From contig NZ_QGDU01000007.1 in the NCBI RefSeq assembly GCF_003149045.1, positions 1 to 64,000 of the forward strand: a DNA stretch of 64,000 nucleotides, read 5' to 3'. The translations under genes were made by a program, and so were the position numbers. The notes beneath the pieces are model-generated. The model was not told where the DNA came from and searched no databases. It saw only the letters and a program-made list of their open reading frames with translations. How positions within the stretch are numbered: the first letter of the stretch is position 1; each line of letters begins with the position of its first letter. Source of the DNA: Fibrobacter sp. UWR4 (lineage in GTDB: Bacteria > Fibrobacterota > Fibrobacteria > Fibrobacterales > Fibrobacteraceae). Below are positions 1-64,000 of this stretch, in pieces.

Positions 1-84
1 GAACAATCGGCCGAGAAAACGACTTGGATTTCTCACCCCATTAGAGTATATTTCTAGGCAAGTTAAACAAATTTACTTGGCGAC

Positions 85-660
85 TTAAATTCGCCCACAA
101 AAAACAAAAGAGATATTCTTCAGAGGCTGGATATAGGTTCGTAACAAAGCCTCCATTTTTACATTCGGGAAAGCTCTTATCTGTTGAAATTCATCTATAG
201 CAACGATAACCTTATTCTTTTGAGTTTCCAAGAAGTCAAAGATGGACTTAAGAGTAGCCACCTTCTGATTTTCATTTTGATAGGCTATACTCACTTGAGG
301 CGCCCCCGTAATGGAATCAAAGCTCAGCAAAGGGCGAACACCACCCATAGCCGAAAAAAACTTTTTTACCAGGGAATTTTCCTGAGCACTCGCCACTACA
401 GCCTCAGAGAACAGTTTTACAAAGTCCTCTAGATTGTTTGCCGAATAAATATCCACATAACAGGTGACAATCTTACGATGCTTTGATTTTATCTCATCAA
501 AGACTCGATAGATTAAACCCGTTTTGCCATACCTGCGGGGAGAAATCAAGGTCACGTTGTCTCCCGACAACAATAGACTAGACACGTGAGCAGTTTCGCT
601 CACTCGGTCACAGAATAATTCACTAGACTTATAAGGCTTTACTACAAACGGATTTTCCAT
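85..660 (-). CDS. AAA ATPase of the ATPase_2 type, C-terminally truncated
   Basis: P-loop ATPase of the archaeal-ATPase/ATPase_2 type, whose role is usually unknown. The Walker A motif is SPRRYGKT near residues 40-47 and Walker B is VIVAIDEFQQI near residues 150-160. The 191-residue product stops right after FVFCG, where full-length relatives (about 370-400 residues) continue with a sensor region and a C-terminal winged-helix/DUF234 part. No continuation is visible in the remaining 84 bases in any frame, so this looks like a rearrangement remnant rather than a simple frameshift. The start is supported by GGAG 6 bases upstream. Tandem 14-base repeats lie directly before the ribosome site. It may be a decaying gene. 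Confidence 0.65.
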   Translation of the reverse strand: MENPFVVKPYKSSELFCDRVSETAHVSSLLLSGDNVTLISPRRYGKTGLIYRVFDEIKSKHRKIVTCYVDIYSANNLEDFVKLFSEAVVASAQENSLVKKFFSAMGGVRPLLSFDSITGAPQVSIAYQNENQKVATLKSIFDFLETQKNKVIVAIDEFQQIRAFPNVKMEALLRTYIQPLKNISFVFCGRI

Positions 661-668
661 AGCGGCTC

Positions 669-702
669 CATTTTACAAAATGCATTTTACAAAATGTAAA
701 AT
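669..702. repeat. Tandem 14-base repeats and palindrome upstream of the truncated ATPase
   Basis: CATTTTACAAAATG occurs twice in a row (669-682, 683-696), and bases 684-702 form a palindrome with 8-base arms ATTTTACA/TGTAAAAT around AAA. The block lies 8-42 bases before the ATPase start codon, where an operator or a slippage-prone promoter could act. No regulator can be named. Confidence 0.6.
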
Positions 703-755
703 ACAAAATGTTTAATATAAAGTCAACTTTTCGGGGACAATCTCCATACAAAAAA

Positions 756-787
756 AAGAAAGAAGTCCCTTTCGGAACTTCTTTCTT
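756..787 (-). terminator. Rho-independent terminator of the GH94 gene
   Basis: A stem of about 13 base pairs with one bulge (arms 756-768 and 774-787) is followed on the minus strand by a run of eight T. It lies about 80 bases after the GH94 stop codon. Confidence 0.8.
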
Positions 788-866
788 CAAATCGATCTGA
801 TTTTGAGAATCTGAATAATTTGAGATAGAACAAAAAATATCCAGATTCAAAGATTTGTTTCTGGAA

Positions 867-3383
867 TTAACCCAGAACAACCTCAACCTTGTGAACGCCA
901 GAAGTGAACACCGGTGCGACGTTGGAATCGATTTCCTTGCCGTCGACAACCATCTTGGCAACGCCCTTGCAGACGTGCTTCGGGTTCTTCACGGAGATTT
1001 CGTAGGTAGCGCCACGGAACTTACGGGTCACCTTGAATTCGCCCCATGCGGAAGGAATGCAAGGATTGATGATCAGGCCCTTGAAGCTAGCGCGAACACC
1101 GATGATGAACTGGGTAGCAGCCTGGTAGGTCCAGGAAGAGGTACCGGAGAGCCATGCGTTACGGCCCATACCGAACTGCTTGTGTTCGTCACCGAGGATG
1201 TTCTGCGGATAGCAGTACGGTTCGGATTCGAATTCGTCCAGCTTGACGTTCTTTGCAGCGGGGTTGATCTGGTTGTAGTACTGGAATGCCTTGTCGCCAC
1301 GGCCAAGGATGGTTTCAGCGATCATCACCCACGGGTTGGTGTGGAGGAAGATACCGCCGTTTTCCTTTGCTCCAGGAGGATAGGTGGAGATGCCACCAAC
1401 GGTCGGATCGAAGCCGCGGTAACCCGGAGTAGAGCTCTTCACACCGTTAGCAGTGTTCAGGAGCTTGTTCAGGCTGTCCATGCCCTGTACTGCGCGATCG
1501 CCGTAAGCGATGCCAGAAATCACAGACCAAGACTGGCTGTTGCAATAGATCTTGCCGTACTTAGCCTTGTTGGTACCGTAAGCGGTGCCGTCCTTGCCGA
1601 ACCAGCGGATCCACCACTTGCCGTCCCAAGAACTGTCGTTGAAGGCCTTCTTGATTTCTTCGTACCACTTCTTGTACATGTCCAGGGACTTCTTGTCGCC
1701 GAGAGCTTCGCAGATGTCCATCATTTCCAGAAGGGCCTTTGCGTACAAGCCGGAGTTGAAGTTGGATTCTGCACCCAGCGGGAGGTTCATGCAGTCGTTC
1801 CAGTCAGCGAAGCCGAGGAGCGGAAGACCATGCTTACCCATGTGAGAATGGGTGAATTCGAGAGAACGCTTGAGGTGTTCGAGGACAGTGCCCTTCGGAC
1901 GGTCTGCGCGCTTCTTGCCAGCAACGTAGAACGGAATTTCTTCGTCGAGGAGAGCGAGCTTGCCAGTTTCCTTGAGGTAGTTGGCAACAGTGAGAACGAT
2001 CCACAGATGGTCGTCACCGTACCAGTCGGCATACATCGGATTGCCCTTTTCGTCCTTGACGCCAGCCTTTTCGCGGGAGTCACCGGCGTTAGCTTCGTTG
2101 CCGTTGTCTTCAGCAAGAGCGAGCGGAGCGTACTGGTGCATTGCGTTACCTTCGGGGCGCTGTACGGAGAGAAGGTTCTTGGCCAGTTCCAGAGCTTCTT
2201 CCGGCATGTGGCTCATAACGCCCATGAGGTCCTGGCTGGAGTCACGGTAACCGATACCGCGGCTGGTGCCGTAGCCCAGCTGGTACAGGGACAGGTAGCG
2301 AGACCAGTTCTTGGTGGTGTGGCACTGACGGGGGTTGTGCACGTTCACCATGGAGTTGAATGCTGCATCCGGGGTTTCCACCTGGATGGTAGAGAGGTAC
2401 TTGACCCAGAACTGAGCCAGTTCTGCGAAAGCCTTGTCGACGTTCTTGAGGTCGCGGTACTTCTTGATAGCCTTGTTAGCAACCTTGAGAGACTGTTCCT
2501 GACCGAGCTGAGTGCAGGTACGGAAAGTCTTGCCGGCAGCAACCTTGCCAGCGTGAATCATGAGAGCAGCGATGTTGTCGCCACGGTCGCATTCAGAGTT
2601 GGAAAGTTCCTTGTTGCCGAGGGACAGCGGAGCAGCCCAGGAGCCCATTTCGTTGGAGCCGAGGAATACGCGGCGGTCGCCATCGAAGGAGGAAACCTTA
2701 CCGTTGGCGGTAACGTAGTTCACGGCGAAGTCACGCTTCATGTAAGCGTACTGTTCGAGAACCAGGCAGCCATCCTTTTCCGGATGAGCCTTGAGGGTCA
2801 TGGTCTGGGGAACCCAGTCAGCGTTGGTGAGCTGCTTTTCAGCTTCGAAGTGGCTGAATTCGTAAACGGGAACAATATCAATTTCCTTAGCGGCCTTAGA
2901 GATATTGGTAACCTGGATGTCCTGGAGGAGGGTGTTGGATCCGGTCGGAACGAAGATAGTGACCTGAGTGCGAACGCCCTGGCATTCAGCAATCCAACGC
3001 ATGTAGGACAGACCCACGTGGCATTCCCACTTGTCCATCTTGGTGAGGGTCGGAACCACGAACGGAGAGAACACGCTGTAGCCGCCCTTAGCATCCTTAA
3101 CGCGGATGTAAACAGTGCTTGCCTTGAAGTCAGAGCAGGGCATCTGAGCGATGTACTTGGTAATACGGTTCAGAGCGGGGTCGCCCTTGCAAACCAGGGT
3201 ACCACCGGTAGTATCAACAATACCACCGAAGTTCAGGGTACCAACGTAGTTGCACCACTTGATCGGGGTTGCCGGGTTGGTGAGAACGTATTCTTTAGCA
3301 GCGTCATCGAAGTAACCGTACTTGGCGGCGGCCTTAGCGGACACCTTCTTTGCAGCGGGCTTCTTTGTCTTTGTTGTAGCCAT
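867..3383 (-). CDS. GH94 phosphorylase, probably cellobiose phosphorylase
   Basis: Cytoplasmic inverting phosphorylase that would split cellobiose (or a related beta-linked sugar) with phosphate into glucose 1-phosphate and glucose, saving ATP during cellulose use. The 838 residues match the family length (about 800-820). Seen: the N-terminal pattern YGYFDD..EYV, SRYLSLYQLGYGTSRGIGYRDS.QD near residues 350-375, the catalytic-acid region GFADWNDCMN near 522-531, and ENGGIFLHTNPW near 673. A Lys/Ala-rich tail of about 20 residues precedes the usual family start. The start has CGGAG 7 bases upstream. The gene stands alone with its own terminator; a divergent-looking cre-like element sits near 3456-3469. 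Chitobiose or cellodextrin specificity cannot be excluded from the sequence, but the cellulolytic context favours cellobiose. Confidence 0.9.
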   Translation of the reverse strand: MATTKTKKPAAKKVSAKAAAKYGYFDDAAKEYVLTNPATPIKWCNYVGTLNFGGIVDTTGGTLVCKGDPALNRITKYIAQMPCSDFKASTVYIRVKDAKGGYSVFSPFVVPTLTKMDKWECHVGLSYMRWIAECQGVRTQVTIFVPTGSNTLLQDIQVTNISKAAKEIDIVPVYEFSHFEAEKQLTNADWVPQTMTLKAHPEKDGCLVLEQYAYMKRDFAVNYVTANGKVSSFDGDRRVFLGSNEMGSWAAPLSLGNKELSNSECDRGDNIAALMIHAGKVAAGKTFRTCTQLGQEQSLKVANKAIKKYRDLKNVDKAFAELAQFWVKYLSTIQVETPDAAFNSMVNVHNPRQCHTTKNWSRYLSLYQLGYGTSRGIGYRDSSQDLMGVMSHMPEEALELAKNLLSVQRPEGNAMHQYAPLALAEDNGNEANAGDSREKAGVKDEKGNPMYADWYGDDHLWIVLTVANYLKETGKLALLDEEIPFYVAGKKRADRPKGTVLEHLKRSLEFTHSHMGKHGLPLLGFADWNDCMNLPLGAESNFNSGLYAKALLEMMDICEALGDKKSLDMYKKWYEEIKKAFNDSSWDGKWWIRWFGKDGTAYGTNKAKYGKIYCNSQSWSVISGIAYGDRAVQGMDSLNKLLNTANGVKSSTPGYRGFDPTVGGISTYPPGAKENGGIFLHTNPWVMIAETILGRGDKAFQYYNQINPAAKNVKLDEFESEPYCYPQNILGDEHKQFGMGRNAWLSGTSSWTYQAATQFIIGVRASFKGLIINPCIPSAWGEFKVTRKFRGATYEISVKNPKHVCKGVAKMVVDGKEIDSNVAPVFTSGVHKVEVVLG

Positions 3384-3522
3384 TGTATCTCCGTTAGAGA
3401 GGGGTTGTGTATAAAAGGGGTTAGGATTTAGGGGCTAGGGGTTAGGGGCGCTGGTTAAGAACGTTTCCATAATCCTTATGCAACTAAATTCCTCTTATGG
3501 TTAAAATCTAGAAATAAAAAGT

Positions 3523-3552
3523 GCAGCGGGAGAAACAAATCTCCCCCGTTGC
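3523..3552 (-). terminator. Rho-independent terminator of the PadR gene
   Basis: Arms 3523-3533 and 3540-3552 form a GC-rich stem of about 11 pairs around AACAAA, followed on the minus strand by CTTTTTATTT. It lies 13 bases past the PadR stop codon. Confidence 0.8.
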
Positions 3553-3565
3553 GTATACATTTGTT

Positions 3566-4192
3566 TTACTTTTCAGCGGAACCCTCACCTTCGGGCTTCT
3601 GGTTAAAGTTTTCGAAGGGGCGGTTACCGAAGTTGATGTAGAAGTAGCCATCCAGCTTCTTGTTGCGGACAGGGTCACGCAAAATGCCGATAGCGGCGCG
3701 GACATACTTCAATTCCACCAGAATATGATCGCGGGACATGCAGTTCAGGAACGGACCTTCCGGATAGAGAGTGGGCTTCGGTTCTTCTGCAATCATCTTT
3801 TCAAGATTTTCAATTTCGGCCACCAGTCGGCGTTCATGAGCTTCCAGAGTACGGATCAGTTCCTTGTTGTCAGCGCCAAACAGGAACGCAAAACCCAAGG
3901 TACGAGGATCGTCGTTAAAGCCGGTCAGGTGTCTCAGGACTTCCTTCTTCAGCACGTCACGACCCTTGTCAGTAATATTGAACACCACGCGTTCCGGACG
4001 GTTGCCGTCGCGTTCGGTACGGCCCACAATGCAGCCGTTCTTTTCAAGGGTAGTCAATCGATTGTAGACGGTAGAAGTGCTCAAGTTGGCCCAGCGGTCC
4101 AATTCACGTTCGCGGACTTCGGTAATAATGTCGTAACCACTGCGTTCGTGTTCAAGAATAAGACCCAACAGTACCAAGTCATATCGATTCAT
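3566..4192 (-). CDS. PadR-family transcriptional regulator
   Basis: DNA-binding repressor-type regulator. Residues 1-75 form the PadR winged helix (LGLILEHERSGYDI, then STVYNRLTTLEKNGCI as recognition helix and wing). Residues 90-175 form the C-terminal helical dimerisation domain of the Vir_act_alpha_C type. A polar tail rich in Glu, Gly and Lys ends the 208-residue protein. Such regulators often respond to small aromatic compounds and control adjacent exporter genes. Here the next gene upstream on the same strand is a Bcr/CflA drug exporter, and a perfect palindrome lies 69 bases upstream of the start, a likely autoregulatory site. The ligand cannot be told from the sequence. Confidence 0.9.
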   Translation of the reverse strand: MNRYDLVLLGLILEHERSGYDIITEVRERELDRWANLSTSTVYNRLTTLEKNGCIVGRTERDGNRPERVVFNITDKGRDVLKKEVLRHLTGFNDDPRTLGFAFLFGADNKELIRTLEAHERRLVAEIENLEKMIAEEPKPTLYPEGPFLNCMSRDHILVELKYVRAAIGILRDPVRNKKLDGYFYINFGNRPFENFNQKPEGEGSAEK

Positions 4193-4260
4193 TTGCCCAT
4201 TCCTCTTCTATTTTTGCCAAATTCGGGAATTCATCGTTCTGTGATAATAAAATTTAGCAT

Positions 4261-4277
4261 TATTCCAACTTGGAATA
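4261..4277. promoter_or_regulatory. 17-base perfect palindrome, candidate PadR operator
   Basis: TATTCCAA-C-TTGGAATA is a perfect inverted repeat with 8-base arms between the PadR start and the upstream exporter gene. Its place in an AT-rich promoter region directly upstream of a PadR gene suggests autoregulation. Binding is inferred only. Confidence 0.55.
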
Positions 4278-4354
4278 TACCTAAAATTTTACAAAGTGGA
4301 ACATTTTCTTAAAAAAAATTGAAAAAAGTAATAACGGAAATAAATCTTCTGAAC

Positions 4355-4383
4355 AAAAAAGCCTCGCTCTGAGTAGAACGAGG
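4355..4383 (-). terminator. Terminator of the Bcr/CflA exporter gene
   Basis: Arms CCTCGCTCT and AGAACGAGG (4362-4383, one G-T pair) are followed on the minus strand by six T. It separates the exporter from the PadR gene, so the two are probably transcribed separately. Confidence 0.8.
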
Positions 4384-4410
4384 TTTTGAACTTCTTCTGG
4401 AGAATCTGAG

Positions 4411-5586
4411 TTATCGCTTCTTGGGCATCTTGGACTTGGCGATGATCATGAAAAGCATGGTCAAAAAACCGCCGGTTACCAGCATGGCGGAGGCGCTGAC
4501 TGCAATATTCCCCATGCCCACAATGGGACTTGCAATACCACCCATGAGGAAGCCTGCGGCACCCATGGCGGCAGAAGCGGTTCCTGCATTCTTGCGTTCC
4601 GCATTTAGGGCCAATGCGCTGGCCGGCGGCTGCATCAGACCGAACATGAATGTGGTTGCCATAAAGGACACCTGGAGCAAGGGCAGCGGTGCGTGGGTCT
4701 GCAAACAGGCGGCCACGGCAAGGGATGCCACAAAAATACCAAAGCCTGCGATTTTAATGGCCGTACGGTCACTACGGATCTTGCCGGAAGTGGCGCATCC
4801 AATAGCAGTACACAGGGCGATCAAAGCAAAGCAAAGACTAAAACCGATGGGGCTCAGTCCATAAAGCTTCTGGAAAATGAAGGGCGATGCGGCGATATAG
4901 CCGAACAGCACAATCATGGAAGCGGAACAAACCAGGAAGTAGCGGACGAATTCCCCATTACGGAAAACTTCACCGTACAGCGTAAAGCTTGCCAAAATGG
5001 ACTTCTGGCTACGGCGATGAACCGGCAGGGATTCCTGGAACTTGCCCGCCATAAACAGCAGCACAAAACCATAGAGAAGCAGAACTGCGAAAGTTCCCTT
5101 CCAGCTCATGAAGTTCAGCAGGAAGCCGCCCAACACAGGAGCCACAATGGGGGCAACCCCATTCACGGCGCTTACCATAGCCAGGAACTTGGTAAGCACA
5201 GGGCCGCGGTAAGAATCTGCGGAAACGGAGCGTGCAATCACGATACCGCCAGATGCTGCAAGACCTTGAATCAGACGGAAGATGTTAAAGAGAGTGATAT
5301 CCGGGGCATAAATACAAGCGCAGGTACCCGCCACAAATAGGATGAGGCAAATCACCAGCAGGCGCTTACGACCATACTTGTCACTTAGCGGGCCAATAAA
5401 CAACTGGCCAATAGAAAGTCCCAGCATGCTCATAGTCAAACTCAGCTGGGAGGCCGATGGCGTAGCCTTGAAGTAATCAGCAAGATTTGGCAAAGCCGGC
5501 AGGTAGAGGTCAGTAACGAAGGGCCCGAAGGCAGAAAGCATTCCCAGGAGGAACATCAAGAACGTGAATTTGGACTTGGAACTCAC
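4411..5586 (-). CDS. Bcr/CflA-type multidrug efflux transporter (MFS)
   Basis: Inner-membrane proton-drug antiporter of the major facilitator superfamily with about 12 membrane helices in 391 residues. Typical family marks: FGPFVTDLYLPALP in helix 1, GPLSDKYGRKRLL between helices 2 and 3, and RLIQGLAASGGIVIARSV in helix 4. It probably exports toxic small molecules; the substrate is unknown. The start is a GTG with AAGGA about 8 bases upstream. It lies upstream of the PadR regulator on the same strand with a terminator between them. The palindrome at 4261-4277 follows this terminator, so control of the exporter by PadR would need another site. Confidence 0.9.
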   Translation of the reverse strand: MSSKSKFTFLMFLLGMLSAFGPFVTDLYLPALPNLADYFKATPSASQLSLTMSMLGLSIGQLFIGPLSDKYGRKRLLVICLILFVAGTCACIYAPDITLFNIFRLIQGLAASGGIVIARSVSADSYRGPVLTKFLAMVSAVNGVAPIVAPVLGGFLLNFMSWKGTFAVLLLYGFVLLFMAGKFQESLPVHRRSQKSILASFTLYGEVFRNGEFVRYFLVCSASMIVLFGYIAASPFIFQKLYGLSPIGFSLCFALIALCTAIGCATSGKIRSDRTAIKIAGFGIFVASLAVAACLQTHAPLPLLQVSFMATTFMFGLMQPPASALALNAERKNAGTASAAMGAAGFLMGGIASPIVGMGNIAVSASAMLVTGGFLTMLFMIIAKSKMPKKR

Positions 5587-5711
5587 GAAACAATCCTTAT
5601 AAAATCAACTGGAGTCTTACACCAAACATCGGTTTCTCGTTGATTTCGCGGGCCAACGATAGAAATTTTCAGAAGTTCGTTCAAGGGGATTGCGCAGCGC
5701 TCATCACAAAC

Positions 5712-6386
5712 TCAGTTATAATGCCCTTCTACAACACGAGAATTCACCCCTAATTTCTCAGTTTTTCGACCGTTATCTAGAGGCGTAAAATCTACAACTC
5801 GCTGAACAACTCTATCTAAAACATTTTCCCAGTTCTCCCTATCCATCGCAAAGGCAAACGTATCGTCAACTCTAGCATTGCCATAAGCCAACAAACGATC
5901 ATCCTCTATCGAGAAAATGCTATAGAACAGAGTTGCGTTCAATCTTGGCTTACCCGCGCAGTTTTGCCTGGCGTTGGGCTCAACATCCCTCCAAAAACGT
6001 AGGGAATCAATAGTGACAACAAGTCCAGAAAGACTATCTAACTTGTCCCGCTTAAAATATGGGATTTTCATATCCTTGCCGTCCCAATTTACAAGTTTCG
6101 GCTCCACATCCTCATCAGAAATAGACCTAACATAAGGAGTCGCAGCAAAATACTGATTAAAAGCCCTTTCCAGATAAGACACGTACCATAGCCTAAAGCT
6201 TTTAAACGAGCCAAAATCATCCAGAACATCGCTCTCGTTATCCACAAAAGGTTCCGTCGCAAGAATCGTAATAGAGCTGGGAGGAGCAAACCAAGCGGGA
6301 TCAGCAAACTTCCTGGAAGATCCGCCACACCCCGTAAAAAAAACAAGCGCAAAAGAAACCAATAAAAGGAAAGCACATTTTTTCAT
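5712..6386 (-). CDS. Putative lipoprotein, 224 residues, unknown function
   Basis: Secreted lipoprotein with a signal peptide ending in the lipobox FFTGC, so lipidated at Cys about 20. After the Cys comes a Gly/Ser-rich linker and a mixed alpha/beta body without a domain I recognise. The motif SITILATEPFVDNE is typical of periplasmic lipoproteins that combine beta strands with polar loops. The ATG at 6386 is preferred over the GTG just before it, with AGAGG about 13 bases upstream. It follows a second lipoprotein gene by 15 bases and is probably co-transcribed with it. Confidence 0.7.
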   Translation of the reverse strand: MKKCAFLLLVSFALVFFTGCGGSSRKFADPAWFAPPSSITILATEPFVDNESDVLDDFGSFKSFRLWYVSYLERAFNQYFAATPYVRSISDEDVEPKLVNWDGKDMKIPYFKRDKLDSLSGLVVTIDSLRFWRDVEPNARQNCAGKPRLNATLFYSIFSIEDDRLLAYGNARVDDTFAFAMDRENWENVLDRVVQRVVDFTPLDNGRKTEKLGVNSRVVEGHYN

Positions 6387-6401
6387 CACCCAACAAACCT
6401 C

Positions 6402-6866
6402 TTATGGATTTCTGCTTTCCAGATCAACCCGAAAGACAAGATGTGAATCAACAACATCCTTTACAACAGGGATTTCCATTGACTTCTTGAATAAAATTTT
6501 TGATTCGCTAACATCGCTATAAAGGATTGCCGTATATTTTTTGTCACTCCTGTTATAAACGATAGAAAGCCCCTGATACGGGACGCCGTCTCTATACCAC
6601 AGAATCATGTCATCGTCGTATTCAGATTCTTCAAGAGCGTACGACGGGCGGGTGATTTCTATCCGGCGCACAGACTGTTTCAGAGAATCCCCAGAAACTT
6701 CCGGTGTAGCCACATCAAATCTGCTACCGGAAAATACAATTTCGTCATTTCGGGATTCGTCCTGAACAGTTTCGTTCACAACAATTCGGAAAAAATTTCC
6801 GTATTGACTGCTGCAGCCCGACAACAGGGCAATACAAGAAAATAAAGCTATAACACCTAACCGCAT
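6402..6866 (-). CDS. Putative lipoprotein, 154 residues, unknown function
   Basis: Signal peptide with lipobox LLSGC, then a polar beta-rich region (EIVFSGSRFDV, LWYRDGVPYQGLSIVY) that may form a small sandwich fold. No family recognised. The ATG at 6866 gives the best signal peptide; a GTG two codons earlier is the alternative. There is no ribosome site, but TATATT lies 6 bases before the ATG, suggesting a very short or absent 5' leader. It begins just after the pckG terminator and leads a two-lipoprotein operon. Confidence 0.7.
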   Translation of the reverse strand: MRLGVIALFSCIALLSGCSSQYGNFFRIVVNETVQDESRNDEIVFSGSRFDVATPEVSGDSLKQSVRRIEITRPSYALEESEYDDDMILWYRDGVPYQGLSIVYNRSDKKYTAILYSDVSESKILFKKSMEIPVVKDVVDSHLVFRVDLESRNP

Positions 6867-6882
6867 GTACACAATATAAATA

Positions 6883-6920
6883 AAAAACGGCTCGCAACTG
6901 TTAAGCTGCGAACCGTTTTT
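6883..6920 (-). terminator. Bidirectional-type terminator after pckG
   Basis: Arms of 14 bases (AAAAACGGCTCGCA and TGCGAACCGTTTTT, one G-T pair) with A and T tracts on the two sides. It ends pckG transcription and lies just before the next lipoprotein gene. Confidence 0.8.
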
Positions 6921-7007
6921 AAGCTTATGCCTGGCACTGCTACGCAGTGCTAGCTTATCGGCTCGGAAATGAAAACAAACTAGTTTGTTTTCGCTTCACT
7001 CGCCTTA

Positions 7008-8870
7008 TTAAGCCTTATTGAGGCGATCCTGAATCATGTCGATGATGTCAGAGAGTTCCTTCGGGAGGTGAGCGCCGAACTTCGGATAGTGATTTTCCTT
7101 AACGTCAGCGAGTTCCTTCTTCCAGCCTTCAACATCAACGGAGGTGATTGCGGGGAGAGTCTTCTTGTAGCATTCAGCGAGGCCTTCAGTGTTGAGGGCG
7201 CCGTCTGCCGGCATCAGACCAATCGGGGTTTCCTTAGCATTGTCCTTGCCGTCGCAACGGTCGAAGATCCAAGCGAGGACGCGGCTGTTGTCGCCGTAAC
7301 CCGGCCACATGAAGCCACCCGGAAGTTCTGCATTGTCAGCGTCCTTACGGAACCAGTTGACGTAGAAGATCTTGGGGAGCTTGTCTTCGGTAGACTTCTT
7401 ACCGATTTCGATCCAGTGCTTGAAGTAGTCACCCATGTTGTAGCCGCAGAACGGGAGGATTGCGAACGGGTCGCGACGGATCTTACCGACTTCAGCAGCG
7501 TTAATGGTGGAAGCAGCGGTGATTTCGGAACCAACGATGGAGCCGAGGAACACGCCGTGGTTCCAGCTCAGGGACTGGTGAACCAGAGGAATGGTGGACG
7601 GACGACGGCCACCGAAGAGGATTGCGGAGATAGGAACGCCTGCAGGATCTTCCCATTCAGCAGCAATGCAGGGGCACTGATATGCCGGAGCAGTGAAGCG
7701 AGCATTGGGGTGAGCCATTTCTTCGCCCTTAGGAGCCTTGTCCTTGGGGAGAGCGTCACGGGTATTGCCCTTCCAGTCAACCAGCTTGCCAGTTGCAGGA
7801 TAGCCAATGCCTTCCCACCATACGTCGCCATCTTCAGTGAGAGCGCAGTTGGTGTAGATGGTGTTCTTTTCAGCAGAGATAAGAGCGTTCTTGTTGGATT
7901 CTGCGGAGGTGCCCGGAGCAACGCCGAAGAAGCCAGCTTCAGGGTTGATGGCGTAGAGACGGCCATCAGCACCAAACTTCATCCATGCAATGTCGTCACC
8001 GATGGTTTCGACCTTCCAGCCCGGGATAGTCGGGATGAGCATAGCGAGGTTGGTCTTACCGCAAGCAGACGGGAATGCGCCAGTTACATACTTGACCTTG
8101 CCTTCCGGGTTGGTGAGCTTGAGGATGAGCATGTGTTCAGCCAGCCAGCCTTCGTCGCGAGCGAGAACGGTAGCGATACGGAGAGCGAAGCACTTCTTGC
8201 CGAGCAGGGCGTTTCCACCGTAGCCGGAACCGTAGGACCACACGAGGTGTTCTTCCGGGAACTGGGAGATGTACTTGAATTCAACGTCAGCGCAGGGCCA
8301 GATGCCGCCGTCGGTTTCGCCGTTGTTGAGCGGCTTACCAACAGAGTGGAGGCAAGGAACGAAGTCAGCGTTCGGGTCAGCGTTGAAGATGTCGAGAACC
8401 TTCTTGCCGGCGCGAGTCATGATGTCCATGTTGAGAACGACGTATTCGGAGTCAGTGATTTCGATACCGTTCTTGGAGATTGCGGAACCGAGGGGGCCCA
8501 TGCAGAACGGAATCACGTACATGGTACGGCCGTGCATACAACCCTTGTAGAGACCGGACATGGTCTTCTTCAGTTCAACCGGGTCGATCCAGTGGTTGGT
8601 CGGACCTGCGTCTTCTTCCTTAACGGAAGAGATGAAGGTACGGGATTCAACACGAGCCACGTCAGACGGGAGAGAACGGAACAGGTAGCAGTTTTCCTTC
8701 TTAGCGAGCTTAGTAGCGAGACCTGCGTCAACGCACTTCTGCATAAGAGTGTTGTATTCTTCAACGGAACCGTCAGCAACAACAACGTTGTCCGGTTCGC
8801 ACATTGCGATGACTTCTTCAACCCAAGCCTTGATCTTCGGGTGCTTGATGTCGTTCAGAGTAAGAGACAT
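7008..8870 (-). CDS. pckG: Phosphoenolpyruvate carboxykinase (GTP)
   Basis: Interconverts oxaloacetate plus GTP with phosphoenolpyruvate plus CO2 and GDP in the cytoplasm. In succinate-forming anaerobes it runs toward oxaloacetate and feeds the reductive branch of the citrate cycle. The 620 residues match the GTP-dependent family. Seen: [20 protein letters not shown], the P-loop with reactive cysteine FPSACGKTN near 284-292, the second nucleotide motif TIGDDIAWM near 310-318, and [15 protein letters not shown] near 333-347. The start has AGGAG about 7 bases upstream. It is a single-gene unit, divergent from glgC over a 318-base shared region, so the two may respond to related carbon signals. 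Confidence 0.97.
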
Positions 8871-9078
8871 TATGAGCTCCTATTTGGTTAATGTTAAGGC
8901 GACCTGAACACGTGGTCCGTGCGCAATTCGCCCTTTCGAGAATTTTCGAACGCTGAAAATGTATAAAAATTTGAAGCGAATAGACACTATCGAGTTTGAA
9001 AAATCGTTCAAAATCACACTGAACGAACAAAGTACGGCAAATCAAACCACCCATGGCAGACGACCTCGCCTAGTCCCG

Positions 9079-9109
9079 TTGACAGTCTCTAAATATTTTT
9101 CAGTAAAAT
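9079..9109 (+). promoter_or_regulatory. Candidate glgC promoter in the pckG-glgC divergent region
   Basis: TTGACA at 9079-9084 and TAAAAT at 9104-9109, with a wide spacing of 19 bases, lie about 80 bases before glgC. The remaining bases of 8871-9188 are AT-rich and also hold an imperfect palindrome TTCGA-N6-TCGAA near 8936. The promoter call is weak because the spacing is long. Confidence 0.35.
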
Positions 9110-9188
9110 TTGCGTTTTTCCACCATTTTTTCTTAAAAATTTGATATTTTATGCATTGTAATTTTTTTCTTTACTTTTTTGAGGAAAT

Positions 9189-10439
9189 ATGAGTTGGTCT
9201 TACTCTAGAGAACATCAAAAGAATATTCTCTGCATGATTATGGCCGGTGGTCAGGGCAGCCGTCTGCAGCCCCTCACCCGCGACCGAGCAAAACCCGCCG
9301 TTCACTTCGGCGGAACTTACCGCATTATCGACTTCGTACTGAACAACTTCATCAACTCCGGCATTTTCAAGATCAAGGTGTTGACCCAGTTCAAGTCCGA
9401 CTCTTTGAACAAGCACATTTCTGCTGCCTGGAACCTGAATGCAAGCCTGGACCAGTATGTGGACCTGGTTCCCGCCCAGATGCGTACAGGCGACGAATGG
9501 TACCGCGGTACCGCCGACGCCATTTTCCAGAACATCAACTTGATTACCGACGAACGTCCGGACCTGGTGGCAATCTTCGGTGGAGACCATATCTACAAGA
9601 TGGACATCAACCAGATGATTGATTTTCACCTGTCCCGTGCAGCACTTCTCACCATCGCCGCCATTCCCGTGCCGGTGAAGGAAGCTAGCGAGTTCGGCAT
9701 TATCGAAGTGGATCAGGACAACCGCATGATCGGCTTCGAAGAAAAGCCCAAGAACCCTAAGGAAATGCCGGGTCGTCCGGGTTGGTGCCTCGCTTCCATG
9801 GGCAACTACCTGTTCACCAGCAAGTTCCTGGTCCGCGAGCTGATGAAAGGAGCTGAGAATGGAGCTACCGACTTCGGCAAGCACATTATTCCCGCCCTGT
9901 ATCACGATTATCCAGTTTACGTCTACGACTTCAATACAAACATCGTTCGTGGTGAACAGGCAAGCACCAAGGGCTACTGGCGCGACGTAGGAACTCTTGA
10001 CGCCTTTTACGAAGCAAATATGGACCTCTGCTCCGAAAATCCGCCGTTCGACCTTTACAACAACTACTGGCCCATCCGTACTTTCAACTGGAACCAGCCG
10101 CCTGCACGATTCTTTGCTGGCGAAGGCGAAGCCCATCAGGGAGCAGCCATCGATTCTATCGTGTCTGCCGGTTGCGTTATCGGTGGCGGCACCGTCGTAA
10201 AGAGCATTCTTTCTCCTGGTGTTACCATCCAGAAGGATGCCATGGTGGAAGAATCCATCCTCTTCCCCAACGTGACCATTGGACCGGGCGCCAAGGTACG
10301 TAGAGCCATTATCGAAAAGGGCTTGCATATTCCTGCAGGCTTCCAGATTGGCTACGACCTGGAACGCGATCGCAAGCTGTTCCATGTGACAGAATCTGGC
10401 ATCGTCGTTCTCGCCAAGGATACCATCATCAAAGCCTAA
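9189..10439 (+). CDS. glgC: Glucose-1-phosphate adenylyltransferase
   Basis: Makes ADP-glucose from glucose 1-phosphate and ATP, the committed step of bacterial glycogen synthesis; glucose 1-phosphate is also the GH94 product. Seen: the nucleotide-binding start MAGGQGSRLQPLTRDRAKPA near residues 17-36, FGGTYRIIDFVLNN, the active-site stretch GTADAIFQN, FGGDHIYKMD, and EFGIIEVD..GFEEKP. The C-terminal third is a left-handed beta-helix with hexapeptide character (SILSPGVTIQ.., ESILFPNVTIGPGA). The 416 residues are standard. GAGG lies 8 bases before the ATG. A structured 3' end and a very strong terminator follow. Confidence 0.96.
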   Translation: MSWSYSREHQKNILCMIMAGGQGSRLQPLTRDRAKPAVHFGGTYRIIDFVLNNFINSGIFKIKVLTQFKSDSLNKHISAAWNLNASLDQYVDLVPAQMRTGDEWYRGTADAIFQNINLITDERPDLVAIFGGDHIYKMDINQMIDFHLSRAALLTIAAIPVPVKEASEFGIIEVDQDNRMIGFEEKPKNPKEMPGRPGWCLASMGNYLFTSKFLVRELMKGAENGATDFGKHIIPALYHDYPVYVYDFNTNIVRGEQASTKGYWRDVGTLDAFYEANMDLCSENPPFDLYNNYWPIRTFNWNQPPARFFAGEGEAHQGAAIDSIVSAGCVIGGGTVVKSILSPGVTIQKDAMVEESILFPNVTIGPGAKVRRAIIEKGLHIPAGFQIGYDLERDRKLFHVTESGIVVLAKDTIIKA

Positions 10440-10453
10440 GGCCTTGATAGACC

Positions 10454-10497
10454 GAGTTCGCAGTACATCCGGCGAAGAACCTACGATGTGCGAACTC
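10454..10497 (+). other. Structured glgC 3' untranslated stem
   Basis: GAGTTCGC pairs with GCGAACTC, and inside it ACATC pairs with GATGT, giving a two-part stem just after the glgC stop and before its terminator. It could protect the mRNA 3' end or be a small-RNA element; nothing more can be said. Confidence 0.4.
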
Positions 10498-10504
10498 TCT
10501 CGCT

Positions 10505-10534
10505 AAAAAGGACCGGTTTAAACCGGTCCTTTTT
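10505..10534 (+). terminator. Strong terminator of glgC
   Basis: A 30-base perfect palindrome (AAAAAGGACCGGTTT and its mirror) ending in five T, acting in both directions. Confidence 0.9.
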
Positions 10535-10600
10535 GCTCACTGATCAAGGTGAAACAAAGCGAGTGATGCGATAGCCGCGCCAAAGTTAAAGATTAAAGGA

Positions 10601-10625
10601 AGCCCCGCATTCGCGGGGCTTTATT
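10601..10625 (+). terminator. Second hairpin terminator before the Nfu gene
   Basis: AGCCCCGC-ATTC-GCGGGGCT followed by TTATTCG. It lies 49 bases before the next gene start. It may end a small transcript from the 10535-10600 stretch, or back up the glgC terminator. Confidence 0.6.
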
Positions 10626-10673
10626 CGTTTGAAAAAGGAATTCCCTACGGAAAAATTTCTAACTTTTAGCTGT

Positions 10674-11480
10674 ATGAGTGAAGATGTAACAAGCACACTT
10701 TCTCAAAAGGTGCAAGATATTGCAAAGTCCCCCAAATACCGCGGGGCAATCTTCCAGATCGAGGCCGACGAAAATGGTCTCGCCCTGGTGGATGTGAAGG
10801 AAGCAAGTCTCAAGGTCTACTTGATGATCGACCCGGACTGCGACAAGATTCTCGAAACACGTTTCTTTACCTACGGTGGCCCCATCTTTACCGCTCTTGC
10901 TGATACTTTCTGCAAAAAGATTCAGATGGCAACCATCGACGATGCCTGCAAGATTACTGCAGAATCTATCGAAGAAGAACTGCGAGACATCCCCGAAGTA
11001 CGCGCCATTCCGGAAACCGCTCCTGAAATCAGCCAGATGAACAAGCTAATCGCTAAGGTCCTGGAAGAATATCCCGAAAAGAAGGCAACCGCCATTATCG
11101 TTCGCGAGAAGATGGAACGTATCAAGTACCGCACCCAGACCGCAGAAGGCCGTGCCGAGGCTGATGCCGAATGGAACGCACTCACCAAGGTGCAGAAGAT
11201 CGAGAAGATCGAGGAATGGCTCCACAAGTCTGTCCGCGGAACCCTGCAGGGCGACGGCGGTGACTTGGAAATTTTAGACCTTACCGAGGACAACCACTTG
11301 AAGATTCGTTTCCAGGGAGCCTGTGCTGGCTGTGGCAGTGCCATGGGCGGAACGCTCTTCTACATCGAGGACGAACTGCAGAACAACGTCTACTATAACT
11401 TGATTGTTGATCCGGAAGATCCGCTGGACAGTATCAACCAGGAACCCTCCGTATTCGGCGGTGAGCCCAGCGAAACCTAA
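10674..11480 (+). CDS. NifU-like Fe-S cluster protein (degenerate NifU_N plus Nfu domain)
   Basis: Iron-sulfur cluster carrier or scaffold. The N-terminal half resembles the IscU/NifU_N fold (residues 20-115: MIDPDCDKI, FFTYGGPIFTALADTFC, TIDDACKITAESIEEEL), but the central scaffold cysteine of the usual TYGC motif is glycine. The C-terminal Nfu domain is intact: GDGGDLEILDL and the cluster-binding CAGCGSA near residues 220-227. A helical linker of about 90 residues joins them. The probable start is the ATG at 10674; a TTG 45 bases upstream is the alternative. There is no ribosome site, but TAACTT lies 8 bases before the ATG. It probably works as a carrier, not a full scaffold. Confidence 0.8.
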   Translation: MSEDVTSTLSQKVQDIAKSPKYRGAIFQIEADENGLALVDVKEASLKVYLMIDPDCDKILETRFFTYGGPIFTALADTFCKKIQMATIDDACKITAESIEEELRDIPEVRAIPETAPEISQMNKLIAKVLEEYPEKKATAIIVREKMERIKYRTQTAEGRAEADAEWNALTKVQKIEKIEEWLHKSVRGTLQGDGGDLEILDLTEDNHLKIRFQGACAGCGSAMGGTLFYIEDELQNNVYYNLIVDPEDPLDSINQEPSVFGGEPSET

Positions 11481-11484
11481 ATTA

Positions 11485-11645
11485 GTAGGAAGTAGACGGT
11501 AGACTGTAGGAAGTTTTCTAGGATTTCTATTTCAAAAGAATTTTAAATTAAACCAACAAACGTAGAGGTTATTTAGACAATAATTAATGATGCGCGTAGC
11601 GCCTAACATTCACTGACTACTGTCTACCAATAACTTACTACCAAC
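11485..11645. repeat. Imperfect GTAGAC-type inverted repeat between genes
   Basis: The stretches 11485-11515 and 11614-11645 carry mirrored GTAGAC/GTCTAC words (GGTAGACTG; CTACTGTCTACC). The 174-base gap holds no gene. Similar low-complexity GGTTAGGGG words lie at 3420-3450. Function unknown. Confidence 0.4.
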
Positions 11646-11654
11646 GAGGATAAT

Positions 11655-12716
11655 ATGGCTAAAGAACCGAAAGAACTGAAACTCAAGTTCGTTGACCCGC
11701 AGCCCATGCGCTACGGTGAAAACTCTCACCAGGCAGCTGTTTTCTACCGCGACCCCACTTGCACCGAAGCAAGCCTCGCTACCGCAAAGCAGCTCCACGG
11801 CAAGGAACTCTCCTACAACAACATTGTTGACGCCGACGCAGCTCTCGAAATGGCTCGCGAATTCGCTGGTGAAAATGCAGTTGTCATCGTGAAGCACATG
11901 AACCCCTGTGGCCTCGCTACCGGTAAGACCCTCCGCACTGCCATGGAAGCAGCATGGGAAGGTGACCCGGTGTCCGCTTTCGGTTCTGTTATCGCAGTAA
12001 CCAAGAAGGTCGACCTGAAGACTGCAGAATTCCTGAAGGGCAAGTTCGTTGAAATCCTTCTTGCTCCGGCTTTCGAAGCCGACGCTCTTGAATTCCTCAA
12101 GAACAAGTCCAAGGACATTCGTCTCCTTGAAGTTGGCGAAATCAAGAAGGCCACCAAGATGAAGGTCTACAAGCACGTGATCGGCGGTATGCTGGTTCAG
12201 GACCGCGACGTTGACGTTTACGAAAAGTTCGAATGCGTCACCAAGAAGAAGTTTGCAAAGAACAAGGAAGCCCTCGCCCGCTTCACCTGGATCGTCACCA
12301 AGCACACCAAGTCTAACGCCATCGTCATGGGTTACGAATACGCCCGCGGCTACTTCCAGGTTCTGGGTCTCGGCCCCGGCCAGCCCAACCGCATCGACAG
12401 TAACCTCCGTCTCTGCCAGCCCCGCGTTCGCGACAACGTCGCCCGCATGAAGGCAGCCCAGAAGTTCTTCAACGAAAAGGGCAAGTGCATCGACAAGGCT
12501 GGCCTCAAGGCTCTCGAAGCTAAGGTGTTCAGCGAAGTCGTTATGGGTTCCGACGCATTCTTCCCGTTCCCGGACAACGTGGAAGCCGCAGCTGCTGCAG
12601 GCGTGCAGTACATCGTGCAGCCGGGTGGCTCCAAGAAGGACGACCTTTCCATTGAAGCTTGCAACAAGCTTGGCGTGGCAATGGTCTTCACTGGAATGCG
12701 TCACTTCCGCCACTAA
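11655..12716 (+). CDS. purH: AICAR transformylase, PurH-type domain without the IMP cyclohydrolase part
   Basis: Transfers a formyl group from 10-formyltetrahydrofolate to AICAR in the late purine pathway. The 353 residues cover only the transformylase part of the usual bifunctional PurH (about 520). Seen: RYGENSHQ near 19-26, ELSYNNIVDADAA near 55-67, the catalytic-type VKHMNPCGLATG near 83-94, WIVTKHTKSNAIV near 215-228, and the C-terminal MRHFRH. The N-terminal methylglyoxal-synthase-like cyclohydrolase domain is absent and is not encoded in the gap upstream. GAGG lies 8 bases before the ATG. IMP cyclohydrolase must be encoded elsewhere, as a separate protein. I use purH for the domain only. 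Confidence 0.88.
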   Translation: MAKEPKELKLKFVDPQPMRYGENSHQAAVFYRDPTCTEASLATAKQLHGKELSYNNIVDADAALEMAREFAGENAVVIVKHMNPCGLATGKTLRTAMEAAWEGDPVSAFGSVIAVTKKVDLKTAEFLKGKFVEILLAPAFEADALEFLKNKSKDIRLLEVGEIKKATKMKVYKHVIGGMLVQDRDVDVYEKFECVTKKKFAKNKEALARFTWIVTKHTKSNAIVMGYEYARGYFQVLGLGPGQPNRIDSNLRLCQPRVRDNVARMKAAQKFFNEKGKCIDKAGLKALEAKVFSEVVMGSDAFFPFPDNVEAAAAAGVQYIVQPGGSKKDDLSIEACNKLGVAMVFTGMRHFRH

Positions 12717-12723
12717 GAGGAAC

Positions 12724-12819
12724 GTCGCCTAGGCGACACCAATAAACAGCCGCGAAATTGCTCTCGTTCCTCGCAGGCACAAAAATGTGTCAATGCGAGG
12801 AGCGAAGCGACGTGGCAAT
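12724..12819. repeat. Intergenic palindromic repeat element
   Basis: A perfect 14-base palindrome (GTCGCCTAGGCGAC, 12724-12737) is followed by a larger imperfect inverted repeat (12757-12819) running from ATTGC to GCAAT with TCCTCGCA/TGCGAGGA arms. It fits a dispersed REP-like element and may also end purH transcription. Confidence 0.6.
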
Positions 12820-12839
12820 CTAAGTTTTTATAGGTATCC

Positions 12840-13295
12840 ATGATTCAATCTTCCCAAAAGGAAATCAATCAGAAAGAAAAGGATTTGTACTACACCGTAC
12901 TTTCTTTTTTGAAGAAGATCCGCAAGGCGGGCAAGACCACCGATAAGGAATGGAAGGAATACCGTTCCAACATTAAGGGAATTGCACTCTCGCCCGACAT
13001 GGGTCGCGCCGCAGACATGTGGACCATGGACAACCTGGACCAGTTCATGCCGGACAACACCATGCTGCCACCGCTGAACGATATGGAAAGCATCGCCCGA
13101 GTCTCCCCGGAATTTTTGTCCCAGCTGATCGAAGCTCTCTACTACGGCATGCTGAACCTGACTCAGGCCAACATGATCTCGGATGAAATACAGGACGCAG
13201 ATCCTGATTGCGTCACTACAGCTTCTCTTGAAGAACTCCTTGTAAAGCTCTGGATTGGCAACGCCAAGACCTACAAGAAGATGATTGTTAATTAG
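12840..13295 (+). CDS. Hypothetical protein, 151 residues, helical
   Basis: No family recognised. The protein is predicted helical and cytoplasmic, with a Lys-rich amphipathic start (SQKEINQKEKDLYYTV) and a Leu/acidic C-terminal half. No signal peptide or membrane segment. It follows the purH-type gene after a repeat element and ends at its own terminator. A short AGG precedes the ATG by about 6 bases. Codon use resembles that of the neighbouring housekeeping genes, so it is probably real. Confidence 0.65.
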   Translation: MIQSSQKEINQKEKDLYYTVLSFLKKIRKAGKTTDKEWKEYRSNIKGIALSPDMGRAADMWTMDNLDQFMPDNTMLPPLNDMESIARVSPEFLSQLIEALYYGMLNLTQANMISDEIQDADPDCVTTASLEELLVKLWIGNAKTYKKMIVN

Positions 13296-13326
13296 GTTAA
13301 AGCCTAAAGGATAAAGGTTTAGAAAG

Positions 13327-13352
13327 TCGCGGCCCTCCGGTCGCGATTTTTC
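13327..13352 (+). terminator. Terminator between the hypothetical gene and trmFO
   Basis: Eight-pair stem TCGCGGCC/GGTCGCGA (one G-T pair) followed by five T. TrmFO therefore needs its own promoter, which would lie in the next 20 bases. Confidence 0.8.
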
Positions 13353-13372
13353 GTTTTTCTAAATTTGCGTAC

Positions 13373-14764
13373 ATGACTCAAAATGTTTCTGCACAGAAAG
13401 TTCGTGTAATTGGTGGCGGTCTCGCCGGTTGTGAAGCCGCACTGCAGTTGGCAAGCCGCGGTTTCGATGTTCATCTTTATGAAATGCGCCCGGTAAAGCC
13501 TACCCCCGCCCATCGTGATGGTCATTTGGCCCAGCTGGTCTGTTCCAACAGTTTCAAGGCTCTTGGGGTCACAAGCGCACACGGACTTCTGAAGCAGGAA
13601 CTGAGAATGCTGGGAAGCTTCCTCATGGAATGCGCCGCCGAAGCCGCCGTGCCTGCGGGCGATTCCCTCACGGTGAATCGCGACATCTTCAGCGACCTTG
13701 TCGAGGCCCGCATCAACGCCTGCCCCAACATTACGCTGCACCGCGAAGAAGTTACCAGTCTCGCCGGAGACTGCCCCACGCTGGTTGCCGCAGGTCCTTT
13801 GGCCAGCGACACTTTGGCCGACGACATCTTTAAGCGCCTGGGCAGTGACCGCCTGCATTTCTACGACGCCATCGCTCCCGTAGTGGAAACGGATTCCATC
13901 GACTTTGACCACGCCTTCTATATGAACCGCTGGGAAAAGGGCGAAACAGCAGACTTTATCAACTGTCCCCTGGACCGGGAAACTTACGAGAAGTTCGTGG
14001 CCGCCCTGGTGGACGCAGAATCCGTGGAGCCCCGCCCCTACGAAAAGCATGAGCTGTTCGAAGGCTGCCTCCCGGTAGAAGAACTGGCCCGCCGCGGTTA
14101 CGAAACTTTGCGTCACGGCCCCATGCGCCCCATCGGTCTGGGCCTTGGCAATAACGGCAAGCTTTGGTACGCCGTGATCCAGCTTCGCGCCGAAAACAAG
14201 CAGAAGACTTTGTACAACATGGTGGGTTTCCAGACCCGCCTCAAGTGGGGAACCCAGAAGGAAATCTTCACCATGGTACCGGCTCTGAAGAATGCCAACT
14301 TCGCACGCCTGGGCTGCATGCACCGCAACACCTTTATCGATTCCCCCAAATTCCTGGACAAGACTTTGCGCCTGCGCCCGGATCTGGAATGCGCCAAGGA
14401 CATTCCGCCCACATGGTTTGCAGGCCAGATTACCGGTTCCGAAGGCTACACCGAAGCGGTGGCCACCGGCTGGTATTCCGCTTGGAATATGGCCCAGACT
14501 CTTTTGCACGGCCATGCCGACCCGCTGCCGGATGAAAGTTGCATCGGCGCCTTGATGAACCGCCTGGTGGAAGAAAACGAAGACTTCCAGCCCATGAATT
14601 TCAACTTCGGCCTCCTCCCCCATCACGAAGGCCTGAAAAAAAAGAACAAGAAGGAAATTCTTGGAGCCGCAGCAGAACGCGCCGTTCGCCAGTGGATCGC
14701 AGAACGAACCATCGGGAACGCCCGCTTCGTTAATCCGCAGGCAGACGAAAACTGCGAAGGTTAA
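13373..14764 (+). CDS. trmFO: Folate-dependent tRNA uridine-54 C5-methyltransferase
   Basis: Flavoenzyme that makes ribothymidine at position 54 of tRNA with methylenetetrahydrofolate and FADH2. The FAD-binding motif VIGGGLAGCEAALQLA lies at residues 12-27. LVCSNSFKAL near 55-64 and the FINCPLDRETYEKF stretch near 197-210 are family marks, as is HRNTFIDSPKFLD. The 463 residues are usual for the family. There is no ribosome site; TAAATTTG ends 6 bases before the ATG, so the message probably has little or no leader. A small secreted-protein gene follows within 6 bases. Confidence 0.95.
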   Translation: MTQNVSAQKVRVIGGGLAGCEAALQLASRGFDVHLYEMRPVKPTPAHRDGHLAQLVCSNSFKALGVTSAHGLLKQELRMLGSFLMECAAEAAVPAGDSLTVNRDIFSDLVEARINACPNITLHREEVTSLAGDCPTLVAAGPLASDTLADDIFKRLGSDRLHFYDAIAPVVETDSIDFDHAFYMNRWEKGETADFINCPLDRETYEKFVAALVDAESVEPRPYEKHELFEGCLPVEELARRGYETLRHGPMRPIGLGLGNNGKLWYAVIQLRAENKQKTLYNMVGFQTRLKWGTQKEIFTMVPALKNANFARLGCMHRNTFIDSPKFLDKTLRLRPDLECAKDIPPTWFAGQITGSEGYTEAVATGWYSAWNMAQTLLHGHADPLPDESCIGALMNRLVEENEDFQPMNFNFGLLPHHEGLKKKNKKEILGAAAERAVRQWIAERTIGNARFVNPQADENCEG

Positions 14765-14769
14765 TTCTT

Positions 14770-15303
14770 TTGAATAAAGCCATCATCTTCGTACTTGGTT
14801 TACTGCTTTCGTACGCATCGGCGTTCGCTAGTTCGGACCATGAACAGAATATCAGCATAAGCTATGGTTATTTCAATCTCAATGCTATGGCTATTGTGTC
14901 TGGCAACATAATATCACATGCTTTCGATAAAGATTTCGAAGATGAAGAAGTAGACTTTATAACGGCAAGTTCATTCAACATTGCCTACGGATTTGAAGTC
15001 GGAAAACTTCTTGAAACCGGTGGTTTCCTGACTTACGCATACGTCGCAAATGATATCAATATGCATACCATTTCGCTCATGCCCAAGGCAAAGTTCAATT
15101 GGGTCAACAAGACAGATTTTCGTTGTTACTCCCAGTTGGCATTCGGGGTCGCCACAATTTTTGACAGTGACACATTTGATGTTGAAGCTGTATTCCACAT
15201 CTCTTTAATCGGCTTCGAATTCGGATTAGACACATCATTCTTCTTTGAACTTGGTGCTGGACAAGTCGGATCATTTTCTGCCGGCGTAAAATTCAGCTTA
15301 TAA
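14770..15303 (+). CDS. Putative secreted barrel protein, 177 residues
   Basis: Signal peptide (residues 1-20, cut after ASAFA), then alternating hydrophobic/polar strands ending with aromatic-rich segments (FFFELGAGQVGSFSAGVKFSL), as in small outer-membrane beta-barrels. No named family. It starts with TTG 6 bases after the trmFO stop and is probably co-transcribed with it, although the two roles are unrelated. A terminator follows directly. Confidence 0.6.
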   Translation: MNKAIIFVLGLLLSYASAFASSDHEQNISISYGYFNLNAMAIVSGNIISHAFDKDFEDEEVDFITASSFNIAYGFEVGKLLETGGFLTYAYVANDINMHTISLMPKAKFNWVNKTDFRCYSQLAFGVATIFDSDTFDVEAVFHISLIGFEFGLDTSFFFELGAGQVGSFSAGVKFSL

Positions 15304-15331
15304 AAAAGGCTCCCTCGAGGGGAGCTTTTTT
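15302..15331. terminator. Bidirectional terminator between convergent genes
   Basis: AAAAAGGCTCCC and GGGAGCTTTTTT pair around TCGA with one bulged G. It serves the barrel gene on the plus strand and the PIN-domain gene on the minus strand, whose stop codon it touches. Confidence 0.8.
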
Positions 15332-15743
15332 AATTCAATAAGCGTAAAGCATCTTTTATTGAAATAGCCTTGACCTTGGTGTTTTGAAAATCCTTAAGGT
15401 TCTGAGTCACAACGAAATCAAGATTTGATACAGAAGCGCATTGCTGCTGTAAACCATCTTCTAGATCCTGAAAAGGGGTTTGATTCAACACGTTATCAAA
15501 CATCACCTGGCTTTCAGGAATAACTTTCATATTTGCTAGTACAAACAACGTTAGAATTCTTCGTTTTTCTAACGTCAAGTTTTTTCGCGTTATATAAAAC
15601 AGATCTGTTAGCGAATGCGACGAAACATATCCATCAACAACACCATTCACTATAGCAGACATCAAGCGCTCTGCATCTAAATGAAATTCACTTCTATTTA
15701 AAATCCAATCTATCAAAACATTCGTATCAACAAAGATTCTCAT
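15330..15743 (-). CDS. PIN-domain toxin (VapC-like)
   Basis: Probable metal-dependent ribonuclease, the toxin of a type II toxin-antitoxin pair. The PIN fold shows the first acidic motif VDTNVLIDW (Asp6), a central Asp47, the acidic cluster FQDLEDGLQQQCA (93-96), and the late LDFVVTQNLKDF motif (Asp109). The 137 residues fit the PIN_3 group. It overlaps the upstream antitoxin gene by 4 bases (ATGA), which couples translation. Target RNA unknown. Confidence 0.85.
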   Translation of the reverse strand: MRIFVDTNVLIDWILNRSEFHLDAERLMSAIVNGVVDGYVSSHSLTDLFYITRKNLTLEKRRILTLFVLANMKVIPESQVMFDNVLNQTPFQDLEDGLQQQCASVSNLDFVVTQNLKDFQNTKVKAISIKDALRLLN

Positions 15744-15967
15744 ACGCCATACCGGGCATCAAGATATTCATTCATTGATTCACGAATATTTAAAGATTCC
15801 GCATCGATGCATCCGGAAAATTCCTTGAACAGGGCAATATTGCCTTTCATTGTAGAATTTTCTTTTGCGCTCATTGCATCAAGTAAAACAGCAAGCAACT
15901 CAGCCTGCTGTTCTGCTGTAAGCGACAAAACATTCTCTGTATATTCAGCAAAAGCGGTTTCTGACAT
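15740..15967 (-). CDS. Antitoxin of the PIN-domain pair
   Basis: A 75-residue, acidic, helical protein placed directly upstream of the PIN toxin with a 4-base overlap. The N-terminal helix (SLTAEQQAELLAVLLDAM) could form dimers; the C-terminal stretch (RESMNEYLDARYGV) probably wraps the toxin. No clear DNA-binding fold is visible, so control by autorepression is uncertain. Identification rests on gene order and size. Confidence 0.75.
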   Translation of the reverse strand: MSETAFAEYTENVLSLTAEQQAELLAVLLDAMSAKENSTMKGNIALFKEFSGCIDAESLNIRESMNEYLDARYGV

Positions 15968-16087
15968 ATTGATAAATCTATAAATCGTTTATCAAAAATG
16001 CAAGTACACCAAACATTTTGCAAACTACAGTTTGCACGATCCTATCGGATTTGCGGTCCACCAGAAAAGAAAAATCCGTGATAACAA

Positions 16088-17134
16088 CTAAAAACGAATC
16101 ATCGAACGATTAATGTCCGAAATCTTTCGGGCACCGCACATGTACATGGTATCTTCAAGTTCGGCCTTGATTTTATCCAGGTAGATTTCGATGCCTTCCT
16201 GACCGCCACCGTAATAAGAAATCAAGACGGGACGGCAAATGAGGCAAGCGTCTGCGCCCATGGCCAGGGCCTTGAACACATCCAGGCCGGAACGGATGCC
16301 GCCATCCACGAGAATCTTGGTTTTCGGAGCCGCCCCCGCGGAACCAGCGGTACCCTTGACGGCTGCAACAATTTCCGGAAGCACTTCTGCGGTAGCGGGA
16401 GTGTCGGAGAGAACGCGGCCACCGTGATTGGAAACGATGATGGCGTCGGCACCGGCTTCAACAGCCTTGAGGGCGGTGCGGGCGCTCATGATGCCTTTGA
16501 CAATGAAGGGCACTTTTGCATAAGCCTTCAGTTCGCGCAGGTCTTCGACGGTCTTGGTACCGCCACCCTTGCCGTTGAAAGTCTTGAGATGCGGAAGGCC
16601 AGCGCTATCCACCACCACACACATGGCCTGCGGCAAGCAATCCTTGTACAAGTCCATCAGGCTCTCAATGCCTTCGTTGGTGCCGGGATTAAAAACAGGA
16701 ATGCCGCAGTTGCCGTGTGCCTTGCCCGATTCGATGGCGCGGTCCCAGACTCGCTGGTCGCGGCCATTGCCGTAGGCGTGGAAAATTCCGCGGGATTCAC
16801 AGGCGGCCATGCACTTTTCATTAAAATCCGCCACGTCGTCGGTGGGGTTAAACTGCATGGCGATAGACCCGATGGGAGCGGTAATGAGAGGCAAACTTAG
16901 CTTGAGGCCCAGCAGCTCAGTGCTAGTATCAATGGGAGTGTTGGGAACGAAAGTATCCACATTCAGCTTGATGTTGCGCCAAGCCTTGAAATTGTCATTG
17001 GCACCGTTGCCCGGAGCCTTGGAACCGGGGCCCGGCATGGTGTTGCCGCAGGCAAGGCCGTTACAGACGGGGCAAACTTTGCAGTTGGGGCCAATGTTCT
17101 TCTTTGCGTTTTCAAGAACTTCTTGATAAGTCAT
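16088..17134 (-). CDS. FMN-dependent alpha-hydroxy-acid dehydrogenase
   Basis: Flavin enzyme of the lactate/glycolate oxidase fold that probably oxidises a 2-hydroxy acid such as lactate. Seen: APIGSIAMQFNPTDD near 75, the active-site SNHGGR near residues 234-239, the phosphate-binding VDGGIRSGLDVFKALAMGA near 270-288, and FIVKGIMSA. A cysteine-rich N-terminus (CKVCPVC) is added to the standard fold, as in clostridial members, and may bind metal or iron. GAGG 6 bases before the ATG at 17134 decides the start; the upstream hydrophobic open frame is probably not translated. Length 348. It stands alone, with twin repeat sites upstream. In an anaerobe the electron acceptor is not O2, so oxidase activity is unlikely. 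Confidence 0.85.
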   Translation of the reverse strand: MTYQEVLENAKKNIGPNCKVCPVCNGLACGNTMPGPGSKAPGNGANDNFKAWRNIKLNVDTFVPNTPIDTSTELLGLKLSLPLITAPIGSIAMQFNPTDDVADFNEKCMAACESRGIFHAYGNGRDQRVWDRAIESGKAHGNCGIPVFNPGTNEGIESLMDLYKDCLPQAMCVVVDSAGLPHLKTFNGKGGGTKTVEDLRELKAYAKVPFIVKGIMSARTALKAVEAGADAIIVSNHGGRVLSDTPATAEVLPEIVAAVKGTAGSAGAAPKTKILVDGGIRSGLDVFKALAMGADACLICRPVLISYYGGGQEGIEIYLDKIKAELEDTMYMCGARKISDINRSMIRF

Positions 17135-17218
17135 TTGATACCTCAAAAAAGAATATAAGAAAGAACAAGCAAATAAGCATTGTTTCAATGATATAAAAAG
17201 AAAAAAAAACAAAAAATA

Positions 17219-17256
17219 GGGTACTAGAGTCACATAAAACATCTTTTTAGTAACCC
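17219..17256. promoter_or_regulatory. Candidate operator, copy 1 (GGGTAC...TAGTAACCC)
   Basis: Imperfect inverted repeat with arms GGGTACTA and TAGTAACCC and the inner word AAAACATC. A second copy lies 179 bases further out at 17398-17435. Both are upstream of the hydroxy-acid dehydrogenase gene, as expected for paired regulator sites. Confidence 0.5.
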
Positions 17257-17397
17257 ACATTTTAATTTATCCGTAATAAATAGCCTGTCTGTGAAACAAA
17301 AGAAGTCTTTATACATTGATTTTTCGTTTCTTATGATAAGGATTTTATCGAATGCAGCTTATTTCAAGGCCTAATCAGTTAATTTGTACAAAAACAA

Positions 17398-17435
17398 GGG
17401 TACTAAACAAGTCCAAAACATCCATTTAGTAACCT
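17398..17435. promoter_or_regulatory. Candidate operator, copy 2
   Basis: Second copy of the GGGTACTA...TTTAGTAACC element with the same inner AAAACATC word. The AT-rich bases 17257-17397 between the two copies hold no gene. Confidence 0.5.
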
Positions 17436-17464
17436 AATTCTCAAAAAAACAATATTTCTTTTTT

Positions 17465-17972
17465 TGTCGAACTGACTTCGCAGTTCGATCTGGCGTTACC
17501 TAGGATACAAAAAGAGGCCCCACAAGGGGTGCCTTTCTCGTATGCGGGGGTAGCCAGATTGTTCTCGTCGCTACTCGTCTTCGACGAGCGACTCGAACCC
17601 TTCGGGCTTGGGCTGATGCCCAAGCTCAAAAATTGCCATACGCACTCACTTCGTTTCGTGCATTGGTAATTTTTGTCGAACTGACTTCGCAGTTCGATCT
17701 GGCGTTACCTAGGATACAAAAAGAGGCCCCACAAGGGGGTCTCTGTCAAACCTTCGGCTCGCGGGGTTGCCAGATTGCTGCGCAAGGCAATACGGCAAAG
17801 CCGAGCCTTGCTTGCCCTGGCGGGCTCCGGCCTACGACCGGAGCGCAATATTTTCCCTTACGCACTCATTTCATTCGTGCATATGAAAAATATTGTCGAA
17901 CTTTCAGTTCGATCTGGCCCATCCTGAATACACAAATAAGGCCACCCCCTTTATGGGGGTGACCTTATTTGT
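17465..17972. repeat. Three-unit repeat with tRNA-Pro 3' ends, hairpins and terminators
   Basis: Units begin at 17465, 17674 and 17894. Each has a hairpin TCGAACTG..CAGTTCGA (shorter in unit 3), the word ATCTGGC, a GGCCCC-ACAAGGGG or GGCCACCCCC hairpin that reads as a terminator on the minus strand, and then a copy of the tRNA-Pro 3' end, CGGGGnTnGCCAGATT (17544-17560, 17761-17776, and the real gene at 17975). The first two units share about 65 identical bases. No protein gene fits. They look like decayed tRNA genes or attachment-site remnants. Confidence 0.7.
17932..17972 (-). terminator. Terminator of the tRNA-Pro transcript
   Basis: An 18-pair stem (ACAAATAAGG-CACCCCC and mirror, one G-T pair) with loop ATAAA starts two bases after the tRNA-Pro 3' end. 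Confidence 0.7.
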
Positions 17973-17973
17973 A

Positions 17974-18047
17974 TCGGGGTAGCCAGATTCGAACTGACGA
18001 CATTCTGCTCCCAAAGCAGACGCTCTACCAGGCTGAGCTACACCCCG
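17974..18047 (-). tRNA. tRNA-Pro (anticodon TGG)
   Basis: Cloverleaf with acceptor CGGGGTG/TACCCCG, D-arm GCTCAGCCTGGTAGAGC, anticodon stem TCTGC/GCAGA with loop TTTGGGA (anticodon TGG), and T-arm with GTTCGAATC. The discriminator is A; CCA is not encoded. Confidence 0.95.
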
Positions 18048-18094
18048 ATTTTTAAAGAAAAGACCGATTCCGATTACTCGAAACCGGCCTTTCC

Positions 18095-18167
18095 TGAGCT
18101 ATGAAGGACTCGAACCTTCGACCCACGCCTTAAAAGGGCGTTGCTCTACCAACTGAGCTAATAGCCC
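18095..18167 (-). tRNA. tRNA-Lys (anticodon TTT)
   Basis: Acceptor GGGCTAT/ATAGCTC, D-arm GCTCAGTTGGTAGAGC, anticodon loop CTTTTAA inside ACGCC/GGCGT (anticodon TTT), T-arm GGTTCGAGTCC. CCA is not encoded. It lies 47 bases upstream of tRNA-Pro and is probably transcribed with it. Confidence 0.95.
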
Positions 18168-18293
18168 GAGTGAGACCAAATATACTAAAGGTCGCCTGTT
18201 TTGTAAAGGCAAAACTGGGATTTTACACAAAATAGTGGTTTTTATAAATACGAAACGTACATTCTTGACGTACAAATTTTTTAAATTTGGATT

Positions 18294-19304
18294 ATGCCGT
18301 TTAAGATTTCCAAGAGCGCTTTGTTAGCAGGTCTACTGTTGCCTACTGCAGGTATGGCCTATTTTACACAGAACGACGCTGGACGTGAAGTTTTTTCCTT
18401 CATGAATACTTTTGACGGCCCCCGCAACACGGCTTTGGAAAAGGCTGCGGGCGCACTTTTCACTTCAGATCCCACCATTGCCTTGGTAAACCCTGCTAGC
18501 TTGATAATGCCCGAGGGCAAGAATCATATGGCAGAAGCACATTGGCAGACAGGGGATTTTGCAGACAACCAGGGAAGCCTGTCCTATACCGGACATTACC
18601 AGAAGTACATTCTACAGTTAGGCTACAACTGGTTGGACTACGGGACTATTGAAGGTTATGACGATTACGGCGACGCTACAGGCAAGGACTACAATCCGTT
18701 CAGCCAGTTGATTACCGCAACGATCGCCTTCCCCATGAAGCATTTTAGCTTCGGTGCCACCATCAAGTTCGCAACGGACAATCTTGCGGATGACGAAGGT
18801 GCAAGAACAGCCATGGGCGCCGCTTTTGACTGGGGTATTACCTGGCAGTCCGAAAGCAAGTTGTTCGGACTTGCTCTGGCAGCCCGAGATTTCGGCTGTT
18901 TGCTCCGCGACTATGTGGATGATGACGAAAACCAGTATTATCCCATGTCCCAGACTTTTATTTTCAGCGGTTATATGCGTGCTAGGGCGATTCCTCGTCT
19001 GACTCTTTTTGCCGCCGCCGAATTCCCACGCTTTGCAGAACCGTTCCTGAACCTGGCTGGCGAATATAACCTGGGCAAAAGTTTCTTTGTCCGTCTCGGA
19101 TTCTCTAGAACCTGGCTGGACTTGTATCGCGACGCTTTGGAACTGATGGCATCCGAGAACCGCCCGGATGAGACCAACCGGGCACACATGCTGAGCGCAG
19201 GTCTAGGTTACATCCACCCGCTTTTCTCTGTGGATTACAGTTTCTCCTACTTAGCACAAGGTCTAGGCCAGGAACATCGCCTCGGCATTAGGTTCAACTT
19301 CTAA
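18294..19304 (+). CDS. PorV/PorQ-like outer-membrane beta-barrel
   Basis: Signal peptide (cut after GMA near residue 22), then the PorV/PorQ-like opening pattern with a FLEKAAG-like turn, TSDPTIALVNPASL, and many amphipathic strands; it ends in RLGIRFNF, with the terminal Phe of barrel proteins. Members of this family shuttle or anchor type IX cargo or carry lipids, and the window has type IX-like cargo genes. There is no ribosome site; TAAATTTG ends 4 bases before the ATG. Its stop TAA overlaps the ATG of the next gene by one base, so the two are coupled. Length 336. Confidence 0.75.
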   Translation: MPFKISKSALLAGLLLPTAGMAYFTQNDAGREVFSFMNTFDGPRNTALEKAAGALFTSDPTIALVNPASLIMPEGKNHMAEAHWQTGDFADNQGSLSYTGHYQKYILQLGYNWLDYGTIEGYDDYGDATGKDYNPFSQLITATIAFPMKHFSFGATIKFATDNLADDEGARTAMGAAFDWGITWQSESKLFGLALAARDFGCLLRDYVDDDENQYYPMSQTFIFSGYMRARAIPRLTLFAAAEFPRFAEPFLNLAGEYNLGKSFFVRLGFSRTWLDLYRDALELMASENRPDETNRAHMLSAGLGYIHPLFSVDYSFSYLAQGLGQEHRLGIRFNF

Positions 19305-20065
19305 TGAGACAGTTCGACGTTTTCGTTTTTGACAACACAAGCGAATTCGATTCCTGGCAGCCCACTTTCGAAGATCCCGCCTTGGGATGGTTCCACACCA
19401 AAGACTGGAACAAGGACCTTAACGAGCTGGAAGCAGAATGGATTGTCTTTGCACATCCGTCCATCAACATCGACAGGGAATTTCTCAACGAACTTGCCAT
19501 AGAAACGGATAGTTTCCCCATGGTGGACGCATTCGCCCCCCGCGTGAAATCCAACGGACATTTTTACGGTGGACTACTCATTGACGGCTCCAGAGGATTC
19601 TCCCCCATTTCCGAACTGGAAGAACTGCGTTACGTGGCGGGACCTAATCCGCTCATTGGAGTTTTCTCCCGAAGGATTATCCAGCGCACAGGACTGTTCG
19701 ATCAGGATTTGCCTGAAAGCCTGAGACTTCTGGATTACAGTTTGCGCATGGCTCATGCCGGAGGAAAGATGTTCAGCGTGCCTTACCTGGTGGCAAAGGC
19801 CTTTGACGAAAAGATTGACGAAAACTTGCAGTGCAAACTGGACGGGACTTTCTTGAACCAGGGTTCCATGGCAAAGGAACTCTGGCCAGTCATGTATAAG
19901 AATATGCAGCATGGCACCACGCTCTCGTATACCATGAGGCATCCCACGACCATGGGAATGTTCATCAAAACATCGCAGGAACTTGACGAAAAGAGAAATA
20001 AGGCAGTGCTGCTTTCAAAGCTCTCGGAAAAACACCTAAACGCCATTTCCGTCAAGAAGAAGTAA
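19304..20065 (+). CDS. Glycosyltransferase-like protein (GT2-like fragment fold)
   Basis: Cytoplasmic protein of 253 residues. The block RTGLFDQDLPESLRLLDYSLRMAHAGGKMFSVPYLV (split over residues 125-165) matches the C-terminal half of GT-A family 2 enzymes, where FDE.. and D.SLR motifs place the acceptor. The usual N-terminal nucleotide-sugar strand with the DxD motif is not obvious, though EAEWIVFAHPSINID may replace it. Coupled by a one-base overlap to the barrel gene upstream. It could modify surface proteins or glycans; activity is uncertain. Confidence 0.55.
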   Translation: MRQFDVFVFDNTSEFDSWQPTFEDPALGWFHTKDWNKDLNELEAEWIVFAHPSINIDREFLNELAIETDSFPMVDAFAPRVKSNGHFYGGLLIDGSRGFSPISELEELRYVAGPNPLIGVFSRRIIQRTGLFDQDLPESLRLLDYSLRMAHAGGKMFSVPYLVAKAFDEKIDENLQCKLDGTFLNQGSMAKELWPVMYKNMQHGTTLSYTMRHPTTMGMFIKTSQELDEKRNKAVLLSKLSEKHLNAISVKKK

Positions 20066-20124
20066 TTCTAATTGAACTGCCCGCTGACCTGCATCAGCAT
20101 GACCGCAAATTGTCAGTATGGCTA

Positions 20125-20556
20125 TTAAAAGAAAATCCAGACGGCAATCCAGAAGACCATCAGACAGAATTCCATTTCCTTTGAAATTCTAGAAAGGAAC
20201 GAACTGCCCAGAGCCAATCCCAAAATTGCAATCAGTCGTGTCCAGGCAAAATCTTCACCCCTGTAATACAGAGAGATATTTCCAAACAATTCAATCCACA
20301 GCCAGAAAATCTGGGCAAGAACCACATAGACCCTGCGGGATTTCCGGAGCGCCGTGGTAGAGAAGCAAAGACAGAGTGCCAACAGGCGGAACGGATAGTA
20401 CTCCACATCTCCTGCGGCTGCAGAATAGGCTACAAACAGCAAGAGGGATACCGCAAGGACCATTCCATTGCGATACAAACCTGAACCTGGTCGCCACAGG
20501 TAATAGGCACATCCCAGGGCCAGCAGACAGCCAAGTGCATTCAGCAGAGGAATCAT
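20125..20556 (-). CDS. Small membrane subunit of the NrfD/alternative complex III-like operon
   Basis: A 143-residue inner-membrane protein with about five hydrophobic helices and no haem motif. Its start overlaps the end of the NrfD-cytochrome c gene by 4 bases, so it is the last gene of the five-gene redox operon. By position it may replace the small membrane subunits (ActF-like) of alternative complex III, but I see no clear sequence match. Confidence 0.55.
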   Translation of the reverse strand: MIPLLNALGCLLALGCAYYLWRPGSGLYRNGMVLAVSLLLFVAYSAAAGDVEYYPFRLLALCLCFSTTALRKSRRVYVVLAQIFWLWIELFGNISLYYRGEDFAWTRLIAILGLALGSSFLSRISKEMEFCLMVFWIAVWIFF

Positions 20557-22280
20557 TCCGAGACCTCCTTCGCCAGGCTTCGCATATACTGGACTAGCCC
20601 TCGGATTTCATCTTCCGTGAGACGATCTCCGTAAGGATTCATATTGGCACGGCCCTTGGCAACAACCTGATAGAGAGAGTCTTCTCCTAAAGAATCAAGA
20701 CGATCCAAAGTCAAAGCAGTAGGCACCGGATAGAACTCACGGACGAACTTTTCATTCAGCCTACCGTCGGTTCCATGGCAGGAGGAACAGCGGGAATTCC
20801 ATAGAAGTGCGGAAGATTCCCGAGTGACACTTCCCTGCATAAAGGAGTCTTGAATCCTTACCGCAGAAACTTTCTCTTCCGAAGGTTTTGTTGGAATACC
20901 AGCATAGAAGATCCCGACGACGCCACCCAAAAGAAGGGCACCGATTGCAACCATAAGAAGTTTCTTCCAGGAACCAACCCGAAGTTCAAAAGACACTTCC
21001 ATCCAAATAGAGAGTCCTGCAACCAGGGCAATCATGGGATAAGTCAAAGGCAACAAATTTACCAGTTCCAAGTTGCTATCGGGAAGACTCAAGCACCAAA
21101 TACAGAACAGGATAGTCAAAAGAACTCCAAAGAGAACAGGCAAGCGAAGGACCCGGAATTCAGTCGATGAGAACGGCAGAATATAGCCTTCCTTCACATG
21201 ATTTGCAGATTCCGTACGGGACACATCCGCTTCCATTTCACTTCCATCCATTTCACCAAAATAGGTGTTGTAATCTTCCATGAACCGCCCTACATAATGG
21301 CGCAGCCCATAGAACAGCAACATGAAGAGTCCGATGGAGAAGGAAATGAGGCCGTAATCCACCCACCCAAGATGCGCACCCACATTTTCAAATGAAGGCG
21401 AAACAAGATAAAGGCGCTCCAGGAAAAGTCCCGTCAAAATGGAGAGACTGACCGCCAGGCGACCACGACGAGTATCACGAACAAAGGCAACCCAATAAAG
21501 TTGAGGAAGCACTCCCGCACAGACAAAAGTCCAAGCAAAGAACTCATCTTTCGCCAGGAAGTCCCAAAGCCAGATAATGCAGATGATCCAGGAGGAAACC
21601 ATCATCAAACGTTCCAGCATGCGAACACGGAAACCCTCTGCACACAGGAGCGCATTTACCAGGGCAAGTCCCGAATAGATTGCCCCCACCACAAAGTACA
21701 CAGGGAAGAAAGCCCCCTGCCAGGAAGGAACGAAGGTGGTCGCAAAATCCAGGCTTACAACAGAATGAACCCACAAGACCAGAGGCAGCAACAACCAGGC
21801 CAGAGGCTTACGGATTTTTTCCAATGCGGGCTTTTTCTGGGAAGAAAGATGATTCTGGAAGAAGAGCACCGAGAGAATGCCGTAAACAGCGATGCAGCAG
21901 AAATCCCATACCAGCGGGGAACCTGCATTGGGGAATATCCCTCGCCCATCCATAAAGGGAGCCACCATGTAGAAGTTTTCAAGAACCCCCAGATGAATCA
22001 AGGGGAACGTCATGGCAAGGCAAAGGCTGCATAAGGTGGAAAGTTCCGCAAGCATTGCCGTGCGTCGATCCAGGCGGACCTTCAGTGCAAGGAAAATGGC
22101 CGAAAGCAAAGTTCCTGCATGGGCAAGTCCAATCCAGAAAACAAAAAGCGCAATGGGGGTTCCCCAGAAGGTACGGCCATCCGTATACCAGCTTTCAGGA
22201 CCTTCGTAAATGGAAAGTCCCAAGGCACCAAGGCCAGGCAGGAGCAGCGCCAAACCGATCAGTCTTAGAACCTTCAGCAT
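20553..22280 (-). CDS. NrfD/ActC-type quinol-oxidising membrane subunit fused to a cytochrome c
   Basis: Membrane anchor that would exchange electrons with the quinone pool. Residues 1-330 match the ActC/NrfD family: FWIGLAHAGTLLSAI, MTFPLIHLG, HSVVSLDFATTFVPSW, FFPVYFVVGAIYSG. Residues 370-460 add further helices, like an ActD-type part. A class I cytochrome c domain follows with CSSCHG at 498-503 and a possible Met ligand in RANMNPYG. The fusion merges three roles that are separate proteins in classical alternative complex III. It overlaps the Fe-S gene by one base (TAATG) and the last gene by four. Confidence 0.8.
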   Translation of the reverse strand: MLKVLRLIGLALLLPGLGALGLSIYEGPESWYTDGRTFWGTPIALFVFWIGLAHAGTLLSAIFLALKVRLDRRTAMLAELSTLCSLCLAMTFPLIHLGVLENFYMVAPFMDGRGIFPNAGSPLVWDFCCIAVYGILSVLFFQNHLSSQKKPALEKIRKPLAWLLLPLVLWVHSVVSLDFATTFVPSWQGAFFPVYFVVGAIYSGLALVNALLCAEGFRVRMLERLMMVSSWIICIIWLWDFLAKDEFFAWTFVCAGVLPQLYWVAFVRDTRRGRLAVSLSILTGLFLERLYLVSPSFENVGAHLGWVDYGLISFSIGLFMLLFYGLRHYVGRFMEDYNTYFGEMDGSEMEADVSRTESANHVKEGYILPFSSTEFRVLRLPVLFGVLLTILFCIWCLSLPDSNLELVNLLPLTYPMIALVAGLSIWMEVSFELRVGSWKKLLMVAIGALLLGGVVGIFYAGIPTKPSEEKVSAVRIQDSFMQGSVTRESSALLWNSRCSSCHGTDGRLNEKFVREFYPVPTALTLDRLDSLGEDSLYQVVAKGRANMNPYGDRLTEDEIRGLVQYMRSLAKEVSE

Positions 22281-23176
22281 TAACGACGCTCCATAATGAA
22301 AAGAACGGAAGGATCAAAGCCAGCAAGACTCTTGGGCGCATAAAGGGTACGGCCAGCAACTGCCTTGACCAAGGGAGATTCCTTATCCAGCCAGTTCCCG
22401 AATATAATCGCCTTCTTGGGGCAAGCTTCTGCACAGGCGGTTTTTACCCCACGACCTCGCCATTCCTCTGCCTTCAGGGAAACGGCCTGTTCCGTCTTGA
22501 AACGCAGGCGGTCATCCTGTAGGCGGTGGAGACAGAGGGAACACTTTTCCATGACGCCCTTGTCACGGGTGGGAACCTTGGAATTGAAAACTCTACTCAA
22601 TCCCAAAGCCTTACTGTCGTGGAAGTTAAACTTTCGAGCCTGCACGGGACAGTTTGCACCGCAAAATCTGGACCCCGTACAACGCTTGTACATCATGGTG
22701 CTGAGACCATCTTCACTATGGCTTGCAGCCCCCGTAGGGCAAACTTTTTCGCAGGGCGCGTTCCCGCAGTGGGCACACATGAAAGGAGCGTTCCCCCGCA
22801 TTTCGATCCAGTGCATAAATCGACCCCGGGCAGCATCCTCATCGGGAACCAGGGGGACGTTGTTTTCCTTATTGCAGGCAAGGATACACTTGCCGCATCC
22901 ATCGCAGGCGTTCAAGTCAATGACCATGCCAAAACGATTCCTGCCCATCTTCCCCCTCACGGGTAGTTCCTTAGGGAAGGGCACCGGAACCAAATCCAGA
23001 TCCTTACGGCTCATGGACATTGCCAGACGGACTTCATCTTCAAATTTTTTCACATCCGGCGAGCCACTTAATACATCCGACAATTCGGACAATGCATTCT
23101 TGCGGCAACCGAAAAGAAGACCGGCTACGGCCATCAGGGAACAGGACTTGATGAAATCACGACGATTCATTGCCAT
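22280..23176 (-). CDS. Four-cluster Fe-S subunit with Tat signal (ActB2/NrfC-like)
   Basis: Periplasmic electron-transfer subunit. The N-terminus has the twin-arginine signal MNRRDFIKSC followed by a lipobox-like LLFGC. Four ferredoxin-type cysteine groups follow: CDGCGKC..C, CAHCGNAPCEKVC, CTGSRFCGANC, and CSLC...ACAEAC, the layout of NrfC/PsrB and of the C-terminal half of ActB. The molybdopterin-like half of ActB is missing. AGG 7 bases before the ATG at 23176 sets the start. It sits between the pentahaem and the NrfD-type genes, so it probably hands electrons from quinol to the haems. Confidence 0.85.
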   Translation of the reverse strand: MAMNRRDFIKSCSLMAVAGLLFGCRKNALSELSDVLSGSPDVKKFEDEVRLAMSMSRKDLDLVPVPFPKELPVRGKMGRNRFGMVIDLNACDGCGKCILACNKENNVPLVPDEDAARGRFMHWIEMRGNAPFMCAHCGNAPCEKVCPTGAASHSEDGLSTMMYKRCTGSRFCGANCPVQARKFNFHDSKALGLSRVFNSKVPTRDKGVMEKCSLCLHRLQDDRLRFKTEQAVSLKAEEWRGRGVKTACAEACPKKAIIFGNWLDKESPLVKAVAGRTLYAPKSLAGFDPSVLFIMERR

Positions 23177-23184
23177 AAATATAC

Positions 23185-23727
23185 CTAGCGATGGCAGGAG
23201 GCGCAATTCGTTGACGCCGGCTTGTAACCCATATCTGCGTTCGTTTCGCCACGATGACACTGAAGGCAGGTCTTCATATCGAACTTTTCACCGCCATAGA
23301 TGTTTTTAGAAACATCCCCATGGCAACTCGAACAATTTACCCCGGCGGCGGCATGGACCCCATGATGGAACACCACATGGTCCGGCAAATTGGATTTTCT
23401 GGACCAAGGCTTTTCTGGAGCCCGTGCCAATGCAGAATCCAAGGTTTCAATTCCCGGATTTTCCGTCAGAGGAAGACGATGGCAATCCATGCAATCCTTC
23501 TTGGATGGAAAATAAGCTTTCGCCTGGGAACGACTTCCCGAATGGCAGGACGCGCAATCCAGACCGATAGAATCCCCATGGAGAGAATGGTCGAAAGGGA
23601 CACCCGCAGAAATACTTCCGCCCGAATTAGAAAGACCCGCACGGAAAGGTTCCGCCCCACGTCCCACCAAAAAGTCCGCCAGGAAAAAAGCAAACACCAG
23701 GGAGAAAAGCGCCACAAGAAATTTCAC
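23185..23727 (-). CDS. Pentahaem cytochrome c (ActA/NrfB-like)
   Basis: Secreted or membrane-anchored multihaem protein of 180 residues. An uncleaved-looking N-terminal helix (FLVALFSLVFAFFLADFL) is followed by five CxxCH motifs: CASCH, CMDCH, CSSCH, CLQCH, CASCH, and by extra histidines (DHSLH, FHHGVH) typical of bis-His haem ligation. It starts with GTG at 23727, four bases inside the previous gene (GTGA), with GGGGAGG 6 bases upstream. Five haems match ActA of alternative complex III and NrfB. Confidence 0.85.
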   Translation of the reverse strand: MKFLVALFSLVFAFFLADFLVGRGAEPFRAGLSNSGGSISAGVPFDHSLHGDSIGLDCASCHSGSRSQAKAYFPSKKDCMDCHRLPLTENPGIETLDSALARAPEKPWSRKSNLPDHVVFHHGVHAAAGVNCSSCHGDVSKNIYGGEKFDMKTCLQCHRGETNADMGYKPASTNCASCHR

Positions 23728-24095
23728 TTGGGCCTCCCCGGATCCTCTGGATTTTGAAGAATGAAAAGCAGCCAGGCCGTCATCATCCTGGCCTGGGTTT
23801 CCGTCAGGGGAGTAATATCCATGGCAGGCCATTCATCGGGATGCTTCGGCGTCGGATGCATCAAGTACTTGACCATTTCCTCCGGATGGTCCACATACTG
23901 CTGGACATTGTCCCTCATGGGAGGAGCAGCAAACTTTCGGGCCCAACGATGGCAACCCTTACATTCATTCTGGAAAAATTCCTGGGCATCCGTTTTCAGT
24001 TCCGGAGTAACGGCAGGAAGCGTAAAAATGTCCAGCGCAAACAACGCACTGGCCAACGCCATAACCGCCAAAAAAATCCTTAACCGAATACCCAT
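23724..24095 (-). CDS. Monohaem cytochrome c, first gene of the redox operon
   Basis: A 123-residue secreted protein: signal or anchor helix at residues 5-22, one haem site CKGCHRW near residues 45-51, and a Met-rich C-terminus (MRDN, MVKYLMHP, RMMTAW) offering an axial ligand, as in ActE-like or small class I cytochromes. It is probably the mobile or terminal haem subunit. TATATT lies 10 bases before the ATG. The 38-base gap to the divergent mntP gene must hold both promoters. Confidence 0.8.
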   Translation of the reverse strand: MGIRLRIFLAVMALASALFALDIFTLPAVTPELKTDAQEFFQNECKGCHRWARKFAAPPMRDNVQQYVDHPEEMVKYLMHPTPKHPDEWPAMDITPLTETQARMMTAWLLFILQNPEDPGRPK

Positions 24096-24133
24096 CGTAA
24101 AGTGAAATATACCATTTTTCTATCTTTTGTCTT

Positions 24134-24691
24134 ATGGGAATTATTGAAATCATCATTATCGCCATCGTAGAAGCAATGGACTGTTTCGCCGTGGCAATTG
24201 CAACAGGTCTTAGCAAGTCCGACATTCCCTACTCCAGGGCAATGCTTCAATCGGTGTCCTTTGGCGTTTTCCAAGGCGGAATGACATTGCTTGGATATTT
24301 TCTTGGAAACTTTGCAGAACAGTGGTTCGAGTCCATCGGCACCCCCATCGCCTGCGCCATCCTCTGCATTTTGGGCGGCCGCATGATCTGGGGAGCCGTC
24401 CGTGGAGGCGATGAAGAAGCTGCAAAAACCAGCACCAGGAACCTTTCCATCGCAAACATCCTTTTGATGTCCGTCGCCACAAGCATTGACGCCTTTGCCG
24501 TAGGAATTTCCTTCGCATTCATCAATGCAGACATGGTGACCGCCACTTCCGCCATCGCAATCGCAAGCTTTGTCATGGGCGTCATCGGTTACGAAATCGG
24601 TCGTCGCGCCGCAAAACAGTTCAAGACGAAAATTCCCGAAATCATTGCAGGAATCATTCTGATTGGCATTGGGATCAAGATGTTCTTTTAG
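24134..24691 (+). CDS. mntP: Manganese efflux pump
   Basis: Inner-membrane Mn(II) exporter of the MntP/YebN family, 185 residues in two repeats of three helices. The repeat marks are AIVEAMDCFAVAIATGL near residues 9-25 and SVATSIDAFAVGISFAF near 115-131, each with the conserved Asp. No ribosome site; TATCTT lies 7 bases before the ATG. No yybP-ykoY-type riboswitch can fit in the 38-base upstream gap. ligA follows 24 bases downstream. Confidence 0.93.
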   Translation: MGIIEIIIIAIVEAMDCFAVAIATGLSKSDIPYSRAMLQSVSFGVFQGGMTLLGYFLGNFAEQWFESIGTPIACAILCILGGRMIWGAVRGGDEEAAKTSTRNLSIANILLMSVATSIDAFAVGISFAFINADMVTATSAIAIASFVMGVIGYEIGRRAAKQFKTKIPEIIAGIILIGIGIKMFF

Positions 24692-26821
<2,130 letters not shown>

Positions 26822-26834
26822 GAAATTTCATCCC

Positions 26835-26871
26835 GGATTCTATCGGACCCAAAGGGTCCTCCAGAATGACG
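26835..26871. repeat. Palindromic repeat between convergent genes
   Basis: Nested inverted repeat: outer ATTCT/AGAAT and inner GGACCC/GGGTCC around AAA, ending AGAATGAC. It shares the GGAT(C/T)..AGAATGAC ends with the repeats at 49193 and 49647, so it belongs to one dispersed family, and it may act as a terminator here. Confidence 0.65.
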
Positions 26872-26879
26872 TAAGAAAA

Positions 26880-29012
26880 TTATTGCGCCGGTGTTTCAGC
26901 AGGCTTTTCTACCGTAGATTCAGCAGGCTGTTCCGCCATGGTAGCCTTTTGCGGTACAATCTTATTCCTCACGCAACGCACGGAGAAGGAGAAGTTCTCG
27001 AAATCTTCCATGGAAGCAAAATCATCCTTGGAATAAATGATGTTCCAGTAGACTGCACCCATTCCGTCACCACCATGAGCGGCCCAGAAATACGTGCTTG
27101 TACCTAGTTCAGCATATTCCCCGTCTGCAAATCGGTTACCCGAAGGCAATGCGTTAAATCCACTGACAGCAGATATGGGAGCTCCACCGCGGGCCCATCC
27201 TTCCTTGCTCTTCAAGGCGGAACCGATTCCACCCCTACGCATATTCAAGGCCTTCTGACCAAGAGCAATCCATTCCTCGTTCGTCGGCATATGCCATCCT
27301 TCGGGGCAAATCCCCTGATGTTCCGCCATGATACCGCCAGACATGGAATTATCCACATAATCCGCAGGAAGCCTCATGGCCACATGCCACGGGTACAGGC
27401 GTCCGTAGGACTTACAGCGGATATCCTTGTCCTCGTAGCAGTAGCTGCCCGGTGCCGCAAAACGCAGGTTTTCCGCCATCCAGGTATCGTTCCCGATAGT
27501 CACCGTCTTGTAGCGGTTATCGTCACGGACGTCATAGATGGAAGTACTGTCATAAATTTCGTCTATGTCCGGGGGATCCATCATGCAGCGTAAATAGTAG
27601 GCTTCATCCTTACGAGCGGTGTCCCGAACAAATTCATCGTCGTTATAGGAAAGAGTCATGGCCACAGCAGTAATGGAATCCACTTCGGAACCAGACCAGA
27701 AACCTGTAAAGCTTCCAAAGCCGCTAAATGCCAGTTCCGGTTTCCAGGTAGAATCTACAACGCAGGAATCGGTAAAGACAGTATCAGCCACTCCCCCCTT
27801 CTTTGCAGGAGGGATAATCTGCTTGATAACCGTTTCACAAATCATCCTAGGCTTGGTATATTGAATTGAACCGAGTGGTTCCGCATTGAAACCAAAACCA
27901 TTGATACCAGCCATGGCATCCTCGTTTTCCTGCCAGCCCGTACGGGATTTAAGGTTGGTTCCTACATCCACAGAAGGGTCAATATCCTTTAAGTAGGAAT
28001 CAAGTCTATGGAAATCCAAAGCAGTGGGTACATGCCACCCATTGGGACAAACACCCTTAGGCTTCACCTTGGAAATGGAATCCCTACCCACCTTTCTGGC
28101 GTATTCGTCCCCAAGTTTCACCACGACATGCCAGGGATAAAGACGGCCATACTTTTCGCAATTTTCAGGCTTATTCTCGTAGCAGAAACTACCCGGAACC
28201 TTCACGTCCAGGTTGTTTGCCATCCAGACCTGATCCCCGATATGGACCGTCTGGATCGTACGGCCCTGAACCTCGACCACCTTTGTTTCAATATGAGGAA
28301 CAGGAGAAGGCGGTTCCTTGATTTCATATAGACGGTCTTCGACGCAACGGACGGATACTGCATTTTCCTTACTCTCGAATACACGATCCAAAGTGCGTAA
28401 ATCATAAACCAAGCGCCAGAAATAAGCTCCGCTAGCATCGTATTCATTGGATGCCCAGAACTGAGCAGAATTTCCAATGTCCATATACTCGCCTATGAAA
28501 TAACGTTCACCCCCCGGAAGCGCATTAAAACCGAATTCATCCTTTCCTTCGGGGATTCGCATTTCACGTTCCCATTTTTCGGAAGACTTAAGGCTAATGC
28601 CAACACCATCGGAAATGCCCTTCTTCCCCACGAAAGCTTTCATGATCTTCCATTCCTTATTGGAAGGAATATGCCATCCCATGGGGCAGACATCATGAAT
28701 CTTGTTAATCTTCTTGATTTTCTTGATGGATGTATTGTTGTAAAAATCCACCAGCATACGAGCCTGGGCCCAGTTGTACAGGCGGCCATAAGTCTCGCAG
28801 TTATAGTCCTTATTGTCGTAGCAAAAACTGCCCTTCACATTAAAACGAAGGTTTTCTGCAAACCAGCGCTGTTCACCGATCTGCACCGTCTTATAAACTC
28901 GACCATCACGCTTATCCTTGAAATCCGGCATCTTTTCCACATAGGCAGAAGCCGAAACAGCCAAAAGCAGGATTGTACACCCAACAAACTTAAAAAGACG
29001 TTTTGTAAACAT
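26880..29012 (-). CDS. Triple FISUMP-domain secreted protein
   Basis: Signal peptide (cut after SASA near 23) followed by three copies of the Fibrobacter succinogenes major paralogous domain, near residues 30-235, 245-480 and 490-690. Each copy shows R.YKTV.IG...WMAENL, FCY(D/E)..., YGRLY.W, CP.GWH.P and a final SVRCV. A short Pro/Glu-rich tail ends the 710 residues. The domain family is expanded in Fibrobacter and is thought to be secreted or surface-located; the function is unknown. It is a single-gene unit with a terminator shared toward gdhA. Confidence 0.93.
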   Translation of the reverse strand: MFTKRLFKFVGCTILLLAVSASAYVEKMPDFKDKRDGRVYKTVQIGEQRWFAENLRFNVKGSFCYDNKDYNCETYGRLYNWAQARMLVDFYNNTSIKKIKKINKIHDVCPMGWHIPSNKEWKIMKAFVGKKGISDGVGISLKSSEKWEREMRIPEGKDEFGFNALPGGERYFIGEYMDIGNSAQFWASNEYDASGAYFWRLVYDLRTLDRVFESKENAVSVRCVEDRLYEIKEPPSPVPHIETKVVEVQGRTIQTVHIGDQVWMANNLDVKVPGSFCYENKPENCEKYGRLYPWHVVVKLGDEYARKVGRDSISKVKPKGVCPNGWHVPTALDFHRLDSYLKDIDPSVDVGTNLKSRTGWQENEDAMAGINGFGFNAEPLGSIQYTKPRMICETVIKQIIPPAKKGGVADTVFTDSCVVDSTWKPELAFSGFGSFTGFWSGSEVDSITAVAMTLSYNDDEFVRDTARKDEAYYLRCMMDPPDIDEIYDSTSIYDVRDDNRYKTVTIGNDTWMAENLRFAAPGSYCYEDKDIRCKSYGRLYPWHVAMRLPADYVDNSMSGGIMAEHQGICPEGWHMPTNEEWIALGQKALNMRRGGIGSALKSKEGWARGGAPISAVSGFNALPSGNRFADGEYAELGTSTYFWAAHGGDGMGAVYWNIIYSKDDFASMEDFENFSFSVRCVRNKIVPQKATMAEQPAESTVEKPAETPAQ

Positions 29013-29092
29013 TCATTAACTCCAAACATCAATATAGATACAATTTCCAACATCATCCAAACTTTTGTTCAAAAAAACACAAGCAAATTCAA

Positions 29093-29128
29093 AAAAAGAC
29101 CCCCGGTTATTCACCGAGGATCTTTTTA
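29093..29128. terminator. Hairpin between gdhA and the FISUMP gene
   Basis: AAAAAGACCCCCGG and CCGAGGATCTTTTT pair with two wobble pairs and have A/T tracts on each side. It lies upstream of the FISUMP gene and would stop gdhA read-through. Confidence 0.7.
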
Positions 29129-29211
29129 CAGAAAGTCTATCGCCTCAGTCATGCCCAAGCAAGCTTGGTCGCGACATTCGGCTCAAAACTTTTTAAGCTT
29201 TAGTTAGCTAG

Positions 29212-29237
29212 TAATAATTTTCGCTACGCGAAAATTA

Positions 29238-29240
<3 letters not shown>
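29212..29240 (-). terminator. Perfect 12-pair hairpin at the gdhA stop codon
   Basis: TAATAATTTTCG and CGAAAATTATTA flank CTACG. The hairpin includes the gdhA stop codon. The U-run is weak, so it may act as a 3'-end stabiliser together with the hairpin at 29093. Confidence 0.6.
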
Positions 29241-30626
<1,386 letters not shown>

Positions 30627-30691
30627 TTACGGTTTTAAAGATAACAAATAATGAAAAAAAACAAGTGGTTTTATACAAAAAACGTTCATTT

Positions 30692-30789
30692 CTTACATTT
30701 TTGTAAGTTAGTTTTTTAGAATATTTTCAAAGTGCTATTTTTCGCAAAATTTAAAGGGTCTATTTCCAAAAAACTCACATTTTTGTAAG
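30692..30789. promoter_or_regulatory. Two CTTACATTTTTGTAAG-type sites upstream of gdhA
   Basis: CTTACA-TTTT-TGTAAG (30692-30707, perfect arms) and CTCACATTTTTGTAAG (30774-30789) share 17 bases with their flank GTTAG and are spaced 82 bases apart. The rest of 30588-30892 is AT-rich and holds no gene. Paired sites suggest a regulator of gdhA. Confidence 0.55.
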
Positions 30790-30892
30790 TTAGACATCCC
30801 AACAAACAAACGTAAACAAAGATTTACATCCATAAATTGAAAGTTTTCCATTTTTTGTACTCCAAAGCAGGATTCAAGCGCCCGAAAACAAA

Positions 30893-30923
30893 GAAAACCT
30901 CCCCCACAGGGAGAAGGTTTTCC
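30893..30923 (-). terminator. Terminator of the GH9 cellulase gene
   Basis: GAAAACCTCCCC and GAGAAGGTTTTC arms (with wobble pairs) form a hairpin 27 bases after the cellulase stop codon, followed by CTTTGTTTTC. Confidence 0.65.
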
Positions 30924-30949
30924 ATAAGCTCTAAACCGAAATTTGAGAA

Positions 30950-32785
30950 TTAGAGGCTCTTGATGGTGTAAGCCATCTTTGCGTTCCGGGAGGTCACACG
31001 AACCTGGAGAACGCCCTTAGCCTTGGGAAGGAAGAAGACTTCACGACCCTTGCTTTCCATAGACTGGACCATATTGCCGTTCAAGTCAAATACCTGGACC
31101 TTGAAAGGAGCTGCATTTGCACTAGCAACACTTACCACACCATTGGCATTGACCAAACGGAAGGAACGGGCTGCAACAGCCTGATTGCCGATAGCAATGT
31201 TGCCACCCGGATTTACCGCAGAAGTATCCTTAGCCGTAGTATCCTGGACAGAAGGATTCTGAGTGGTAGTATCCTTCACCAGCGGAGAACTCTGGGTACC
31301 CAAAACGGCATCGGACTTAGGAGCCTTCTTGGAAAGGATATAACCGAGAGCGCCCACCAGCGGAGCGTTCAGGTCCACGCAGACTTCGTTGGTGCTGTAG
31401 TTGGAAACAGTACCGTTATGGCTTCCACTATTGAAGTCACCAGCAATCATGCCACCCAGAAGCTTGTTCTTTTCGGGAGGACGCAAGCCGGAATCCACTT
31501 CACGGCCTTCATCTTCGTTAGCATAGTAACCACGATGATGAGGTGCGGTAGGAGCGTTAGCGCCATTAGCCGTAAAGCCAACCACATAGGACTTCTTGCT
31601 ATTGTTGTCGCCCAACAGGTAAGCAATGTTCTTTTCAATCATGCTATCGTAGCTGTCGTCGTCATAATACTTCGCATAGAGAGCATAAAGGAACGCGCCA
31701 CCGGAGGGAGAACGAACCGGGAAGTCTCCGGAGCCCTTCTTTTCCGGGATAAAGATGCTGTTTTGCGCCTTATTCTTGTACATCTTGTCCAAGAACATCT
31801 TGGGAGTAGCAGCACCATAGTCATCACTGTCGATACCGATGGAGTGACCAACGATTACGGACAGAGGAATGGCATTCGCATAGTTCATAGGAGTGGAAGC
31901 GCCACCGCTAAAGTCAAGATCGTAGAAGACATCTTCTGCGGCGCTCTTGTACTTGCTATCCTTAGTGGTGCGGTAAAGTTCAAGGGCAGCCAGGAACTGA
32001 CCATCAGTCACACGGCCATTCCACCAGTTGGCATTGTAGAAAGAGCCAGAAGTGGTCACGCCCTTGTGAGCCATGGCATAGGCATAGGCATTCTTTGCGC
32101 CCTTCAGGTACTTTGCACGGTTGGATTCATCGGGATCCACACGGGCCATCACCGCAAGCATTGCGGCGGCCATACCAGAAGAATAGCTGTCATTCGCATT
32201 TGCAGTCATGGAACGGGTGTCGCCACCATTGCCGGAACCCAGGGTACTCATCTTACCGGGAGTCACCCACTTCATGTGGTCGGCGTTGCCATCACCCTTC
32301 ACGGAGATGAAGGTCTTTTCATCGGGAGCGGCCTTTACCCAGAAGTCAGCTTCGTAGCGAAGTTCTTCCAGAAGGTCACGAACCTTATTAGGCTTACCAC
32401 CCTTACGGGTGTAATCGTTTGCAGCCTTATAGTCAGTGAAATCACCTGTATAGAGGTCGTAGAAACCTTCGGTAAATTCAGCATAGGCAAGAGCTAGAAT
32501 GTAGGCAGAATAACCCTGAGTCTGCCCGAACATCACATGGTCACCACAGTCAAACCAACCACCAGTCATATCCTTACCCTGGTAGGCATCCTTCATGAAG
32601 CTGGTAGTATAGTTGGTACCGTCAGCTAACCAGTTGGGACCCTGGCCAGAACGCTGTGCACCATAAAAACGGGTGGTCATCCATGCGGCTTCCACAAAGT
32701 CATCCGTGCCAAGAGCGGCGGAAGCAGTGGTAGCGGCGAGACCGAAAAGGGCAAGACCTGCCATCAAAGATTTTTTAAAGAACAT
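30950..32785 (-). CDS. GH9 endoglucanase with C-terminal sorting-type domain
   Basis: Secreted inverting cellulase. Signal peptide to about residue 23. The catalytic (alpha/alpha)6 domain spans 25-495 with GGWFDCGDHVMFG (catalytic-base Asp pair near 77-81), the APHHRGYYAN stretch near 425, and YSTNEVCVDLNAPLVGAL near 475-492 with the acid Glu. A Thr/Ser/Asp linker (about 505-540) leads to a beta-rich C-terminal domain (VQVFDLNGNMVQSM, GVLQVRVTSRNAKMAYTIKSL) like type IX secretion sorting domains. There is no cellulose-binding module or Ig domain. GAGGAG 7 bases upstream sets the start. Its cellobiose product would feed the GH94 phosphorylase. Confidence 0.93.
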   Translation of the reverse strand: MFFKKSLMAGLALFGLAATTASAALGTDDFVEAAWMTTRFYGAQRSGQGPNWLADGTNYTTSFMKDAYQGKDMTGGWFDCGDHVMFGQTQGYSAYILALAYAEFTEGFYDLYTGDFTDYKAANDYTRKGGKPNKVRDLLEELRYEADFWVKAAPDEKTFISVKGDGNADHMKWVTPGKMSTLGSGNGGDTRSMTANANDSYSSGMAAAMLAVMARVDPDESNRAKYLKGAKNAYAYAMAHKGVTTSGSFYNANWWNGRVTDGQFLAALELYRTTKDSKYKSAAEDVFYDLDFSGGASTPMNYANAIPLSVIVGHSIGIDSDDYGAATPKMFLDKMYKNKAQNSIFIPEKKGSGDFPVRSPSGGAFLYALYAKYYDDDSYDSMIEKNIAYLLGDNNSKKSYVVGFTANGANAPTAPHHRGYYANEDEGREVDSGLRPPEKNKLLGGMIAGDFNSGSHNGTVSNYSTNEVCVDLNAPLVGALGYILSKKAPKSDAVLGTQSSPLVKDTTTQNPSVQDTTAKDTSAVNPGGNIAIGNQAVAARSFRLVNANGVVSVASANAAPFKVQVFDLNGNMVQSMESKGREVFFLPKAKGVLQVRVTSRNAKMAYTIKSL

Positions 32786-32873
32786 AAATTCTCCTCAGAA
32801 GATACTCTGATTGTACGCCAAATCCCAATTCCAAATACACTCTTAAATTTAAATATTCCCGTCAAAAACAAAA

Positions 32874-32900
32874 GATACGCAAGTGTAAATCTTGCGTATC
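32874..32900 (-). terminator. Terminator of the inositol-phosphatase family operon
   Basis: Perfect 10-pair stem GATACGCAAG/CTTGCGTATC followed on the minus strand by TTTTGTTTTTG. Confidence 0.85.
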
Positions 32901-32933
32901 TTTCAAAGTCGTGTAAACTGAAGTTAACAGAAG

Positions 32934-33725
32934 CTAGTTAACTGTCTTTACAAGCACATCATGCAGGATGCCATTGGAGAAAGCCACCTGTTCTGCATCC
33001 ACGAACTGCATTTCAGATCCATCGATGTGGGTAGACTTTCCGCCAGCTTCTTCCACCAGAAGGGCAATGGCTGCAATATCCCAAGGATAGCTCATGGTCA
33101 TGACAAAGCAATCCAGGCGGCCACATGCGGTAAAGCAACCTTCAATGACTGCCGACCCGAAGCACTTCACACGCTCGAAAGCGACCGCCTCTGCAGCAAA
33201 ATTCCTGGAGTTCTGGGCGTTGATTTTCTGGGCATCGCCAACGTTGAAATCCCCATTGCTGACAATAGCGTGAGTAGGATTGTCTTCGCGACTGACGTGA
33301 ATGGGTTTGCCATTCATGAAAGCGCCCTGGCCCTTGATGGCGGTAAACATTTCCCCAAGTTTCGGGAGGTTCACCACAGCCACAAGAGGCTTCCCTTCAA
33401 AATGAAGGGCAATGGAAATGCCCCACAGGGGGATTCCGCGGCTGAAGTTCACGGTGCCGTCCACCGGATCGATGATCCAGCGGTAGCGGGAATCGGAACC
33501 ATCAATGACACCCGCTTCTTCCGTACGGATAGAATGTGTGGGGAACGCAGCACGAAGACCTTCCACAATCAGTTTTTCGCTGGAGACGTCAGCGATAGTC
33601 ACCACGTCTTTCGCAGTCTTGTACTTTACATCACCCAGATTGTTTTGTAAATCCAAGCAGATCGCACCTGCTTTTCTAGCCAATTCCTCGGCTACTCTCA
33701 AGAATTCTTTCGTTTCTTCGTTCAT
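32934..33725 (-). CDS. suhB: Inositol monophosphatase family protein
   Basis: Mg-dependent, Li-sensitive type sugar-phosphate phosphatase. Seen: metal ligands in IRTEEAG near 66-72, WIIDPVDGTVNFSRGIPLW near 83-101, and MSYPWDIAAIALLVEEAGG near 213-231. The 263 residues are standard. Members remove phosphate from inositol phosphate, histidinol phosphate or related molecules, so the substrate is open. It starts 3 bases after the FGE-domain lipoprotein gene and is co-transcribed with it. A perfect terminator ends the unit. Confidence 0.85.
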   Translation of the reverse strand: MNEETKEFLRVAEELARKAGAICLDLQNNLGDVKYKTAKDVVTIADVSSEKLIVEGLRAAFPTHSIRTEEAGVIDGSDSRYRWIIDPVDGTVNFSRGIPLWGISIALHFEGKPLVAVVNLPKLGEMFTAIKGQGAFMNGKPIHVSREDNPTHAIVSNGDFNVGDAQKINAQNSRNFAAEAVAFERVKCFGSAVIEGCFTACGRLDCFVMTMSYPWDIAAIALLVEEAGGKSTHIDGSEMQFVDAEQVAFSNGILHDVLVKTVN

Positions 33726-33728
33726 GGA

Positions 33729-36044
33729 CTACTCGGGATAAGCGCAGCAACGGAAACCGATGGCAGGAGACTTATAGAACGCGGCCGCATGACGATAGGC
33801 CACCTTCTCCCCTGTCAGGAAAACCACTTCCACATGGTCCGGCACATACTTCAGGTTACCCGCCAAGGTATCCAGCCATTCATCGCCGCCATTCTTGTAT
33901 TCAGAATAGAGGGCATAGTCCGTACCGATGGAATTACCGTTAGAGTCCTGGACATCAAAGAACTGCAAGGAATCGGTAAAGTCCTTTTGGGTCAGCATGG
34001 CATAAAGTGTACGGGACGTATCCGCAGAGTAAACCGTATCCACACGGGTACCTTCGCGATACAGGTAGATCGTATCCTGCGTATAGGCCGGCCTTGTAAA
34101 GTACGGGAAGCTGCGGGTTGTACACAGGGCCTGGGCTTCGCGATCCAGACCACCAAAGATCATATAACTGCCGCCCCTAATAACAGCAAGGGTATCTTCG
34201 GAACGTCCCAAGACCCATTCCTGCAACTGGCCAGGGAAGTCATGCACACCCATAGGGCTTACACAACGGGGATTACGGAGAGCAAGATCTTCAGCCATGG
34301 TCGATACGCCCGATCTTACGTTACAATAGGAGTAAAGATATTCTTCCGCACTGAGGGAATCATCCACCACCACACCATAAGAATAGGTGCCGCCAGAGAG
34401 GCAGACATCCTGCCAGTCCTTTTCGCCACAAAGGCTCACCGTAAATCCGCTGGCGGAAATCGCCTCGCAGGCAGCTTTCGCCTCGGAATGCAGGACATTC
34501 GTCACGAAGTTTCCGTCTTCGTCCTGGTGTTCATACTTTTCCATGCAGAATACGGAGGAATCCGTCTTTACGGCAATAAAGCCAGCAGGACATTCCACCT
34601 GGGAGGCCAGTTCACCAGGAGAAACCACGATGGTATCCACAAGAGCCTTGGAGTAATAGCCAGAGGGATCCTTGGAGCGAATTCGAATAATCAAGGTATC
34701 ACCGGGAGCCACCCAACGGATCGTGTCCGTTACGAATTTGCCATCAGGATCCACCACCATGGAATCCCCTTCCATCGCAAAGAGTGTGGAATGACGACCG
34801 GCCCCACCTGCATAGGAATAAGGTTTCCAATCCTTTTTAGCGGCATCATAATAGTCAATTACATAGCTGGCAACCGTATCGTAACATCCCAGATAGTAAC
34901 AGTTATTCGGGAAAATCAGGACGGAGTCTTCCTTGATTCCATGTTTTACATCTACAGGATCAACACTTCTGCTCCAGTAGATCAGAACACGATTGTTGCT
35001 ATCCAGGCGGGTCATTTCAGAATACAAGGTATCCTTCATGGTGAAAACGGCAGTAGGCATCAAGGGCGCGATAGAGTCCGTAGTATTAAACAGGTCAGAT
35101 GCGGCACCTTCCACGCCAGAGTAGTTTCCGGCGGAGTCATAAGCCACCAGACCTCTGGTATAGGCACTTTCCGCCTTAAGGCCTTCAATAATCAAGCGGA
35201 AACGGTTCTGCTCGTTATCTGCGGTATCGATACCCAGACCATCGTAAATCAGAAGGCGAAGTTCATTCTTACGATTGTCCCCATGTTCAAAAGAAGCGAC
35301 CCACATGGAATCGGAGTTGGCATTGATACGGGCATGACGCTTGTACAGCTTATCGCCTGTGGAATCCGTACCGGCAGAAGAAATGACGGTCACCTTCAGG
35401 TCACGGATATCCTCGTCGGCATTTTCCGCACGAATGATGATGTTATAACCGGCAATGGGACCATTCAGGATGTTAGGCTTGTAATAATCCGTCTGATCCG
35501 AGGGACGATACCATTCGAACTGGGCTCCGGTGGTCCAGGTGGAATCTTCTGAGAAATTCACCAGGGACGGATCAATATCATCTCCAAAGTGGAGATAGAC
35601 ACGCTGGACAGAACCCGGATCCTTATCATCGGAATATCCGCAGAAAAGACCCACCATCAGACTATCACGACCTTCTTCCACATATTCCTGGATGTAGGAA
35701 GTCAAGTCGATGGTATCGAACTTAGCGTCACCGCCCTTATAGGGGAAGACGGCCGTCGCCTTAGACAACTTGGAGTTGGAAACAGCCTTGGCAGTATCCC
35801 CCACCACCGTGGAGTCCACCCAGATGTAGAAGGAATCCAGATGTTCGGTTTCGATAGGAATGCGGAAACGCAGCTGGAAGCAGTAAGCCCCGCTGTCGGC
35901 ACCATCCGCACACTGACGGAGGACACTCATTTCGGAAGTTTCACGATCGAACTTGTACTCCACCCCTTCCGCATCGTCGGAGCAGGCCACCATCCAAATG
36001 CTGGCCAGGAGCGCAAAAAAGAATATCTGGAAAAATCTAAACAT
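33729..36044 (-). CDS. Lipoprotein with C-terminal FGE/SUMF1-like domain
   Basis: A 771-residue lipoprotein (lipobox WMVACS). The N-terminal 500 residues are beta-sandwich-like and rich in Asp, Ser and Tyr, with fibronectin-like stretches (PIAGYNIIIRAENADEDI; VAYDSAGNYSGVEG). From about residue 505 a formylglycine-generating-enzyme-like domain follows: CPAGFIAV, VFCMEKYE, EAKAACEA, LCGEKDWQDVC, ..LQEWVLG, VIRGGSYM, IGFRCC. It matches a paralogous lipoprotein family of Fibrobacter in layout. The domain is often a surface binding module without enzyme activity. TATTTT lies 7 bases before the ATG at 36044, and there is no ribosome site. Confidence 0.8.
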   Translation of the reverse strand: MFRFFQIFFFALLASIWMVACSDDAEGVEYKFDRETSEMSVLRQCADGADSGAYCFQLRFRIPIETEHLDSFYIWVDSTVVGDTAKAVSNSKLSKATAVFPYKGGDAKFDTIDLTSYIQEYVEEGRDSLMVGLFCGYSDDKDPGSVQRVYLHFGDDIDPSLVNFSEDSTWTTGAQFEWYRPSDQTDYYKPNILNGPIAGYNIIIRAENADEDIRDLKVTVISSAGTDSTGDKLYKRHARINANSDSMWVASFEHGDNRKNELRLLIYDGLGIDTADNEQNRFRLIIEGLKAESAYTRGLVAYDSAGNYSGVEGAASDLFNTTDSIAPLMPTAVFTMKDTLYSEMTRLDSNNRVLIYWSRSVDPVDVKHGIKEDSVLIFPNNCYYLGCYDTVASYVIDYYDAAKKDWKPYSYAGGAGRHSTLFAMEGDSMVVDPDGKFVTDTIRWVAPGDTLIIRIRSKDPSGYYSKALVDTIVVSPGELASQVECPAGFIAVKTDSSVFCMEKYEHQDEDGNFVTNVLHSEAKAACEAISASGFTVSLCGEKDWQDVCLSGGTYSYGVVVDDSLSAEEYLYSYCNVRSGVSTMAEDLALRNPRCVSPMGVHDFPGQLQEWVLGRSEDTLAVIRGGSYMIFGGLDREAQALCTTRSFPYFTRPAYTQDTIYLYREGTRVDTVYSADTSRTLYAMLTQKDFTDSLQFFDVQDSNGNSIGTDYALYSEYKNGGDEWLDTLAGNLKYVPDHVEVVFLTGEKVAYRHAAAFYKSPAIGFRCCAYPE

Positions 36045-36067
36045 CTTCGTCAAAATACAAAAATTAA

Positions 36068-37183
36068 CTAGGCCAATTGATCAGGGTTCAGGCATTTCAG
36101 TTCATCCACCACAAAAATGCCATCCTTACGGATCAACTTGTCGTCAAACCAGATTTCGCCGCCACCATATTCGGGACGCATAATAAGAACCAGGTCCCAA
36201 TGGATGGCACTAACGTTACCATTAGGAGCGTCTTCGTAGCAACGGCCCGGAGTGAAGTGAATGGAGCCTGCGATCTTTTCGTCGAACAGGATATCGCACA
36301 TGGCGGAGTTCACGTAAGGATTGAAGCCGATGGCGAATTCACCCACATAACGGGCGCCTTCATCCGTATTGAACAGGGCATTCAAGGCTTCGTTATCGCC
36401 TGTTTCGCAGGAAGCCTTCACGATGGCGCCGTCCTTAAATTCCAGACGGACGTTACCGAACTGCTTACCGTCATAGAGAGAGGGTGTATTATACTGAATC
36501 ACGCCGTTAACGCTATTGCGGACGGGTGCAGTATAGACTTCCCCATCGGGAATATTCATGTTGCCACAGCAAGGTACTGCCGGAATATCCTTGATGCTGA
36601 AGGTCAAATCCGTGCCCTTGGAAACCAGACGCACCTTATCCGTACGGTTCATCATGTCCACCAGGTTCTGGGCAGCCTTTGCCATTCGGGGATAATCAGC
36701 CAGGCAGGCTTCAAAATAGAAGTCTTCAAAAGCTTCGGTACTCATCTTGGCGGCCTGAGCCATAGACGGGTTGGGCCAGCGAAGGACGCACCAGCGGGTC
36801 TTATTTACGCGGTAATCCAGCACGGCCTGGTTCGCAAGGCGGTACTTTCTCATCTGGGGGCCAGGAATATCGCAGTTTTCCATGGCGTTTTCGGCGGCAC
36901 GGATGGAGATATAGCACTGCATTTTCTGCATTTCATCCATAGCCAGGTCTGCAGCCAGCTTCATCTGTTCTTCAGAAGCGGTCATGATCATTTCGCGACG
37001 AATACGTCCGCTGTAATTATGAACGAAGGCGTTACCACCAGCCTTCACCACAGCCTTCACCAATTCCGTGGAAAGTTCATCGGGAGTGTCGGTGGTTTCA
37101 ATCAGGATATTTTCGCCAGCCTTCAGGGCAATGGCGTTATTGATCAAATTTTCAGCAAGCTTTGTAATTCTAGGGTCTTTCAT
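36068..37183 (-). CDS. M29-family aminopeptidase
   Basis: Metallo-aminopeptidase of the leucyl aminopeptidase T / AmpS type, 371 residues. Seen: GENILIETTD near the start, NMNIPDGEVYTAPV near 213-226 with a metal-binding Glu, EFAIGFNP near 288-295, the SIHFTPGRCYEDAPNG stretch, and SAIHWDLVLIM near 330 with the metal-binding His-Trp-Asp. It probably trims peptides in the cytoplasm. Two ATG codons are possible (37189, 37183); TATATT ends 7 bases before the second, which fits the leaderless spacing seen elsewhere. The upstream gene's terminator abuts this promoter. Confidence 0.88.
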   Translation of the reverse strand: MKDPRITKLAENLINNAIALKAGENILIETTDTPDELSTELVKAVVKAGGNAFVHNYSGRIRREMIMTASEEQMKLAADLAMDEMQKMQCYISIRAAENAMENCDIPGPQMRKYRLANQAVLDYRVNKTRWCVLRWPNPSMAQAAKMSTEAFEDFYFEACLADYPRMAKAAQNLVDMMNRTDKVRLVSKGTDLTFSIKDIPAVPCCGNMNIPDGEVYTAPVRNSVNGVIQYNTPSLYDGKQFGNVRLEFKDGAIVKASCETGDNEALNALFNTDEGARYVGEFAIGFNPYVNSAMCDILFDEKIAGSIHFTPGRCYEDAPNGNVSAIHWDLVLIMRPEYGGGEIWFDDKLIRKDGIFVVDELKCLNPDQLA

Positions 37184-37199
37184 GACCATAAATATAAAA

Positions 37200-37225
37200 A
37201 ACCGATAGTGCGTCCACTACCGGTT
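37200..37225 (-). terminator. Terminator of the AgmX/TonB-like gene
   Basis: AACCGATAGTG and CACTACCGGTT form an 11-pair stem around CGTC (one G-T pair) with six T following on the minus strand. It lies 11 bases before the aminopeptidase start. Confidence 0.8.
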
Positions 37226-37262
37226 AAAAAATTATCAAACCATATACCAAGTAAAATACACG

Positions 37263-38207
37263 CTATTCAGAGAACGTGAAGGGAACCGTTACCGTGGTAT
37301 TACCGGACTTCACCGTACCAAAGGTCCAGCGGCTAATGGAATTCTTGATTTCGTTATCGAATTCGCTGTAGCCGGTGGTGGACGAAATGATATTGATTCC
37401 GATAATTTCACCACCCGGGGCAATGATGAACTTGAACGTCACCTTGCCCGCAAAGCCCGGTTTCATCTTCAGATACTTATTGTACACATGGCGCAAGCCC
37501 GGAGTTCGTTTACGGATGACCTTCATCACATCGGAAGCCGAACGGGAAGACGTACCTGCCCCCATATCGATTTCCTTTGCAGAAGGAGGTCTCAAATTTC
37601 CCTTCAAGGACTTGGTTGATAGCGCCCCGACAGAACCGCCCTGCAGGCCTGTAAAAAGTCCATCAATTCCGCCGCTACCGCCAGAGGCGTAGCCTTCATT
37701 GATACCACCTGTTACAGTTCCACGGCGATCGCCAAAGTGTGTTTTACCCGTAAGTTGAAGACCGCTGCTACTTTTAATTACTTTGTCTATATCCTTCGCA
37801 AACTTTTGCTTAATCAGATCATAGGAGCTATTAGAAGCGCTCTTCGTCATTGCAGTAAGCATCTTCAGCACACTACGCGCCTCAACGGCATTGGGCCTAC
37901 CCTGTCCCTTGGGTTTTCCGCCACCGCCTTGGCGCTTACGCTGGATTTCCTTTTTTGTTTTCGTTTCTTTCTTGGGAAGTTCCTTCTTTTCCTCCTTCTT
38001 TTCAATGACGTTAATCGTGGCAATCAGTTCATCGTCCTTTCGTTCCAGGAAAATGACATCATCCACCATTTGTTCATACGTTGTCGCCAAAAGACACAGC
38101 GCCAACGCCACTACCATGGACGCACTGGCAATTGCACCCATTTTCTTATCGGAATCCGGAAGTAGGGATGCCACAAACGGATCCATTTTGATCTTTACGT
38201 TTTTCAT
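37263..38207 (-). CDS. AgmX/PglI-type protein with TonB-like C-terminal domain
   Basis: Inner-membrane-anchored periplasmic protein. Order: one transmembrane helix (MGAIASASMVVALALCLLATTY) near residues 22-43, a Lys/Glu/Pro-rich rod (EKKEEKKELPKKETKTKKE), a Gly-rich region, and an AgmX/PglI-type C-terminal domain (RTPGLRHVYNKYLKMKPGFAG, KVTFKFIIAPGGEIIGINI, NSISRWTFG). This is the TonB-like fold used in gliding or envelope-spanning systems. AAGGAGG 7 bases before the ATG at 38207 gives the clearest ribosome site of the window; the preceding 26 codons of open frame are excluded. It is not linked to ExbB/ExbD genes here. Confidence 0.8.
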   Translation of the reverse strand: MKNVKIKMDPFVASLLPDSDKKMGAIASASMVVALALCLLATTYEQMVDDVIFLERKDDELIATINVIEKKEEKKELPKKETKTKKEIQRKRQGGGGKPKGQGRPNAVEARSVLKMLTAMTKSASNSSYDLIKQKFAKDIDKVIKSSSGLQLTGKTHFGDRRGTVTGGINEGYASGGSGGIDGLFTGLQGGSVGALSTKSLKGNLRPPSAKEIDMGAGTSSRSASDVMKVIRKRTPGLRHVYNKYLKMKPGFAGKVTFKFIIAPGGEIIGINIISSTTGYSEFDNEIKNSISRWTFGTVKSGNTTVTVPFTFSE

Positions 38208-38708
38208 GATTTTATCCTCCTTTCCTTGCGGAAAGATGTTGTTTTGTTTATGGGGAAAAATTTTTAGACAACAGGGAGACACCACTCTAGAGAAGAGCGT
38301 TTAAGCACAAAGGCTTTTAAGGCCTATGGCTAAAGGACAATCGTTGGACAGGACTTTACAGAGAAAGCCTTACAACAAAAAAGGAAACAACAATGTAAAA
38401 GAGACTACCAAACACCCACGTCATTTCGAACAAACTTATTCCGTCTTCGCATGACGTTCCTGTACAACCATAAACTACAACGAATAGAGCCAAAAAAATC
38501 GTCATTACAAGTAAACAAATCTTTAACGGTTGGAATGTAAACTCCGTCCATTTTAGACAAAGCCCGTAGTTACTAGGGACGCAGGCAGTTTACCGCTTAT
38601 AATCAATGGATCCGATTTACAAAACAGCCCGAAATTCCATTCCAAATTAGAGTAAAACGGGCTTGTTTAATTGCCACGGATGAACCACGATTTTATATTT
38701 CACGCATC
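38208..38708. other. 501-base intergenic region between the AgmX-like gene and alr
   Basis: No gene is seen. It holds the divergent promoters, a CGTCAT...ATGACG inverted pair near 38420-38456, and a hairpin (38622-38669) with arms AAACAGCCCG/CGGGCTTGTTT separated by 28 bases, which may be an attenuator or terminator before alr. TATATT at 38694-38699 lies 9 bases before the alr ATG. Confidence 0.5.
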
Positions 38709-39932
38709 ATGAAGCTTTTAAACACCCCTCCCGATCTTAATAGAATTGCGCGCCCCAACTGGATTGAAATCAACCTCGACGCCCTTTGTAATAACATTCA
38801 GTTTATCCGTAGTCAGATTCCGGCCAATACCAAGATTCTCTTGCCCGTAAAGGCTGACTCCTACGGACACGGCAGCCTGGCCTGCTCCTTTGCCGCAAAG
38901 TTCGGCGGTGCAGACTATCTGGGCGTCGCCCACATTAGCGAAGGCATGATCCTGCGGCAGTATGGCATGGACTTGCCCATCCTGGTGCTCGGCCCCTGCA
39001 CTCCTGCAGACTTCGCCTACTTCGTTGAATTCCAGCTGACCGCAGCCATTACCGACATCCGCACCGCAATGGCATTCGACCAGTTCCTCCGCGACAACAA
39101 CTGCACTTGCAAGGCTCACCTGAAGATCGATTCCGGCATGAACCGTTACGGCTTTGATGCGGAAGACTTCAACAATATTCGCGCGGCACTCAGCTTGAAG
39201 AACTTGAAGTTCGAAGGCATGTTCACTCACTTGGCTACCGCCGACATGCCGGGCAATCCCAAGACCGAAATCCAGATCCAGCGTTTCGCACGTTTGGTTG
39301 ACGTGCTGGAAGCGGAAGGACTCCGTCCGGAAATCTGCCATTGTTCCAGTTCCGCAGGCACCCTGACCCATCCCGAAAGCCATTTCGACATGGTGCGTCC
39401 GGGCCTCGCCCTCTATGGATACAACCCCATGGGAGCCATTCCATCTCCGTGGCCCATCAAGCCTGTCATGAAGATCAAGTCCACCATCCGCCACATTCAC
39501 GACGTAAAGCCCGGCGAAACCGTTAGCTACGGCGGCTACTGGATGGCACAGCAGCCCACCCGCATTGCAACCATCGCTATCGGTTACGGCGACGGTTACC
39601 TCCGCGGCGAATACAACAAGGGCTTCGTCTTTATCCGCGGTCAGCTCTGCCCCATTCTGGGACGCGTCTGCATGGACGCCACCATGGTGGACGTGAGCCA
39701 TATTCCCGACGTTCAGGTGGGCGAAACTGTTGACGTGGTGAACGGCGAACTGGATTTCCGCATTTCCATGGAAAGCGTAGCCGACGACCACCACACCATT
39801 CCTTACGAACTCACAAGCCGCGTGGCTCGCCGCCTGTACCGCAAGTACTACTGGAAGAACCGCCTGGTTCGCTGGGACTACCTCCGCCAGGAATTTGGCG
39901 TGAGGGATTTCAAGGAATTTCCGTTGCGCTAA
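38709..39932 (+). CDS. alr: Alanine racemase
   Basis: PLP enzyme making D-alanine for peptidoglycan. The cofactor lysine lies in LPVKADSYGHGS near residues 44-55. The catalytic tyrosine is in ETVSYGGYWMA near 273, with RPGLALYGYNP near 237 and GRVCMDATMVDVSH near 316-329. The C-terminal 40 residues (RKYYWKNRLVRWDYLRQEFG) extend beyond the usual end, so 407 residues are slightly long. No ribosome site; a TATATT box is close to the ATG. A strong terminator follows. Confidence 0.95.
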   Translation: MKLLNTPPDLNRIARPNWIEINLDALCNNIQFIRSQIPANTKILLPVKADSYGHGSLACSFAAKFGGADYLGVAHISEGMILRQYGMDLPILVLGPCTPADFAYFVEFQLTAAITDIRTAMAFDQFLRDNNCTCKAHLKIDSGMNRYGFDAEDFNNIRAALSLKNLKFEGMFTHLATADMPGNPKTEIQIQRFARLVDVLEAEGLRPEICHCSSSAGTLTHPESHFDMVRPGLALYGYNPMGAIPSPWPIKPVMKIKSTIRHIHDVKPGETVSYGGYWMAQQPTRIATIAIGYGDGYLRGEYNKGFVFIRGQLCPILGRVCMDATMVDVSHIPDVQVGETVDVVNGELDFRISMESVADDHHTIPYELTSRVARRLYRKYYWKNRLVRWDYLRQEFGVRDFKEFPLR

Positions 39933-39956
39933 AGTTTTGAATTAAGCAGCACGAAA

Positions 39957-40006
39957 AAAGGCGGTGGACAAGCGAAAATACTCGCACATTCCACCGCCTT
40001 TCTTTT
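39957..40006 (+). terminator. Terminator of alr
   Basis: AAAGGCGGTGGA and TCCACCGCCTTT form a perfect 12-pair stem with a 21-base loop, followed by CTTTTAATTT. Confidence 0.85.
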
Positions 40007-40126
40007 AATTTACATGTAAAAACCAGGCAAAATAAGCACATATGTCGCCTTTTTTCAACAAAAGATTTCCACCGCCAATTTTCCCCATGTTAGAGTGAAC
40101 GCACCTTTTTTATGTATATTCAAGAC

Positions 40127-40687
40127 ATGGATTTCACAGATGAAAAGTTTACGACCGTTCGCCACCGAAACCTCTGGGGGGAATGGACTTTTGTATTCGA
40201 GAAATCCAAGTTGTGCAGTCTGAACTACTCCAATGAAAAAGAGGCTAAAACCATAAAGCCAAGTTCGCTACAGGCTTGCACCTACGCTTTCGCCGACCTA
40301 GATGCAGAACTGCAACCATCAGTAAATCGCGCTTATAAAAAAGTGGTCCAGCAGCTGAACGAATACCTCCTGGGAAAACGCAAGGAATTCAAGATTCCAT
40401 ACAAACTATACGGAACAGAATTTCAGGTAAAAGTCTGGGAGTCCCTTAAGGAAATTCCCTTTGGCGAAACACGCTCCTATAAGGACATCGCCGAAATGGT
40501 AGGAAACCCCAAGGCAGTCCGTGCTGTTGGCGGAGCACTCCACGTCAACCCCATTCCCTTTATCCTCCCCTGCCATCGCGTGATTGGCAAGGCGGGCGAC
40601 CTGGTGGGATTCGGTCTTGGTCTAGAAATGAAAAGACGCCTCCTCGTCATAGAAGGCGCCATTCCACAGGAAATGTTTTTAGAATAA
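40127..40687 (+). CDS. ogt: Methylated-DNA-protein cysteine methyltransferase
   Basis: Suicide repair protein that takes the alkyl group from O6-methylguanine. The acceptor cysteine is in LPCHRVIG near residue 149, preceded by the helix-turn-helix GETRSYKDIAEMVGNPKAVRAVGGAL near 118-143 and followed by FGLGLEMKRRLLVIEG. Length (186) fits Ogt-type proteins without an AdaA part. ATG codons lie at 40112 and 40127; TATATT occupies 40115-40120, so the second is more likely if the leader is short. Confidence 0.93.
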   Translation: MDFTDEKFTTVRHRNLWGEWTFVFEKSKLCSLNYSNEKEAKTIKPSSLQACTYAFADLDAELQPSVNRAYKKVVQQLNEYLLGKRKEFKIPYKLYGTEFQVKVWESLKEIPFGETRSYKDIAEMVGNPKAVRAVGGALHVNPIPFILPCHRVIGKAGDLVGFGLGLEMKRRLLVIEGAIPQEMFLE

Positions 40688-40699
40688 TATTGAAGGACG

Positions 40700-41818
40700 T
40701 TAGTCCTTATCATCAAAGGGTTCGGCTTCTTCCGGCTCTTCCACGATCCAGTCGCGGATGTGGCTTGCAAGATCCTTCTGGCAGTCCTTTTCAACAGCGT
40801 CAGCGAGTTCCGTAAGTTCATCGGCGTCCATACCGGCAAGGTCTTCTTCAAAACGTTTGACGTAAGCGGACAGCTGTTCGTAACGCTTCATGGCAGCAAG
40901 CAACTGCATGAATTCCAGATCTGCGGAAGCGCCACAGCGGAATTTTTCGTGTTCTTCCATCAGGAGGTTCACGTCGTATTCCGGCAGCAGGGAGCAGAGA
41001 CGCCCCAGGTTCATGACCTTGGGGAACTTCTCGTAAAGTTCGCGAGCGATCTTCATGCAGTCCATCTTGCGGCCTTCACGGTCAGCAATGGCAGCCTGCA
41101 AATCCAGGTAAGCTTCCTCATCCTCACAACCAGGATTTTTCACGTCGTTCAGCCACTGCTTTGCGAGGGCTAAGTTACCAGAAGTCAAATAGGTGTTGGC
41201 AATATCCAGGAGAGTCGTATTGCTCTTGTCCGGATCCTTCAGGAGAGAGGCCTTGGCGTAATTATTCCCGTCGTTGATGGCGTCGGCCATATCGCAAATG
41301 GCATCCAGGACATCTTCGCGGTTTTCATCTGCGAACTGGTCTTCCTCTTCCAGAAGTTCATTCAACAAACGGGCGGCACGTTCCTGCGGCATCACCTCCT
41401 CGACGCTCAGGAACACCACGGATCGACCATCCCCACCCACATGGCGCACCGCCAGGTCATGAATCAAGTCGGCCACGTAATCCTTGTCTTCAAACTGCTT
41501 GGCAATTTCGACGAAGAAAGTACCTGCGTCATAATAGAGGCCGGACCAATATTCCTGTTCTTCCTCGTCTTCCGCCTTGAAAGTCAGAAAGTCGGTACGG
41601 AGGGTCCATGCCAAAAGTTCCAGCTGCAATTTCGGGTCGGTCAACTTTTCAATATCGTCAATACCGTTGGCGATTGCCTCGTACAGATCATCAGGACGAT
41701 TCAGCAAGCGGCTTTGGCCGTTTACCACCTGAGTCAATGTTTCGCGGAGACGATCTTCTTTACTGCGGTTGGACTGAGCCAGAGCCGGGGATTTCCAGGA
41801 ATTTTTCTTCTTTGCCAT
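40700..41818 (-). CDS. Hypothetical helical-repeat protein, acidic
   Basis: A 372-residue cytoplasmic protein, strongly acidic, built of helices that look like irregular TPR-type repeats (ANTYLTSGNLALAKQWLNDV near 210-229; MDCMKIARELYEKFP; LAAMKRYEQLSAYVKRFEED). It may belong to the DUF6880-like helical group. The N-terminus is basic (KKKNSWKSPA). No enzyme motif. TACATTTG ends 5 bases before the ATG and there is no ribosome site. It converges with ogt. Confidence 0.6.
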   Translation of the reverse strand: MAKKKNSWKSPALAQSNRSKEDRLRETLTQVVNGQSRLLNRPDDLYEAIANGIDDIEKLTDPKLQLELLAWTLRTDFLTFKAEDEEEQEYWSGLYYDAGTFFVEIAKQFEDKDYVADLIHDLAVRHVGGDGRSVVFLSVEEVMPQERAARLLNELLEEEDQFADENREDVLDAICDMADAINDGNNYAKASLLKDPDKSNTTLLDIANTYLTSGNLALAKQWLNDVKNPGCEDEEAYLDLQAAIADREGRKMDCMKIARELYEKFPKVMNLGRLCSLLPEYDVNLLMEEHEKFRCGASADLEFMQLLAAMKRYEQLSAYVKRFEEDLAGMDADELTELADAVEKDCQKDLASHIRDWIVEEPEEAEPFDDKD

Positions 41819-41849
41819 GCATGCAAATGTAGCAAAGTTTTATCGGGCT

Positions 41850-42746
41850 TTACACCTTAATTGTCTTGCAGCAGAGTTCTGCGGCAGCGGCGTCGGGCAG
41901 GCATTCCAGGTAATAGGAAGGAACGATCTGAGCCATCCTATTTTCCGTTTCATGAAGACCATCGGCAATAGAGGTATCCCAGCGTTTGCCGGAAATACTG
42001 GGGACGATGGCGGCATAAGCCTGTAAGCCTCTCAAGCGCACGATTTTATTGTAAGGAGCCTGACTCAGCAGGACAACACCGCCCAGAGGCATCGTCAAAT
42101 TCTTGTAGCAGGGAGTCTTTCCACTCCAGGGTGAGCCGTAGACCCAGGCGCCATCGGTACGGATGCGGACCACGGGATTGTCGTCGTTCACCAGTTCCGT
42201 TTCGGCAATATTCTTGAGCCACAGGCGAGCGTGAGTGCTCTTGCCAGTGCCGCTCTTGCCCAGGAACATATAGCCCTTGCCATCCTTGCTTACCACCGCG
42301 GCATGGAACAGCACCGTATTCATGCGGGCCGTAGCCAAGGCGTAAAGCACCATGAGGGCGTTATCCAAGCCGGCCTTACGGAATGTAGGAGCGAGACGCA
42401 GTTCCGCCCGGCGATAGTCTTCAGAACAAATTAACATCCCAGACAGTTTGTCGCCAAACTTGAATATAAAGACAGAACAACCATCAACAGTATGCCCGCA
42501 ATCGATGGACTGTCCTTCTTCTTCCTGACGGATATCAATCTCGTAATCCAAAAGGGAAAGGCCACCTACAGAACCTGCAGTATCTGCGACAACTTTCAAA
42601 TCGAATATGTTTTCAGAATTGCCAGCAGAGGCAACCTGAAACGGCATGTAGTTCCCCATCAGCGGAAGCAATTCCGCGGACAAAGCCTCGTCTTCAAAGA
42701 TCACAGAGAAAACGTGACCACCAACTTTATACAGGGAACTACACAT
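41850..42746 (-). CDS. HPr-kinase-like P-loop protein
   Basis: A 298-residue protein with a C-terminal HPr kinase/phosphorylase-type nucleotide fold: VLFHAAVVS near 145-153, the P-loop FLGKSGTGKSTHARLW near 161-176, and the acidic LVNDDNPV near 185-192. The N-terminal 140 residues do not resemble the HprK sensor domain. Relatives with this layout occur next to peptide-modification genes in the FCB group and in lasso-peptide clusters, where an HprK homologue phosphorylates a precursor peptide. Two 52-53-residue peptide genes lie 1.2 kb and 3.3 kb upstream on the same strand. It starts only 5 bases downstream of the Rpn-type gene. The partner is unknown. Confidence 0.75.
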   Translation of the reverse strand: MCSSLYKVGGHVFSVIFEDEALSAELLPLMGNYMPFQVASAGNSENIFDLKVVADTAGSVGGLSLLDYEIDIRQEEEGQSIDCGHTVDGCSVFIFKFGDKLSGMLICSEDYRRAELRLAPTFRKAGLDNALMVLYALATARMNTVLFHAAVVSKDGKGYMFLGKSGTGKSTHARLWLKNIAETELVNDDNPVVRIRTDGAWVYGSPWSGKTPCYKNLTMPLGGVVLLSQAPYNKIVRLRGLQAYAAIVPSISGKRWDTSIADGLHETENRMAQIVPSYYLECLPDAAAAELCCKTIKV

Positions 42747-42751
42747 AACGC

Positions 42752-43780
42752 CTAAACCAACTTTTCTTTTCCAGCTAGAATTTCTTTAATACGAGTCATG
42801 AGTTCATCAGAAGCACCCGCTTCTCGAACAGCATCCAACGTAGAGGAGCAGCCCTCAGCAAGACCTTCCGCACGACCTTCCGCACGACCTTCCGCACGGC
42901 CTTCTGCGCGGCCCTCAGCAAGACCTTCCGCATGGCCTTCCGCATGACCTTTCCTCTTCGCTTCTACGGTATGATAAGCGATAAAATCCAAATGTTCGTC
43001 ATCGGTCATCATATTGTTAACCTGATCCTTTAGAAGTTGCTTATTTGCGTTACCCACAAAAATCCTTCGTAAAGCGTCCGCAAAGACTTCATCGTCAAAG
43101 TTCGGCAACGATTCCGCCTGCCCCGCATTCTTTATGAGGTAAAGCCATCGGTCCTCATCGTTTTCAAGAGAACCCTCTGACTTTGTGAACTGCGATAAAT
43201 CAAGCATAATATACTTGATTTTCTCTGTAACTGTCAAGCCTTCCCCATTAGAAATAGACCATACATCATGATATCCCTTTTGACGCGCTATTTTGAAATC
43301 GCAGACCCATATAGCGTAGGTCGGCGGGAAATCGTAACGTCTAGCCTCGCGTTCAGCCCTCTGTTCCTCCGTCGGTTCCAAAGGGAACAGTTCCTTGTAC
43401 TTTTTATCGTATTCATACTTTGACTGAATCACAAACGCGCTATGCTGCAACAAAATCCGTTCCGTAAAATTTGTAGGCGAAACCTTTTGCATTTCGACAT
43501 TGATGCCATAACCGCTTTCCGTGGTGGCACGAATATCAAAGCGAAACGACTTTGTTTCCGGAAACAGGATGTTTAGTTCCGGATTCCGAATTTCAACTTT
43601 TACAATCCGTTCTTTTTCTGCCAGATGCAGGACGCCGTTCAAGAAGCTTACAAGAGCAGCCTCATCATTAAGCAGAGCCTTAAAAGCGGCGTCATAACGG
43701 GGATCCAGGTAGGTCCTGTTTTTAAGTTTTTCCACAAGTTCCGCTTCTTGCGGAGTGAATACAATTTTCTCTTCGGACAT
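42752..43780 (-). CDS. Rpn-family (PD-(D/E)XK) nuclease/transposase-like protein
   Basis: PDDEXK_2/Rpn-type protein of 342 residues; relatives raise recombination and cut DNA. Seen: YLDPRYDAAFKALLND near 21-36, the catalytic-type FDIRATTESGYGINVEMQ near 81-98, and PPTYAIWVCDF near 148-158. The C-terminal part carries eight four-residue units of the G(H/L/R)AE type, coded by 12-base repeats, and then a short helix. GGAGG 7 bases upstream fixes the start at 43780. Not part of an insertion sequence here: no terminal inverted repeats are seen. Confidence 0.85.
   Translation of the reverse strand: MSEEKIVFTPQEAELVEKLKNRTYLDPRYDAAFKALLNDEAALVSFLNGVLHLAEKERIVKVEIRNPELNILFPETKSFRFDIRATTESGYGINVEMQKVSPTNFTERILLQHSAFVIQSKYEYDKKYKELFPLEPTEEQRAEREARRYDFPPTYAIWVCDFKIARQKGYHDVWSISNGEGLTVTEKIKYIMLDLSQFTKSEGSLENDEDRWLYLIKNAGQAESLPNFDDEVFADALRRIFVGNANKQLLKDQVNNMMTDDEHLDFIAYHTVEAKRKGHAEGHAEGLAEGRAEGRAEGRAEGRAEGLAEGCSSTLDAVREAGASDELMTRIKEILAGKEKLV
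42852..42955 (-). repeat. 12-base coding tandem repeat in the Rpn gene
   Basis: About eight 12-base units encode GHAE, GLAE or GRAE. Unit number can change by slippage without a frameshift, giving length variants of the protein tail. Confidence 0.8.
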
Positions 43781-43811
43781 AGTAGCCTCCATTTTTTTGA
43801 AAAAAAGAAAA

Positions 43812-43832
43812 ACACCTGATTGACTCAGGTGT
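43812..43832 (-). terminator. Terminator after the second peptide gene
   Basis: ACACCTGA/TCAGGTGT stem followed on the minus strand by TTTTTCTTTTTTTC, 108 bases after the peptide stop. The bases 43871-43916 between hold several TTTTACAG words and a palindrome TTTACAG-AAAAA-CTGTAAA. Confidence 0.75.
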
Positions 43833-43940
43833 CTGGAGACTATTAGTAACGCTCGGGATGAACAATAGCTTTTACAGAAAAACTGTAAAGGGTCATTCTG
43901 TAAAACTACTGTAAAATTCGAGATTTTCGACAATCGGGAA

Positions 43941-44102
43941 TTAAGCCTTGCGGTCCATTTCAGGATTGTAGAGGCAGCCGAATTCGTCATCGTATTCGGT
44001 AACGCCTTCGGGACCGTCAGAAGCGCCAAGCAGGGGGGCTTCCATCTTCAAATCAACAATATCCATCTTCGGAGCGACATATTCTTTCTTAATCATTTTC
44101 AT
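43941..44102 (-). CDS. Small peptide, second copy, 53 residues
   Basis: The gene starts 7 bases after the stop of the upstream 600-residue surface protein, with GGGGA just before its ATG. The peptide begins MKMIKKEYVAPKMDIVDLKM, continues with an APLLGAS turn, and ends with an acidic, single-cysteine tail (EYDDEFGCLYNPEMDRKA). It differs from the copy at 46059-46217 at only a few positions. The KKxYxAP...LLGxS layout resembles short leader-like peptides common in Bacteroidota. A secreted or processed peptide is likely, but no modification enzyme is proven. Confidence 0.75.
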   Translation of the reverse strand: MKMIKKEYVAPKMDIVDLKMEAPLLGASDGPEGVTEYDDEFGCLYNPEMDRKA

Positions 44103-44109
44103 AGTCCCC

Positions 44110-45912
44110 TTACTTAATAATAACCTTTTGACCCTTGTTGTAGTAGGTGCCCTTGACGGTGGGCTTGTGGTTCATCTTGCGGCCCTTCATGTCGAACCAA
44201 ACGTTGTCATCCATCTTGATTTCGCCAGTGAGAGTATTCATGGAGCCGATGGCTGTGGTACTGCCATCACCATCCAAGAATCGAATCGTAATGGTCTCCG
44301 GCAAATCTTCCTCAAGATAAGTTCCAGCAATGGACTTAGCTAAAGAACTGATACCATTGTATTTCAAGTATGCGCGCATTGGCGCGATGTTTGCTCCGCT
44401 CTTTGCCTTTACAAACTCACCCGCCGCAACATCTTTATCATTAACTTTCTTTGCAACAGAAGCAAAACCATAAATTCCAGAAGGGTTATCCCATACGATT
44501 CTTTCATAGGTTCCCATAAAAGACCAAGAAGACAACATCGTTGTTTGATCACCCTTATTATTCATCACTGCAGAAATAACAGTAGACTTGTTTCCATTAG
44601 TCGTATTAAGGGTCACAGACTCGTTTTGCTTTCCAGCGGCATCATCCCACCAGTGAGTATTAAAAGTCAATTGTTCTGAACCAGGCCAAATAATATAGGG
44701 GGTATTTGCCATAAGCCAGTCGGTTTCTGAGCCATTTTCAGCATTTCTCATCCCTTCAACATCCAACATCCAATTACAATATTGATCGCAATGTTTTACA
44801 AGCGCAATGATTTTGTAAAATACAGCTATACTCACGCTATTAACGGGAATCGAGAACGGAAGCATAATCGTAGATGCTGTTTGGAGTTTAAAATTTCTGT
44901 TATACACAACATCATCAACTACAACATCTTCAGGAATGCTGAGCGTCTGCAAGCGAGCTTCAGACTGGCCATCGATGCAAGCAGTCTTCTTGCCGTTCAC
45001 AGTCTTGAATTCAATAATGTCGGTATTTCCATCAAAGCATTCGCCTTCCGGGAATTCTACAGTAGGAGCGTCGTCCTCACCCAAGGCAAACAAAATTGTT
45101 TCTGGCAAAGATTCTAGATCTGCAGCAGAAGCAAACTTTACACCAGCAGCAGCCTTAGCTGCTACCATGGAAGGTTTATACTGCAAATAGGCTCGCATGG
45201 GAGCGATGCTTGCACCAGCTTTAGCCTTCACAAAAGAGCCCGCATTTACACCATCTTTAGCGTTAGCGGCAACGCCATAAACAGAGCCCAGATCTTTATG
45301 TCCTTCGTTCCACACAACTTGACTGTAGGTACCAACAATTTGCCAATTGCTTGCGTCTTCAGTAACAACGTTTGCAGAAAACTTCGCTGCGTCCATGGCA
45401 ATATCGCAACCAGAAATCGTGAAGGAATGTCCGCCCACAAATTCAAAGGCATAAGGAGAATTTGCAACCAGAGCCTTATTCACCACTCCGTCCTTTACAG
45501 AGGCGTTTTTCGAAACGCGAACAGTCCAAACAGGAGATTCTCCAGAACTTAAGTCAACGTAAGTATCCTTGTTACTCGCAGGATTTCCAAACTCATAAAA
45601 GTTTGCGCCAGACACAGAGCAACTAGTACCAACATCAAACGGAAGCACGATAGTCCAGTTCTTATTTTTTGTTGCATTAGTTCTTGTATAAACAACCTTT
45701 TGAACTGTAGCAGTGAACGGTTCCAATGTTTTGTATGCACCCTTCTTCTTCGCAGCTTCAGAAGCGGCGGAATCACCATAAATAACAGCAGTACATACAC
45801 CGTCAATAACCTTGATGGAGATTGCACCATGATCACCTGTTTCACAGGCAGCAACAGCATGAGTTGCACACCCCATTGCAGCGGCGAAGGTAAGAGCAAA
45901 AATCTTTTTCAT
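44110..45912 (-). CDS. Secreted two-repeat surface protein with type IX-like C-terminus
   Basis: Signal peptide (residues 1-20, cut near AVA) followed by two copies of a roughly 230-residue beta-rich module (about 30-270 and 290-545). Each module has VVY.R, a LPFD/LPFS strand, an aromatic-rich middle, a W..(V/M)GTY turn, a YG.A..AK stretch and the motif GASIAPMRAYLQY or GANIAPMRAYLKY. The end, WFDMKGRKMN..VKGTYYNKGQKVIIK (split over residues 572-600), matches Bacteroidota-type type IX sorting ends. The ATG at 45912 gives the signal peptide; upstream codons are excluded. A 53-residue peptide gene follows at 7 bases. Function unknown; probably surface display. Confidence 0.7.
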   Translation of the reverse strand: MKKIFALTFAAAMGCATHAVAACETGDHGAISIKVIDGVCTAVIYGDSAASEAAKKKGAYKTLEPFTATVQKVVYTRTNATKNKNWTIVLPFDVGTSCSVSGANFYEFGNPASNKDTYVDLSSGESPVWTVRVSKNASVKDGVVNKALVANSPYAFEFVGGHSFTISGCDIAMDAAKFSANVVTEDASNWQIVGTYSQVVWNEGHKDLGSVYGVAANAKDGVNAGSFVKAKAGASIAPMRAYLQYKPSMVAAKAAAGVKFASAADLESLPETILFALGEDDAPTVEFPEGECFDGNTDIIEFKTVNGKKTACIDGQSEARLQTLSIPEDVVVDDVVYNRNFKLQTASTIMLPFSIPVNSVSIAVFYKIIALVKHCDQYCNWMLDVEGMRNAENGSETDWLMANTPYIIWPGSEQLTFNTHWWDDAAGKQNESVTLNTTNGNKSTVISAVMNNKGDQTTMLSSWSFMGTYERIVWDNPSGIYGFASVAKKVNDKDVAAGEFVKAKSGANIAPMRAYLKYNGISSLAKSIAGTYLEEDLPETITIRFLDGDGSTTAIGSMNTLTGEIKMDDNVWFDMKGRKMNHKPTVKGTYYNKGQKVIIK

Positions 45913-46001
45913 ATTTTGTCTAGTCCTAGTAAAATTTTTATGGGTAAAAGATAGTTTTTTATAAGTTTTCATTAAAGTGTCCTTCATCACATTGTATGCA
46001 A

Positions 46002-46026
46002 AAAACACCGCTTTCGGCGGTGTTTT
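46002..46026 (-). terminator. Terminator after the first peptide gene
   Basis: AAAACACCGC/GCGGTGTTTT stem with six T on the minus strand, 33 bases past the first peptide stop. It separates the two tandem units, which probably have their own promoters. Confidence 0.85.
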
Positions 46027-46058
46027 CTGTAAAATTCCGAGGTTTCGACAATCGGGAA

Positions 46059-46217
46059 TTAAGCCTTACGGTCCATATCGGGATTGTAGTTGCAGCCGAA
46101 TTCGTCATCGTATTCGGTAACGCCTTCGGGTCCGGAACCGCCCAGCAGCGGAGCTTCCATCTTCAAATCAACAATGTCCATCTTCGGAGCTTCGTATTCT
46201 TTCTTAAACATTTTCAT
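46059..46217 (-). CDS. Small peptide, first copy, 52 residues
   Basis: ATG with GGAG directly upstream, 5 bases after the stop of the frameshifted surface protein. The peptide reads MKMFKKEYEAPKMDIVDLKM at its start, then EAPLLGGSG (a Gly-Gly turn), then an acidic tail with one Cys and NPDMDRKA. It is nearly the same as the second copy, and its 3' flank is also shared (the GGAATTAAGCCTT region). Selection has clearly kept both reading frames, so it is a real gene. Confidence 0.8.
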   Translation of the reverse strand: MKMFKKEYEAPKMDIVDLKMEAPLLGGSGPEGVTEYDDEFGCNYNPDMDRKA

Positions 46218-46222
46218 ACTCC

Positions 46223-47424
46223 TTACTTGATGATGACCTTCTGGCCGTTGTTGTAGTAGGTACCCTTGACGGTGGGCTTCTTGTTCAGCTTGCGGCCCTT
46301 GAGGTCGAACCAAGCGTCCTTATCGGCAACGATTTCACCAGTGCGGGTGTTGAGCTGTGCGATGGACAGAGTGTTGCCATCTTCGTCTTCGAAAATAACG
46401 TCAATGGTAGACGGAAGTTCTTCTGCTCCAATAGAAGAAATTACCCCGGCAGCAGCCTTTGCGGTAAAGCCACTGGTACTATACTGCAAGAATGCACGGA
46501 GAGGCGGAACAGAAGCCTTAGAGCCGGCCTTAACGAACTGACTCAAAGCTACAGAAGTGTCTCGAATATCACCAGCTTTATTCGTGTACTGCACGGTTTT
46601 TGCCTTGGATGCAAAACCGAAGATATTCTTTTTATCCAATCCGGTCTTAAGTTCATAAGTACCGCCAAGGTACCACTTTCCTGTAAAACCTGTAGCCTGA
46701 ATGGAGTCAACGTTAAATGCACCAGTCTGCAAGGTGTAAGAACAGCCTGAACCCGTCTTAAAAGATACAACACCACTGGAAGAAAGAAGAATTCGAGGAG
46801 AATTAGCCTTAATAATAGAACTATTGTCCATCACAGCAGTAATAGCCCAGGAACCATTATTATTCTGCTTAATAGTACCAAGAGTATACAAAGATCCGTT
46901 TTCAAGGCACGTTGACGGAATGTCGAACGGGAAAACTACCGTCTGTTTATCAATACTCTTATTATCTCGCTTGTTAGCTCTTTTATACTCAACACCAGCA
47001 ACAACAACAGGATTGGGAATATTCACTGTGGCACGATAAATTGTGGTATCCACACCATCAGTTGCAGCAGAAGCGGAGTCTGCATAAATGGTTGCTACAG
47101 CATCATCAGACACCATATCCATTTCCACATGGATGGAGTCTTTGTAACTCCACTTGTCAATATAATTAGCATCAGTTGAATTTACGCCACCACAGGAATA
47201 TATTTTTTTCCCAAACGAGTAGTTTCTGTAACATCACAGCTTTTCTTAATAGTATCAATCTCGGCTGGGTAGAAGCTTCCGGTAACTTGGATTGCTCCAT
47301 AATCCAAAGTTTTTTGTTCAGGAGTTCCCTTCTTCACAACTTTAACGATGGTGGTATCACGATCTGCAGCGCCTGCAGTTCCTGCCATCAGCCCGATGAG
47401 AGCCAAACCAAGCAATTTTTTCAT
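46223..47424 (-). CDS. Secreted surface protein with -1 frameshift at an A7 run
   Basis: The upstream part (47424-47182) has a signal peptide MKKLLGLALIGLMAGTAGAA and runs to a stop seven codons after an A7 tract (47203-47209). From that tract the -1 frame continues unbroken with CGGVNSTDANYIDKW and the whole module: LPFDIPSTC-like strand, GTYELKTG, IFGFASKAK, SVPPLRAFLQY, and the end DLKGRKLNKKPTVKG / NNGQKVIIK. Joined length is about 400 residues. The tract is A AAA AAA in the zero frame, a canonical -1 slippery heptamer, so either programmed shifting, phase variation or a single-base loss explains it. AGGGA lies 6 bases before the ATG. It is paralogous to the 600-residue protein downstream. 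Confidence 0.7.
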
Positions 47425-47468
47425 TTTTTATTCCCTGAAAAAAAAATTTTTTGAAAAATTTAGAAAAT

Positions 47469-47486
47469 CCTTGTCAAAGGACAAGG
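47469..47486 (-). terminator. Terminator of the TtpC-TonB operon
   Basis: CCTTGTC/GACAAGG stem with loop AAAG, followed on the minus strand by ATTTTC and a T-rich run, 70 bases past the last operon gene. Confidence 0.6.
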
Positions 47487-47556
47487 GTTTTTGTAAAGAT
47501 TTCGTAAGTTTTTGCTGTGTTTTTAGGCAGTTTTGCATCGAAAATCCACAACGGGG

Positions 47557-48528
47557 CTATTTCTTCTCGCGGATGCGCTTGTAAAGGCTTTCGGCCTTTT
47601 CGGTCTCCCCCGCGTTAGTAAAGACGTGGCCTACATTTTCGGCACCGATGCGACCCTGGGAATTTCCGGCAAGCCAGGCCTTCATGTAGCATTCAAAGGC
47701 TTCGTCGTAACGTTTCTGGTTAAAATAAATCTGACCCAAATCAAGATTTAAATCAGCCTTACCCTTCTGATGACGCAAGCCTTCTTCCAGAGTGAAAATC
47801 GCCATCCAGGGAGATTCCTGCTTGACATACATCTGAGCCAGGTAGCGGCGGGCGGAAACATTCTCGGGATCCATAAGCAGGCCGTTTTCCATTTCGTTCA
47901 GCGCCTGACGGGTGGAATCCATACTGCGATAATAATAGGCCAGCGTAAAGTGAACGTCAGCGCCTGCTGTCGCAGTCATCTGCAAGGCGTTCTGCAAAGT
48001 CTTAATGGCGTATTCATAATCGCCCAACTTCTCGTAGACTTCGGCTAGGCCATACCAGGCATCCATACGGTCCGGGTTCAGCTGGAGGGCTCGTTCAAAA
48101 TTTTTCTGTGCGAGAGTCCAGTCGCGACCCTTCATGAAACATTCCGCCAGAGCAAAATGGACATGGTCCGATTCTACACCCAGTTCCACGGCGCGGTTGT
48201 AGGCGGCAATGGCCTCCCCCGCATCCCCAGCCAGGTAATAGATGTCACCCATAAGCATCCAGGCCTTCTCGAAATTCGGCAACAGCTCCACGGTACGCTT
48301 GTAAGCCACCAAGGCAACCTGTTTACGATCCAGCTGGACCATGGCATTCCCGAGATTGAACCAGGCGAAAGGTTCATAACGACCTTCGTCAATGGCGGCA
48401 CGATACAGGGGCACCGCTTCCTTGAACTTGCCCTGGTCATAAAGTTCGTTGGCCTTGAAGAAATAATCTTCGGCTGCAAAGGACGCGACGGCACCCAAAG
48501 TAATAACAGCAAGCAGTCTACTTAACAA
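47557..48528 (-). CDS. TPR protein of the TtpC-type TonB operon
   Basis: Secreted TPR protein of 323 residues (signal peptide to about 19, ASFA|AEDYF). About seven tetratricopeptide units follow, for example AWFNLGNAMVQLDRKQVALVAYKR and AWYGLAEVYEKLGDYEYAIK. It overlaps tonB by 11 bases. In Vibrio TonB2-type operons the last gene is also a TPR protein, which is thought to stabilise the complex. Confidence 0.85.
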   Translation of the reverse strand: MLSRLLAVITLGAVASFAAEDYFFKANELYDQGKFKEAVPLYRAAIDEGRYEPFAWFNLGNAMVQLDRKQVALVAYKRTVELLPNFEKAWMLMGDIYYLAGDAGEAIAAYNRAVELGVESDHVHFALAECFMKGRDWTLAQKNFERALQLNPDRMDAWYGLAEVYEKLGDYEYAIKTLQNALQMTATAGADVHFTLAYYYRSMDSTRQALNEMENGLLMDPENVSARRYLAQMYVKQESPWMAIFTLEEGLRHQKGKADLNLDLGQIYFNQKRYDEAFECYMKAWLAGNSQGRIGAENVGHVFTNAGETEKAESLYKRIREKK

Positions 48529-49174
48529 AGCGGAACTCCTTTGTAGCCTTCTGCGCTACAGGGAATCCGCCCAGCTGAGCGGGACTAAACTTCCATTGAC
48601 GTACGGCATTCAGAACTTCCGTATCAAAGCCATAACCAGCAGGTTCCTGTGTCAGAATCTGAGTCTGGGCCACATCGCCATAAACGTCAATCACAATCAG
48701 GACCTTTACGTAGCCGTTAATGCCCATACGCTTTGCGCGTTCCGGGAACTTGGGCTGAATTTCACGGAGAACCTGAGCCTGTTCATCCACTTCACCGGCT
48801 TCGTAGACCACGTTTTCCATACCGCCTGTACCAACGGCAACGCCATCACCAGCAGCACCACGGGCAAGGGACAAGTCCATCTGGAAATTCTGGGAACGGC
48901 CCACCCCCATGTTGGAGGAAATCTTGAAGGGATTGGGGTTCACGATGGTGCGAATCACCTTCTGCTTGACTTCGGGCTTTTTCTCGCTGACAAGGACTTC
49001 CACTTCGGTCACCGCCTCCAGTTCCTTTTCAGTCTTTACACCCTTGTCAAATAACAGAACGTTCAGAACCGGAATCGCCAGGAAGAATACAGCACTTACC
49101 ACAAAGGAAACCACCAACGCTATGGGATAGCGCAGGTACTTTGCGATGAAATCTGTTAAAGAGAAGTGCTTCAT
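48518..49174 (-). CDS. tonB: TonB energy transducer
   Basis: Transmits proton-motive force from ExbB/ExbD to outer-membrane receptors. One transmembrane helix (IALVVSFVVSAVFFLAIPVLN) near residues 19-40, a charged stretch with EVLVSEKKPEVKQKV, and a TonB C-terminal domain (EIQPKFPERAKRMGINGYVKV, GYGFDTEVLNAVRQWKFSPA). At 218 residues it is short, like the TonB2 type, with a reduced proline-rich spacer. The ATG at 49174 is preferred over a TTG two codons before. Confidence 0.88.
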   Translation of the reverse strand: MKHFSLTDFIAKYLRYPIALVVSFVVSAVFFLAIPVLNVLLFDKGVKTEKELEAVTEVEVLVSEKKPEVKQKVIRTIVNPNPFKISSNMGVGRSQNFQMDLSLARGAAGDGVAVGTGGMENVVYEAGEVDEQAQVLREIQPKFPERAKRMGINGYVKVLIVIDVYGDVAQTQILTQEPAGYGFDTEVLNAVRQWKFSPAQLGGFPVAQKATKEFRFVK

Positions 49175-49192
49175 ATTCAATTAAATACTGCT

Positions 49193-49220
49193 TGGATCCT
49201 TCGCTTCGCTCAGGATGACG
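49193..49220. repeat. Dispersed 28-base repeat, copy between exbD and tonB
   Basis: TGGATCCTTCGC... ending AGGATGACG. A second copy with four base changes lies in the same orientation at 49647-49674, so the two flank exbD. Confidence 0.75.
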
Positions 49221-49228
49221 ATGAATGG

Positions 49229-49633
49229 TTATTCTTCCTTGTTTGCGGAGATGGAAACCTTGCGGACCTTTGCAATGTTACATTCATCCAGAATGTCCAC
49301 CACCACACCGTTGGGAGCATCACGATCGCTGACAATAATCACGGGACGATCGGGAGCCTCGGCCATCATCTGGCGCAGCACCGTATTGAGGGTGGAAAGG
49401 TTCACCTGGGTTTCGTTAATATGGATGGTTCCCTGGCGGGTCACACCAATCAGAATGCTTTCCTTGGCCAGTTCCTTGGCGGAGCTAGCCTTGGGCTTCG
49501 TCACGTCCACACCGGTTTCGCGGGTGAAGGTGGAGGTAACGATAAAGAAGATCAGCAAGATGAACACCATGTCCAGCATCGGAGAGACGTCGATGCCGCC
49601 GGCGTCACGAGTACGTTTACGGATAAAACTCAT
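49229..49633 (-). CDS. exbD: ExbD/TolR proton-channel subunit
   Basis: A 134-residue membrane protein: short basic N-terminus, one helix SPMLDMVFILLIFFIVTSTF near 16-35 with the proton-carrying Asp22, and a periplasmic alpha/beta domain ending in KVRKVSISANKEE. It works with ExbB as the ion-driven motor for TonB. It overlaps exbB by 4 bases. Confidence 0.92.
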   Translation of the reverse strand: MSFIRKRTRDAGGIDVSPMLDMVFILLIFFIVTSTFTRETGVDVTKPKASSAKELAKESILIGVTRQGTIHINETQVNLSTLNTVLRQMMAEAPDRPVIIVSDRDAPNGVVVDILDECNIAKVRKVSISANKEE

Positions 49634-50331
49634 TTTGTTACCTCACTGGATTCTTCACTTCGTTCAGAATGACGAAGAGACGTTTCTGAATGATGTTCAG
49701 GATCAAACACATAAGATTCAAATTTCAGGGCTTCGCTCCAGGCCTCGTCTTCCACGATTTCCACGCGGCTAGACAGGTAGTTGTAGGCCAGCATCAGGGG
49801 GAAAGCAACCAACAGGCCCGCCTGAGTGGTAAGCAAGGCTTCGGAAATACCGTCAGCCAAAAGTACAGGATTTCCAAAGCCAAAAAGCTGAATGGTTTCG
49901 AAAGTATGAACCATGCCAGAAACCGTTCCCAGCAATCCCATCATGGGAGCAAGAGCGGCGCAAGTGGAAATAGTTTTTAAGGATCTGGACAGATTTAAGG
50001 AAATACGATGGCGAGTGGCTTCCATGGCATTGCGCACAGCAACAGGACCTTGATCCCTATAATTACGAACGTCACAGACCAACGCGTAGAAATATCCGAA
50101 ACGACGGCGGGACAGTTTCTTAAAGGCTTCGTCCTCCCCCTTCTTTTTCAGGGTACTCCAGAAACCGGATACGGACTTGCCACGCAGCATAAAGTAATAG
50201 CCATAACGTTCGATCATCAAAAACCAGCCGAACCACCCCAATGCAAAGATCGGGGCAAGCACCCAGCCGCCTCTAAAGAGGATGCCGAAGGCCGCTTCGA
50301 GAATGGAATTTTGATCCACGCCAGCGATCAA
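49630..50331 (-). CDS. exbB: ExbB/TolQ proton-channel subunit (second of the operon)
   Basis: MotA/TolQ/ExbB protein of 233 residues with three helices: GGWVLAPIFALGWFGWFLMIERY near 21-43, TISTCAALAPMMGLLGTVSGM near 119-139, and TTQAGLLVAFPLMLAYNYL near 167-186. The TTG start lies one base after the ttpC stop; a GTG four codons later is the alternative. The last 19 residues, with RHSERSEES, are translated from a dispersed repeat and are not part of the family fold. Confidence 0.9.
   Translation of the reverse strand: MIAGVDQNSILEAAFGILFRGGWVLAPIFALGWFGWFLMIERYGYYFMLRGKSVSGFWSTLKKKGEDEAFKKLSRRRFGYFYALVCDVRNYRDQGPVAVRNAMEATRHRISLNLSRSLKTISTCAALAPMMGLLGTVSGMVHTFETIQLFGFGNPVLLADGISEALLTTQAGLLVAFPLMLAYNYLSSRVEIVEDEAWSEALKFESYVFDPEHHSETSLRHSERSEESSEVTK
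49647..49674. repeat. Dispersed 28-base repeat inside the exbB 3' end
   Basis: Same family as 49193-49220 and 26835-26871. On the minus strand it is translated as RHSERSEES, the well-known tell-tale of such repeats in coding ends. Confidence 0.8.
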
Positions 50332-50332
50332 G

Positions 50333-51838
50333 CTACTTTTCCTTAATCCACAATGCGTTCAGAACTGCAAGGCCAGCCTTTTCCATGCGACCGCGAAGGG
50401 CATCCGCACGGTTTGCAAGGAACGTATGCAACAGCTGGAGAGGAATAGCCACAATAAGGCCCGCTTCCGTAGTCACAAGAGCGATAGAAATACCGCCGGC
50501 CAGGAGCTTGGGATCGGAAGTGCCATGCATGGTAATGACGTCGAACAACTCGATCATACCCATCACGGTACCCAGCAAGCCCAGAAGCGGAGCTGTCGCC
50601 GCAAAGACGGAAACCCAGGTCAGACCGGATTCAATCTTGGGAACTTCTGCAGAGAATACTTCCTCCAGGGCCTTTTCAGCAGCGGCGCGGCCACCATATT
50701 CCTTGGTAAGGATCGTCTTCAGGACCTTCCCCACCTTGCCATGAGCCTTCTTGCTTTCGACACGGGCCTTTTCGATGTCACCCTTTTCAAGAGCCTTCAA
50801 AGTCCTGCGTGCACCGAAACCGCCAAAGCCAAAGATCAGGAGCCACAGCAGGCGCCAGACCACAATCAGAAGGCCCAGACCAAACAAGGTCACAATGGGA
50901 TACATGAGGATGCCACCGTTCTTGAAGAAGGTGGTCAGTTCATCCTTCCAGGTGGTTTCCTGATGGTTGGCAAGTTCAGAGGAAAGTTCCGTACTGAGGA
51001 GCACATCCACCGGGACGTTCACATAGGCGGAATCCACCGCATGGTCAAAGACCTTGGAAACATCGGTCTTGGTTTCCGGAGTCAAGTTTTCCTGCCAGCT
51101 AAAGACACGCTTCTTTTCGCCAGATACGGGAAGCATCAATGCGCTGGGACGATTCCCCAGGGAATCCATGGCGGAGTTAGCCATCTGCATGGCATAGAGG
51201 CCGCCCATACGCAGGCGATAACCTTCGGCAACCACATCGCCAAAGACAAGTTCCGCACGTTCCATCTGGATTTCACGAGTGAAGGCCATTTCCTCCTGGG
51301 CAACTTTCAGGATGGACTTCGCAATACGGACAGGGTCATCGCGGTACAGTCCCATTTCCTTCTTGACTCGGTTCTGGGATTCTACACGTTCTGCAACCTT
51401 GAAGGGAATGCCCTGTTCCTGGAACTTAGCCAGAGTTTCCAGACGTTCCGGGCCTGCGGCCAAGGACAAGTATTCCGCACGAGCCTTTTCCGCCTGTAAT
51501 TTTACCTGCGCCAGGTCTTCACGGGCAACACGAACGTCCTCGAAAAGGCGGGCACGTTCACTCATGAGGGCGTCCACCTTTTCCTTGTTTTCATTGTACT
51601 TCTCGTTGAACATCTCGCGTTCCTGATTTGCAGTTTCGCGATCCTTCCAACGGGCGGCAACAGCCATGTCACGTTTCTTGCGGGCTTCTTCCAGGTCTGC
51701 CTTGGCGCTGTTCAGTTCGGCACGCTTCTTGACGGCATCGATGGTTTCGCCATTCTTCTGCGCGAAAGAGGGAGCAGCACACAAAACTGCTGCCACAGCC
51801 ATGGGGGCGATAAATTTACGAAGGTTAAGGAACATCAT
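50333..51838 (-). CDS. ttpC: TtpC-like MotA/TolQ/ExbB protein with coiled-coil periplasmic part
   Basis: A 501-residue protein: signal peptide to about 26 (PSFA|QKNG), a long charged coiled coil near 35-130 (AELNSAKADLEEARKKRDM), a linker domain, and a C-terminal MotA/ExbB unit with helices near 315-340, 410-435 (SVFAATAPLLGLLGTVMGMI) and 455-480. This is the layout of TtpC, needed by Vibrio TonB2 systems. Its ATG overlaps the stop of the DUF3450 gene by one base. Confidence 0.88.
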   Translation of the reverse strand: MMFLNLRKFIAPMAVAAVLCAAPSFAQKNGETIDAVKKRAELNSAKADLEEARKKRDMAVAARWKDRETANQEREMFNEKYNENKEKVDALMSERARLFEDVRVAREDLAQVKLQAEKARAEYLSLAAGPERLETLAKFQEQGIPFKVAERVESQNRVKKEMGLYRDDPVRIAKSILKVAQEEMAFTREIQMERAELVFGDVVAEGYRLRMGGLYAMQMANSAMDSLGNRPSALMLPVSGEKKRVFSWQENLTPETKTDVSKVFDHAVDSAYVNVPVDVLLSTELSSELANHQETTWKDELTTFFKNGGILMYPIVTLFGLGLLIVVWRLLWLLIFGFGGFGARRTLKALEKGDIEKARVESKKAHGKVGKVLKTILTKEYGGRAAAEKALEEVFSAEVPKIESGLTWVSVFAATAPLLGLLGTVMGMIELFDVITMHGTSDPKLLAGGISIALVTTEAGLIVAIPLQLLHTFLANRADALRGRMEKAGLAVLNALWIKEK

Positions 51839-52632
51839 TACTTAGCCTCCTTGGGAAGAACGACCACAGGAATGGTCACCAGCTTGGGAGCGGTCTTTCC
51901 TTCGGCCACCTTCATCACGTCCTTCAGGGCGGTACGCATGGCCAGGTCGTCGGACACATTGTTCCAGGTGTAGCTGTTGCCATTCTTGGAAAGCCAGAGA
52001 ACATCGTTACCGTCGTTGCTGACGAAGATAGAAGCAACAGCACCGTAACGGAGGAACGTTCCTGCCACATTGCGATTACCCACCTGGAGGAATCCCTTCC
52101 ACACTTCGGTGGTGTAACCGAGACGAATTCGGTCATAGAAAATTTCGAGAGTACGGTTCAAGCCGTCGTCAGCTTCAATCAGGTTCTTATGAAGCTGGTT
52201 GGCAATTTCCTTGACGCTATTGACCACTTCCTCATTCCTATACGGGAAGTCGGACTCAAAGATGGGAGCGAGAGAATCGATGACCTTCGCCAGGGACTCG
52301 CCATACTTCGCCTTTCTGTTTTCGAAGTAGCGGACCGTGCCAGCAGCCTTCTGACGTGCATCAGCCAGATTCTTCAGTTCCGCCTTCAAGGAGTCGATTT
52401 CGGCCTTCAAGGTCTTGTTCTGGGAGGACAATGCCTGAACCTTCTTGCGGCCTACTTCGATAAATTCAGCGTGACGCTTCTTTTCGGTATCATGCATGGA
52501 TTTTTCGCGGGCTGCTTCGGCCTCCACCGCCTTGATCTGGCGACGGACACTTTCCACAGTTTCCTGTGCATTGGCAAAAACGCCAGTCAAGCACAGGCAA
52601 AGGAACATCTTCGTCAATAGGGAGAATTTCAT
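51838..52632 (-). CDS. DUF3450 periplasmic coiled-coil protein
   Basis: Signal peptide (FANA|QETV), a coiled coil near 25-110, then a globular part with FPYRNEEVVNSVKEIANQL and YTTEVWKGFLQVGNRNVAGTFLRYGAVA, typical of DUF3450. It is the first gene of the TtpC-TonB operon, the same place as in Vibrio. TATTTT lies 6 bases before the ATG, and no ribosome site is seen. Confidence 0.88.
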   Translation of the reverse strand: MKFSLLTKMFLCLCLTGVFANAQETVESVRRQIKAVEAEAAREKSMHDTEKKRHAEFIEVGRKKVQALSSQNKTLKAEIDSLKAELKNLADARQKAAGTVRYFENRKAKYGESLAKVIDSLAPIFESDFPYRNEEVVNSVKEIANQLHKNLIEADDGLNRTLEIFYDRIRLGYTTEVWKGFLQVGNRNVAGTFLRYGAVASIFVSNDGNDVLWLSKNGNSYTWNNVSDDLAMRTALKDVMKVAEGKTAPKLVTIPVVVLPKEAK

Positions 52633-52742
52633 AACCTAAAAATACAAAGAACCAAACGCAAAAACTTTGCTTTTTTCACAAAAAAAGAGCTTTTTTAAAA
52701 AAAAACTTCAATAAACAAAAAGACCTCTCACGAAATAAAAAA

Positions 52743-52764
52743 ACGTCTCCACAAAGGGAGACGT
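52743..52764 (-). terminator. Terminator of the ankyrin gene
   Basis: Perfect 8-pair stem ACGTCTCC/GGAGACGT, followed on the minus strand by seven T, 30 bases past the stop. Confidence 0.85.
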
Positions 52765-52793
52765 CCTGAATTTTTACGAGTATCGAAACGAAA

Positions 52794-53537
52794 CTACTTT
52801 GCCTTGGAATCTTTCAAATATTTCGGGGTAATCTTACCGCCGGCCTTCTTGATTTCCTTGATCAAGCGGGTCCAACCGGCATTGGTAGCCCAGTCAAGAA
52901 CAGAGTAGCCCTGGCCGCACTTTACGTTAACATCGACACCGCGCTTGATGAGGGCGACGAGAGCATCGTAGTTACCTTCCTTGGCAGCCCAGTGGATCGG
53001 CATGTAGCCATCTGCAGCGCGGACTTCAAGAGGAGCACCGCCGTCTGCCAGGACTTCGATCATTTCGGCCTTGCCAGTCTTTGCAGCCAGAAGAACTGCG
53101 GTAGACATAGTCTGAGGATCAACGCCTTCCTTCTTCAGCTGTTCCATGATGCGGGCGACAATTTCCTTGTTGCCCATGGAAACGGCGTTATCAAGAACGG
53201 CTTCGCCGCGGCTGTTACGGATGTTGGCCTTTGCACCGTGGTCAAAGAGGTAGTTCAGGACAGTCATGTTGCCCTTGTTTGCAGCAATTGCCACCGCATT
53301 GTTACCGCTTTCGGTGGGTGCGTCAATTTCAAAAGTGCCCTGGAGGAACAGGGTCATCATGGCAGTATCACCTGCAGCTGCGTATGCGACAAACTGGTTC
53401 GGGGTAAAGGCAATCTTCTGCTTGGTCAGGTACTTACGGACAGAGGACGGATCGCTGGTGTCCAGCTTGTCATCACAAGCGGTCATAGAAAACATCAAAC
53501 CAGCAGCAGCCAAAAGGGTCAAAAATTTCTTCTTCAT
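52794..53537 (-). CDS. Ankyrin-repeat lipoprotein
   Basis: A 247-residue lipoprotein with lipobox MTAC at about 20-23, then five to six ankyrin repeats, for example NNAVAIAANKGNMTVLNYLFDHGAKANI and GYMPIHWAAKEGNYDALVALIKRG. Such proteins bind partners in the periplasm; the partner is unknown. GGAG 9 bases before the ATG at 53537 supports the start. It lies next to the TtpC-TonB operon on the same strand but has its own terminator. Confidence 0.85.
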   Translation of the reverse strand: MKKKFLTLLAAAGLMFSMTACDDKLDTSDPSSVRKYLTKQKIAFTPNQFVAYAAAGDTAMMTLFLQGTFEIDAPTESGNNAVAIAANKGNMTVLNYLFDHGAKANIRNSRGEAVLDNAVSMGNKEIVARIMEQLKKEGVDPQTMSTAVLLAAKTGKAEMIEVLADGGAPLEVRAADGYMPIHWAAKEGNYDALVALIKRGVDVNVKCGQGYSVLDWATNAGWTRLIKEIKKAGGKITPKYLKDSKAK

Positions 53538-53644
53538 TTTAGTTTCTCCGCGAGAAATAAGCTTTATGCACCAAAAGATACACAAATTTTACTTTTTTTT
53601 CACGAAAAAAAACGATTTACATAGAATTATTTATCTTTTTGCTC

Positions 53645-54412
53645 ATGAAACGTATCATTTTTATCACTTTAATGACCGCAGCCCTTTCCTTCGCCGATCG
53701 AGCCGTGTATGACAATTCCATGGCCGCCCACGATGATGGCTCTCAGGAATTCGAAGACCGAGGCACTTTCGGTCCCTACATGGAATTCAACAACATCAAG
53801 ATGAGCAACGTGAACTACAGCTATAAAGTTCACGACATGAAGTACAAGATATCCATCGACAATTCCTACATCTACGGCGCATCCGGCAGCCTCCCCGTAA
53901 CAGAATGGTTCGATCTTTACGTCATGGCAGGCTACCAGTACATCGGCGTAAGCCATCACCCCAGAAACAGGACCGCCGCCTACGACGACCTGGCCGAATT
54001 CCAGGAAGACTTCTTCGATTCCCCTCTGGATACCACGGATATTGACGGCAGGCACCAGGTTCATACAGCCCTTTTCCAGCTGGGCTTTGACTTTGCACTC
54101 CCCCTGGTCACCAGCTACACTTACCAGTTCATGCTGAAGCCTTACGCATTTGCGGGTGCCCTGTTCGGAAAGACCTTCCTCTCTGACGACACCAAGTTCC
54201 TCTCCCCTGTCATTTACGGCTACGCCTACGGCGCAGGTATCCGCATGGCATTCCACAAGGCAACTCTTTCTGCCGGTGTACGTAACTCCCACGAATACTT
54301 CCACACCTACTTTGAACGCAAGATTTCCGAGACCAAGGATGGGGATGAATTCATGCTGGACTTCGATACCTACTTCCAGCCCTTCATTTCCGTTGGTATC
54401 ACATTGTTCTAG
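53645..54412 (+). CDS. Putative outer-membrane beta-barrel protein
   Basis: Signal peptide (residues 1-17, ALSFA|D), then alternating strands rich in Tyr and Phe (FDLYVMAGYQYIGVSHH; AYGAGIRMAFHKATLSAGVR) ending in FQPFISVGITLF with a terminal Phe, as in barrel proteins. Length 255; family not recognised. TATCTT lies 7 bases before the ATG, and no ribosome site is seen. It converges with mltD through a bidirectional terminator. Confidence 0.7.
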   Translation: MKRIIFITLMTAALSFADRAVYDNSMAAHDDGSQEFEDRGTFGPYMEFNNIKMSNVNYSYKVHDMKYKISIDNSYIYGASGSLPVTEWFDLYVMAGYQYIGVSHHPRNRTAAYDDLAEFQEDFFDSPLDTTDIDGRHQVHTALFQLGFDFALPLVTSYTYQFMLKPYAFAGALFGKTFLSDDTKFLSPVIYGYAYGAGIRMAFHKATLSAGVRNSHEYFHTYFERKISETKDGDEFMLDFDTYFQPFISVGITLF

Positions 54413-54443
54413 CTAAAGTTTCCGCTTCCTCGCGGGACAAAAA

Positions 54444-54466
54444 AATCCAGCTACAGAAGCTGGATT
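54444..54466. terminator. Bidirectional terminator between convergent genes
   Basis: AATCCAGCT/AGCTGGATT stem with A and T tracts on both sides, between the barrel gene and mltD. Confidence 0.85.
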
Positions 54467-54477
54467 TTTTTTATTTC

Positions 54478-56907
54478 CTATTTCTTGATTTTCAGGGTCA
54501 TGCCTTCGCGGATTTTCGTATCGGGAAGTTCATTCCACTTGACGATTTCCTCGATGGTCACCTGATACTGCCTGGAAATATCCCAGAGGCTTTCGCCCCT
54601 CTTGACCGTGTGCTGACGGAAGGATTCTGCAGGCTTTTTCGGTTCAGGCTTCTTGTCCGCGTTCTTGGGATCCGCCTTCGCACCGGCCTTCGGATCGGTC
54701 TTTACATCCTTCTTGTCTCCCACCACGTAAAGCTTCTGGCCCACACGGATATCTACAGACTTGCCCAGATTATTCAATTCCTGAATGCGGGAAACGGACA
54801 TTCCGAACAACATAGAGATGTAACCCAGGTTGTCCCCCGGTTCCACCGTATAGACGGAAAGCTTTTCCCCGGGCTTTACGGCAGGAGCCTTGGAATCGCC
54901 CTTGGCAACGGGCTCCACCTTACCGGAAGACTGCTTGGCTGGTTCGGACTTAGGGGGAACTTCGGGTACAACTACAGCCTGTGCAGGAGCCTGCGGAAGC
55001 TTGCGGGTGTACTTAGGAATAAAGACGGAATCGCCTACGGCAAGGCGCTTGGTGAAGCCCTTGTTTGCAAGGAGGATCGTTCCCACGGGGACTCCGAACA
55101 TTTGGGAAATGGTTCCGTAGCTATCGCCGGACTGAACCACATACTTGCGGCTCTTGCTCAGAGGAGGCGTAGGTCTTTCGCCCTTTCCGGAAGACGGCTT
55201 CAAGTCAGGCTTGGAAACATAGATGGTATCCCCGACGCCTACGACAGAAGCGGCATCCATATCGTTCCAGATTCGGATGTTGTTCTGGTCCACATTGAAC
55301 TTGCGGGCGATAGTACCCAGGTTGTCCCCCAGCTTGACAATGTAAGTCTTTGCCTTACCGCCCTTCTTGGAGCTAGAGCCGGAGGAAGACTCTCCAGCCA
55401 TACGAATAGGAATGAGCAACGTCTTACCTGCGCGGACCTTCATGTTGCGCATGTCGTTTGCCTGCTGGATATCGGCCACCTTCACCTTATAGAGGGAAGC
55501 GATCTTACCCAGGCTTTCGCCCTTCTTTACCTTGTGATGGACCCAGCCGGAGAAGTTGTTCTTTTCGATCTTGTCGTAATTCTTGACGAACAGGTCGCGC
55601 TTGCCTACAGGAATTCGCAGGACGTAGGATTCTCGGTTCGGCGGCGTAAATCCCATGATCAGTTCCGCATTCAAGTTTCTCAGGGTATCGGGCTTCACCT
55701 TAATGGCCTTGGCGATTTCATCCAGACCGAAGGAATCATAGACCGTTACGGTATCGTAGGGAGAGAGCTTCTGGGGCTTGATTTCAATATCGTAATGTTC
55801 CGGGAAATGACCGATGACCATGGCCGCAAGGATACGGGGCACGTAATGCATGGTTTCGGAAGGGAGCTGCAGATCCCAGTAAGTAATGGCCTTAGTCGTG
55901 TCGCGGGTGGAGTCAGCCTTCAGTTCGCGAATCAAGCGACGGACGCGTCCTTCGCCGCAGTTGTAGGCAGCCATAGCCAACTGCCAGTCGCCGAAGTATC
56001 CATACAGATCCTTCAGGTACTTGAGGGCAGCTTCCGTGGCCATTTCGGGATTGCGGCGCTGGTCCAGCCAGAAGTCCACATCCACACCATAACGCTTACC
56101 TGTTTCCGGAATGAACTGCCACAGGCCGGACGCCTTGGCGCGGCTGTATGCACGAACCTTGAAGCCGGATTCCACCAGGGACAGATAGATCAGGTCACGA
56201 GGCATCTTGGCTTCTTCGATCTTTGCATAGATCAAGGAGTCGAAGGCGGTCTTGCGATTCAAGGAGCTGGCGATGAAGTTTCTTGCCTTCCCCGTCAGGT
56301 AGTAGATTTCTTGCACCACACGATCATTGAATTCGACCGGCAGTGTAAACTGGGAGACGTCCAACGTATCCAGGAATTTTTCCAGACGGAAGAGTGCGGT
56401 ATCGTCCGCCATGTCCACGTCGATGGTTTCCACATCTTCCAAAGCGGATTCAGCAGCAAGCTTTGCGGCTTCGGGGCAGTTGATCAGGACTTCGTCATCC
56501 GCCAACTTCAGCATGAAGGGCATTTCCGCAAAATAGAGGGAATCCTCCGGGGTAGCCTTCTTGGCTTCCTGCGCAATCTGACGTTGGGCTAGATCAAGGT
56601 AACGTTTTGCGGCCACCCACTGCATTTCTTCCATGGCCTGGACCGCAAAGCGGAAACTCTTCCAGGAAGGCTGGACGAAAGCGGTATCCTCTTCCGCAAG
56701 AATGATGGCCGGATCTACGGGGGATTCCTTTACCTGCAAAACAGTTACGGAATCTTCCAGTACAGGCTGAACCACTACTGCGGGTTCAGTTTCGGAACTC
56801 TGAGAATGCGAAGAATGCGCCAAGGCGTTCTGCCTTGGTGCACATGCGACAAATAAGGACGCCAGGAGAGCTAGCGCCAGGAAAAACTTGCTACGACCGA
56901 GGATCAC
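54478..56907 (-). CDS. mltD: MltD-type lytic transglycosylase lipoprotein with five LysM repeats
   Basis: Cleaves peptidoglycan glycan strands to form anhydro-muropeptides. Lipobox FVAC near 19-22; an N-terminal helical region; SLT domain near 225-365 with catalytic Glu246 in YLSLVESGF, then RAKASGLWQFIPETGKRYG and AMAAYNCGEGRV. Five LysM units follow (starts near 460, 520, 590, 680, 765), each with GD/GE.L..I...., plus one degenerate unit near 395-430. At 809 residues it is longer than E. coli MltD (two LysM). The GTG start overlaps the stop of the acidic small gene by 4 bases (GTGA). Confidence 0.93.
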   Translation of the reverse strand: MILGRSKFFLALALLASLFVACAPRQNALAHSSHSQSSETEPAVVVQPVLEDSVTVLQVKESPVDPAIILAEEDTAFVQPSWKSFRFAVQAMEEMQWVAAKRYLDLAQRQIAQEAKKATPEDSLYFAEMPFMLKLADDEVLINCPEAAKLAAESALEDVETIDVDMADDTALFRLEKFLDTLDVSQFTLPVEFNDRVVQEIYYLTGKARNFIASSLNRKTAFDSLIYAKIEEAKMPRDLIYLSLVESGFKVRAYSRAKASGLWQFIPETGKRYGVDVDFWLDQRRNPEMATEAALKYLKDLYGYFGDWQLAMAAYNCGEGRVRRLIRELKADSTRDTTKAITYWDLQLPSETMHYVPRILAAMVIGHFPEHYDIEIKPQKLSPYDTVTVYDSFGLDEIAKAIKVKPDTLRNLNAELIMGFTPPNRESYVLRIPVGKRDLFVKNYDKIEKNNFSGWVHHKVKKGESLGKIASLYKVKVADIQQANDMRNMKVRAGKTLLIPIRMAGESSSGSSSKKGGKAKTYIVKLGDNLGTIARKFNVDQNNIRIWNDMDAASVVGVGDTIYVSKPDLKPSSGKGERPTPPLSKSRKYVVQSGDSYGTISQMFGVPVGTILLANKGFTKRLAVGDSVFIPKYTRKLPQAPAQAVVVPEVPPKSEPAKQSSGKVEPVAKGDSKAPAVKPGEKLSVYTVEPGDNLGYISMLFGMSVSRIQELNNLGKSVDIRVGQKLYVVGDKKDVKTDPKAGAKADPKNADKKPEPKKPAESFRQHTVKRGESLWDISRQYQVTIEEIVKWNELPDTKIREGMTLKIKK

Positions 56908-57107
56908 TGGTCGTAATCCAAGTCCTCAGCATAGTCGGACCAGAGGCGCTCACCTGTTTTGAAAGACTGGTGGTCGAAGTCGACTTCTTCGTCCACTTCT
57001 TCTTCTTCTTCGATTTCTTCTACTTCTTCTTCCTCGTTAGGAAAAGGAACGGAGCTATCAAAGCCGTCATTCTTGGGGCGGCGACCACAATGATAAGCAA
57101 AGTGCAT
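56904..57107 (-). CDS. Small acidic protein, 67 residues
   Basis: A very acidic protein (run of EEEEVEEIEEEEEVDEEVDF) with a Cys/His start (MHFAYHCGRRPKN) that may bind metal. No family known. GAGG lies 9 bases before the ATG, and it overlaps mltD by 4 bases, so it is translated with it. Position suggests a role near the transglycosylase, but none can be assigned. Confidence 0.6.
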   Translation of the reverse strand: MHFAYHCGRRPKNDGFDSSVPFPNEEEEVEEIEEEEEVDEEVDFDHQSFKTGERLWSDYAEDLDYDQ

Positions 57108-57124
57108 ACACTAACCTCTAGATA

Positions 57125-57259
57125 CTAATAAAGACGTGCGATACCATAAAGAATCACCCCGCTGAGCACGAGGGAAGCAAGCATCTGCAGGATGATGACC
57201 ACCCTGTTGACCTTGTAGGCCTTCTGCGACTTTCTATGCCAAGACGGATACTGATTCAT
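57125..57259 (-). CDS. Small single-helix membrane protein, 44 residues
   Basis: Reads MNQYPSWHRKSQKAYKVNRV, then one membrane helix (VVIILQMLASLVLSGVILYGIA) and RLY. It has positive-inside topology with a basic N-terminus in the cytoplasm. It lies 17 bases upstream of the acidic gene and leads the mltD operon; its start is 89 bases from the divergent TSP3/OmpA-like gene. Too short to prove by codon bias alone. Confidence 0.5.
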   Translation of the reverse strand: MNQYPSWHRKSQKAYKVNRVVIILQMLASLVLSGVILYGIARLY

Positions 57260-57348
57260 GATATCGTAAAACTTCGTGTGAAATATACACACAAAATTTG
57301 TTTTGCAAATAGGCAGTTGTAATTTTTTTATAATTTATTTGCATATTT

Positions 57349-59475
57349 ATGAAGTTTTCACCCTCCATTCTGCTTTTTTCTGCGGCAGCTGTCTTTGCAC
57401 AGGTTGCTCCACTGCAGTCCATTAGCGGAATTCACGTTCCATCCGCGAAAACCAACGACAAGGGATTCCTCTACATTTCCGGCAGCTACTCCATGATTAG
57501 CGATGGAAATCCCCTGAGCATTGGAGGCATCTATACAGACAACGTAGGGAACCAGGTGGAACTGAACAGCAAGGCGCCCTCCAATGACGAAAACTTCTAC
57601 GTCAGCTTTTCCCCTCTGGACAACTTCGAATTTGGTCTAGATGTACCCGTACACTATGACGGAGAAATCAACGGAACAACGTTGGACGGTTTTGCGCTGG
57701 GTGATATGGAGCTGACGGCCAAATGGTCCATCAACGCCTTCGAACGAATCATATTCGGTGTAAGCGGTGAATTTCTTCTGCCTACAGGGTCAAAAAACAA
57801 GGGTTTCAGACCTAGGCACAGCTGGCACATCAATTTCGACGAGGAATCCTACGCCTATACTGCAGGAAACTGGGGTATTGGTGCAAATTTGCACCTGTCT
57901 GCAGAGCTTAACAAGTACCTCACCCTCAATTCCTACGCAGGCGTATTGAAGATTCACGACAATCTGGAGAACTACATCCTGTGGGGTGCAGGCCTGGTCA
58001 TTACCCCCATCAAGCTGGTGAGCATCAATCTTGAAGTTTCCGGGGAAACGCCCATCAAGATGCATGACGTTCTGGATTACATCCGCAGCAGCCCACTGCG
58101 CATGACGCCAGCCATGAGACTGAACCTCCCCAACTACACCTACTTGACTATTTCCAGCGACGTGGGCATTAACTATTTCAAGGATTATAAGAAGTTCGGA
58201 CGAAACATCCTGCTGAAATCCGGCGACAACGAAATGCACTTTCAGGTCGCTGGAACGCCCGACATAAGCATTGCGGTTACTGCAAGCAAGATGTTCAACT
58301 TGAGCTGGAGCGATAGTGACGGCGATGGCGTCATCGACCGCAAGGATCTTTGCTCAAACACCGCTCCCGGCATGGCGGTGAACTCCCGCGGCTGCCCTGT
58401 GGACGAAGACCAGGATGGAGTCATGAACATCGTGGACTTGTGCCTTGGAACCATGCGCGGCCTGGCTGTGGACTTCAACGGCTGCCCGCTGGACCTGGAC
58501 CACGACGGCGTCTACGATTATATGGACAAATGCCTGGACACACCCGAAGGCTTTGCCGTCGATGGAGATGGCTGCACCAAGGATTCCGACCATGACGGCG
58601 TCGACGACAATAACGACAAGTGCCCCAATTCCAGACCCGGAGAAAAGTCCGACGAATTCGGCTGCTCCCTGGACACGGACCACGATGGCGTTACCAATGA
58701 CAAGGACCAGTGTCCCGACACTCCCGAAGGCATATCCATCGACGACGTAGGCTGCCCGCTAGATTTTGACAAGGACGGTGTCCCCAACGATTTTGACAAG
58801 TGCCCGGATTCTGAACCAGGCGAAAAAGTGAACAGCTGGGGCTGCCCCTCCGACATGGATGAAGACGGTGTTCCTGACGCAAAGGACTCTTGCCCGGACA
58901 CTCCCAAGGGAATGACCGTAGATGAAACTGGTTGCCGTCTTGACCAGGATAAGGACGGCATCTTCGACGAAGACGACAAGTGTGCGAATACTCCTGAAGG
59001 GGCGCCTGTAGACAAGTACGGCTGCCCCACGGATTCCGATGGCGATGGCGTTCCCGACTGGGCGGACCACTGCATGGGATCCCTCCCCACGGTTAAGACC
59101 GACGAAAACGGATGTCCCCTGAACAGCAAGCTGAACTTCAACGACATCGCCAAGCGAGTGCGTTTTAAATCCAGGGACTCCGTGCTGTATAACTCCAGCT
59201 ACACCGCACTGAACGACATTGTGGCCTACATGCGCGAATACCCCATTGGACTTATGATCCAGTGTATTGTAGACGACGACTTTGATGACACCGCCCGACT
59301 GGCCCGCCAGAGAATGGAGACCATCCTGAATTATCTTATCGACAAGGGAATCAGGAAGGAGCGCATCTTCATCCAGGAAGACAAGGAAAGAGATGTTGAC
59401 ACCAATAAAAAAGGAAAGACCGGAGTCATTAGCCTTACACCTGTAGTGATGCAGGACGATAATTTGCTAAATTAA
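57349..59475 (+). CDS. Outer-membrane protein with TSP3 repeats and degenerate OmpA-like domain
   Basis: Signal peptide (1-18, AVFA|QVAP), then a barrel-like part to about 310, then about ten calcium-binding thrombospondin type 3 units (D.DGD/DGV.D..D.CP.T..G, near 322-585), and a C-terminal OmpA/MotB-like domain near 590-700. In that domain the usual GHTD is replaced by a VDDDFDD stretch, so peptidoglycan binding is doubtful; ARLARQRMETILNYLIDKGI keeps the helix with the conserved Arg. TATAAT lies 14 bases before the ATG. Ca-loaded repeats make a stiff spacer between membrane and wall. Confidence 0.85.
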   Translation: MKFSPSILLFSAAAVFAQVAPLQSISGIHVPSAKTNDKGFLYISGSYSMISDGNPLSIGGIYTDNVGNQVELNSKAPSNDENFYVSFSPLDNFEFGLDVPVHYDGEINGTTLDGFALGDMELTAKWSINAFERIIFGVSGEFLLPTGSKNKGFRPRHSWHINFDEESYAYTAGNWGIGANLHLSAELNKYLTLNSYAGVLKIHDNLENYILWGAGLVITPIKLVSINLEVSGETPIKMHDVLDYIRSSPLRMTPAMRLNLPNYTYLTISSDVGINYFKDYKKFGRNILLKSGDNEMHFQVAGTPDISIAVTASKMFNLSWSDSDGDGVIDRKDLCSNTAPGMAVNSRGCPVDEDQDGVMNIVDLCLGTMRGLAVDFNGCPLDLDHDGVYDYMDKCLDTPEGFAVDGDGCTKDSDHDGVDDNNDKCPNSRPGEKSDEFGCSLDTDHDGVTNDKDQCPDTPEGISIDDVGCPLDFDKDGVPNDFDKCPDSEPGEKVNSWGCPSDMDEDGVPDAKDSCPDTPKGMTVDETGCRLDQDKDGIFDEDDKCANTPEGAPVDKYGCPTDSDGDGVPDWADHCMGSLPTVKTDENGCPLNSKLNFNDIAKRVRFKSRDSVLYNSSYTALNDIVAYMREYPIGLMIQCIVDDDFDDTARLARQRMETILNYLIDKGIRKERIFIQEDKERDVDTNKKGKTGVISLTPVVMQDDNLLN

Positions 59476-59517
59476 ACACCCACTGGCGATAAAGCCTCAT
59501 TTCACCAAAGGATATTT

Positions 59518-60102
59518 ATGAAGATTGCTGACAAGACCGTTGTCCAGATGCACTACACTCTCACCTCCGACGAAGGTCAGGTTATCGACTCCTCCGCTGG
59601 CCGCGACCCCCTCCAGTACATCCAGGGCATGCACATGATCGTCGTTGGTCTGGAAAAGGCCATGTACGACCACGAAGTCGGCGACAAGTTCGACGTGAAG
59701 GTGATTCCGTCCGAAGGCTACGGTGAATACGACGAACGTATGACTCAGGAAGTTCCTGTCAGTGTTTTCCAGGGCGTCGACAAGGTCGAAGCCGGCATGC
59801 AGTTCTACGCAAACACTCCGGCAGGCCCCATGCCCATCCGCGTGAAGTCCGTCAACGGTGACAAGGCTGTGATTGACGCAAACCATGAACTGGCTGGCAA
59901 GAACCTTAACTTCGCTATCGAAGTGGTGGAAGTTCGCGAAGCTACCGAACAGGATTTGGCTCCGTTCCAGCAGCACCAGTGCAAGTGCGGCAAGGGTGAA
60001 GGGGAATGCTGTGGCGGTAAGGGCGACGGCGAATGCGATTGCAATGGCGAAGGTGAATGCAAATGCGGTGGCGAAGGCGACTGCAAGTGCAAGGATAAGT
60101 AG
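59518..60102 (+). CDS. slyD: FKBP-type peptidyl-prolyl isomerase, SlyD-like, with Cys/Gly-rich tail
   Basis: Proline isomerase and chaperone, also a nickel-binding protein in Enterobacteria. FKBP fold with the IF insert: YTLTSDEGQVIDSS near 13-26, GMHMIVVGLEKAMYDHEVGDKF near 37-58, then VIPSEGYGEYDE and RVKSVNGDKAVIDANHELAGKNL. The tail (from about 150) is rich in Cys and Gly (CKCGKGEGECCGGKG and more) and would bind metal ions. GGA 9 bases before the ATG. 194 residues, as in E. coli SlyD. Confidence 0.93.
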   Translation: MKIADKTVVQMHYTLTSDEGQVIDSSAGRDPLQYIQGMHMIVVGLEKAMYDHEVGDKFDVKVIPSEGYGEYDERMTQEVPVSVFQGVDKVEAGMQFYANTPAGPMPIRVKSVNGDKAVIDANHELAGKNLNFAIEVVEVREATEQDLAPFQQHQCKCGKGEGECCGGKGDGECDCNGEGECKCGGEGDCKCKDK

Positions 60103-60132
60103 TCCGAGCAACGCGAAGGATACAACACATTT

Positions 60133-60170
60133 AAAAAAGAAGCACGGTGATAAACCGTGCTTCTTTTTTT
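60133..60170 (+). terminator. Terminator of slyD
   Basis: Perfect 12-pair stem AAGAAGCACGGT/ACCGTGCTTCTT with a run of at least eight T. Confidence 0.9.
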
Positions 60171-60221
60171 TCACCCAATGAACCAGCCCATTGAGGAGGC
60201 GCTTCAGCGCCCCTCAAACAC

Positions 60222-60298
60222 AAAAGGACCTGCCGAACAAGCCTCATGCTTGTGACAGCGCGGTCCTTTTGAGGGGGTCTAGGGGGATTCGCCCCCTA
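60222..60298 (-). terminator. Terminator and hairpins after the Ser-rich lipoprotein gene
   Basis: AAAAGGACC/GGTCCTTTT arms (60222-60269) enclose a second stem ACAAG/CTTGT. A further perfect 7-pair hairpin TAGGGGG-ATTCG-CCCCCTA lies at 60280-60298, just after the lipoprotein stop. Confidence 0.7.
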
Positions 60299-60303
60299 CA
60301 TCA

Positions 60304-61476
60304 TTACTCATATTGCTGTACAGTCCAGGTCTTGGGAACTGCCGGAGTACCAGTATCCGAATGGTCAAAGTCAAATCCGCTTTCGGCATCGAAGTGGCTT
60401 ACAACGCCCTTAGCTGCATTGACGCACTTGGAAGGATTGAGGCACTGCTTGTTCTTGAGAACCAGCAAGTCACCGTAAATATCCCAGCTGCCAGCCTTCA
60501 GTTCTTCCGTATTGCCGGCCTTCTTGGCTTCCACAGAGTAATCACCATTCTTCTTCAGGTTCATTGTCCAGTCCAGGCCATCACCATCGGCAACCCATTC
60601 ACCAGCAATCTTGTCTGCATCGATGGATTCAAACTTGAAGTTAGACTTGGAGCAGCTATAGGTCGCACCCGTCACAGAAGTGAGGTTGTAATCGCTATCC
60701 ACGGTCATGTTGGTCAGCGGCACATAGCCCTTCGTATTGAAGAAGGTCTGCATCATCAGGAGTTTGCTGCGCTGGATATCATAATAACCGGCAGCCCATT
60801 CCAGACCATCCTCCCCTTCGCTTTCCTGGAGGAAACGACCTTCGTAGAAGGTATAGGTCACCTTGTCATCCCCGTTCTTGCATTCTAGCTTCAGTCCCTT
60901 CAGGTCATCGCCATTAGAAATGGCATTCTTGGATACAGGCACCTTCTCGGAAACGGCATCCTGGAAGTCGCCACCGTTTACGGAGAACTGCAGTTTGTCT
61001 TCGGAATTCACGATAAAGCTAATGGTGCCACCCTTCTTCCAGAACTCGCCCATGGCGTCCGTCACCTTGTCGCCATCGATACCGGCATAGTAACCGTTGT
61101 TGCCGCCAAAAGTAATGGTACCATCCTTAAATTCGCTAAAGAAACCCATCCATGCGGTATCCGGAACCCAGATGGAATAAACATCATGCTTGGCGCCAGT
61201 TGCCAGATAGGCCTTGGTGCCAAACATTTCTCCCAGGGAAATGTTCTTTTCCAGGTCGGCCAGAGTCGCCACGCGGCCGCCTTCAGGAACGTCAATGTCG
61301 GAAACGGAGGAAGAAGAGACTTCTTCTGCAACGGAGGAGGAACTCTCCACACTGCTGGAAGATCCGTCACCCTTTTCAACGTTACTGGAAGTACTGGAAC
61401 TATCGCCGCAGGCACTTAAGACCATTGCGGATACACAAGCGGAAGCCCAAAGGGAATTCTTTAAAATTTTATTCAT
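60304..61476 (-). CDS. Ser-rich-linker lipoprotein
   Basis: A 390-residue lipoprotein (lipobox VLSAC). After the Cys comes a Ser-rich linker (SSSSVESSSSVAEEVSSSSV), common in Fibrobacter surface lipoproteins. A beta-rich body follows with several repeated motifs (GEMFGTKAYLATGAKHDVYS; KLECKNGDDKVTYTFYEGRF; WTMNLKKNGDYSVEAKKAG), perhaps a lipocalin-like or carbohydrate-binding fold. GAAGAGG 9 bases before the ATG at 61476 supports the start. Function unknown. Confidence 0.7.
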   Translation of the reverse strand: MNKILKNSLWASACVSAMVLSACGDSSSTSSNVEKGDGSSSSVESSSSVAEEVSSSSVSDIDVPEGGRVATLADLEKNISLGEMFGTKAYLATGAKHDVYSIWVPDTAWMGFFSEFKDGTITFGGNNGYYAGIDGDKVTDAMGEFWKKGGTISFIVNSEDKLQFSVNGGDFQDAVSEKVPVSKNAISNGDDLKGLKLECKNGDDKVTYTFYEGRFLQESEGEDGLEWAAGYYDIQRSKLLMMQTFFNTKGYVPLTNMTVDSDYNLTSVTGATYSCSKSNFKFESIDADKIAGEWVADGDGLDWTMNLKKNGDYSVEAKKAGNTEELKAGSWDIYGDLLVLKNKQCLNPSKCVNAAKGVVSHFDAESGFDFDHSDTGTPAVPKTWTVQQYE

Positions 61477-61524
61477 AAAACACCTCTTCAAGAGGGAATA
61501 TAAATAAAAATTTGCAAAGAGGTA

Positions 61525-62409
61525 CTATTCTTCGAAAGGAGTTCCTGGCTGATAGTTCAAATCTCTGGACGCAGCATCCAGAGTCGGCACCGCATCATAA
61601 AGGAAACCGGCCAAGGCCTGTTCAGCGGTTACCGGTTTTCCACCGATCCAGCTCTTCAATACCGCCAATTTCCTGGAAATCCACCAGGGCAGAGGGATCA
61701 TCAAATGACGCTTCCCAGCCTGTTTCAGGACGAATTCCGCCATCTGCGCCATGGAAACCTCCCTGGATCCGCAGAGGGCATAGGTCTTGCCCACCCCATG
61801 TCCGGATAGGCCAGCCGATGCAATGCCTTTCACCAGATCCTCACTACGGACCGGTTTCTTGAGGGACCTTCCCCCGCCAGGAAGCAGGTACACGGGGAAT
61901 TTCTTCACGTAGTTGGCGTACATCCTGAATTCAATGCCACCTCCGTCACCGATCACCAGGGTGGGGCGCACGATGGTCCATTGAAGTCCGGACCTTTCCC
62001 CCGCTTCCTTCACGATGGATTCGCCCTTCAGCTTGCTCTGGCCATATTCCGTCAGGACCGGATAGGTCACGGAAATACTGGAAACGTAAAGGAGACGTTT
62101 TACGCCTGCAGCAACGGCAGCGTATACCACATTCTGGGTCCCGCCAGCGTTGACGCGGTCAAAGGAACCCTTTTTCGTGGATAGAAGAATGGCCGCCAGA
62201 TGGTAGACAACGTCCACACCATCAAAGGCTGGTTTCAGGGAGGACGGATCCGTCACATCCCCATAGAAAACCTCCACTTCGGGAGGAAGAAACCTTGCCA
62301 ACGTATCGCCCGGTAGAGTCAGAACGCGCACACACACACCGCGTTGCAAGAGCTCCCGGCACAGCGCCTTCCCTACGACGCCGGCGCCACCCGTCACCAA
62401 AGCAAGCAT
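61525..62409 (-). CDS. NAD-dependent epimerase/dehydratase family protein
   Basis: Extended short-chain dehydrogenase of 294 residues. The cofactor motif VTGGAGVVGKALC lies at residues 5-17, GDVTDPSSL near 49, and the catalytic-type YGQSK near 121-125. It lacks the long C-terminal part of sugar epimerases and resembles complex-I assembly or flavonoid-reductase-like members. The substrate is unknown. It starts 3 bases after the DnaA-family gene and is co-transcribed with it. Confidence 0.8.
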   Translation of the reverse strand: MLALVTGGAGVVGKALCRELLQRGVCVRVLTLPGDTLARFLPPEVEVFYGDVTDPSSLKPAFDGVDVVYHLAAILLSTKKGSFDRVNAGGTQNVVYAAVAAGVKRLLYVSSISVTYPVLTEYGQSKLKGESIVKEAGERSGLQWTIVRPTLVIGDGGGIEFRMYANYVKKFPVYLLPGGGRSLKKPVRSEDLVKGIASAGLSGHGVGKTYALCGSREVSMAQMAEFVLKQAGKRHLMIPLPWWISRKLAVLKSWIGGKPVTAEQALAGFLYDAVPTLDAASRDLNYQPGTPFEE

Positions 62410-62411
62410 TA

Positions 62412-63890
62412 CTAGGCTTCCAGCAAATACCGGATGTCCTGAACCTTGCGGGCAAGGTCCTGGTCCACATCCAACTGCTTTGTGAGTGACTTGATGGCGG
62501 CGATTACCGTGGCATAATCACGTTTGAAAATCGCACCCACATTCTGCAGGGATTCTGTCGTCAGTTCACGACAGAGATACATGGCCACCTTGCGAGGCAA
62601 GGATACGCCGGCATCCTGACGATGGCTAGAAAGGGCCACCAGGTCCGTACCAAACTCGAAGGCGACTGTTTCGGCAATACCCTTCAGGGTAAGTTCCACA
62701 CGCTGATTCGAATCCGCTGGAGCCATCAGGCGCTTGACGGCGTTCAGGTCAAGATTTTCCTGGCAGAACTGGTTCATCGCACCTAACCAATTTAGGATGC
62801 CTTCGATAATACGAATGTTCTGCCTGGGCGGAATAGAAAGGAACCTGCAGATTTCTTCCCTATCACGCTGTACAAAAGGAATTTTCACAGACTTTGCCTG
62901 AATAAGCTGCAGTCTAGTATGAAGATCCGGCTGTTCCAGGCCTACAGCCACACAGGACTGCAGAGGAGCCAGAAGCTTTGCGGAAATGCTGGGAATGCCT
63001 GCCTTGGAGTTAGCATCCACTTCCGTCTTGCTGTCCACGCCAGTAAAAGTAGAGGGATGACGATCGCAAGACAGCACCACCTGCTTGCCGTGAGCACGAA
63101 GTTCACGGATCAGGATAGCAAGGCGTTCCTGGGAGACAAGACCCTTTTCCAGAAGCTGAACGTCGTCCAGCAGGAGCACATCACAGTCTTCGTACTTGTC
63201 CTGATAAGCCTGAGCCAACTCACGGACATTGCCCGTCCTAAGTTTCAAGGCCTTGGCCATGGCGGTAGAGTCGCGAAGGAATTCAAAAGCGTCGCAGTAA
63301 AGAACCCTCACAGAAGGGTTGTTCTTCTGGATATTCACCGCAATGGACTGGAGCAAATGAGTCTTGCCCAAGCCGGATGCCCCATAAACGAACAGGGGAT
63401 TCAAATCCGGATTGCCAGGATTTTCGGATACGGTCCTACAGGCCTTCAGGGCGATGGAATTGCATTCACCTTCCACGAAGTTATCGAAGGTAAAACTAGG
63501 ATAGAGCTTCAGCTTGGGGCGGCGCGAAGCCCTGGGGGCAGCAGCCTTGGGACGTGCAGGTACCGGAATGAGGGGTGCCTTGGGAGTGGTAAGCTTCATC
63601 TCCGGAATAGACTGGGAGGGAGCCACCATCTTAATACGGAAATCCTTGAACTGGGATCCATAAACGGAAGAAAAAGCCTTTCGCAAAATGGAGCCATAGT
63701 GGGTATTCACCCAACTTTCACAAAGTTCATTGGGAACAGTAAGGGAAGCGTATCCGTCAACTACACCTTCAAAACCAACTTCATCAAAAATGGTCAGGCC
63801 AAAGTAGTCATTGCACTGAGTGCGAACCTGCTCGAGAACAGATTGCCAGGGCGACGAAACAACATCTAATAATGAAACCGTATTGGGCAC
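62412..63890 (-). CDS. dnaA: Divergent DnaA-family AAA+ protein
   Basis: DnaA layout in 492 residues: N-terminal domain I-like region, AAA+ domain near 130-350 with GASGLGKTHLLQ near 169-180 and LLLDDVQLLEKG near 240-251, sensor 1 LSCDRHP, and C-terminal domain IV near 400-492 (LPRKVAMYLCRELTTESLQ). Departures: the arginine-finger stretch (SRFGWG in E. coli) is LAPLQSC here, and the DNA-contact sequence GGRDHTTV is KRDYATV, one residue shorter. The GTG start lacks a ribosome site. The following gene is not dnaN. It may be an unusual initiator or a paralogue with another task; see the finding. Confidence 0.75.
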   Translation of the reverse strand: MPNTVSLLDVVSSPWQSVLEQVRTQCNDYFGLTIFDEVGFEGVVDGYASLTVPNELCESWVNTHYGSILRKAFSSVYGSQFKDFRIKMVAPSQSIPEMKLTTPKAPLIPVPARPKAAAPRASRRPKLKLYPSFTFDNFVEGECNSIALKACRTVSENPGNPDLNPLFVYGASGLGKTHLLQSIAVNIQKNNPSVRVLYCDAFEFLRDSTAMAKALKLRTGNVRELAQAYQDKYEDCDVLLLDDVQLLEKGLVSQERLAILIRELRAHGKQVVLSCDRHPSTFTGVDSKTEVDANSKAGIPSISAKLLAPLQSCVAVGLEQPDLHTRLQLIQAKSVKIPFVQRDREEICRFLSIPPRQNIRIIEGILNWLGAMNQFCQENLDLNAVKRLMAPADSNQRVELTLKGIAETVAFEFGTDLVALSSHRQDAGVSLPRKVAMYLCRELTTESLQNVGAIFKRDYATVIAAIKSLTKQLDVDQDLARKVQDIRYLLEA

Positions 63891-64000
63891 GATACAATAA
63901 CCAGGTCGGAGAAAAAAACTTAGGCTCTAAAGTTAAGTAAAGACCTCCGAGAAAAAGACAAACCTTTTCATTTTTTTTGAAAATCCCCGTTTTCAGTCCA
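63891..64000. other. Upstream region of the DnaA-family gene
   Basis: 110 AT-rich bases with a T8 run. No TTATNCACA DnaA box or promoter of consensus quality is visible, so there is no sign of an origin in this window. The rest of the region lies outside. Confidence 0.5.

Follow-up and report, generated by a model that had tools for sequence, protein, structure and literature searches.

A genus-wide family of leader-bearing peptides paired with surface proteins in Fibrobacter, probably the precursors of a RiPP-like system

Two small peptides encoded behind large secreted proteins in Fibrobacter sp. UWR4 belong to a family that spans nearly the whole genus and has counterparts in the Bacteroidales. 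We consider it likely that these peptides are the precursors of a leader-directed RiPP-like system, in which they would be bound by a PqqD protein, modified, cut and exported, and would act with the surface protein encoded upstream of them.

Organization of the two units in the window

The window, i.e., the whole stretch of 64,000 nucleotides of contig NZ_QGDU01000007.1 that was analysed, holds two units on the minus strand, arranged head to tail (47424-46059 and 45912-43941; Table 1). In each of them the peptide gene has its own ribosome site and follows the large gene after a short gap of 5 nt (unit 1) or 7 nt (unit 2), in agreement with the original prediction. The latter had also described the peptides as nearly identical, with a single Cys and an MDRKA end, and both carry these features at 90% identity. 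The likeness of the 3' flanks was recovered as well, with the similarity reaching back about 100 nt into the large genes, and the Rpn nuclease and HPr-kinase-like genes predicted to follow on the same strand are present. The first large gene is frameshifted in the assembly sequence near an A7 run (~47205-47210). In the sister genome, the closest relative (G025), the counterpart of large protein 1 is intact, with 393 residues. The kinase of this relative starts 9 nt behind the peptide, and since no Rpn gene lies between the two there, the Rpn gene found at this place in the window is probably an insertion.

Table 1. Features of the two surface protein/peptide units and of the genes downstream of them in the window.
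Feature	Position	Strand	Remarks
Large secreted surface-type protein 1	47424-46223	-	Frameshifted in the assembly (ORFs 47424-47182 and 47128-46223); peptide-linked tail at its end
C-terminal peptide-linked tail of large protein 1	46226..46363	-	Tail model E 7.6e-25
Peptide 1, precursor-like, 52 aa	46217-46059	-	TAAGGAGTATG; leader MKMFKKEYEAPKMDIVDLKMEAPLLGGS, then an acidic variable part
Terminator-like hairpin 3' of peptide 1	46019-46006	-	Closes unit 1
Large secreted surface-type protein 2, 600 aa	45912-44110	-	N-terminal signal-peptide-like MKKIFALTFAAAMGCATHAVA
C-terminal peptide-linked tail of large protein 2	44113..44250	-	Tail model E 1.8e-25
Peptide 2, precursor-like, 53 aa	44102-43941	-	AAGGGGACTATG
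Terminator-like hairpin 3' of peptide 2	43834-43810	-	Closes unit 2
Rpn-family PD-(D/E)XK nuclease (Rpn/PDDEXK_2)	43780-42752	-	PF12784 E 5e-29, TIGR01784; between peptide and kinase
HprK/PEPCK-superfamily kinase of the peptide cassette	42746-41850	-	ScmC-like, sub-cutoff; predicted fold matches PEPCK and HprK/P

The peptide family and its leader

A genus-wide search with a profile of the two window peptides, which had been proposed as a check on the original prediction, revealed relatives in 34 of the 37 Fibrobacter genomes, usually in several copies each and up to ten per genome; judged by this distribution, the family goes far beyond chance. Outside the genus, the profile gave matches only at E above 0.03. 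The collected set comprised 130 distinct Fibrobacter peptides, taken from stretches picked by the peptide and cassette searches, and 21 distinct Bacteroidales peptides with the same leader.

The leader follows the pattern KKxYxxPxM...LLx[GAC]S with fixed spacing and precedes a short acidic variable tail. When registered on the Tyr (Y0), the 130 peptides have Y0 and P3 in 100%, KK and L16 in 95%, S20 in 90%, M5 in 85% and L17 in 82%, and thus combine a conserved leader and a variable core in a fixed register, a feature of precursor peptides. The conserved end of this leader, LL-x-[G/A/C]-S, holds no true Gly-Gly, and the Gly-Gly-type turn suggested originally was not substantiated. Position 20 is occupied by S, T or C in 95% of the peptides, with Ala not among the residues listed there, a choice that would be compatible with a Ser used in the chemistry or with the specificity of a protease. 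The variable stretch after S20 has a median of 18 aa and a mean charge of -3.8. No Ser or Thr follows S20 in 24 of the 129 variable parts (approximately one in five), so that the kinase cannot generally have its target in the tail. The Pfam and NCBIfam scan of the peptides gave no family above cut-off; the only recurrent NCBIfam match among 36 peptides was to the paeninodin lasso family, seen in 6 of the 36 and sub-threshold (NF033524, best E 0.028, 27-bit cut-off).

The cassette operon in Fibrobacter and the Bacteroidales

At the intact Fibrobacter loci (L068, L070, L072, L073 and L075) the genes stand in the order surface protein, peptide(s), PF14907 nucleotidyltransferase, HprK-like kinase, S24/S26-like protease, PqqD protein and ABC exporter. 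A leader-recognition (PqqD/RRE) protein, matching PF05402, is thus encoded with the precursor. In the window genome the cassette is dispersed over three contigs, with the two surface protein/peptide units and the kinase on the window contig (C7), a further surface protein/peptide unit and the nucleotidyltransferase on C64, and the protease, PqqD and exporter genes on C27. As read from this gene order, the HprK-like gene beside the window units is no accident and is a member of a conserved peptide operon.

Most Fibrobacter genomes have one HprK-like gene and, likewise, one PqqD gene, and 35 of the 37 have one to five matches to the nucleotidyltransferase model PF14907. No PqqD, HprK-like or PF14907 gene was found in two genomes without the peptide (G001 and G014), where the sole match to the PqqD model sits in a frame of ~490 aa in G001 (E 3.9e-4). 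Both G018 and G027 are fragmented assemblies; the former revealed peptides and a nucleotidyltransferase but neither an HprK-like nor a PqqD gene, and the latter has no detectable HprK-like gene. A divergent cassette with no recognisable peptide was observed in G032.

The catalytic motifs of the cassette enzymes are conserved, namely the P-loop GKSGTGKST and NDDN in the kinase, GDID in the nucleotidyltransferase, and SMxPFI and VHR (Ser, His) in the protease, whose PF00717 score lies just under the cut-off. The kinase found no match in the PDB by sequence, whereas a fold search with its predicted structure (pLDDT 85) matched PEPCK and HprK/P structures. In the exporter, ABC_membrane and ABC_tran were the only domains recognised apart from some weak overlaps of AAA type, and a C39 peptidase domain is lacking.

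Scanning with the alignment of the kinase yielded >580 relatives, the best 80 of which come from Fibrobacter, rumen Prevotella and other Bacteroidales; among these best 80 of the >580 loci, the protease is present in 73, PqqD in 68 and the exporter in 64. Two Prevotella loci (L218 and L260) have the surface protein, peptide, nucleotidyltransferase, kinase, protease, PqqD and exporter genes in the Fibrobacter order, and a further locus (L267) has the same order with the nucleotidyltransferase undetected. In the kinase tree, the Fibrobacter and Bacteroidales groups are nearly separate (2 changes), one long-branch row excepted, and frequent recent horizontal transfer between Prevotella and Fibrobacter is therefore not supported.

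Pairing of the peptide with a surface-protein tail

The secreted protein encoded before the peptide ends in a tail with the consensus WFDLKGRKLNxKPTxKGTYYxNGxKVIIK. The conserved link between peptide and large gene, without which the original prediction would fail, was found: in eight cassette-bearing genomes, 33 of the 34 tail matches at E < 1e-9 have a peptide gene behind them, while none of the three weak matches in the peptide-less G001 and G014 does. Seen from the peptide side, 91 of the 135 copies stand directly behind a tail gene, mostly at 0-20 nt, and 21 stand behind another peptide. The pairing of the peptide with this one type of tail is near-obligate. The tail is present in 34 of the 34 Fibrobacter genomes with the peptide and in none of the 3 without it, and it was absent from all 24 genomes searched outside the genus. 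This co-occurrence is significant by Fisher's test (p = 1.3e-4, which ignores relatedness), with a Spearman rho of 0.61 for copy number, and as few as one to three events may underlie it because the peptide-less genomes are few and possibly related.

Repeats, either InlB-type (Flg_new), GLUG, CUB or beta-helix, were found in the larger tail proteins. The AlphaFold2 model of the tail domain (pLDDT 76, pTM 0.65) gave no significant PDB match, and the only match by sequence was a weak one, with the C terminus of 4kca (E 0.033).

The tight selection on the peptide proposed in the original prediction fits the dN of 0.054 at a dS of 0.41 between the two window peptides, but it does not act alone. 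For the large proteins, dS amounts to 1.5-2.3 over the full alignable length; the low dS spans the peptide, the tail end and the flank, which in the window evolve as a single block that includes the ~33 C-terminal residues of the tail. Besides, window peptide 2 is closer to the first-unit copy in G025 than to its positional counterpart there. Since both the low-dS block and the proximity to the non-corresponding copy point to recombination, we conclude from these comparisons that purifying selection and homogenisation are both at work.

The almost one-to-one pairing over such short distances, the perfect concordance of peptide and tail across genomes and their common evolution in the window could also be explained if the peptide were an unmodified chaperone, adaptor or linker in the export of the surface protein, with the cassette enzymes acting on the surface protein or its anchor. 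We regard this explanation as unlikely, as hypervariable peptide tails, and the two or three different peptides that often follow one surface protein, would be odd for a chaperone. Furthermore, a PqqD protein and a YxxP leader, both found here, are characteristic of systems that modify peptides under the direction of a leader.

Proposed mechanism of peptide modification and export

Considering the leader and the operon, we propose that PqqD, of which the genome has a single copy, would bind the leader (KKxYxxPxM...LLxxS) and that the peptide would be modified by the HprK-like kinase and by the nucleotidyltransferase (PF14907), one candidate site being the Ser (S20) that is nearly invariant where the leader ends. 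The leader may be removed by the S24/S26-like Ser/His protease through a cut in or close to LLx[GAC]S, the ABC exporter would move the product out, and the exported product might act together with the surface protein encoded directly upstream. Of the three options raised originally for the peptide, modification by the HprK-like kinase and processing to a secreted peptide are both compatible with this scheme, because the kinase shares a conserved operon with PqqD, the nucleotidyltransferase, the S24/S26-like protease and the ABC exporter; for the third, a type IX partner, the type IX character of the tail is not supported in the form originally proposed (see below).

The presence of a protease and an exporter in the operon, together with the acidic variable tails and the tandem multi-copy genes, would also suit plain secreted peptides of the pheromone or bacteriocin type, from which the protease removes the leader before ABC export, with the kinase and the nucleotidyltransferase serving in regulation or immunity. 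This appears improbable, since these two enzymes stay in the operon across two phyla and are known for tailoring peptides in lasso clusters (PMC7533575), and since such peptides would not be expected to pair with a surface protein.

Within the proposed leader-directed system, we put forward only tentatively, as a possibility of lower probability, that the special tail has a dedicated partner in the modified peptide, which would decorate, anchor or license surface adhesins (InlB-like repeat, GLUG, CUB, beta-helix) in Fibrobacter and Bacteroidales. If so, there would be a peptide-dependent surface display alongside type IX secretion.

Significance of the peptide class

No paper describing this peptide class was found in the open-access literature searched, and the class is not listed in RiPP-mining surveys of anaerobes and of Bacteroidales (PMC4289311, PMC10352776). 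The system is present in multiple copies and is common to Fibrobacter, the main fibre-degrading Fibrobacter of the rumen included, and to the abundant Prevotella, and it offers five defined enzymes together with about 150 natural precursors. It also links peptides that are probably modified with large surface adhesins genetically, and we know of no other peptide class with such a link.

Comparison with known systems

The closest likeness is to paeninodin-family lasso peptides, which have a YxxP-type leader, a PqqD-like recognition protein, an HprK-related kinase, a PF14907-type (PsmN-type) nucleotidyltransferase and an ABC exporter in one operon. In lasso clusters, an HprK-like kinase and a nucleotidyltransferase act as peptide-tailoring enzymes, with PqqD/B1 and ABC proteins as typical companions (PMC7533575). 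These companions, the sub-threshold resemblance of the leader to the paeninodin family, and a class relative with PF14907 and PF13471 in one 677-aa frame adjoining a PqqD gene could be taken to indicate a decayed or divergent lasso-peptide system. We consider this very improbable, and reject the identity with a lasso system because the lasso leader protease (B2, PF13471) is missing from the genus, with matches in 0 of the 37 genomes. Moreover, the tails have no fixed Gly1 and no Asp/Glu ring positions, the intact operons L068 and L070 contain no gene for a lasso cyclase (asparagine-synthetase-like), and the operon, being complete and conserved, shows no decay. Unlike the paeninodin clusters, the Fibrobacter operon encodes an S24/S26-like protease, and every precursor comes with a surface protein. 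That the peptides are spurious small ORFs or a functionless recent duplication, as the near-identical window copies with their common flanks might suggest, is refuted by the comparative data and can be given virtually no weight, the family being kept in two phyla with a fixed leader spacing, with dN well below dS and with its own ribosome sites.

The SynChlorMet (SCM) cassette shares with the Fibrobacter operon a PqqD gene and an HprK-like protein, for which ScmC (TIGR04249) was the best match. However, this match (E 1.5e-7) reaches 31.1 bits against a cut-off of 125, and no radical SAM partner was seen in the intact Fibrobacter operons, which argues against membership in the SCM cassettes.

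The type IX-like C-terminus claimed for the large proteins holds as a resemblance, but the tail belongs to a distinct class. As with type IX tails (TIGR04183), it is found on signal-peptide-bearing surface proteins, has the form DLxGR...P..kGxYxxNGkK and occurs in genomes with the SprA translocon. On the other hand, none of the type IX tail models in NCBIfam and Pfam matched the large proteins, no peptide-linked tail is among the TIGR04183 matches listed, which extend to about E 1e-5, and a peptide gene follows the tail. SprA_N was found in 8 of the 8 genomes tested, peptide-less ones included, and 55-84 TIGR04183 tails are among the matches listed for each of the six genomes counted, with G001 and G014 included; the genomes without the peptide or the peptide-linked tail account for 66-70 each among these. 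A role as a type IX sorting tail is thus not supported by the tail models, by SprA or by these counts, and the tail tracks the peptide instead of the translocon.

Finally, double-glycine leaders exported by C39-peptidase transporters (PCAT) are a common RiPP layout in the Bacteroidales (PMC10352776). The Fibrobacter peptides resemble these in the hydrophobic residue at -4 and in the small residue before the Ser at the leader end, whereas they differ in the leader motif, LLx[GAC]S, and in an exporter that lacks the C39 domain.

Surroundings of the peptide units in the window

In the window, the frameshift that splits the first large gene adjoins an A7 run (about 47205-47210), and the counterpart of this gene is unbroken in the sister genome, G025. 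The frameshift could represent real decay, slippage or an assembly error. The Rpn-family nuclease of the window carries (AEGR)n-type repeats close to its C-terminus, and its gene is missing from the corresponding site in G025 (L152).

Features around the peptide units (window coordinates)
Feature	Position	Strand	Remark
Rpn-family nuclease gene	42752-43780	-	between kinase and peptide 2
Large gene 1, two ORFs	47182-47424 and 46223-47128	-	split by frameshift
TonB/ExbB/ExbD-like gene cluster	48518-52632	-	immediately upstream of peptide units

Variation among cassettes and their relatives

The surface proteins paired with the peptide are ~2700 residues long at two loci (L108, G030:C1; L114, G010:C2), and CUB and InlB-type repeats were identified in one of them. 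Six peptides and a nucleotidyltransferase were found in genome G018, where a search detected neither HprK-like nor PqqD genes, reflecting either enzyme loss or an incomplete assembly. At L163 (G032:C83, 1-5783), a divergent PF14907/HprK-like/PqqD cassette surrounds a 923-residue lipoprotein-like protein, and neither the YxxP peptide nor the tail has a recognisable match there.

Elsewhere in the class, in another genus, a distinct YxPP peptide (KRTYSPPKVESEDVFEQNALACGKC...), perhaps a sister peptide class, adjoins PF14907, HprK-like and S24-like genes (L164, G051:C85, 1839-3286). In a further class relative (L153, G042:C146, 3893-5707), PF14907 is combined with PF13471, the lasso leader protease domain, in a single frame of 677 aa that neighbours a PqqD gene; its product would be a lasso-like tailoring protein.

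Follow-up and report, generated by a model that had tools for sequence, protein, structure and literature searches.

A one-base slip in a run of seven adenines has probably turned an accessory gene for an exported protein into an OFF allele in Fibrobacter sp. UWR4, and the change appears to be recent. In the 64,000 nucleotides that we analysed (the window), this gene is broken at its only A7, the frame downstream of the break is open, and its orthologues in related species are intact (Table 1). ORF A carries the signal peptide (MKKLLGLALIGLMAGTAGAA) and ends with TTG GGA AAA AAA TAT ATT CCT GTG GTG GCG TAA, the stop codon lying six codons past the A run, as the first-pass annotation had read it. 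The continuation in the -1 frame (ORF B), for which that annotation gave about 325 residues, is indeed open down to 46223, with no further stop or frame shift after the run. It ends in the family C-terminus FDLKGRKLNKKPTVKGTYYNNGQKVIIK, similar in form to that of the intact neighbour. The run is located within the first fifth of the gene and is its sole run of at least seven over 1202 nt, so that a simple repeat is present at the frame change. An A7 is not rare in the window, which holds 30 A/T runs of at least seven, nine of them inside plausible ORFs; the ORFs around the other in-gene runs (7 to 9) are unbroken in the assembly. The large sibling gene, described earlier as having no such site, contains no A/T run of at least seven. 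No second copy of the junction was found elsewhere in the assembly. Reinitiation making ORF B alone was discarded, as the first GTG (47128) would yield a protein without signal peptide.

Table 1. Position of the split gene, its parts and its neighbours in the window.
Feature	Coordinates	Strand	Description
Split gene	46223..47424	-	1202 nt; the minus strand is the coding strand
ORF A	47182..47424	-	frame 0, 80 aa; signal peptide and N-terminal part; start at 47424
A7 run	47203..47209	-	place of the frame change; T7 on the + strand
ORF B	46223..47203	-	open -1 frame of 326 codons and a stop; encodes the family domain and the conserved C-terminus
Predicted hairpin	47161..47194	-	weak, -5.0 kcal/mol; begins 8 nt past the run; not credited as stimulator
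TPR gene	47557..48528	-	upstream of the split gene; synteny anchor for orthologues
Intact paralogue	44110..45912	-	600 aa; same C-terminal domain
Small peptide gene	46059..46217	-	directly downstream of the split gene
ORF with repeat tail	42752..44029	-	AEGRAEGRAEG-type repeat tail

The orthologue adjoins the same TPR gene in three related species, where it is always a single unbroken ORF (392 aa in G025, 387 aa in G055 and 374 aa in G105), and the N-terminus of ORF A is near-identical to theirs in the alignment. As the orthologue is missing beside this TPR gene in the eight other species examined, the gene is accessory. Frame 0 encodes a cysteine ahead of the run (SCDVTETTRLGKK), and the -1 frame encodes another immediately past it (IYSCGG); the two align with a cysteine pair of the three orthologues. 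Since both flanking cysteines match this pair, the frame change is confined to an interval of about 48 nt, and it is this interval that contains the gene's only homopolymer of at least seven. A random interval of this size would hold that run about 3-4% of the time, which suggests a placement beyond chance. Between the two cysteines, none of the three orthologues has an A7 or a slippery heptamer at the junction, the codons ahead of the second cysteine being GAA ATA GGT in G105, ACT AAA AAG in G055 and AAA GCA AAG in G025. A DNA search of 80 genomes of the same genus (one genome per species) detected no near-identical allele. As regards the TPR gene itself, a second, partial copy with an internal TAA lies near the full copy in another genome (G050:C2:83279-83953).

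Most other genomes of the genus that were searched contain relatives of ORF B, with as many as 15 family matches in one genome, and the 39 genomes from outside the genus contain none; over the 100 genomes searched, the family was found only in this genus. Neither ORF A, ORF B nor the sibling matches a Pfam or NCBIfam model at the curated cut-off, and the structure that AlphaFold predicts for ORF B is mostly beta, with a mean pLDDT of 73.5, and matches nothing in the PDB at E <= 0.001. Family members consist of a signal peptide, a mostly beta body and a C-terminus of the form WFDLKGRKLxxKPTxKGTYYNNGxKVIIK, which, we presume, recalls the surface-sorting tails of Bacteroidota proteins. In a leave-one-out comparison with 31 members, the window protein matched 35 of the 40 conserved columns. 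The claim that its -1 frame keeps all family motifs was thus nearly right, the five misses being the start Met, which is wanting in the -1 reading, and four columns of the types Y/F, A/S, G/S and Y/F.

About 50 complete members surveyed across genomes of the genus encode signal peptide and C-terminal domain without a change of frame, and the window's is the only member found split. A/T runs of 7 to 9 were found in 11 of 33 intact members (19 runs in all). The 33 members also hold 11 in-phase A_AAA_AAR heptamers, for which no shift is needed. As such runs are common in uninterrupted members, an A7 alone is no sign of recoding. Synonymous shuffles of the 33 members contained 11.7 runs of at least seven on average (sd 3.0), and only 3 of 200 shuffles reached the observed 19; this excess is mild, and relatives are counted more than once and are not independent.

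Two neighbouring genes may be described here. The small peptide gene belongs to a type of about 40-55 aa (M-x-KKEYxAPKMxIVD...LLxGSGxE), and similar peptides are encoded near family members of other species of the genus (L094 3288, L101 847, L106 2291 and L107 1681); the peptide could be a companion that is conserved along with the family. The repeat tail of the 42752..44029 ORF is, we assume, like that of transposase-like PD-(D/E)XK nuclease family proteins. In G055, a different gene of similar type is located between the two paralogues (L064 3472-4386).

The gene shows the pattern of a recent indel, since its orthologues are intact and its one lesion falls at a site prone to mutation. The 326 codons of the downstream frame contain no further lesion and agree with 35 of the 40 conserved columns, as a young lesion would predict. 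A base-calling error or a frameshift in use would go with such a kept frame as well. Under the former, the true tract would be one base different and the gene intact, and it is in keeping with this that the lesion stands alone and falls at a homopolymer. Antonov et al. assign homology-supported singleton frameshifts to errors or to recent indels (PMC3711429). However, the window was set against proteins encoded in the stretches of G036, G105 and G009 that are syntenic to it, and the 48.8 kb that full-length matches cover contain no other sense gene split between frames. Three further putative splits lie antisense to genes of the minus strand, in + strand frames, and were discarded. Indels thus do not pervade the assembly, making a general assembly error unlikely and favouring a real one-base slip, and the open ORFs around the other A/T runs of the window also speak against error. 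Illumina reads rarely miscall an A7. Published cultured Fibrobacter genomes mostly derive from such reads, five genomes of the main set having PacBio reads added (PMC6291624), and the present assembly may be of this kind. We consider a single miscall at this A run rather unlikely. If ribosomes shifted to -1 on G_GGA_AAA_AAA, in a programmed or a usefully leaky manner, they would instead produce both a full-length protein (about 400 aa) and the 80-aa one. The A_AAA_AAA heptamer is in slippery phase for a -1 shift, as was noted from the outset, and is overlapped by an in-phase G_GGA_AAA (GG precedes the A7), the direction is correct, the frame beyond is unbroken, and the hairpin is acceptably spaced. 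However, the heptamer is not kept in the orthologues, which need no shift, several intact family members have in-phase heptamers that they do not need, and no other complete member is split, although many have A7-A9 runs. The hairpin is equalled or surpassed by 173 of 200 dinucleotide shuffles of its stretch, longer stretches giving z values of about -1. Upstream SD-like elements and/or downstream structural stimulators are common in bacteria, if not always required. By the criteria of a systematic study of E. coli frameshifting, there is no SD-like element in the 30 nt upstream of the heptamer, and in that study heptamers without stimulators reached at most about ten times the background of 0.055% (PMC4066793). 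Site conservation is a main criterion of Antonov et al., with clusters of five or more frameshift genes (PMC3711429, Table 1); here, the window gene is the only split one among the complete members surveyed. The gene does share an in-phase A_AAA_AAA heptamer and the -1 direction with dnaX-type and insertion-sequence frameshifting but, unlike these, it lacks an SD-like element, significant downstream structure and site conservation, and its frame-0 product has no evident role. Frameshifting here would be at best a trace, programmed -1 frameshifting at this gene is unlikely, and we give very little credence to the production of two proteins in this way. Transcriptional slippage was also considered and set aside, the A7 being short: in many genomes, A/T runs are evidently selected against at a length of nine (PMC1088944). 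Of the three readings proposed by the first-pass annotation, which leaned on the dnaX-like heptamer, programmed frameshifting is left unsupported by the comparison, while slippage or mutation of the A run and sequencing error remain.

Slippage of the A run may also be selected and reversible, the tract slipping both ways at a high rate during replication such that ON and OFF cells coexist. One-base indels are known to concentrate in poly(A) runs of 6-8 within bacterial genes; their measured frequency is as low as about 1e-7 for A6 to A7 in Listeria inlA and as high as 1e-3 or 1e-4 for A7/A8 in Mycoplasma hominis vaa. Switches at A7/A8 or T7/T8 have precedents, among them Vaa of M. hominis and, in Campylobacter coli, flhA (PMC2831843). 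The predicted signal peptide, the location of the run near the start of the gene and the excess of A/T runs over synonymous shuffles, mild as it is, are all consistent with phase variation. However, no orthologue retains the run at this place, no other complete family member surveyed was found OFF, an A7 is short (the low inlA value concerns precisely an A6/A7 change), and poly(A) runs of up to seven are over-represented in bacterial genes generally (PMC2831843). Both known systems resemble the window gene in part. In Listeria monocytogenes inlA, whose 5' poly(A) is in frame at A7 and gives a truncated product at A6 (PMC2831843), a one-base change in this short run near the 5' end likewise truncates an exported protein with the remaining frame intact, but there the ON/OFF polymorphism has been shown within the species, whereas the window gene is known from one genome. 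Vaa (A8 on, A7 off; PMC2831843) is also exported and also OFF at A7, but its switching is known, whereas the run in the window gene is not conserved in orthologues. Selected phase variation thus appears distinctly unlikely. We are more doubtful still that this gut commensal, a fibre degrader, has a contingency locus here, in which A7 slippage would switch the exported protein of a genus-limited family, possibly with a trace product in OFF cells through ribosomal slippage on GGGAAAAAAA.

A recent one-base slip therefore remains our preferred explanation. The gene would be a lineage-variable member of the family, with a signal peptide, hit by such a slip in its A run. Ribosomes would translate the signal peptide with some 55 residues after it, cross the A7 and stop six codons on, so that the exported protein would not be made, save for a trace from unprogrammed slippage on the heptamer, and the allele would in effect be OFF. 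The change would lie in the DNA of the strain and could be reversed as often as A tracts usually gain or lose a base. The slip itself is read from one assembly, and reversible switching in the population is possible.

A frame break of this kind is an ordinary event. The two ORFs seen here are one gene with a broken frame, which has little import beyond annotation. If the tract does switch, the Fibrobacter lineage would offer a case of phase variation, in an exported family that the genus has multiplied.
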